Source of the DNA: a virus
IMG/VR virus record: IMGVR_UViG_3300024985_000009
Coordinates: 1 to 27,456 of that record
Direction: 5' to 3' (one strand)
Length of the DNA: 27,456 nucleotides
The translations under genes and the position numbers were made by a program. The notes below the pieces were generated by a model. The model was not told the origin of the DNA and made no database searches. It saw only the letters and a program-made list of their open reading frames with translations. Positions 1 to 27,456 of the stretch are shown piece after piece. Numbering within the stretch: the first letter of the stretch is position 1; every line of letters starts with the position of its first letter.

Positions 1-99
1 TCTCACTTTCAATTTTGAAATTTATTTGCTGAAAAATGCGCGATGACAATCTGGAAAGACAGATACCAATTATTAAAAAACCAATAGAGAGGCTACAAA
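1..99 (+). other. leader / end of an upstream gene
   Basis: Short stretch before the first complete gene. One frame is open from the window edge to a TGA at 44-46, so it may hold the last 14 codons of an upstream gene, but this is too short to identify. A GAGAGG ribosome-binding site at 87-92 lies 7 bases before the ATG at 100 and fixes the start of the next gene. No promoter is convincing here. Confidence 0.3.
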
Positions 100-444
100 A
101 TGAACCAAGAACTAGAAGATGTAATCGGCGAATTTGATGCTGGGATATTCTCAGATAAATTCATTGCCGCCTTAAAACTGGTTGCCCTAGGTGTTGTAGA
201 ACACGGCAAAAAAGGCAATGTCACCATCAACTTAAATCTATCTCAAATCGGAGATGGTGTCAGCGTAAAAATAGAACATACGCTGAAATATGCAGCTCCT
301 ACCAAAAACGGCAAAAAAGCTGAAGAAAACACTACCCACACACCCATGTATGTGGATGGAAAGGGCAATTTAACTATCAGCCCAAAAGCACAGCAAGATT
401 TATTCACAGGCGAAAAAGCCAACGTAACCACACTGAGAAAATAA
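100..444 (+). CDS. phage early protein of unknown function (114 aa)
   Basis: I do not recognise a named family. The protein is 114 residues, soluble and mildly acidic at the N-terminus. A beta-rich centre (around VTINLNLSQIGDG) is followed by a Lys-rich stretch. It is preceded by a good GAGAGG ribosome-binding site and followed after 3 bases by the DUF2303 gene, so the two are very likely co-translated. Small proteins directly upstream of DUF2303 genes are common in prophages, and the pair may work together, but that is inference from position only. An opposite-strand ORF covering 243-527 is a shadow. Confidence 0.7.
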   Translation: MNQELEDVIGEFDAGIFSDKFIAALKLVALGVVEHGKKGNVTINLNLSQIGDGVSVKIEHTLKYAAPTKNGKKAEENTTHTPMYVDGKGNLTISPKAQQDLFTGEKANVTTLRK

Positions 445-447
445 ACT

Positions 448-1284
448 ATGAATCCAGAATTAGTCGCTGCCATTGCCAGCTTAGCATTAGCCGCAAAACA
501 AAACGCTGAAAGTGTCGATGCTGTCATCGTCCCAGACGGCTACAAATTACAAGCGTTGGAACAATTCGATAATGTGCCTAAACATTATCGGGCCCGCTTT
601 GAAACCAGCGTATTGCCTGAATTTGTTGCTTACTGCACCCAATACACTGAAAAATCACAAACGACAAGCTCACAAACGACCAATGTTTTCATCAATCTCG
701 ATAATATGAAAGCCTGTGCCATTTTTGACATGGGAACGCCAGAAAACCCGCAATGGGGTAAACATCGCGCAACACTAGCACTCAATAAAACCCCTGCATA
801 CAGCAGATTGCTAGATGATCAACACAAAATGCTATCACAGCAAAACTTTTTAGACTTTGCTGAAGATTGGCAAACTGAAATCAGTTTTTTTGATGAAAAC
901 GGCGAACCGATAGACAGTAAAAAAGCTAAAAACGCACTAAGAAAGCTAAAAAGCGAACACACGGCAGTCTTTGAACAACAAACTGAGCAGTATTCAGCCT
1001 CACGTTCTGCCCTTGAAAGCATCGAAATTAAGTCGGGAGACATAAAACCACCCGCGTTTTTCAAGTTTTCCTGCCAGCCCTATGAAGATTTTCCGTGCCT
1101 TAATTTCACCTGCCAGCTGCGCATTACCAACAATGACAAAAAAGACCTGTTGTTTAAATACCGCATCATGCAATTAGACAGTGCTAAACAAAACATTGCC
1201 GATCTAATGCGCGTAAAACTCAAATCAGGGTTAGAACAAGTCAACGCTAGCGTCTTTATCGGGGACATGAGCTATCAAATATAA
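448..1284 (+). CDS. DUF2303 (YfdQ-like) phage protein
   Basis: A 278-residue protein that resembles the DUF2303 family (E. coli CPS-53 prophage YfdQ). It has the family's usual length, an N-terminal IVPDGYKLQALEQ-type segment, a central region with FDMGTPENPQWGKHRA and a long C-terminal beta-rich half. The family occurs in early regions of temperate phages beside recombination or SSB genes. Its biochemical role is not established. The gene starts 3 bases after the preceding stop. Assignment to the family rests on pattern recognition of the conserved blocks; a profile search against PF10065 would settle it. Confidence 0.72.
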   Translation: MNPELVAAIASLALAAKQNAESVDAVIVPDGYKLQALEQFDNVPKHYRARFETSVLPEFVAYCTQYTEKSQTTSSQTTNVFINLDNMKACAIFDMGTPENPQWGKHRATLALNKTPAYSRLLDDQHKMLSQQNFLDFAEDWQTEISFFDENGEPIDSKKAKNALRKLKSEHTAVFEQQTEQYSASRSALESIEIKSGDIKPPAFFKFSCQPYEDFPCLNFTCQLRITNNDKKDLLFKYRIMQLDSAKQNIADLMRVKLKSGLEQVNASVFIGDMSYQI

Positions 1285-1297
1285 ATCATGATCAGGA

Positions 1298-1323
1298 GTT
1301 AGTTGCCAATTTTAGCAACTAAC
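1298..1323. promoter_or_regulatory. perfect 9-bp dyad upstream of the ribbon-helix-helix gene
   Basis: GTTAGTTGC at 1298-1306 and GCAACTAAC at 1315-1323 are perfect inverted repeats around an 8-base AT-rich centre. No T-run follows, so it is not an intrinsic terminator. It lies 27 bases before the ATG of a small ribbon-helix-helix protein. Such proteins commonly bind dyads in their own upstream region, so an autoregulatory operator is a reasonable inference. An RNA hairpin that modulates translation is the alternative. Confidence 0.5.
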
Positions 1324-1350
1324 CATTACTAACCAACAGGACAACAAAAA

Positions 1351-1527
1351 ATGTCAACTGACAACGTAAGAATCAAGCACCGAATAGACCGTAGTCTACT
1401 AAACAATTGTCGCCTAATCGATGAAAAAATGGGCATCACGCCCCGTGAATACATCAATAAAGCCCTTGCTGATGATGTTGAACACATGAAAGTAATCCTA
1501 TTTCAATCACAATCTACCACGGAGTAA
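1351..1527 (+). CDS. small ribbon-helix-helix (Arc/MetJ-type) DNA-binding protein
   Basis: A 58-aa ORF with AGGA at 1338-1341 as ribosome-binding site. It reads a short beta strand (VRIKHRIDRSLL), then a helix (NNCRLIDEKMG), then ITPREYINKALADDVE. This is the beta-alpha-alpha pattern of ribbon-helix-helix repressors, including the G-[IL]-[ST]-x-x-[EQ]-[YF] turn between the helices. The upstream perfect dyad at 1298-1323 is a candidate operator. It may regulate this early operon. It could instead be an antitoxin, but no toxin partner is adjacent. Confidence 0.65.
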   Translation: MSTDNVRIKHRIDRSLLNNCRLIDEKMGITPREYINKALADDVEHMKVILFQSQSTTE

Positions 1528-1530
1528 ATC

Positions 1531-1620
1531 ATGTACATATTTGGCATACATGTAGTCGCAATCGCAACAGTAATGATGTTGATCGCTCTCTTATCCGCTT
1601 TTGCGAGAATCCTACAATGA
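1531..1620 (+). CDS. tiny single-pass membrane peptide (29 aa)
   Basis: A 29-residue ORF that is almost entirely one hydrophobic helix (IHVVAIATVMMLIALLSAFA) ending in ARILQ. Its TGA overlaps the ATG of the SSB gene (ATGA at 1617-1620), and it begins 3 bases after the previous stop. That arrangement supports a translated gene, or at least a translational coupler for SSB. The function is unknown. Confidence 0.45.
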   Translation: MYIFGIHVVAIATVMMLIALLSAFARILQ

Positions 1621-2054
1621 GCAACACCCTATCTTTTGCTGGAAATCTTGGTGGCGATGCTGAACTGAGATACACCCCAAACGGTATCGCCGTTCTGCAA
1701 TTTAGCGTTGCTATGTCTAGCGGCTACGGCGATAAAAAACATACTGAGTGGGTACGCGTATCAATGTGGGGGAAAGTGGCTGAATCCAGCTTAAAAGACT
1801 ACCTAAAAAAAGGCACAGCCGTCTATGTCAGTGGTGAATGCACAATTAATACTTACCAAGGCAATGATGGACTGATGAAAGCCTCACTTAATCTAACTGC
1901 CCATGCAGTTGATCTAGTTGGCAATAGAAAAGCAGAACAAACTGCAACACCAGCACCAGCACAAAAATCTGCTCATAAAAAAGCGAAAACAAATAGTCAC
2001 CCACCACCTGGTGATAACTTCGACCCACCTTATGATGATGATATTCCGTTTTAA
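1617..2054 (+). CDS. ssb: single-stranded DNA-binding protein
   Basis: A 145-aa SSB. The N-terminal OB fold spans about residues 1-105: NTLSFAGNLGGDAELRYTPNG, the aromatic EWVRVSMWGK strand, and KGTAVYVSGE followed by a TAHAVDLVG strand. A disordered Lys/Pro-rich linker (about 106-135) leads to the acidic tip DDDIPF, which in this family docks partner proteins such as helicases, RecO and exonucleases. It coats phage single-stranded DNA during replication or recombination in the cytoplasm. The opening differs from chromosomal SSBs (which usually start near GVNKVILVGNLG), as expected for a phage version. Coupled to the preceding micro-ORF by ATGA. Confidence 0.93.
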   Translation: MSNTLSFAGNLGGDAELRYTPNGIAVLQFSVAMSSGYGDKKHTEWVRVSMWGKVAESSLKDYLKKGTAVYVSGECTINTYQGNDGLMKASLNLTAHAVDLVGNRKAEQTATPAPAQKSAHKKAKTNSHPPPGDNFDPPYDDDIPF

Positions 2055-2074
2055 CTAAGTTTATAGGTGCAATC

Positions 2075-2245
2075 ATGATAATTGACACAAAAAACCGTCA
2101 CCCAAAATCAGTATCGTTAAATTATAACGATAGCTATAACTGGATAGATATTAGCCCAATGACAGCCATAAAAGCCGCTGTGATTATTTGCATAGCTATC
2201 CTCATCTCATTAATCATCGCTACCTCATTGGTCGGTACATCATGA
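2075..2245 (+). CDS. small membrane protein (56 aa)
   Basis: A 56-residue ORF beginning at ATG 2075, 20 bases after ssb. A polar N-terminal half (residues 1-30) is followed by one clear hydrophobic helix (AVIICIAILISLIIATSLVG, about residues 35-54). Its TGA overlaps the ATG of the next gene (2242-2245). The stop/start overlap supports it as a real gene. The function is unknown. Confidence 0.5.
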   Translation: MIIDTKNRHPKSVSLNYNDSYNWIDISPMTAIKAAVIICIAILISLIIATSLVGTS

Positions 2246-2709
2246 CAAATCCATATCAAGCATTAGGCGAATATGATCCGTTTGGTGTCGCTCATGCCCT
2301 GAAAATGCCCGCATCATTGTTTGAAGCCTTTAAAAAAATCATGTGTGCAGGTAGCCGTGGTTACAAAGTCGCAACAAAAGATTATGAAGAAGCCATTTAT
2401 AGCTTACAGCGTTTCTATAACGATGTTAGCAGCGGCAAAATAACTCATTGCAGACTGCAAAAAGACCAAGTGTTTTTATTTAATAAAATCAAAAACACAT
2501 ACCGACTATATCTCCAACAACAAATGAATCTAAGCGAAACAGAACAAGATGCGCAAAGATTGAAAAACGCCTACTACGCAGGGACTATCATTCTCGATAT
2601 GTATAACCCTAATGGACGGCGGTCACTTTACCTGCTTACCAATGATGCCATTGATAACTTAAACGCTGCATTGTCATATTCACGCGTAGCTGTGGAGTAT
2701 CAACAATGA
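2242..2709 (+). CDS. phage protein of unknown function (155 aa)
   Basis: The start is set at ATG 2242 (MTNPYQALGEYDP) because it overlaps the previous stop as ATGA; an in-frame ATG at 2188 would lie inside the upstream small gene. The 155-aa product is largely helical and polar, with no membrane segment. It has two helical stretches rich in Gln/Tyr (YSLQRFYNDV; YRLYLQQQMNLSETEQDAQR). I recognise no family. It sits inside the early operon between SSB and the regulators and is coupled to both neighbours by 4-base overlaps. Confidence 0.65.
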   Translation: MTNPYQALGEYDPFGVAHALKMPASLFEAFKKIMCAGSRGYKVATKDYEEAIYSLQRFYNDVSSGKITHCRLQKDQVFLFNKIKNTYRLYLQQQMNLSETEQDAQRLKNAYYAGTIILDMYNPNGRRSLYLLTNDAIDNLNAALSYSRVAVEYQQ

Positions 2710-2873
2710 AATACATCACCAAGGCAGATAAACGCGCACGAAACCTGCAATTAAAACCAAGTCCACGCGCAACGCGAAAACAATCAGCGTGGACAATTCC
2801 ACCGTCTCTTAATGCAAAACTACCTGATAAGCTAAATTTTAAAAAATCGGCTTATCGTCTAAAAAACAATTAA
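2706..2873 (+). CDS. very basic small protein (55 aa)
   Basis: A 55-residue ORF starting at the ATGA overlap 2706-2709. It is rich in Lys/Arg (KADKRARNLQLKPSPRATRK and later KLNFKKSAYRLKNN), with no hydrophobic segment, which would suit nucleic-acid binding. The overlap with the upstream stop and the absence of any other candidate in this gap support expression. No family is recognised. Confidence 0.45.
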   Translation: MKYITKADKRARNLQLKPSPRATRKQSAWTIPPSLNAKLPDKLNFKKSAYRLKNN

Positions 2874-2886
2874 CAAGGTAATCATC

Positions 2887-2979
2887 ATGAGCAAACGTAA
2901 CAACAGCCTTGAACGTATCCGCACAATTACCAGTCGTGCCTACCGATACATCCTAACCACAGCTAAACGCCACTCATAG
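2887..2979 (+). CDS. micro-ORF, basic peptide (30 aa)
   Basis: A 30-residue ORF (MSKRNNSLERIRTITSRAYR and ten more residues) 13 bases after the previous stop. AAGG at 2875-2878 lies a suitable distance before the ATG. It is strongly basic and could form one amphipathic helix. Next to other small early genes it is plausibly translated, but a chance ORF cannot be ruled out. Confidence 0.35.
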   Translation: MSKRNNSLERIRTITSRAYRYILTTAKRHS

Positions 2980-2989
2980 GAAGACTACT

Positions 2990-3259
2990 ATGAGTAACAA
3001 TAATGAGATTATCCAAATTAAAGAAATGGCTGAACTTTTAGGTCTTTCAATAGTTGGAATACACGCTAGAAGGAAAAGAAATATAGGGATTTTCCCTAAA
3101 CGAATCGGCAAAAACAAGCACGGCTATATTTATAAAAGAGCAGATTTTATTGCGTATAAAAATAGCAGTCAAAAAGACGAGCGCACCCCAATACCAAAAT
3201 TATCACTTGCCTTTTTAATTAACCGACATGATCTATTAGATAGCCATCATGCCAGTTAA
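2990..3259 (+). CDS. AlpA-like helix-turn-helix protein, candidate excisionase
   Basis: An 89-aa protein with an N-terminal winged helix-turn-helix: IIQIKEMAELLGLSIVGIHA is the helix-turn-helix, followed by an FPKRIGKNKHGYIYKRADF wing. This is the layout of AlpA/MerR-type phage regulators, which activate integrase or act as directionality factors. Its position about 2.3 kb from attP, in the early operon pointing toward the integration module, suits an Xis role, but that is inference. The stop lies inside the next gene (11-base overlap). Confidence 0.65.
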   Translation: MSNNNEIIQIKEMAELLGLSIVGIHARRKRNIGIFPKRIGKNKHGYIYKRADFIAYKNSSQKDERTPIPKLSLAFLINRHDLLDSHHAS

Positions 3260-3512
3260 AGCATCCACATTTTACGCACTGATGGCTGAGTTCAACACTC
3301 CAACGGTTGAACTTAGCCAAATCAGTGAAAAATACTTTGGACTAGGTGCGAAAGAAGCGGCAAAGCGGGCAAACCTAAACCGTTTACCCGTTCCTGTGTT
3401 TCGATGTGGTACACAAAAAGCAACATGGATTATCCATGTTGAGGACCTAGCCAATCTAATCGACCAACAACGCCAAGCCGCGCTGCGAGAATGGCAAAAA
3501 ATGAATGGGTGA
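3249..3512 (+). CDS. PrtN-family (pyocin activator-like) transcription regulator
   Basis: An 87-aa protein matching the PrtN family in length and order of motifs: TFYALMAEFNTPTVELSQIS, then YFGLGAKEAAKRANLNRLPV, then FRCGTQKATWIIHVEDLA and IDQQRQAA at the C-terminus. In Pseudomonas, PrtN switches on pyocin genes after DNA damage; relatives are common in prophage early or integration regions. Here it overlaps the AlpA-like gene by 11 bases, so the two regulators are made together. It could activate the late operon or the integration genes; the target is not visible in the sequence. Confidence 0.8.
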   Translation: MPVKASTFYALMAEFNTPTVELSQISEKYFGLGAKEAAKRANLNRLPVPVFRCGTQKATWIIHVEDLANLIDQQRQAALREWQKMNG

Positions 3513-3515
3513 GTT

Positions 3516-4277
3516 ATGGACACCGATACTAAGCCAAAAAGAGGTAGACCCTTTGGCATACCTCAAACATTAGAAACCAGAGAAAAAATATCTGCCAAGA
3601 ATAGACTCAGAAGCAACAGCATATCGCGTGAACTTGATCTGCCAATGAACATACGCAAAGTAGTTGGCAAAAACTCCACGCGTTATGCCGTTAGGATTAA
3701 AAAACGCAATGTAATAGAGGTTCAAGTGGGAACTTATGCGACTTTACAACAAGCAATCGCTGTTCGAGATGAAATCCTAATACAAGAAGGACTAATCGAA
3801 GCCATCAAAGAAGTCAAAAGAAGGGAGCAAGCCGAAAAGGATGCCCATTTAACAGAATCCATGCGCTTATTCAAAGCAGCTAAAGAACAGGAAATGGCTA
3901 AAAAGGCGATCGATAAAAAACAGGCTTATCGAAGCAAGCAAGATATGCACATCAAAGCCCAGAAAGAAAAGAAAGCCACTATTATTACCAAAAAACAAAC
4001 TATCAGAACACCAACCCCAAAATTGCCACCACCAATACCACCACAACCACCTAAATCAGTCATTCAGGAACCCGTTTATACAACTGTAAGAAAAGATGGG
4101 TACTACTTCGTCAATGGGCAATATCTTGCGGTAGTCGGTGGCAAACAAATAATAACTACCAGCGCGGAATCCGCACGCGCTATCTATCAACGTGGCGGTG
4201 AAAAAATAGTGACTGGAAAGAATACGAACACTATCCCCGTGGCCCGTAATTTTGGCTTTCTTAAAAACAGTTTATGA
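3516..4277 (+). CDS. AP2/NUMOD-like DNA-binding protein with coiled-coil and Pro-rich linker
   Basis: A 253-aa protein. Residues 5-15 read KPKRGRPFGIP, an AT-hook-like RGRP core. Residues 20-30 (ETREKISAKN) resemble NUMOD3-type motifs of homing endonucleases. Residues 43-90 (VVGKNSTRYAVRIKKRN then QVGTYATLQQAIAVRDEIL) look like an AP2-type beta-sheet DNA-binding domain. A Lys/Glu/Gln-rich helix (about 95-155), a proline-rich hinge (KLPPPIPPQPP, about 168-178) and a C-terminal domain around VRKDGYYFVNGQYLAVVGGK follow. No nuclease motif (GIY-YIG or HNH) is seen. It starts 3 bases after the PrtN-like gene. A regulator or accessory DNA-binding protein is the best guess. Confidence 0.6.
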   Translation: MDTDTKPKRGRPFGIPQTLETREKISAKNRLRSNSISRELDLPMNIRKVVGKNSTRYAVRIKKRNVIEVQVGTYATLQQAIAVRDEILIQEGLIEAIKEVKRREQAEKDAHLTESMRLFKAAKEQEMAKKAIDKKQAYRSKQDMHIKAQKEKKATIITKKQTIRTPTPKLPPPIPPQPPKSVIQEPVYTTVRKDGYYFVNGQYLAVVGGKQIITTSAESARAIYQRGGEKIVTGKNTNTIPVARNFGFLKNSL

Positions 4278-4540
4278 GCATTACAAAACACAGTAAATTC
4301 GATGTATCGAAACCTGCTAAAAAACCAACACTACAATATCACCATGTGACTATTGAAAAATACAAACCAATACTTTATCCAAAAAACCTAAGCCCAGAAA
4401 AACGCCAACAGCTTTGGCAGAAAATACAAACAGAACAACCAGCACTCGCAGAGATGCTAAAAAATGACCCAATTATTGCTGCATTAAAATCAGAATTTGA
4501 TGCTCAAATAGTGTTTTATGAAGACGAGGTGAGTATATGA
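4274..4540 (+). CDS. phage protein of unknown function (88 aa)
   Basis: An 88-residue protein coupled by ATGA overlaps to both neighbours. The N-terminus is basic (KHSKFDVSKPAKKPT). The rest is helical, with LSPEKRQQLWQKIQTEQPAL and an acidic C-terminus (FYEDEVSI). It has no membrane segment and no recognised family. The tight coupling supports a real gene. Confidence 0.6.
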   Translation: MSITKHSKFDVSKPAKKPTLQYHHVTIEKYKPILYPKNLSPEKRQQLWQKIQTEQPALAEMLKNDPIIAALKSEFDAQIVFYEDEVSI

Positions 4541-4914
4541 ATAAAGAACAGTGGGAAGAATTAAAAATTCTTTACGGTAATTTAGCTTACGTCATGGTGC
4601 AAGTTTATTGTCTGCAAGAATGGGATGATTTTGATGCCAACTATGAGGTTGACCAATTTTTTAGTGACAGAATAGAGCTAGGTAGAAGTGATGAAAGCGA
4701 TTTGAGAATAAAAGAATCAGCCGCGCTGCCTTTTGATAAAAAAGCAGCAGAAAAAGGTGATGTTGTTGAATACCTACACCCAGTAAAAGGATGGAAGATA
4801 TTTCAAGAAATTTATTCTGATGATCCTGAGTCTTGCGATAAGTTTTTTATGACCACAGAACTTAAATTACGCATGCAACACCCACGCCGTGCAGGAGTTT
4901 ATTATGGCGACTAA
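4537..4914 (+). CDS. phage protein of unknown function (125 aa)
   Basis: A 125-residue acidic protein starting at the ATGA overlap with the previous gene. It has two Trp/Tyr-rich helices at the N-terminus (QWEELKILYGNLAYVMVQVY), an acidic middle (EWDDFDANYEVDQFF) and a strand-rich end with VVEYLHPVKGWKIFQEIY. Small acidic early phage proteins are often host-takeover or anti-defence factors, but nothing here shows that. Overlaps the next gene by 11 bases. Confidence 0.6.
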   Translation: MNKEQWEELKILYGNLAYVMVQVYCLQEWDDFDANYEVDQFFSDRIELGRSDESDLRIKESAALPFDKKAAEKGDVVEYLHPVKGWKIFQEIYSDDPESCDKFFMTTELKLRMQHPRRAGVYYGD

Positions 4915-5296
4915 CCTGCGTCCGTTTGAAGTTGATGATTTTGTTGTTTTATCTGATGGACGAATAGGACATGTAACTGGAATTATTAGCGATAAATTTG
5001 AAGTTGTTATCAATGAAAACAACAGAGAATTGATTCATTTTGATTTAGATTGTCATGCGCTGAATGACATAGAGTTGACCATAAAAACCATACGCAAACC
5101 CCGCAAAGGCAATGCAGAATCGAGAGCTATTGTCGCTATGCTTGCATCTGAATATAGACAATATTTAAACAATAAACTGAGAGCGCATTTAAAATTTAAA
5201 GCGGCAATTCCTGAGATAAAAAAGGCTTGTTATAACGATAAAAGTTTTATTTTGTATATGAAAGCAAAAGCAATGCTTAGTAATAATCATGCGTAA
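4904..5296 (+). CDS. phage protein with KOW/SH3-like N-terminus (130 aa)
   Basis: The start is set at ATG 4904 (MATNLRPFEVDDF) because AGGAG at 4893-4897 precedes it by 6 bases; an upstream in-frame start at 4889 has no such site. Residues 7-45 (FEVDDFVVLSDGRIGHVTGI, then DKFEVVINEN) look like a small SH3/KOW-type barrel. The C-terminal half is basic and helical. It is the last gene of the early operon before attP. The function is unknown. Confidence 0.6.
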   Translation: MATNLRPFEVDDFVVLSDGRIGHVTGIISDKFEVVINENNRELIHFDLDCHALNDIELTIKTIRKPRKGNAESRAIVAMLASEYRQYLNNKLRAHLKFKAAIPEIKKACYNDKSFILYMKAKAMLSNNHA

Positions 5297-5398
5297 AACT
5301 GCTTAGTTTGATTTTTAAGCATGATGTTCCCCACCAACTCAAACAACAAAAAAGCCACATTTAGAAAATAAATAATATAACTAATTAATAATAAAGCA
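5297..5398. other. AT-rich non-coding flank of attP
   Basis: A stretch between the early operon and the dusA fragment with no ORF. A weak AT-only hairpin (AAACT 5296-5300 / AGTTT 5305-5309) followed by five T at 5312-5316 could end early transcription, but it is weak. The run 5360-5400 is extremely AT-rich, with repeated TAATAA/ATTATT words, as is common for the bent arm region of an attP. No integrase or IHF site can be assigned by eye. Confidence 0.35.
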
Positions 5399-5524
5399 TT
5401 ATTTATTTTTATCAATCCAATCTAGCATCGGAGCGACGCTAAAACGATGAACCCTTGATTTTGCTTGTGTGTCTTGGTTTTTCAAGGGTTCTGGCGTTGT
5501 TGTGTTGTTTTTATTGTCGGTCAT
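5399..5524 (-). CDS. dusA: phage-borne 5' end of dusA (41 codons) embedded in attP
   Basis: On the - strand, ATG at 5524-5522 opens a 41-residue ORF ending at TAA 5401-5399. Residues 1-25 are a polar extension (begins MTDNKNNTTTPEPLKN). Residues 26-39 read HRFSVAPMLDWIDK, nearly identical to the conserved start of bacterial DusA (RFSVAPMLDWTDRH), which reduces U20/U20a in tRNA. The match stops abruptly at residues 39-41 with a stop codon. This is exactly what a dusA-targeting phage needs: after crossover inside the shared codons, this promoter, start and N-terminus would be joined to the host gene body, keeping dusA functional. On its own it is not an enzyme. Integrases that target the 5' end of dusA are an established group. 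Confidence 0.85.
   Translation of the reverse strand: MTDNKNNTTTPEPLKNQDTQAKSRVHRFSVAPMLDWIDKNK
5411..5449. other. probable attP core within the dusA codons
   Basis: The codons for H-R-F-S-V-A-P-M-L-D-W-I-D occupy 5449 down to 5411 on the - strand, the only stretch homologous to bacterial dusA. Conservation drops on both sides: a phage-specific N-terminal extension above, and N-K-stop below. The crossover should therefore lie within these 39 bp. The adjacent tyrosine recombinase and the presence of phage genes on both sides identify it as attP rather than a prophage boundary. The exact overlap bases cannot be placed without the host attB. Confidence 0.75.
5450..5490. repeat. 9-bp inverted repeat beside the att core
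   Basis: AACCCTTGA at 5450-5458 and TCAAGGGTT at 5482-5490 are perfect inverted repeats separated by 23 bp. They directly abut the dusA-homologous core and fall in the phage-specific N-terminal extension. They may be recombinase or directionality-factor binding sites, or form a hairpin in the dusA message. Confidence 0.5.
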
Positions 5525-5548
5525 TTTATAGGTTTTTTAGGTCGTTTT

Positions 5549-5576
5549 ATTATTATTGGTGTTACTCTATTGTCAC
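5549..5576 (-). promoter_or_regulatory. candidate promoter for the dusA 5' segment
   Basis: On the - strand, GTGACA (5576-5571; 5 of 6 to TTGACA) and AATAAT (5554-5549; 5 of 6 to TATAAT) are 16 bp apart. The -10 ends 24 bp before the ATG at 5524. This would let an integrated phage drive the hybrid dusA. The ribosome-binding site is weak. AT-richness makes chance matches likely, so confidence is moderate. Confidence 0.4.
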
Positions 5577-5605
5577 ATGGTTTTTAATGTGACACTGGGT
5601 GACAC
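5571..5605. promoter_or_regulatory. TGTCACA/TGTGACA operator-like repeats between int and dusA
   Basis: TGTCACA at 5571-5577 and TGTGACA at 5589-5595 form a 7-bp inverted repeat with 11 bases between. A further GGTGACAC at 5598-5605 repeats the second arm directly before the int ATG at 5607. The first arm covers the -35 of the candidate dusA promoter. They are good candidates for a site where a protein (integrase, AlpA-like or PrtN-like regulator) controls both divergent genes. Confidence 0.45.
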
Positions 5606-5606
5606 G

Positions 5607-6632
5607 ATGGCAACGATTACAAAGCGACAACGTAATGATGGGACTTTTGGCTATTCGGCGCGGATTAGAATAAAGCGTGATGGTGTGGTTGTCCACAGTG
5701 AAGTTAAAACGTTTGATCGGCAAGCATTGGCTAAGGCATGGGCAAGCAAGCGGGAATTAGAGCTACAAGAAGTTGAGGCTTGCGGTGCAATGAAATCAGT
5801 GCTGATAAAAACACTGATTGAAAAATACATTACCCAGTTTTCCCATAATTTTGGACGCTCAAAGAATTTTGATATTCGACGGCTGTTGAATTATGACATC
5901 GGCAAAATAGATGCTTATAAGTTACAAGCCAAGGACATTATTGAGCATTGTATTCAGCGTAATAAAGAAGCTAAGCCTCAAACTGTGCATAATGATGTGA
6001 TTTGGTTACGGACGACGTTGAAAACCATGCGTGATGTTGATAATCATAGCTATCGACTAGATGCGTTTGATAGTGCAATGGAAGTATTGCGACGGGAAAA
6101 ATTAGTAGGGAAAGGCGCACAGCGGGAACGCAGACCAACGGTCTACGAATTATGGAAGTTATCGCGTTTCTTTGCAAAAAAGAAGACTTATAGTGTGCCG
6201 ATGCTGCACATTATGTGGTTCGCTGTGTATTCGGCGCGGCGTGATAGCGAGATTTGCAGGCTATTGTGGTCAGATAATAATGCCGATAAACAGACAGGCA
6301 TGGTGCGAGATTTGAAGCACCCAACAGATAAAAAAGGCAATCATAAACGCTTCAAGTATCCACGTTCGGCGTGGAAGATTATCCAAAAACAGCCATGTGT
6401 TGATGAGCGTATTTTTCCCTATAATCCGCGTACTGTGAGTGCTTATTTTCACAATGCCTGCATGATGTTAGAGATTGATGACCTACATTTTCATGATCTG
6501 CGCCACGAAGCAGTTAGTCATTTATTTGAGCAAGGGCTAAGCATTCAGCAAGTGCAGTTGGTAAGTTTACATGAGAATTGGCAAACCTTGAAACGCTACA
6601 CAAATTTAAGGCCCGAAGATTTGGATATTTAA
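5607..6632 (+). CDS. int: tyrosine recombinase / integrase, dusA-targeting type
   Basis: The start is ATG 5607 (MATITKRQRNDGTFGYSARI); the frame is open upstream to a TTG at 5556, but that would read through the operator repeats. The 341-aa product has an N-terminal arm-binding beta domain (1-50), a helical core-binding domain (about 60-165) and a C-terminal catalytic domain. Visible active-site residues are R212 (SARRDSEI), K237 (RDLKHP), H296 and R299 (HDLRH), H322 and nucleophile Y331 (LKRYTNL). The box around H322 reads SLHENW rather than the usual GH pattern. It catalyses phage integration and excision. It sits divergently beside the phage dusA segment, the arrangement known for dusA-inserting prophages. 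Its stop overlaps the end of the convergent late operon by 4 bases. Confidence 0.95.
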   Translation: MATITKRQRNDGTFGYSARIRIKRDGVVVHSEVKTFDRQALAKAWASKRELELQEVEACGAMKSVLIKTLIEKYITQFSHNFGRSKNFDIRRLLNYDIGKIDAYKLQAKDIIEHCIQRNKEAKPQTVHNDVIWLRTTLKTMRDVDNHSYRLDAFDSAMEVLRREKLVGKGAQRERRPTVYELWKLSRFFAKKKTYSVPMLHIMWFAVYSARRDSEICRLLWSDNNADKQTGMVRDLKHPTDKKGNHKRFKYPRSAWKIIQKQPCVDERIFPYNPRTVSAYFHNACMMLEIDDLHFHDLRHEAVSHLFEQGLSIQQVQLVSLHENWQTLKRYTNLRPEDLDI

Positions 6633-9600
6633 AATGGTAAGTGCATTAATGCAATCGGTGAAATGTTGTAATCTATATCGGCATCAATAACTCCTTTTTC
6701 AGTGACTTCATTAGTTTCCAAATTAATAAATAGCGCATTGGTAGGTGCATAAGGATCGAATGTAGCGAGGATTAGCAGTTTGTCAGTGTAAGGTGCATTC
6801 ATCCAGCGTGGACGGTACATAACTGATAATCTGTCAGTTGTTATAATATTATGATCAGAGATAACCAAATCATGTTGATGTTTGGTGCCGTCTATAAATG
6901 TAACAACAATTGATGTCATTACCGTGTTATCGCCTGTTGTTACTGACACAGGCGTATAATATTGATAAATATTCAGCTTAGTCGATATAAACGTCATTTC
7001 TCGTTCTTCAACTGCATTCTCAGGTGGTTTTGGCATTATCCCACCTAGTTTTTCTATTTTAGTAAACCAAAACCCATCAATTGGAATCTCGATAATATCA
7101 ATAGCATCAATTGATTGACGATTATCAGTTGTTGCATATTTTTTATAGCCACAAAACCGATCATAATCCGCAAATATTTGTAGATTTTCCCCAGTAATCC
7201 AAGGAGACTCTTGAGAAGATGGCTCTAAATAAGCAATTTGTACTGTATGTCCGCTATGATCTGTATTAAATTTTACTAACTCAATAATATCTTCACATGG
7301 ATTCCATGCTGAAGCGGGAACACCATTCACAGTTCTGACCGATCTAACACAAATATGTAAACCATCATCTGTAAATCCTGTAAATTCACGCAAATATTCG
7401 GTAACTGTATACGTTTGGTCAGCAAGAGAATCATCCCATCGTGTGATATGATTCCAATTATTACTTTCAAGGCTTAATGCTAATCTTGATAATTCTGCAA
7501 TTATTAATCCGTTTTTCCCCTGCTTTTCTACTGAAAAGGTGGCGACATAAGGAATAGTATTATTGTCTCTATTTGTTCTATAGATTACGACAAGATTATA
7601 TTTATTACCCTCTGTACCTATTTTTAAACACATTCCAGCAACTGACATTGGGGTTGTGTCTTCGGCTAAAAAATAAGGCAATAATCCAAACCTACCGCCG
7701 ATATAAACTACATATTCTTTTCGACAATTATTATGTCCTTTATAAATTTGTTTTCCCGTTAAAGATTCGTATTCTAATTTATCAGGATGATTATCTTCAT
7801 CAAAATATGACCAACTAACAGCCACAAATTGGTCTTTAATATTTTTTGCTTTTTCAATTTCAGTACGCTTTAAATCTATTTCATACTGTTTTTGAGCAAT
7901 ATCAACTGGATCAGTTAAGTCGATTAACTCAATAATCAATTGTTCTAATTGTTGTTGCAGTAAGATAATATTTGGCTTTAAATTGCCCCGCCATGATCCG
8001 CCCTCACTGTGCGGATAAGGTTTACTACCAATAGGTAATTCAATTTCAGCGATTCGTCGAGCATTACCACCCGCATAAATCCCTGATACTGTTGTTTTAC
8101 TAACCGCTGAATCATAAATAATCCGCTGTTTTGATGTTTGAAATGGTGGCTGAAATTTATCGGTATATTGCCCAGCATCGCCATTCACCTTCATCATCGT
8201 TAGATGGATTCCGCATGGCTTTGGGTTTGATTCAAAGCCAACAACGGTTATTTCTTTGGGTCTGGTATCAGCAAACTTTTTGACTGTTTCAAATCGGGTA
8301 TGCTCTTTGATAATGCGCTCATCGAGCATAATTAGCTGTGAGTCAACATCCGTTTTGTTTTGCTCAATATCAAATTTGCTATCTTCTAATTCGCGTAATT
8401 TATTGGTTTCTTCAACGCTTTTTTCCAGCGTGTATTTGAGCTGTTGCTTCGATAGCGTATTGACTGATACCAGCGGAATTAACTGATTTTGTTTTTCGTT
8501 TAGCAAGGTTCGCGCTGTTTTCAATTGGCTCTCTAAATCGGTTAGCGTGGCAGTCGATTCAGCTAATAATTGCCGCTTATCAATGAGCGATTGTGCCAGC
8601 GCATTAAGTTCATTATTCGCCGTGGTAATTTCAGCTTCTTTGTCGGTAATCGCAACGGGGTCTGTTAGCTGTGCTAATTCATCTTGGAGACTGAGAATTT
8701 GTGCAGTTTTATCCGTAATCTGCTTTTCAAGGCTGGTGACTTCATTAATTAATGTATCGTTATCCTGCTTTTCGGTGCTGATTTGCTGATTTAATGAAGT
8801 CACCTGATCATTTAGCGTATCGACCTCATTTTGCAAATCAGTGATACCGCCCGCGTCATTTTCAGTTTTTATCGTGTCCGCTAACAGCTTGGCGTAATCA
8901 TCCAATTCTTTGATAAATGCCTTTTGTATGACGCTTTTTGCCACAATAGCATCAATTTTCTTTTGCAAATCGGCACTTTTCTTAAGCCAATCAGCTTTTT
9001 TTGCTTCAAAAACAGCAAGAATATCTTTGTGAACGTTTTTGCGTGGGTATTCCAGTACAACACGATCATCAACTTGAAAAGCTAGGGCATCACAGGATAA
9101 ATAACGAACTGGGACATTTTTTAAATGTAGCTCTCTCGTAGTTAATTTCTGAGCAGTATGAGGGATAATTTGTGTATAGTTTTCGTCTACGGTGACATCA
9201 CAACGACCATTATCGGCAATCGCGGTGATTGTACCTTTGCGGTAACGTGGATTATAGCGTTCCATGCCAGCGGCGACGCTCCACGCGTACCACCACGCAT
9301 TAGGTGACAATGTAAAAGCAGGGGCAAGACGACCATCGCGTATGCCGTTATACACGTTCTCTGGCGTTTCGTTGATATAGGCAGGCACTAAAACAAAGCG
9401 ATTGCTAGTCGTTGGCTCTCTAAAGTTATACCAATCCAGCACCCCAACATCGCTATCTTTCTGCAATTCCGTGTTGTAATCGGCACACCATAGTTCTTTG
9501 ATTACCGATGGTTTAACTTCTTTTAGTTTTGCCTTTTCATCAAGCAGATTTTCTCGTTCAATTTTTGCTTTTGCTAATGCGTCAACAGCTTTGTCATATT

Positions 9601-9826
9601 CATGCCTAGCTAATGCCAATGCTGGAATGTCATCTAATGGCATTGCTTTGAGTTTTACCAGCGCATCATCAACCGCTGTTTTTAAATCATAACTAATATC
9701 ATGATTAAGCTTAACAAGCAGATCGTCGATAGTCTTTACGCGCTCGTTAATCGCTTCAACATCGGTAAAAACTTCAACTTTGTATTTTCCATCGCCCAAA
9801 CTTTCTAAAATCTTTCCTTTTGACAT
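6629..9826 (-). CDS. large coiled-coil tail (fibre/spike or hub-associated) protein
   Basis: The start is ATG 9826, sharing one base with the TGA of the preceding gene; an in-frame TTG at 9829 is less likely. The 1065-aa product begins MSKGKILESLGDGKYKVEVF, a small beta domain seen at the start of many phage tail proteins. A helical region (about 15-110), a beta domain with Trp-rich segments (about 110-260), a long heptad-rich coiled coil (about 280-515, many Leu/Ile/Glu/Gln) and a beta-rich C-terminal half follow. LTDPV followed by a helix occurs twice (about 390 and 650), suggesting repeated folds. It is the last late gene, where receptor-binding or tip proteins lie. No enzymatic motif is seen. 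Confidence 0.75.
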   Translation of the reverse strand: MSKGKILESLGDGKYKVEVFTDVEAINERVKTIDDLLVKLNHDISYDLKTAVDDALVKLKAMPLDDIPALALARHEYDKAVDALAKAKIERENLLDEKAKLKEVKPSVIKELWCADYNTELQKDSDVGVLDWYNFREPTTSNRFVLVPAYINETPENVYNGIRDGRLAPAFTLSPNAWWYAWSVAAGMERYNPRYRKGTITAIADNGRCDVTVDENYTQIIPHTAQKLTTRELHLKNVPVRYLSCDALAFQVDDRVVLEYPRKNVHKDILAVFEAKKADWLKKSADLQKKIDAIVAKSVIQKAFIKELDDYAKLLADTIKTENDAGGITDLQNEVDTLNDQVTSLNQQISTEKQDNDTLINEVTSLEKQITDKTAQILSLQDELAQLTDPVAITDKEAEITTANNELNALAQSLIDKRQLLAESTATLTDLESQLKTARTLLNEKQNQLIPLVSVNTLSKQQLKYTLEKSVEETNKLRELEDSKFDIEQNKTDVDSQLIMLDERIIKEHTRFETVKKFADTRPKEITVVGFESNPKPCGIHLTMMKVNGDAGQYTDKFQPPFQTSKQRIIYDSAVSKTTVSGIYAGGNARRIAEIELPIGSKPYPHSEGGSWRGNLKPNIILLQQQLEQLIIELIDLTDPVDIAQKQYEIDLKRTEIEKAKNIKDQFVAVSWSYFDEDNHPDKLEYESLTGKQIYKGHNNCRKEYVVYIGGRFGLLPYFLAEDTTPMSVAGMCLKIGTEGNKYNLVVIYRTNRDNNTIPYVATFSVEKQGKNGLIIAELSRLALSLESNNWNHITRWDDSLADQTYTVTEYLREFTGFTDDGLHICVRSVRTVNGVPASAWNPCEDIIELVKFNTDHSGHTVQIAYLEPSSQESPWITGENLQIFADYDRFCGYKKYATTDNRQSIDAIDIIEIPIDGFWFTKIEKLGGIMPKPPENAVEEREMTFISTKLNIYQYYTPVSVTTGDNTVMTSIVVTFIDGTKHQHDLVISDHNIITTDRLSVMYRPRWMNAPYTDKLLILATFDPYAPTNALFINLETNEVTEKGVIDADIDYNISPIALMHLPF

Positions 9827-10008
9827 CAATCAATCTCTTTTATCGGTGCTTTGGTGCCGCAATAGGGGCAATAAAAATAGTAGGTGGGTTCGCCGTTTAA
9901 AATCTGCCAATTCCGATTACAGCAACTGCACTGGAATTGCCATAGAATGTCAGTTTTGCATTTGTGTTTTTGAGTTTTGGTAATGTAGTTGGCAGGTTCT
10001 TCAGACAT
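9826..10008 (-). CDS. small zinc-ribbon protein (60 aa)
   Basis: A 60-residue protein with two Cys knuckles, CSCC (around residues 27-30) and CPYC (around 48-51), plus an upstream Cys. This is the pattern of a zinc ribbon. It overlaps the following gene by TGATG and the preceding one by one base, so it is part of the late operon. Small zinc ribbons of this kind in phages have no general function. It may be a cargo (moron-type) gene or a structural accessory. Confidence 0.6.
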   Translation of the reverse strand: MSEEPANYITKTQKHKCKTDILWQFQCSCCNRNWQILNGEPTYYFYCPYCGTKAPIKEID

Positions 10009-10196
10009 TAGGATTTTTCCACCATTGTTGAAATTTCAAATTCAGCCGCTGACAACGAAGCGCAAACAATAGTTTGTGATTGCTCATTTTCAATAATGTC
10101 TTTAATCAAATAAACATGGGCTTCTTGAATGCGTTTCCCTTTTAATTTTGCCAGTTGATTGATGCGCTGGCGGTTGCTTATAGTCTGTTTCGCCAT
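10008..10196 (-). CDS. small protein of unknown function (62 aa)
   Basis: A 62-residue protein with a basic first half (MAKQTISNRQRINQLAKLKG) and an amphipathic second half ending in EISTMVEKS. It overlaps the upstream membrane-protein gene by 19 bases and the downstream zinc-ribbon gene by one base. No membrane segment or recognised family. The overlaps support it being translated with its neighbours. Confidence 0.5.
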   Translation of the reverse strand: MAKQTISNRQRINQLAKLKGKRIQEAHVYLIKDIIENEQSQTIVCASLSAAEFEISTMVEKS

Positions 10197-10372
10197 TGAT
10201 TGGTCTCCCAGCCGCTGTGACGTTGCCGTTGTAATTCTAATTCTGATTTTCGGTTAGCACCGAAGTAGGCTCTACTTCGTTTTTCCAGCCAATTTAAAGT
10301 AAACGCCGCTAAACCGACAATAATAATCAACAGGATTATTAATAATGTGAAAAATATAATTAAAATCTTCAT
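10178..10372 (-). CDS. small membrane protein in the tail operon (64 aa)
   Basis: A 64-residue protein with one very hydrophobic N-terminal helix (ILIIFFTLLIILLIIIVGLA, about residues 3-22) followed by a charged, Arg/Gln-rich cytoplasmic- or periplasm-facing tail. It starts at an ATGA overlap with the upstream tail gene. With no other holin or spanin recognisable in the window, it is a weak candidate for a lysis accessory protein. A single membrane span and no lipobox make a firm call impossible. Confidence 0.5.
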   Translation of the reverse strand: MKILIIFFTLLIILLIIIVGLAAFTLNWLEKRSRAYFGANRKSELELQRQRHSGWETNQWRNRL

Positions 10373-11982
10373 GGGTTGATGCTTGCTTGTGTTATGCCAT
10401 CGGCTTCATAAACAGCAAAACCCTCGCTGTACCATAGCAAGCCGTCGCTATCGTAAAGCAGGTTGTAATTGTAATCGGTACTATCGGCTGGATTTAATGC
10501 CCGCCCATTACTCAAATAACCTTGTTCTTGCCATAGGTAATAATTCGGATTGGCAGGAACAACCAGATAATTTTGCAACGGAATAGGACGCACGTTTGAA
10601 CCAATCGCACCGACGTTATCCGTGCCATTCGCGATATATTCAGCGCATTCCATGTATTCTTCTTGAGGTGTAATGTAGTAGTTGATTTTCCCAATGGTTA
10701 AGCCATTGACTACATCGCCCAAGCCAATCTCATCAATAATCGGTAGCCGTATTGATTGCCGTCCCTCGCTATAGCTTTTAAAGAAAATGTCCTCAACGGT
10801 GACTGTTTTTGATTGGGCAACGGGAATTGTTCGCCGTCCTGTTAACACAATGCTCGTTGAACGCCCACCTTGTGAGCTGGTGATCGTGTCATAGTTGACG
10901 CGGATAAATTCACGTTCTCTTGTACTACCGTCACTGTAAATATGTTGGCGGGTAACGATGATTTGCTGAGTCTTTCTAGCGATTATCTCATCTAACAGCG
11001 CACTACCAAGGCTCGGAATAGACAGTGATAAATAAGAACCACCGCTCGCCGACATGCTAGCGGTAATTGAAGCAATGGGTAATTCTAAGTCACCGATTCT
11101 AGCGATGAAACGGCGCGATACCCAATTAGGTGGAATATAAACTTCAAAGGAATAGGAATCATTGATAGACAGTCTTAATGGGACAATATCAACGTATTCA
11201 TGACCAAGATACGTTTGCACAGTATCATTAATAATCCATGCTAATTCCACTGTATCGGTAGATTCAAACGTATCTGGAAACCGTAAATTTAAGTCAACGG
11301 GATCAATAACATTTAGATTAAACTCGACAGTATTATCAATGCTAAACAAAGATACAATGTCGGTGTATTCGTAAACAGGCGTATATTCAAAAGGAGTGAC
11401 AACGGTATAACTACTCGCACCGTCTGCTAATGCGGTACCATTGTCAATAATGACTTCATCAATTCGCCCGTTGGTATTGTTACCAATCTCTATTCTAATA
11501 AGGCGTGGAATAGATTCTGAGAGTGCCGCTGTCTCTACTTGGCTGCCATTAACATACACATACAAATCGCCTGCATATAATTCAAGCGAAACTTCATAAT
11601 TAACCTGATTATCGACATAAATGCCCGTGTTAATGATGACCGTCGCGCTGCCATAATAAGAGCAAACGATTTCAGTGCTGACAATTTCAATGTAAATCGA
11701 GGCAACAGAAAAATTACTAACGCCATAGAACAATGTCGCATTAGCTGCATTCAGTAAATTAAACTTTTGCCGTATCGTAAAATCATTGGTTAAAAATTCA
11801 AAATCACTATTGCTTATGAATTTTTGAATCAGATCACCAGAAGCCGTAAATAATCCACTGCCTGTTCCTAAAATCGGGCGTGTCGTTGTAATAGACGCGC
11901 TACCAACGGCAATAAAATCATTATTTTGACCGCTTGAGTCAGTAAAATCTGATTCAAAACTTAGATGCAGGACTTCGGTCAT
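10369..11982 (-). CDS. tail protein with N-terminal LamG-like domain and hub-like C-terminus
   Basis: A 537-aa protein. Residues 1-190 (LHLSFESDFTDSSGQNNDF, IGNNTNGRIDEVIIDNG) form a LamG/concanavalin-like jelly roll typical of sugar-binding modules. Residues 195-290 are a beta-rich linker. Residues about 290-480 (RFIARIGDLELPIASITASM, SLSIPSLGSALL, ARKTQQIIVTRQHIYSDG) resemble baseplate or hub domains of siphophage tail-tip proteins. It follows two small distal-tail genes downstream of the tape measure, the normal place for tip proteins. It may contact host surface polysaccharide. The fold assignment is by pattern only. Confidence 0.65.
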   Translation of the reverse strand: MTEVLHLSFESDFTDSSGQNNDFIAVGSASITTTRPILGTGSGLFTASGDLIQKFISNSDFEFLTNDFTIRQKFNLLNAANATLFYGVSNFSVASIYIEIVSTEIVCSYYGSATVIINTGIYVDNQVNYEVSLELYAGDLYVYVNGSQVETAALSESIPRLIRIEIGNNTNGRIDEVIIDNGTALADGASSYTVVTPFEYTPVYEYTDIVSLFSIDNTVEFNLNVIDPVDLNLRFPDTFESTDTVELAWIINDTVQTYLGHEYVDIVPLRLSINDSYSFEVYIPPNWVSRRFIARIGDLELPIASITASMSASGGSYLSLSIPSLGSALLDEIIARKTQQIIVTRQHIYSDGSTREREFIRVNYDTITSSQGGRSTSIVLTGRRTIPVAQSKTVTVEDIFFKSYSEGRQSIRLPIIDEIGLGDVVNGLTIGKINYYITPQEEYMECAEYIANGTDNVGAIGSNVRPIPLQNYLVVPANPNYYLWQEQGYLSNGRALNPADSTDYNYNLLYDSDGLLWYSEGFAVYEADGITQASINP

Positions 11983-11984
11983 AA

Positions 11985-12401
11985 TTAGGCGACAATTTTA
12001 GGTGTATATGAAATGGTAGAGTCTTCGGATAATGTAAACCCGCCAGGTGCATCACTGAATGTTCCGACATACATTAAACGTGGTGTCGTGCCTTTGGTCG
12101 CAATAAACCAGCCGTAAATTGTGCCAGTCATCGCACTGCCTGTTGCAGTAAAGGATTGTTTCGCATAACTGGATATTCTTGCCACTGAATTATCCCAACT
12201 GGCATCAGTTAGCGTTTTTCGTGCATAACCTCCGCCTGTTGGCTCAGTAATGGCAGTTAATGCCAATGCTTTAATATCATCAATCGTGCCAGTATTGGTA
12301 AACAAACCAATATCTAAATTAGTTCCGCGATCTGCTGAACTGCCTTTATTTATTAAATCAAAAAGGACTTTCGCGCCTTCTGTTGCGGTTATTGCTGTCA
12401 T
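11985..12401 (-). CDS. phage tail-associated structural protein (138 aa)
   Basis: A 138-aa protein beginning MTAITATEGAKVLFDLINKG, with Gly/Thr-rich beta strands and the segment LDIGLFTNTGTIDD. Similar small beta-rich proteins are frequent beside tail-tip genes, but I know of no established role. It overlaps the upstream gene by 4 bases and lies 2 bases before the LamG/hub-like gene, so it belongs to the tip assembly module. Confidence 0.6.
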   Translation of the reverse strand: MTAITATEGAKVLFDLINKGSSADRGTNLDIGLFTNTGTIDDIKALALTAITEPTGGGYARKTLTDASWDNSVARISSYAKQSFTATGSAMTGTIYGWFIATKGTTPRLMYVGTFSDAPGGFTLSEDSTISYTPKIVA

Positions 12402-12739
12402 TGTGCGTCCTGTGATTTTATTAAAAAATTAAGTGAATAATCGGTTTTTGATTCTTTGATCGACTCGAATGCGCATAAAAAGAAGCCATAACGACTGGAC
12501 ACTGTAATCATGCCGAATTGTTGAATGAGCGCGGATAATTCGGGCTGGTAATTTTGTTTTTCAATAGATACTTTAATCGTGCCATCGCTGGCGGTGTAAC
12601 CGTTATCAGCAATAAAACAGCCACCATCTAACGTTGCCGAACGGGTAATTCGTCGGGATTGATAATCGAACGTTGATTCTTCGCTGGCTTCAACCAAGAA
12701 ATCTTGACCGTATAAGGTAGGGCAAATTGATACTTTCAT
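12398..12739 (-). CDS. distal tail-type protein (113 aa)
   Basis: A 113-aa, mostly beta-stranded protein. It sits directly after the tape measure, where siphophages encode small distal-tail or minor tail proteins. The ATG shares one base with the tape-measure stop at 12739, and its own stop overlaps the next ATG. No catalytic or cysteine-cluster motif. The role is inferred from position. Confidence 0.6.
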   Translation of the reverse strand: MKVSICPTLYGQDFLVEASEESTFDYQSRRITRSATLDGGCFIADNGYTASDGTIKVSIEKQNYQPELSALIQQFGMITVSSRYGFFLCAFESIKESKTDYSLNFLIKSQDAQ

Positions 12740-15642
12740 TAGTCGTTTCCTAAACCAAGCAATAAATTCATGCCCTCTGAAGTCGCTTTTATTTGGGTTT
12801 TCTTTAGCACTTTGTCAAATAACGCATCCAGTTCAGGAGCTAAATCGCCGCTGTCTATTTTGATAAGTGCATCGCCTTTTTGAAGTCTTTCAGTCTTTAG
12901 TTTTAAATAATCGGTTTGCGTTTCAACCAATTTTTTCTGCAAATCAAATTCTTGATTTCGACGTTTTTCTTCGTCTTTAATCAAATCTTTTAGGAAACCT
13001 TCATTATTTGGATTTAGATTGTTCGCTAACGAATTAGCCAAACTCGATAAAGTATCACCCGTAGATTTAATGCCTTCATTCAATGACTCGAATGCTGCTT
13101 TTATGCGCTCAGTTTGTGCTTCTACATCAGCAACGTGTAAATCAACAACGGCGGTTAGATTGGCTTCGTAGCGTTTTTCATTGAGTTCGGCGGCTTTAAT
13201 TTGAAATTCATTCGCTGAATCGGTAGCCGCTTGCATGGCATCTTGTACGTTTTTCCATTCGCTTGAGCCACGGATATTTGATTTGCTGGTATCTTCAATG
13301 GCTTTTTGAACTTCTTGGTGCTTTTCTTTGGCTTTTTCGCCCGTCGTGATGACTTGGTACATGCCATCGTCATAACGAATAAACCCATTTAGCCCTGCAT
13401 CAGTAGCCCGCAACAATGAATATTCGGCATCTTCTAATTTACTCCACGTTGCCCATGTTTTTTCGCCTTTGCTATTTGCTAAATCCATGCTTTGGGCGAC
13501 TTTATCAACTGAGGCAATCCAGCCACCATTGATAAACGCGGCATGTTCTGTTTTTTTACCCAAATCTTCGATTTGTTTGTCGTGCGTGGTGTATTTGTTT
13601 GTTGCTTGATCAAAGACAATTAAGCCGCTTTGTAGTGCGTCGGTGAGTTCTTTCTGAGATTTAACCGTAATACCAGTTGATTTACTGATACTGTCTAAAA
13701 AATGTGCTGATTCCTCCCATTGCCCATTGGCTTTATTTAATACCAATGTGCCATTATCAATTTGCCGATGGAAATCAGCGGTGTCTTTGATGACTATGCC
13801 TGTTCGACTGGATATTTCAGAGTATGTTGCGTTTAAATCTTCAATGCCTTTTTTATACGCACGCGTTGAATCAATGACTGATTTTTCAAGGGCTTCTTTT
13901 TCTTGATAAACGTCATAATAAGCACTGGCTTCTTTGGCGACTAAGGCGAAAGCCGCGCCCAGCGCAATAACTTCAGGTGCAATGGCGGCAAGTGGAGCAA
14001 GTGAAGGAGCAATGCGGGATAATGCAGTTGCTAGATTCAGAGTAGCGATAAACTGCATCGCTTCACCAATGGTTTTTAACGCATCCGCGCCGTTTGTTAA
14101 TATGCCCTTGAGTGATTCAAAAACCTGAGAAACACCCAATACGCTACCCGTGGTGCGTTTTGTACTGTCGTCAAGCTGATTAAACGCATCGCCCATTTCA
14201 AAGAATGAGCGAATTACGGGTGACCACACTGTGATAATCCCGCCCACTACGCGATTCAACGACTCCATCGAATCAATAATGAACTGAATTGCCCTAGCTA
14301 AGCCATCGGCAGTCGTTAAATCAATGCCATCGAACAGCCCGCCGATGTCATGACCTAGCGAACCTAATGAATCGAGTAATTTTGTAAAATCGACTTTACT
14401 CAGTGCTTCAGGTAATACTTTAGCAATCTGATTAAGATAATCTGCAATGTCCTTTTCAAAGCCATCAAAGGCATGGAAAACAGGATCAAAGGCTTTTTCA
14501 TCAATGGAAACCTGAAAGCCTTGAGTGACTTTAGTCATCGACTCAAGGATTTGTAGCCAGCCTTCTTCCAGCGGTTCGCCAATTTTTTGCATCATAATGA
14601 CTGCATTATTGGCTAAAGTCTGTGCTACTCCCTCTACAGTTCGTTTTACATCCTCAAATGCTTTGCTGAAATTAGCAGAACCGTTTGCCATTAAATCTAA
14701 TGTGCCTGTGAATTTACCAGACTCATCATTGATTAAGACCATCGCGGCTTTTGCTGCTTCAACCCGACCGAATAATTTAAACAAACCTTCTGCACTACCA
14801 CCCGTGGCTTCTTTCAGCTTATCAAGCACTTTTGGCAATCCATCCGCTGATAATGATATGCCGTCTAATGCTGCTTTTAAGTCTTCATTAGGGTCTAACA
14901 ACTGTTTAAACAACTGAGTGATTTGTGTCATCGTTTCATCAACGTTAACACCTGCGCCTGTAATGGCAGCAATAGCACTGCCCACCATTTCAATGGGGAC
15001 ATTTGCCGCTGATGCTGTTGCCGCTACGCGTCCAATGCTTTCGGCTAAGCCTTGCATGTCAGTAACACCCAACTGCATGGTGGTAAACATTGCCGCCGCT
15101 ACTCTATCGGCATTAGCTAATGTTTCAGTCGTTGAGCCATTTGCCAAACCATACGCCGCCATGATGTCAGTAATAGCTTTTGTCGAGGTCGCTAAATCAG
15201 CTTGACCGACAATTGACAGTTTTTCACTGACTTGCATGACTTGCAAGGCTTTGTCGTAATCGCCGATACTTGATACAGCATCAAAAGTAGCATCTTTCAG
15301 GTTATCAAAACTATATTGCGAACTCTTGGCGAATTCTTGCAATTTAATTTTCATACCCTCAATGTCTTCGTCACTCGTTTTGTTGATCTGAGTGCCGATG
15401 TCTTTGACGGCTTTCGTTAAACTAGAGGCTTCTTTAACTGCGAACCCCAAAAAAACCGTACCGAGGGCAGTAATTGCTAATTCCGCTTGTTCGGCTTTTT
15501 TAGCTAAATCAGCCAATGGTGCAGTAAAAGTGGAAACTCGTTTAACACCACCATCTAAACCATCGGAAACACTGGCTAAACCTGCTCCTGTGTTATCAAT
15601 GGCATTGAAAACAATTTCGACAACGCGCGTTGTATCAACCAT
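12739..15642 (-). CDS. tail tape measure protein
   Basis: A 967-aa protein with the usual tape-measure layout. An N-terminal helical region (about 1-110) is followed by a TP901-type core, with repeated Ala/Gly helices such as VPIEMVGSAIAAITGAGVNV (about 215-235). A hydrophobic segment around 530-570 (ALSRIAPSLAPLAAIAPEVI and on) could cross the membrane during DNA entry. A Lys/Glu/Gln-rich coiled coil covers about 780-940. At roughly 1.5 angstrom per residue (the known rule for this family) it would specify a tail near 145 nm. It follows the lysin gene and precedes the tail-tip genes. Confidence 0.9.
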   Translation of the reverse strand: MVDTTRVVEIVFNAIDNTGAGLASVSDGLDGGVKRVSTFTAPLADLAKKAEQAELAITALGTVFLGFAVKEASSLTKAVKDIGTQINKTSDEDIEGMKIKLQEFAKSSQYSFDNLKDATFDAVSSIGDYDKALQVMQVSEKLSIVGQADLATSTKAITDIMAAYGLANGSTTETLANADRVAAAMFTTMQLGVTDMQGLAESIGRVAATASAANVPIEMVGSAIAAITGAGVNVDETMTQITQLFKQLLDPNEDLKAALDGISLSADGLPKVLDKLKEATGGSAEGLFKLFGRVEAAKAAMVLINDESGKFTGTLDLMANGSANFSKAFEDVKRTVEGVAQTLANNAVIMMQKIGEPLEEGWLQILESMTKVTQGFQVSIDEKAFDPVFHAFDGFEKDIADYLNQIAKVLPEALSKVDFTKLLDSLGSLGHDIGGLFDGIDLTTADGLARAIQFIIDSMESLNRVVGGIITVWSPVIRSFFEMGDAFNQLDDSTKRTTGSVLGVSQVFESLKGILTNGADALKTIGEAMQFIATLNLATALSRIAPSLAPLAAIAPEVIALGAAFALVAKEASAYYDVYQEKEALEKSVIDSTRAYKKGIEDLNATYSEISSRTGIVIKDTADFHRQIDNGTLVLNKANGQWEESAHFLDSISKSTGITVKSQKELTDALQSGLIVFDQATNKYTTHDKQIEDLGKKTEHAAFINGGWIASVDKVAQSMDLANSKGEKTWATWSKLEDAEYSLLRATDAGLNGFIRYDDGMYQVITTGEKAKEKHQEVQKAIEDTSKSNIRGSSEWKNVQDAMQAATDSANEFQIKAAELNEKRYEANLTAVVDLHVADVEAQTERIKAAFESLNEGIKSTGDTLSSLANSLANNLNPNNEGFLKDLIKDEEKRRNQEFDLQKKLVETQTDYLKLKTERLQKGDALIKIDSGDLAPELDALFDKVLKKTQIKATSEGMNLLLGLGND

Positions 15643-15680
15643 TTATGCCACCTTGAATTTTGTGTTGATAATATTGTTCA

Positions 15681-16277
15681 TTATTTCAATAAGCCCCAAT
15701 ATTTATTAAACAATTCAATTCTTTCATTAAGCCCAATTGTTCCACCATTGACCGCACGGCTAACGTCTTTAACAGCTTGTTCTGTCGCTTTGTCGCATTT
15801 ATCCCATACGCTACGATAACCAAAAAACCACGCTGCACTGATTAGTGGGTATTTGTCATTGATGACAGAGGGACTGCTATTTATTGGCATACCTAGCCAT
15901 GCTAAAAACTTATTCTGTAGCTCTTTGCCTGTGAGCTGGATAAATCCGCGCCCACGATGCCGCCAGCCATCGCCGCTTGCCTCTACGCCATTACCCATGC
16001 GCATTGCATAGACTCGATTAGCAATACGCTCAGGTTCGCGGTGATATTCTTGCGCCTGTTTCCCATTGAAATATTTTGGAAAAATAATAAGCAATCTGTC
16101 GCTTGAATAATTCATGTTTTCCAAAGACTGACGAAAACCGTCACTTTCGTGGTCACATTGTGACAAAAAATGTGCAAGACGTAATGGAGAGTTAATCTCT
16201 GGAAACTTGTTAAGCAAATCAGAAAGCATTAGATAAATGCGGTCTGGAATATGGTCTTTCAGTTTCTCAATTATCAT
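15681..16277 (-). CDS. GH19 (chitinase-like) endolysin or tail lysin
   Basis: The start is ATG 16277, sharing one base with the preceding stop; an in-frame GTG at 16280 is possible. The 198-aa product has the GH19 lysozyme pattern: AHFLSQCDHESDGF with likely catalytic E44, SLENMNYSS with a second acidic residue E53, and GDGWRHRGRGFIQLTGK (about 101-117), followed by a WFFGYRSVWDKCD segment. It would cleave peptidoglycan glycan strands. No signal peptide or membrane anchor is present. Its place, between the tail assembly chaperone and the tape measure, is unusual for a cell-lysis gene. It could be a virion-associated lysin used at entry or the only endolysin. Confidence 0.88.
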   Translation of the reverse strand: MIIEKLKDHIPDRIYLMLSDLLNKFPEINSPLRLAHFLSQCDHESDGFRQSLENMNYSSDRLLIIFPKYFNGKQAQEYHREPERIANRVYAMRMGNGVEASGDGWRHRGRGFIQLTGKELQNKFLAWLGMPINSSPSVINDKYPLISAAWFFGYRSVWDKCDKATEQAVKDVSRAVNGGTIGLNERIELFNKYWGLLK

Positions 16278-16405
16278 CACTGTGCCTTTTTGTTTTTGTA
16301 GTAAATAATCCAGAGTTGCGCTTCAGTATCTGTTAAAAAACCTTCTGGAAAAATATCGGGGCGATGTTGGTATAGATAACCACCCCGAATATCAAGCAAT
16401 GTCAT
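16277..16405 (-). CDS. second-frame tail assembly chaperone segment (42 aa from ATG; likely frameshift product)
   Basis: A 42-codon ORF that begins with MTLLDIRGGYLYQHRPDIFP and ends LWIIYYKNKKAQ. Its ATG at 16405 shares one base with the TGA of the chaperone gene, but no ribosome-binding site precedes it. The same frame is open upstream to a TGA at 16498-16496 and would read AEAFWRDASIRSLMTLLD after a -1 shift at GGAAAAG (16450-16444). That mirrors the G/GT arrangement of lambda-like phages, where a -1 frameshift adds a T domain that recruits the tape measure. It lies just upstream of the tape-measure part of the operon and fills an otherwise empty 124-base gap. Both coupled reinitiation and frameshifting fit the sequence. 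Confidence 0.65.
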   Translation of the reverse strand: MTLLDIRGGYLYQHRPDIFPEGFLTDTEAQLWIIYYKNKKAQ

Positions 16406-16860
16406 CAAAGAGCGGATGCTTGCATCTCGCCAGAAGGCTTCGGCTTTTCCAATGCTTTGCCCTGCCCTGTTAGTTCCATTATTTTTTGTGTTAAATCAAA
16501 AAATACGACGGGATAGACTTCACAGATTTTTATCCAGACTGGTAAACCTAAATCTGGAAAAACAATGGTTAACATTTCCAAGCGACGAATAATTTCACCA
16601 GACAAGTCCTTGGTATTACCTAATACACTCTCTAATACTTTCTTATGATCGTCAGTAAGCTGATTGGCATCAATGAGGATTTCAACATTAGAGCGAATCT
16701 TTGCCGCCTCGCTGCATCGTCCCATTTCATTGCCCGTTAAACCGCGCACTTCAAATTCGGCTACTTCACCTTCTTTGAAAAACGCGGCTAAACTGGGAAC
16801 TGGAACGGTAGCTGTGCGAGGTACAAAAGTCGCTTTAGCAAACGCTTTTGTATCAAACAT
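16405..16860 (-). CDS. tail assembly chaperone (G-like)
   Basis: A 151-aa protein between the major tail protein and the tape measure, the standard slot for tail assembly chaperones. It opens with FDTKAFAKATFVPRTATVPV and has EFEVRGLTGNEMGRCSEAAK (about 36-55), which resembles the domain common in G-type chaperones. A helical middle and a disordered C-terminus (GKALEKPKPSGEM) follow. The candidate -1 slippery site is 12 codons before its stop. Begins 2 bases after the major tail gene. Confidence 0.7.
   Translation of the reverse strand: MFDTKAFAKATFVPRTATVPVPSLAAFFKEGEVAEFEVRGLTGNEMGRCSEAAKIRSNVEILIDANQLTDDHKKVLESVLGNTKDLSGEIIRRLEMLTIVFPDLGLPVWIKICEVYPVVFFDLTQKIMELTGQGKALEKPKPSGEMQASAL
16444..16450 (-). 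other. candidate -1 ribosomal frameshift heptamer
   Basis: On the - strand GGAAAAG is read as G GAA AAG in the chaperone frame. Slipping back one base puts the A-site Lys tRNA on AAA (perfect) and the P-site Glu tRNA on GGA (a middle mismatch). It resembles the lambda G/GT site (G GGA AAG) but is weaker. The next frame stays open for 56 sense codons after the site. A run of six A about 34 bases upstream is an alternative slip point. Confidence 0.45.
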
Positions 16861-16862
16861 AA

Positions 16863-17843
16863 TTAAACGACGTTAGTCGCTGGCTTGAATGGAGAAATGG
16901 TGCATTTGGCAGTGATGTTATCGGCGGCTGGCATTGTCCGTGTCACACCTAAAATACCTTGACATAAAATATATTCAGCGGTGTATTTATCTGGATAAAA
17001 CTTAAACCAGATATTTTTGCCATTTAACCCAACGATTGCATCACTCACTGCATTTTTTAAGTAGGCAGTAAAACCACCTTGTGTCAGTGATTTAGTAGAG
17101 TTACCAACAAGACCACCATAAATGACAGTGGAGCTGGATGAGTAACTTTCTTCGGGCGGTACAAAATCTGTGACGTTAGCCATAATTGCAAAAATTGGTT
17201 CAGCATAACTTGCATAAACTTTTTTCGGTACAACACCTGTGTGAATGGCAGGTAATGCTGAATTAAAGATAACCTCACCTGTTGCATCGCTTTGTTCAAA
17301 GATTGGATAGTCATAGCGTTCTTGACTAAAACCGACAACTTGGGTGATTTCAGCTTGTGTTACTTTTCCAGCGGTAATTGACGTTAAACGCACTTGCCCA
17401 ATTTCAATGGAGCCAACTGGGATTAATGGGGGACCGCCCGCCGCCGCGCGTGTTTCTGAAAATGCAGTGGCTGCTGTTCCAGCCACAACAGCAATTGCAC
17501 CCGCGCTGGTAATCGTAATTGAATTGATGATGTGGGTATTCGTTGAAGCACCGCGTGTTACTGTTTTATCAGTAGCAGCAATCACCGTTGTTTTTACGCC
17601 CATTAAATAACAAGTGAGCGCGGCAACGTCTACCATGTCATTGGTATTGCTAATCGCAGGTGTAATCGCACCGCCTGTGGATAAACCATTGGGGCGAACG
17701 ACGGGGGCGAAACCCTGCATTCCTGAGAATTGGTCAGCGAGTGATGCAAAGGTTTTATGATCGCCATTGTCAGTGAGTTCTGACATAGCATAAACAGTTT
17801 GACCTGCTTCGTATTGGAGTTGAGCATCTTGAGCGGATGGCAT
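16863..17843 (-). CDS. major tail (tube) protein
   Basis: A 326-aa beta-rich protein starting MPSAQDAQLQYEAGQTVYAM. It sits between the tail terminator and the tail assembly chaperone, the fixed location of the tail tube gene in siphophages. It is Ala/Thr/Val/Gly-rich with no catalytic motif. The segment around residues 115-165 (TSAGAIAVVAGTAATAF then GGPPLIPVGSIEIGQVRL) may be an inserted surface loop or domain. AAGGA lies 9 bases before the ATG. An intrinsic terminator sits just upstream. The possibility that it is the capsid protein is disfavoured by gene order. Confidence 0.75.
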   Translation of the reverse strand: MPSAQDAQLQYEAGQTVYAMSELTDNGDHKTFASLADQFSGMQGFAPVVRPNGLSTGGAITPAISNTNDMVDVAALTCYLMGVKTTVIAATDKTVTRGASTNTHIINSITITSAGAIAVVAGTAATAFSETRAAAGGPPLIPVGSIEIGQVRLTSITAGKVTQAEITQVVGFSQERYDYPIFEQSDATGEVIFNSALPAIHTGVVPKKVYASYAEPIFAIMANVTDFVPPEESYSSSSTVIYGGLVGNSTKSLTQGGFTAYLKNAVSDAIVGLNGKNIWFKFYPDKYTAEYILCQGILGVTRTMPAADNITAKCTISPFKPATNVV

Positions 17844-17866
17844 AACGATTTCCTTTTATTGTGAGC

Positions 17867-17892
17867 AAAAAAAAGCCCGTGATTAACGGGCT
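17867..17892 (-). terminator. intrinsic terminator between tail terminator gene and major tail gene
   Basis: On the - strand AGCCCGT (17892-17886), loop TAATC and ACGGGCT (17880-17874) form a perfect 7-bp GC-rich stem, followed by a run of eight T reaching 17867. This is a textbook rho-independent terminator pointing along the late operon. The major tail ATG is only 24 bases beyond, leaving no room for a promoter, so full termination would silence the tail genes. Partial termination, antitermination or RNA processing is implied. Confidence 0.85.
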
Positions 17893-17918
17893 ATGATTGG
17901 GGGTTTAACTTTTTTAAT

Positions 17919-18353
17919 TTACGGCGCAGCGGTAAACGGATCACCTTTTACGGTCATATAAGTAATATTAAAAGTAGCGAGAATAGCTGTGTACTCACTA
18001 CCATCAGCGGGATAGTTGGGTGCGATAGATTGCAGTGTCATGTTCGTTGCTAAATTGCTGAACGTTTGACTGCCAGTGAATAGCGTTTTAATGATTTCTC
18101 CCATCACGGTGTTAGCGGTAATGCTTGGGTTTTCTATTCCTGTTCTAAATACACATTCTAAGATTATCGGAAACTGCATTTTCTGAATGCTATAACCAGA
18201 TTCCAATGCCTGATCTTCACCGTCCCAAAGCGTGATAAAACGTTCATTAGTTTCATTAATTGACCGTAACACGCGCTCAATCGGCAAGTTTGATAATGGC
18301 GCAGCGCGGGCTTGAAAGGCTTGGATGATTCTTTCGCGGATAGTATCGGTCAT
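17919..18353 (-). CDS. tail terminator-like (gpU-type) protein
   Basis: A 144-aa alpha/beta protein beginning MTDTIRERIIQAFQARAAPL, then LPIERVLRSINETNERFITL, followed by beta strands (FPIILECVFRT; LATFNITYMTVKGDPF). Size, order of elements and position (after GpZ-like, before the tube) match siphophage tail terminators, which cap the tube and join tail to head. One base separates it from the GpZ-like gene. A 75-base gap holding a terminator follows it. Confidence 0.68.
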   Translation of the reverse strand: MTDTIRERIIQAFQARAAPLSNLPIERVLRSINETNERFITLWDGEDQALESGYSIQKMQFPIILECVFRTGIENPSITANTVMGEIIKTLFTGSQTFSNLATNMTLQSIAPNYPADGSEYTAILATFNITYMTVKGDPFTAAP

Positions 18354-18354
18354 A

Positions 18355-18975
18355 TTAAGGTGGTGGCGTTTGTTGGGAAAGAAGATAAGTGATTTGTCGG
18401 TTTAATTCAGCCATTAAACGATCAGCGGCAGCGGTTTCAACTCGATTAGATAAGCCTGGTTGATTTAAATAAACCTGCGTAACCGCTGTACCGACTAATT
18501 CAACAATTTTATTTTTGCCTGTGCTAGTTCTTATGGGTCTTCCTGCGGCATCTATTGCATTTTTAAAAATGCCAACATGACCACTTCTAAGATTTGGCAC
18601 GAAAAAATGTCTAAATTTAGTCACACCGCCGTTTTTATAAATCTTGGAACTAACGCCTTTTTTTAGCTTATTAAATGAATATTGTGCTAACGGTGTCCAA
18701 TAACTGGGACGATTCCGATAATAACCTGCATTGACGGTTATTTTTCCTGTCACACCCAATGCAGTATCTATTTCAAGATTTGAGCTAATACAGTTTTTGA
18801 TATAAGCACTTTTTAACGTTGTGGCCGCGCTTATTTCTTTTGCGACATTTGTTTTAACCCCTGTTACTGTTCGTGATACTGATCGTCTTAAGGCTATTTT
18901 TGACTGCGTACCGACAGAAGCTAACAAACGTTTTATGTCATCAATTTGCGCTTGATTAAAGGTAATTTGTGCCAT
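18355..18975 (-). CDS. GpZ-like minor tail / tail completion protein
   Basis: A 206-aa basic protein resembling prophage minor tail protein Z. It has an N-terminal helix, then ALRRSVSRTVTGVKTNVAKE, and IYKNGGVTKFRHFFVPNLRS in the central part. A C-terminal helix has AADRLMAELNRQITYLL. GpZ proteins complete the tail top and help connect it to the head. The ATG shares one base with the stop of the connector gene upstream. Confidence 0.75.
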   Translation of the reverse strand: MAQITFNQAQIDDIKRLLASVGTQSKIALRRSVSRTVTGVKTNVAKEISAATTLKSAYIKNCISSNLEIDTALGVTGKITVNAGYYRNRPSYWTPLAQYSFNKLKKGVSSKIYKNGGVTKFRHFFVPNLRSGHVGIFKNAIDAAGRPIRTSTGKNKIVELVGTAVTQVYLNQPGLSNRVETAAADRLMAELNRQITYLLSQQTPPP

Positions 18976-19271
18976 TATCTGACTGCCAATCGTACAAAAA
19001 CACCATCATCGTAAATAATAGAATCGACCGTAAATGTCGTGGTTTTTTCTTTTATGGTATCGCCGCGTTGTGGCTGAAATGGAATATCTGCTTTTATAAG
19101 CTCTATTTCTGTACGAAATTCGATAACAAAGCCATCATTACCTGCCCGCTCAACATTGCGTTCTACATCGGCTTTTATTGCGAAAGATTGCTGTCTACGC
19201 GTATAAATAACGTCATCGCCTAAGGCTTTCATTAAAGCAGCACTTGGAAATTTATCTGAAAAACTTACCAT
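18975..19271 (-). CDS. head-tail connector / joining protein
   Basis: A 98-aa beta-rich protein (opens MVSFSDKFPSAALMKALGDD; later DIPFQPQRGDTIKEKTTTFT and VDSIIYDDGVFVRLAVR). This matches the small joining proteins (FII-like fold) encoded between head and GpZ/tail terminator genes. It would sit at the neck of the virion. It starts 2 bases after the fibre-tail adaptor gene's stop. Confidence 0.7.
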   Translation of the reverse strand: MVSFSDKFPSAALMKALGDDVIYTRRQQSFAIKADVERNVERAGNDGFVIEFRTEIELIKADIPFQPQRGDTIKEKTTTFTVDSIIYDDGVFVRLAVR

Positions 19272-19273
19272 AA

Positions 19274-19591
19274 TTATCTCTCGGCTATTTCTAAATAAAA
19301 CGTTCTATCATCAACGCGGGTACCACCACCAGCAACTGTAGCAGTCATGCGAATAGTAAATGAAGCTGTTTCGCCCACTGTACCACCGCTTATTATCACA
19401 GTGACGACACCGTTCAAGTGTGATGATGAATCAATAACAATGCTGCCTGTGCTTATCACTAAATGACTTGAGTAAGTAGCATCTATGCCAGAAAGCCATA
19501 CGCTCCAATCTATTGGGTAATCAAGTATTGCATTTGGGTCCTTGATACAAATTGGCTTTATTACATCAAATTCGTTCCAGAAATGACTCAT
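19274..19591 (-). CDS. fibre-tail adaptor-like phage protein (105 aa)
   Basis: A 105-aa protein with the family-like segment KDPNAILDYPIDWSVWLSG, followed by an Ig-like beta sandwich (VVTVIISGGTVGETASFTIR) and a C-terminal DRTFYLEIAE. Proteins with DP-x3-LDY-x-xDW-x-xWL motifs are known in prophages as fibre-tail adaptor proteins. The start forms an ATGA overlap with the repeat-fibre gene, which fits a direct partnership: fibre made first, adaptor next. Confidence 0.65.
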   Translation of the reverse strand: MSHFWNEFDVIKPICIKDPNAILDYPIDWSVWLSGIDATYSSHLVISTGSIVIDSSSHLNGVVTVIISGGTVGETASFTIRMTATVAGGGTRVDDRTFYLEIAER

Positions 19592-22248
19592 ATCACATAG
19601 CCTCTTTGTTCTGCTTCCACAATGTATCCTCTTTGTTCTGCTTTCACGATGTATCCTCTTTGTTCTGCTTCAATGGCATAGTATCTTGGATGCGACGCGT
19701 CCTGTATTTGTGATCTGATAACAATTTTTGCGGTTTGTTGCTGTGAGCTGTTACCGACGGCATTGATTTTAACCAAGCCTGTTGCATAACCACTTTGAGC
19801 CTGTGAACTGCCACAAATCACAGGGATTTGTTCAGAAGTTACTGTACTGACTGCACTTGAATTCTGAAATTGAGCCGAATTACCGCTGGCATTAACAATA
19901 ATGCTAGATGACAATCCTATTGCTTTGGCGTTTTGCGATTGTTCAGATTTTGCTACGCCATTAACCGTGGCGTAAGAAACAGAACCAACCGTGTTTGCAC
20001 TTTGTACTTGAGCTGAATTACCAACAGCATTAACAATGATGCCAGACGATAGCCCTATTGCTTTGGCGTTTTGCGATTGTTCAGATTTTGCGACCCCATT
20101 AACTGTGATGGAAGAAACAGAACCTACTGCCTTAGCATTCTGAGATTGCCAAGAAATGCCATTGACACCCGATAAGGTAATCGTACCAACTGCATAAGCT
20201 GATTGTGCTTGTACCGAATTCCCTATGCCGCTGACACTGGCAAACGCAACCGATGCTATCGCTTTGGTTGACTGATTTTGCTCTGATTTACCAACACCGT
20301 TTACACTGGCAAATGCAACTGATGATACCGCTTTGCTTGACTGGCTTTGTTCGGTTTTACCAATACCGTTTACACTGGCAAATGCAACCGATGATACCGC
20401 TTTGCTTGACTGACTTTGTTCGGTTTTACCAATCCCGCTTACACTGGCAAATACAACCGATGATACCGCTTTGTTTGACTGCCCTTGTTCTGACTTAACA
20501 ATGCCATTTATAGCTAGTGTGACAATTGTTGGAACGGCTTGTGTGCTTTGTTGCTGTAAGCTGTTACCTACGCCGTTGTTATTAACCAAGCCTGTTGCAT
20601 AAGCATTTTGGGCTTGTAAACTATTCCCTACTCCATTACTTCCTGTTGCCGATACTGTACCGATTGCACCTGCATTTTGAATCTGAGTGCTTTGTCCAAT
20701 AGCATTAACTGATGCAAATGATAATGAACAGACGGCAACGGAATTTTGAGCTTGAGTGCTATTACCTATGCCATTAACAGTCGCAAAACTAACCGTATTA
20801 ACGGCTTGTGCAGTTTGATTTTGTTCACTTTTACCGATGCCAGAAACGCTTAATGTGGCTATCGAGCCGATTGCACTAGCATTCTGATTTTGATTGCTTC
20901 CTGCAATACCAGTAACTGTAAAATTAGTTACTGTTGCTATTGCGCTAGAAGATTGCCGCTGTTCTACCTTGCCTATACCTGAAACTGTTAATGCAGCAAC
21001 GGAACTAACTGCACCTGCCAGTTGTTTTTGTTCTGAACTCGCTATGCCGTTTACAGTAATCGATGAAACTGAACCAACTGCATTGGCTGATTGATATTGA
21101 TTACTTGTCCCAGTAGAAAAAATAGTTGTTGATAAAGTAATTAAATCTTTATCAAAAATACCTCTACTTTGAACAATATCGCTATCAAACCAGCCTTTAC
21201 CATTGAAATCGTAAGTATGGCTTCTGTATTTATTCGTTATTGCAATCTTTTTTATTGAGCCGATTGCACTAGCATTCTGATTTTGACTGCTTCCTGCAAT
21301 ACCAGTAACTGTAAGATTAGTTACTGTTGCTATTGCGCTAGAAGATTGCCGCTGTTCTCCCTTCCCGATACCTGAAACTGTTAATGCCGCGACTGAACTA
21401 ACCGCACCTACCAGTTGTTTTTGTTCTGAACTCGCTATGCCGTTTACAGTAATAGATGAAACTGAACCAACTGCACTAGCTGATTGACATTGATTGCTGG
21501 CACCAATACCAAAAATATTACTATCTGTTGATGGTAAAGAAGGGATAAAAGTCTGGTATGGCTCAAAAACCTGCCACGGATTATCTGAGATTGATTTAAT
21601 CTCAAGTGGCGTTAATACCCGCTTCCAAATTAAAACCAGATCAAGTTCACTAAAGCAATAGTCGGTATTACCTTCACCACCACCTATTTTTAAAGTAACA
21701 GGGGCAGTCCATGAGCCAACGCTTGACGATGTTGCTGGAGATGCTTGAGCCACCCCATCAATATACGCCGTGTACACAGATAAGTTGTTAGTAACAACAA
21801 CGGTTTGACTTTTTCCAGTTGCTATAGATCCAGATGGCGATATAGCCGCCAAGCCACCGCCAGTAGCATAAACAGATACTCTAGGTGTTGCCGAGGCAGC
21901 TGGTAAATATAAACAAAAAGCCGAGTTAAAGGCTAACGCAGACTGCCAGTTAGCGGCATTGCCTTTATAATTCTGGATAACCAAAATTGTGAAAGGACTT
22001 GTTGATGCAGGTAAATTTGATTTCGTGAACGAATATGTACCGCTAGCAAACAGCTTACCATGAAGCCCACAGGTAGAAGCTGGCGTTGCCGCTGTACCAG
22101 TAAGCGTACCGACTTCGCCATTCACGGCATTGCGAACAATACCGTTTTGCATGTTTACCGCAGCAACAAGATCGCGGGCAAGCCCAGTTGATTGAACTGC
22201 TACATAGGCTTTAGGCTGTATGCGTCGCTTGTTCTCTGTTGGGAACAT
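19588..22248 (-). CDS. LamG plus 25-repeat fibre-like structural protein
   Basis: An 886-aa protein in three parts. Residues about 20-230 form a LamG/concanavalin-like domain (TILVIQNYKGNAANWQSALA; LSVYTAYIDGVAQA; FSELDLVLIWKRVLTPLEIK), probably sugar-binding. Residues 247-845 are about 25 copies of a 23-residue unit of the form G-I-G-x-S-x-Q-x-Q-x-x-x-A-V-x-S-V-x-x-x-x-V-N. The copies are interrupted once by a unique insert with YDFNGKGWFDSDIVQSRGIF. Residues 855-886 hold three copies of AEQRGYIV. It is probably a fibrous virion surface protein. Q/S/N/A/V-rich composition suggests a beta-solenoid or fibre. It is followed by the adaptor-like gene with an ATGA overlap. Confidence 0.75.
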   Translation of the reverse strand: MFPTENKRRIQPKAYVAVQSTGLARDLVAAVNMQNGIVRNAVNGEVGTLTGTAATPASTCGLHGKLFASGTYSFTKSNLPASTSPFTILVIQNYKGNAANWQSALAFNSAFCLYLPAASATPRVSVYATGGGLAAISPSGSIATGKSQTVVVTNNLSVYTAYIDGVAQASPATSSSVGSWTAPVTLKIGGGEGNTDYCFSELDLVLIWKRVLTPLEIKSISDNPWQVFEPYQTFIPSLPSTDSNIFGIGASNQCQSASAVGSVSSITVNGIASSEQKQLVGAVSSVAALTVSGIGKGEQRQSSSAIATVTNLTVTGIAGSSQNQNASAIGSIKKIAITNKYRSHTYDFNGKGWFDSDIVQSRGIFDKDLITLSTTIFSTGTSNQYQSANAVGSVSSITVNGIASSEQKQLAGAVSSVAALTVSGIGKVEQRQSSSAIATVTNFTVTGIAGSNQNQNASAIGSIATLSVSGIGKSEQNQTAQAVNTVSFATVNGIGNSTQAQNSVAVCSLSFASVNAIGQSTQIQNAGAIGTVSATGSNGVGNSLQAQNAYATGLVNNNGVGNSLQQQSTQAVPTIVTLAINGIVKSEQGQSNKAVSSVVFASVSGIGKTEQSQSSKAVSSVAFASVNGIGKTEQSQSSKAVSSVAFASVNGVGKSEQNQSTKAIASVAFASVSGIGNSVQAQSAYAVGTITLSGVNGISWQSQNAKAVGSVSSITVNGVAKSEQSQNAKAIGLSSGIIVNAVGNSAQVQSANTVGSVSYATVNGVAKSEQSQNAKAIGLSSSIIVNASGNSAQFQNSSAVSTVTSEQIPVICGSSQAQSGYATGLVKINAVGNSSQQQTAKIVIRSQIQDASHPRYYAIEAEQRGYIVKAEQRGYIVEAEQRGYVI
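19591..19671 (-). repeat. three 24-27-bp repeats at the end of the fibre gene
   Basis: Three near-perfect copies of the sequence coding for AEQRGYIV (with one joining residue, 27 bp period) end the fibre-like gene. Similar short aromatic/charged repeats close other phage structural proteins. The differences between copies are silent or conservative. Confidence 0.75.
19714..21510 (-). repeat. about 25 tandem 69-bp coding repeats
   Basis: The repeats encode the 23-residue units of the fibre-like protein. Units are near-identical at 20253-20460 (GIGKTEQSQSSKAVSSV twice in a row). A higher-order block of four units appears twice, separated by a unique insert near 21118-21250. A two-unit block is also doubled near 19880-20100. 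This shows recent expansion by unequal recombination or slippage in multiples of 69 bp. Confidence 0.85.
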
Positions 22249-22253
22249 GGCGA

Positions 22254-22769
22254 TTAAGCGTTAGTGTAAATGATAGGTCTATAAGCAACGACACAACCAG
22301 TACCTAATGCCGCGCCGCAATTGTTGCGAATTGCAATACTAAACGCATCGGGTAACGCGCCTTCGACAACTTGACTTAGCTTAAACCATTTTTGGATACG
22401 TTGGCTGGTGATAACGTACGGTACAGCGATAGGTCCATACATACTGTTTGGATCAGCCATCGAAGCTGTACCCTCTGAACCAGTCGGTAGCGTAGTTGTG
22501 CCAAAGTTTCCACCACAAATCCACGTTGTACCGCCGTCCGTTGTCATCCAAGGGATAATGTAAACATAAACCGCTTGGTCATTTGCTGGTGCAGTCGCAG
22601 CGGTTGATAAATCAATCGTAATCTCATAGTCAACAGCCAGTGTTGCTAAATTACTTACTCTAGCAGATTGCCATCCAGCAAACGGTGTCGATGTGTCAAT
22701 CGCTAAAGACTGTAAATTGGTCACAGTTAAAGCCGTGTATGTACCATACGCTTGATTTATCGTTGTCAT
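22254..22769 (-). CDS. phage structural protein of unknown role (171 aa)
   Basis: The start is ATG 22769 (MTTINQAYGTYTALTVTNLQ), which shares one base with the preceding stop; an upstream start at 22784 lies inside that gene. The 171-aa beta-rich protein ends with an RNNCGAALGTGCVVAYRPII strand pattern. Proteins opening TTINQAYGT are familiar in prophages just before LamG fibre genes. They are probably virion proteins, but their place is not established. Followed 5 bases later by the repeat-fibre gene. Confidence 0.65.
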   Translation of the reverse strand: MTTINQAYGTYTALTVTNLQSLAIDTSTPFAGWQSARVSNLATLAVDYEITIDLSTAATAPANDQAVYVYIIPWMTTDGGTTWICGGNFGTTTLPTGSEGTASMADPNSMYGPIAVPYVITSQRIQKWFKLSQVVEGALPDAFSIAIRNNCGAALGTGCVVAYRPIIYTNA

Positions 22770-23335
22770 TATAAGCCGCCCCAAACATCAGATACTTCTT
22801 GCTGGTCAATATTGCCTTGAATCGTGTAAATAACAGCCGATACCGTGCCAGTTTGCACCGCTGGATTAGCAAACATCAATTCCAGTCGTGTGGATTGGCG
22901 AGTACACGCAGTTAGTACATTGACACCAGAAACACCACCCGCACTAACCAATGCGCCATTGGCACCTGACGGCAAAGCGATTACTGAATCGCGCAAACCT
23001 TTTCTAATGCCAGCCTTTGAAGCGTCTATTGTAGAACGTCCCATTAAAATATTTTGCTGGTTCATTTGCTTAATATTAATTACGGCTGCTCGATTAGTAA
23101 AAATTACCGTGCTATCTGGGGGGTCTACTGGCGTAAAAGCAGTGTAATCAATGGAATCTGAAATTGCGGTGGTCGATGTTTCAGTATTCCAACCTAACGA
23201 AACCTGTTTAGCGTTGTAATAAGCGGCGATAGACTGCCAGTCTTCGGCAATAATAAACGTTTCAAGCGGTTGACCTGCTTGAGATAACGCCGCCATATCT
23301 GCTCTTAGTGTTGCCCTTTGTGTACTATTTAACAT
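22769..23335 (-). CDS. phage protein of unknown role, structural cluster (188 aa)
   Basis: A 188-aa protein opening MLNSTQRATLRADMAALSQA, with AEDWQSIAAYYNAKQVS, and a helical middle (MNQQNILMGRSTIDASKAGI then RKGLRDSVIAL). It ends IQGNIDQQEVSDVWGGL. The layout matches a widespread prophage protein found with the 134-aa and 171-aa neighbours. Known copies are annotated only as hypothetical. AAGGAG lies just before the ATG, one of the strongest ribosome-binding sites in the late operon. Confidence 0.65.
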   Translation of the reverse strand: MLNSTQRATLRADMAALSQAGQPLETFIIAEDWQSIAAYYNAKQVSLGWNTETSTTAISDSIDYTAFTPVDPPDSTVIFTNRAAVINIKQMNQQNILMGRSTIDASKAGIRKGLRDSVIALPSGANGALVSAGGVSGVNVLTACTRQSTRLELMFANPAVQTGTVSAVIYTIQGNIDQQEVSDVWGGL

Positions 23336-23350
23336 GGCGAACTCCTTAAA

Positions 23351-23755
23351 TTAAGCGTTTCCGCCAGTCAATGTGAAAGTATTGACTGTGACGGCTTGCG
23401 ATACGGCAATGCTATTATTATCCAGCGTCATATCGCCGCCACCACCAGTTGCGGTAACAGTACCTTGAATATGACAGGTTGTCCCTGAGCTGTCTTTTAT
23501 ACGGAAATGTGCAGCTGTACCTGCTGCTGCGCCTGTTCCAGACCAAGTCCCTAATTTAGTTTTAGTCCCTCCACTAGCTGCATTCATCCAGTCACTAGGA
23601 AGTGTAATTTCACATAATAGCGTGCCATTATCAGCTGACGAAGGGAATGTAGGAACTAATCCTGATCTGATTTGTAACTTAGCTGCCGCACCCGCAGTAG
23701 ATTCAACTGCATCCAAACGGGCATTAATAACAGCTTGTGAGTATTGCATAGTCAT
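23351..23755 (-). CDS. phage structural protein of unknown role (134 aa)
   Basis: A 134-aa protein opening MTMQYSQAVINARLDAVEST, with Gly/Ala/Thr-rich beta strands and the motif LRIRSG-like LQIRSGLVPTFPSS, typical of a family of small prophage virion proteins encoded near the capsid region. AGGA lies 7 bases before the ATG at 23755, which supports this start over the ATG two codons later. It directly follows the portal gene (9-base gap), where capsid genes would be expected, but it is too short and of the wrong composition to be a major capsid protein. Confidence 0.65.
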   Translation of the reverse strand: MTMQYSQAVINARLDAVESTAGAAAKLQIRSGLVPTFPSSADNGTLLCEITLPSDWMNAASGGTKTKLGTWSGTGAAAGTAAHFRIKDSSGTTCHIQGTVTATGGGGDMTLDNNSIAVSQAVTVNTFTLTGGNA

Positions 23756-23764
23756 GGTTGTATC

Positions 23765-25516
23765 CTATGATTGATTGTCTTTGATATTTGCCCCAGTCAC
23801 TTGACCTTTACTATCGCGGATTAATTCGATAAGACCAGACGATGCTACAGGGGGTTGAATGGTTTGTTGTTCTTTGGTAGTGATATTTGCCCCTGTCACT
23901 TGACCGTTGCTATCACGGATTAATTCGATAACCTTAGTCGATGCGACGGGAGCATGAATCGGTTGTTGTTCTGGTGTAGTTACATTCACTACAGGGGCTT
24001 CTACTGTAATCTGTGGAGCTTCTACGGTAATTTGTGGAGCAGGTTGTTGTTTTAGGTTTTGTAAAGCAGTATCAATACTACCTAATCTGTTTTCTATGCT
24101 GGTTATAGCTGTTGAACTTGGTTGTTCAACTGGAGGAGTAACTGGCAAATCAATACCCGTATTGACGGCTCGAACAGGTAATGGGTTGTTTCCTACACCT
24201 ATCTGAGTAGCGATTCTATTGCCATAAATATCACCTTCTGCATCAATTTCATCCTCTATCGCGCTAACCGTATCAGGTTCGACATCATTGCCTAAAATCT
24301 GCTTGGCAATACGTTTCTTAAGGGCTTTATCAAACTCATTGCCCATCTTAAGATTAATTGCGTCAAGAGCTGTTGCCAGCGTTTGCGCCATATCGGACAA
24401 ATTAAAATCATTGTTATAGGCAATATAACCCTCAGGCTTTTCCCCCATCAGATCATGAACCAAGCTTAATATTTCTTTTTCAGCCGTTTCACATTGTTCT
24501 GCCATCGTACGCAATGAAGAGTTGGCTTCTTGAAAATGAAATGACAATGCCACTCCAGACTGTTGTACACCACCGACAAATTCAAGATTTGCAATCCGAT
24601 AAATATCCTGCACCGTTTCTGCAATCTGTTCCATATACAGCTTTACAGGATCAGCAGGCGGTGCGATAAACTTAGGGTCACCGCCACCAGCAGGATTAAA
24701 GGTCAGTGCATTTTCAGTGCTGATCGTTAAATCTTTCAGCCGTTCACGTTCATTATCATTAGCGACGGGTAAGGCAAGAATGGCGAAGGTTTGCGCCCTA
24801 AACAGCTCGCGCAATTCAGAACGCAGGTTATACAAATCCCAGTTTAACTGTGCAAGATCATAAAAAAACGAATCTGAACGGCTTGCATACGGGTCTAAAG
24901 GTGGTGCAGCATGAAGCTTAACCACAGGAACGCGTCCCAATTTATAAGTACCGCTAGCATCGCCTTTACCATCTAGTACACTGCTTACCGACCACCCATC
25001 ACGGGTAAACGTGCGATAGCGCATCACTTGCGTCGTGCCAGTTGTCACATATTCAGAAAATGTCAGCTTAACCCATTCGCCACGATCATCTTTTTCTTCA
25101 TAAACCAATTGAGAAGGCAAACGAACTGATAAATACGGCATTTTTTCATCGGCTTTTGAGCGTGCTTTTTCAGTTGATTTATCGACAATGACATATACCG
25201 TACCTAAGATCATTGCCAGACGTTGATAGGTAAGTAACAAGGCATCCAAGTGTGACCCCATACCATTAGCATTCGTTATAAATGCAGTATAAGTATCGCT
25301 TAAGCCAGTACGCTGAGGTGATTGTTTCCACAAATAACCGACAAATACATCAGTAATCTTGCGACAAAAGTTAGGATAAACAGCCAACTCTTTACGCTTG
25401 GTAAACTTGGTATCCAGCTCTCTAGGGTGAGCGACTAAATAGCTGCCCGATGCAAAACCGCCTTTTCCGCTATACGCATCCAGCAAGAACTGGTCACTTG
25501 TTTTTGATATTGTCAT
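23765..25516 (-). CDS. portal protein (DUF4055-like)
   Basis: The start is ATG 25516, forming ATGA with the terminase stop; an in-frame GTG at 25522 is possible. The 583-aa protein has a portal-like middle: YPNFCRKITDVFVGYLWKQS (about 47-66), PYLSVRLPSQLVYEEKDDRG, LAQLNWDLYNLRSELRELFR (about 230) and IAETVQDIYRIANLEFVGGV with SGVALSFHFQEANSSL (about 310-345). Portals form the ring through which DNA enters the head. Position right after the large terminase supports the call. The C-terminal 80 residues are an atypical repeated tail: ITVEAP repeats then two 33-residue copies ending RDS-[NK]-GQVTGANI. Confidence 0.8.
   Translation of the reverse strand: MTISKTSDQFLLDAYSGKGGFASGSYLVAHPRELDTKFTKRKELAVYPNFCRKITDVFVGYLWKQSPQRTGLSDTYTAFITNANGMGSHLDALLLTYQRLAMILGTVYVIVDKSTEKARSKADEKMPYLSVRLPSQLVYEEKDDRGEWVKLTFSEYVTTGTTQVMRYRTFTRDGWSVSSVLDGKGDASGTYKLGRVPVVKLHAAPPLDPYASRSDSFFYDLAQLNWDLYNLRSELRELFRAQTFAILALPVANDNERERLKDLTISTENALTFNPAGGGDPKFIAPPADPVKLYMEQIAETVQDIYRIANLEFVGGVQQSGVALSFHFQEANSSLRTMAEQCETAEKEILSLVHDLMGEKPEGYIAYNNDFNLSDMAQTLATALDAINLKMGNEFDKALKKRIAKQILGNDVEPDTVSAIEDEIDAEGDIYGNRIATQIGVGNNPLPVRAVNTGIDLPVTPPVEQPSSTAITSIENRLGSIDTALQNLKQQPAPQITVEAPQITVEAPVVNVTTPEQQPIHAPVASTKVIELIRDSNGQVTGANITTKEQQTIQPPVASSGLIELIRDSKGQVTGANIKDNQS
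23780..23977 (-). repeat. two 99-bp tandem repeats at the portal C-terminus
   Basis: Positions 23879-23977 and 23780-23878 (read on the - strand) encode two 33-residue copies with the shared parts EQQ, PVAS and IELIRDS-GQVTGANI. The DNA copies are clearly similar but already diverged. The duplication lengthens the exposed portal tail. Confidence 0.75.
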
Positions 25517-26883
25517 AACCACTTCAATCTAATAGGTTGATAAGAATCAATCACCTGCCCGCCAGACGCAGCATGAACAGCTAAAGCTAATGCCCAGAAC
25601 CTGTCACTATGACCGTCTTTTGTCCGCTCAGCAGTAAAGCGAATATTTCCTGCTGCTGTTGTTGTTTTGGTAATGGCGCGTAAATCGGCACGCACCTTAG
25701 GATTAAAAGGAATGCGTAGTTTTCTGTCCTCAAACTGCCCACGCAACGCATAAGCCATCGACTCCTTTACTGAATTGCTAAAAGTTACGCACTCAACTTT
25801 AGAACCGAATCTGTCACTGGCATCATCGCCCCAGCCGATACCCAAACCTGTATAGTCCAGACAGACCCGCTGAATAAAGTCCAGAATCGGATAGAACACC
25901 TTTTCCTGATCACTCTTTTTCATATTTTGTAATTCAATCACCTGGCGCGTATAAAGCACATCGCCCAGCTTTTCCAGTACCCATATAACGGTTAAATCGC
26001 TTTTGCGCCCTATATCAATACCAACATAGAGAGGTCCTTTAGCCCACTTTAAATCCTCAAACAGATATTCCCATGATTCACTACTGCCATACTCACAGGA
26101 TGCAATCAGGTCATATTCCAAGAAAGCAGTGTCATCATCAGCAGGATTACACATGTATTCCTGTTGAAAGGACTCTTCATCGGCACATCCAGCCCGAATA
26201 AAATCGAAATAAGCCGCCTCATCCATCGTTTGAATATCATCATCAATAGGCAAGGCTTGCTGTAACTTATATAAAAACCCCTGATCTAATGCGTCCTGTA
26301 AAGTAATACGGTGCAAACTGATTTTTTTCGGATTACCGTTTTCGCGGATTTCTCGAATCAACTGATTAAAGAAATTGTGGCTACCACGGTGTGTACTGAT
26401 AAGCTCCATAGAGCCGCCCCAAGTGATGCCTGGGTAAGCAATTGACCACAACTTACGAGGGTCAGGATGTAAGGCGAACTCATCAAGAATACGCCCACCG
26501 CGCTTACCAGCCTGCGCATCTGGATTACTGGACATTGAATGAATACGCCGTCCACTGGCGAATTCCAACACATACGCAGTGATTCGCTTCTTGTCATCAA
26601 TCACAAGCTCGCCTAAATCCTTGGCAGCCATACTAAGCACTTTTGCCCACATCTTACAGTCTTCAATGAATAAGCGGGCTTGCAGATCATCACGACTCGA
26701 TACCCATTGATCGTGTCTTGCGCCTGCTTTAGCGGTTCGTTCATCGGCTTTATAAGCAGTTGCCCAACTAATGCCGATTTGCCGTGACTTTTCCATCAGC
26801 TTCAAGCGGGAATCATCTTTAATCCATCGCTGTTGACCCGACAAAAACAAACCTTCTGGCGGTATGACTTTCGCGTTACCCAT
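25513..26883 (-). CDS. terminase large subunit (Mu gp28-like)
   Basis: A 456-aa packaging motor. The N-terminal ATPase has a Walker-A-like KSRQIGIS at 32-39, Walker B RILDEF with D134/E135, and the coupling segment ELISTHRGS at 160-168. The C-terminal RNase H-like nuclease starts at YVGIDIGRKSDLTV with metal-binding D290; a later acidic pair near GWGDDASDRF is plausible. Length and motifs match the Mu gp28 type. It pumps and cuts phage DNA at the portal. Overlaps the small subunit by one base and the portal by ATGA. Confidence 0.92.
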   Translation of the reverse strand: MGNAKVIPPEGLFLSGQQRWIKDDSRLKLMEKSRQIGISWATAYKADERTAKAGARHDQWVSSRDDLQARLFIEDCKMWAKVLSMAAKDLGELVIDDKKRITAYVLEFASGRRIHSMSSNPDAQAGKRGGRILDEFALHPDPRKLWSIAYPGITWGGSMELISTHRGSHNFFNQLIREIRENGNPKKISLHRITLQDALDQGFLYKLQQALPIDDDIQTMDEAAYFDFIRAGCADEESFQQEYMCNPADDDTAFLEYDLIASCEYGSSESWEYLFEDLKWAKGPLYVGIDIGRKSDLTVIWVLEKLGDVLYTRQVIELQNMKKSDQEKVFYPILDFIQRVCLDYTGLGIGWGDDASDRFGSKVECVTFSNSVKESMAYALRGQFEDRKLRIPFNPKVRADLRAITKTTTAAGNIRFTAERTKDGHSDRFWALALAVHAASGGQVIDSYQPIRLKWL

Positions 26884-27428
26884 TACGCGCTAAACCCCAA
26901 CACTTCGGTACGAATACGATTAATTGTCTCTTCGCTGACACCTTCGGCTTTAGCTGTTTTGACCATTGCTGCCATTGCCTGTTGTCGTTCCTGATCTCTA
27001 ATCTCCAGCTCCCATTTCTTCTGATTGACAGAAGCCCGCGACAGATTCAATACTGAACCTGTTGCCTGTTTTAACAGCTTGATACGTTCTATCGGATCAG
27101 TATCTTCATCAAGTTCCTGCAATGACACCATTGCGTTAAACATCTCGGACTGTACCAAAGAAATAACAGCTGCCGTGCGTATACCTGCATCATCTGGGGC
27201 TGCTTCAGCAATCAAACGCGCTCCTTCAGTCGCATCTTTAACCTGTTGCAATCGCCGCTTTAAATTTTTGCCATGCCTCGCCACCGTAGAACGTGATATT
27301 TCCAATCCTTGCTCAGATAACCATGCAACCAAGCCATCATAGCCAGCGAAATTACGTCGGGTTATTTCCTGATCTAGCAAGGTACGCTGCTCGGGGGTTA
27401 AATTATCAAGTGCAGAAGGTGAGGGCAT
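26883..27428 (-). CDS. terminase small subunit (DUF3486, Mu gp27-like)
   Basis: A 181-aa helical protein. Residues 8-65 (NLTPEQRTLLDQEITRRNFA, then GYDGLVAWLSEQGLEISRST and VARHGKNLKRRL) form the DNA-binding helix-turn-helix typical of the DUF3486 family, encoded directly before Mu gp28-like terminases. A central helical region and a C-terminal helix with a QERQQAMAAM segment probably mediate oligomerisation. It recognises the packaging site. It is the first late gene in the window; the promoter should lie upstream beyond 27456. Confidence 0.88.
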   Translation of the reverse strand: MPSPSALDNLTPEQRTLLDQEITRRNFAGYDGLVAWLSEQGLEISRSTVARHGKNLKRRLQQVKDATEGARLIAEAAPDDAGIRTAAVISLVQSEMFNAMVSLQELDEDTDPIERIKLLKQATGSVLNLSRASVNQKKWELEIRDQERQQAMAAMVKTAKAEGVSEETINRIRTEVLGFSA

Positions 27429-27456
27429 GACTATTATTTTTTAAGCGTGATAGGGG
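27429..27456 (-). other. upstream edge of the terminase operon
   Basis: Only 28 bases precede the small terminase ATG. They read, on the - strand, as an AT-rich leader containing AAAAAATAATAG with no clear ribosome-binding site. It is too short to judge whether a promoter or another gene lies just outside. Confidence 0.25.

Follow-up and report, generated by a model that had tools for sequence, protein, structure and literature searches.

How can a contig carry terminase, portal, and tail genes of a tailed phage and no capsid gene between portal and connector? This is the question raised by the locus analyzed here. The window, the whole stretch of DNA that was analyzed, is one entire IMG/VR record of 27,456 bases, and anything outside the window is therefore outside the contig. 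Its contig class in IMG/VR is "linear," which often means a fragment. The late operon lies on the minus strand and runs TerS, TerL, portal, p134, p188, p176, p886, a 105-aa gene, the connector, and the tail genes, as seen in Table 1. Below, X denotes the Mu-like lineage of the right part (TerS-TerL-portal-p134-p188), and Y denotes the lineage of the left part (the C-terminal half of p886, Gp77, connector, tail tube, tape measure, and integrase). The ORF positions are those given in an earlier sequence-only reading, with the 134-aa ORF starting 9 bases after the portal; p176 is 176 aa long from a TTG start and 171 aa if read from an internal ATG. Our overall verdict is an ordinary one: two phages of known kinds were probably joined into a chimera during assembly, the chief rival explanation being a natural recombinant that is defective.

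Table 1. Coordinates of the late-operon features in the 27,456-base window, with the matches on which each assignment is based.
Feature	Position	Strand	Matches and remarks
Terminase small subunit, Mu gp27-like, X-type part	26883..27428	-	PF11985 5e-41; 100% in L002/L003, 88% aa in L004/L005
Terminase large subunit, X-type part	25513..26883	-	PF17289/PF03237; 94% aa in L004/L005
Portal, DUF4055/phrog_145-like	23765..25522	-	phrog_145 3e-52; blastn
p134, 134 aa, cassette gene	23351..23755	-	phrog_3758 "virion structural protein"; tblastn
p188, 188 aa, cassette gene	22769..23335	-	L002 and L003 both end within p188
p176, cassette gene	22254..22784	-	Near-identical copy in L066
p886, 886 aa, fibre	19588..22248	-	Lectin-like LamG domain
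p886, N-terminal LamG (lectin-like) part	21530..22248	-	PF13385 2e-11; common to the X-type fibre of L066
p886, C-terminal repeat part	19588..21529	-	Not shared with X; followed by Gp77, as in Y fibres (L012 order)
Gp77 fibre-tail adaptor, 105 aa, Y-type part	19274..19591	-	PF23148 8.5e-16; precedes the head-tail joining gene in L012 too
Head-tail joining protein, 98 aa, Y-type part	18975..19271	-	PF25138 and PF05354, both barely over cutoff; L012 31%
Neck/tail completion protein, 206 aa, Y-type part	18355..18975	-	phrog_27 3e-13; L012 33%
Tail terminator, Y-type part	17919..18353	-	phrog_4204; L012 53%
Major tail (tube) protein by position, Y-type part	16863..17843	-	phrog_30644; PS3, MW202621, L012, others
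Putative X-to-Y switch zone (likeliest)	22423..22991	-	From the L002/L003 stop through the first 223 bases identical to L066

Absence of the capsid module

The sequence-only reading had claimed that no capsid, protease, scaffold, or head morphogenesis gene lies between portal and connector, and a scan of the ORFs with Pfam and PHROGs confirmed it: no capsid, protease, scaffold, or MuF domain was found in the portal-to-connector ORFs or in the other ORFs scanned. The same libraries do recognize the major capsid protein in the relatives tested and, therefore, the absence is not a failure of detection. Judged from the predicted proteins, the interval where the capsid module is expected is a receptor-binding (fibre) cassette made up of p134, p188, p176, p886, and Gp77.

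A survey of the tube gene covered 59 loci with a window-type tube, 47 of which have at least 3.5 kb upstream. The capsid seed matched upstream of the tube in 36 of the 47. Inspection of loci with no seed match showed capsids of other PHROG families in L013, L019, L057, L059, L060, and L146, and a weak capsid match in L056. L061 and L148 carry the L060 capsid protein and L149 the L057 one, as judged by the starts of the sequences; L018 was left out of the inspection. X-type portals with enough same-strand DNA downstream lead to capsid genes (L008 included), and L007 ends after MuF. Among the checked tube and portal relatives with enough flank, the window was the only case found without a capsid gene, and no conserved capsid-less gene set was present in more than one genome.

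The packaging side belongs to a Mu-like lineage

Two contigs from other samples, L002 (IMG/VR 3300004184_000055) and L003, are 100% identical to window 22,991–27,456 (4466 bases), and both stop exactly at 22,991. L003 consists of the window's X segment and 58 bases at the other end, i.e., nearly the entire X part. In L002, the region upstream of TerS, which lies outside the window, contains GemA (PF06252) and Mor (PF08765). The further 3.6 kb that L002 provides past the right end of the window has no capsid gene and holds regulatory and lysis genes only (GemA, an antirepressor-like gene, Mor, small genes, and a lysin). The small terminase of the window is of the Mu gp27 type, as in Mu-like phages. 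The MuF, scaffold, and capsid genes that follow the portal in such phages are missing from the window, present in L006 and L066, and partly present in the shorter L004 and L005. In place of the DDE transposase (MuA) and MuB of Mu-like phages, the window bears a tyrosine integrase; in L006, a putative MuB-like ORF was recognized by eye.

L004–L006 share TerS-TerL-portal or the portal with the window at 75–82% DNA identity, up to 24,210. They run straight on to MuF, with scaffold and major capsid following where the contig is long enough (L005 has MuF and scaffold). The 143-aa C-terminal extension of the window's portal (23,765–24,209) is missing in these close relatives, the homology stopping at 24,210, and holds a repeated segment whose DNA copies are about 80% identical and 99 bases apart.

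A search with the L006 capsid led to L066 (IMG/VR 3300024895_000030). The first 1116 bases of this contig match window 22,645–21,530 (p176 and the LamG domain of p886) at 97.3%, with identical runs of 223, 155, and 135 bases. After this cassette L066 continues with the fibre, MuF, scaffold (phrog_206), major capsid (phrog_212, PF20911), and a Mu-like tail. This gene order, following directly on the p176-LamG match, indicates that X keeps its capsid directly after the cassette. Taken together, L002, L066, and L067 (IMG/VR 3300004179_000020) have TerS, TerL, portal, p134, p188, p176, and LamG in common with the window, at 100% (L002) to 97% (L066) DNA identity. Unlike the window, the X contigs have MuF, scaffold, a GP7-family capsid, and a different, Mu-like tail after the fibre. 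Between window 21,532–22,422 and L066:224–1114, the SNPs are mostly at third codon positions and are clustered between the long identical runs; on sequence comparison, this clustering suggests past recombination between copies of the cassette.

The tail side belongs to a second lineage

For the genes of the tube, connector, chaperone, and tape measure, matches were found in Marinobacter phage PS3 (MF959999) and in a prophage of Methylobacter marinus A45 (entered as both L012 and L145), and MW202621 is matched by the tube. The window has the homologous connector, tube, chaperone, and tape-measure genes in the same order as PS3-type phages, but unlike these relatives it has no capsid gene from portal to connector. 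No other IMG/VR contig had a tube above about 67% identity to that of the window.

The M. marinus prophage reads portal, S49 protease, a decoration-like gene, capsid (Phage_cap_E), lysis-like genes, fibres, Gp77, head-tail joining, neck, terminator, and tube, and the capsid thus precedes the fibre cassette in the Y lineage. Its order from fibre and Gp77 through head-tail joining, neck, terminator, tube, and chaperone to the tape measure is that of the window (tube 62%, terminator 53%). It differs in the portal-protease-capsid-lysis block before the fibre, in its other fibres, and in its GC content of 54%. PS3 resembles the window in its homologous connector, tube, and tape measure and in its plus-strand integrase, which is convergent with the late operon; in the window, too, the tyrosine integrase is convergent with the late operon and lies at the contig end opposite the packaging genes. 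In contrast to the window, PS3 has an unrelated packaging module, with annotated scaffold and major capsid genes between the portal and the head-tail joining gene. MW202621 and a Candidatus Competibacter prophage (L146) share with the window fibre-like genes right after the portal and a homologous tube (and, in L146, Gp77), but have MuF, protease or scaffold, and capsid genes between the fibre cassette and the connector. A plain deletion between Gp77 and the head-tail joining gene was considered and rejected: L146 has capsid genes at this place, but L012 also runs from Gp77 directly to the head-tail joining gene.

Proteins of the cassette

The sequence-only reading had offered a very divergent capsid protein among the small ORFs as one explanation. 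p188 and p176 do belong to no database family, as found in profile searches, and this would suit such a reading; single-sequence AlphaFold2 models, with pLDDT values of 32 and 35, were uninformative. However, p134, p188, and p176 are small for an HK97 fold, all lie within a cassette that ends in a lectin-domain fibre, and p176 is found beside a clear, bona fide major capsid gene in L066. Relatives of p134 (phrog_3758), found by tblastn in phages Seuss and Pan4 and in Microcystis phages, have fibre or late genes around them; in Seuss and Pan4 these are the fibre genes. With profile searches empty and this genomic context against it, the suggestion that p134, p188, or p176 is a capsid protein is extremely improbable and was dropped. 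A 326-aa protein was also rejected as the capsid, given that a separate capsid gene coexists with it in relatives and that it is positioned between the terminator and the chaperone and tape measure.

A search of 237 genomes, taken as the family of M. marinus A45 and run without a positive control, did not find p176. The C-terminus of p886 had no match in other IMG/VR contigs, and the window's DUF2303 gene had none in IMG/VR. The C-terminal 640 residues of p886 (19,588–21,529) are degenerate tandem repeats, with DNA copies 78–94% alike. Collapse of these internal repeats is possible as a cause of the missing module, but is unneeded since L066 already gives the X context.

Probable joining of two phages within the cassette

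The homology to X, as represented by L066, ends sharply at 21,530, and beyond this point fibre repeats, Gp77, and connector follow in Y order. Tetranucleotide similarity passes from the Y to the X pattern over the interval of about 19–21.5 kb, and GC shifts in the same zone; the shift is modest, and a natural mosaic would give one too. The ORFs across the join are all open and in frame, as they would also be in a natural mosaic. Both gene orders are observed in relatives, the cassette is observed on the X side, two contigs end at 22,991, and the best relatives switch along with the composition. Two parts with different best relatives thus meet at shared sequence where sister contigs break.

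We consider it probable that the contig is an assembly chimera of two co-occurring phages joined in a shared receptor-binding cassette and not a capsid-less virus. The two phages would co-occur, probably in related methanotroph hosts, and the samples may stem from lake-sediment methanotroph microcosms. In support, the genome of M. marinus A45 holds a prophage of each type. Phage X would carry GemA, Mor, lysin, TerS, TerL, portal, p134, p188, p176, the lectin-domain fibre, MuF, scaffold, capsid, and a Mu-like tail. Phage Y, an integrase-bearing siphophage of the PS3 and M. marinus type, would carry portal, protease, capsid, fibre cassette, Gp77, head-tail joining, neck, terminator, tube, tape measure, and integrase. 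A near-identical p188-p176-LamG stretch would be common to both, Y presumably having its own copy. The assembler may have entered this stretch from the portal side of X and left it on the tail side of Y. Because the X capsid lies after the cassette and the Y capsid before it, a join inside the cassette would skip both. A single joining event would thereby account for the missing capsid, for Mu-like regulators at one end with an integrase at the other, and for the ends of the sister contigs. The X part is practically one contig of a sister assembly (L003) with breaks at both ends, which suggests that one segment of the assembly graph was added onto a contig of Y. Chimeras are known to arise where co-existing viruses have highly similar regions, but the prior rate is low and counts against this explanation: chimeras made up <5% of contigs ≥10 kb in simulated viromes (PMC5610896). 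Also counting against it, a Y-type copy of the cassette next to a capsid was not found, the p886 C-terminus and a tube above about 67% identity were found in no other IMG/VR contig, and the L066 homology ends sharply at a domain boundary, as natural swapping of fibres would give.

Other possible explanations

Another possible explanation is that the join is real, i.e., that an X-type and a Y-type element (phage or prophage) underwent homologous recombination at the cassette, which left X packaging genes with Y tails and deleted both capsid modules. What resulted would be either a defective prophage or a deletion product that persists only briefly. The near-identical shared cassette and the in-frame join fit this explanation, as does the M. 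marinus A45 genome, which contains both an X-type and a Y-type prophage. The position of the fibre cassette also varies among relatives: L146 and MW202621 have it between portal and MuF, L012 has it after the capsid, and L031 has it before TerL. However, such a recombinant makes no particle and yet would have to reach an abundance that allows assembly, two sister contigs break off right at the join and do not cross it, and the join was not seen in any relative. We therefore regard a natural recombinant as unlikely, though it keeps the defective element of the sequence-only reading alive as a rival, by way of recombination.

It is considerably more doubtful that this is a functional phage whose capsid module sits elsewhere in its genome, past the contig ends. 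The "linear" class would agree with this, and so would certain tail relatives with a rearranged head module (L013 and L057 have the portal on one strand and capsid and tail on the other). It is opposed by the capsid-free extension in L002, by the nearest lineages on both sides, which keep the capsid beside the cassette, and by the combination of Mu-type regulators and a tyrosine integrase at opposite ends, which does not fit one normal genome. The idea of a capsid located elsewhere stands insofar as the X capsid is directly after the same cassette (L066 and L067) and the Y capsid directly before it (L012). It fails as a rearrangement, the module being probably missing through the joining of two lineages inside the cassette rather than through relocation. 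Also very improbable is a real, maintained mosaic of Mu-like terminase and portal with Y-type tails, its capsid gene lying elsewhere or in another phage resident in the same methanotroph. Hardly credible is a satellite or defective element with its own terminase, portal, and tails that borrows the capsid of a helper. Nothing speaks for it except the absence itself, no satellite-type genes were recognized in the scanned ORFs, and the packaging part matches, at 100% across 4466 bases, Mu-like contigs whose next segment has its own capsid genes.

Implications and variable sites

A mobile receptor-binding cassette that two unrelated phages apparently have in common, and that lies before the capsid genes in one and after them in the other, could produce a contig that mimics a capsid-less phage. 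Joins of this kind deserve a check whenever viral contigs are mined for capsid-less elements or satellites. Were the join real, it would be an example of recombination at a fibre cassette that cleanly deletes a capsid module.

The portal-MuF interval was found to be a variable cargo site (L095:6504–8035, L007:9134–10,873, L146:1586–5089, and window 19,274–23,755). The cargo consists of DNA methyltransferase genes (L095 and L007), zinc-ribbon-like ORFs, or an entire fibre cassette ending in Gp77. Also seen was a head module that is split and divergent, with a window-related portal opposite the tail strand, in the tail-tube relatives L013, L017, and L057 and in NrS-1 (L010). In L013, the split head module occupies 4047–5495 and 6323–7483, and a phrog_283 capsid is likewise opposite the portal in L013 and L057.
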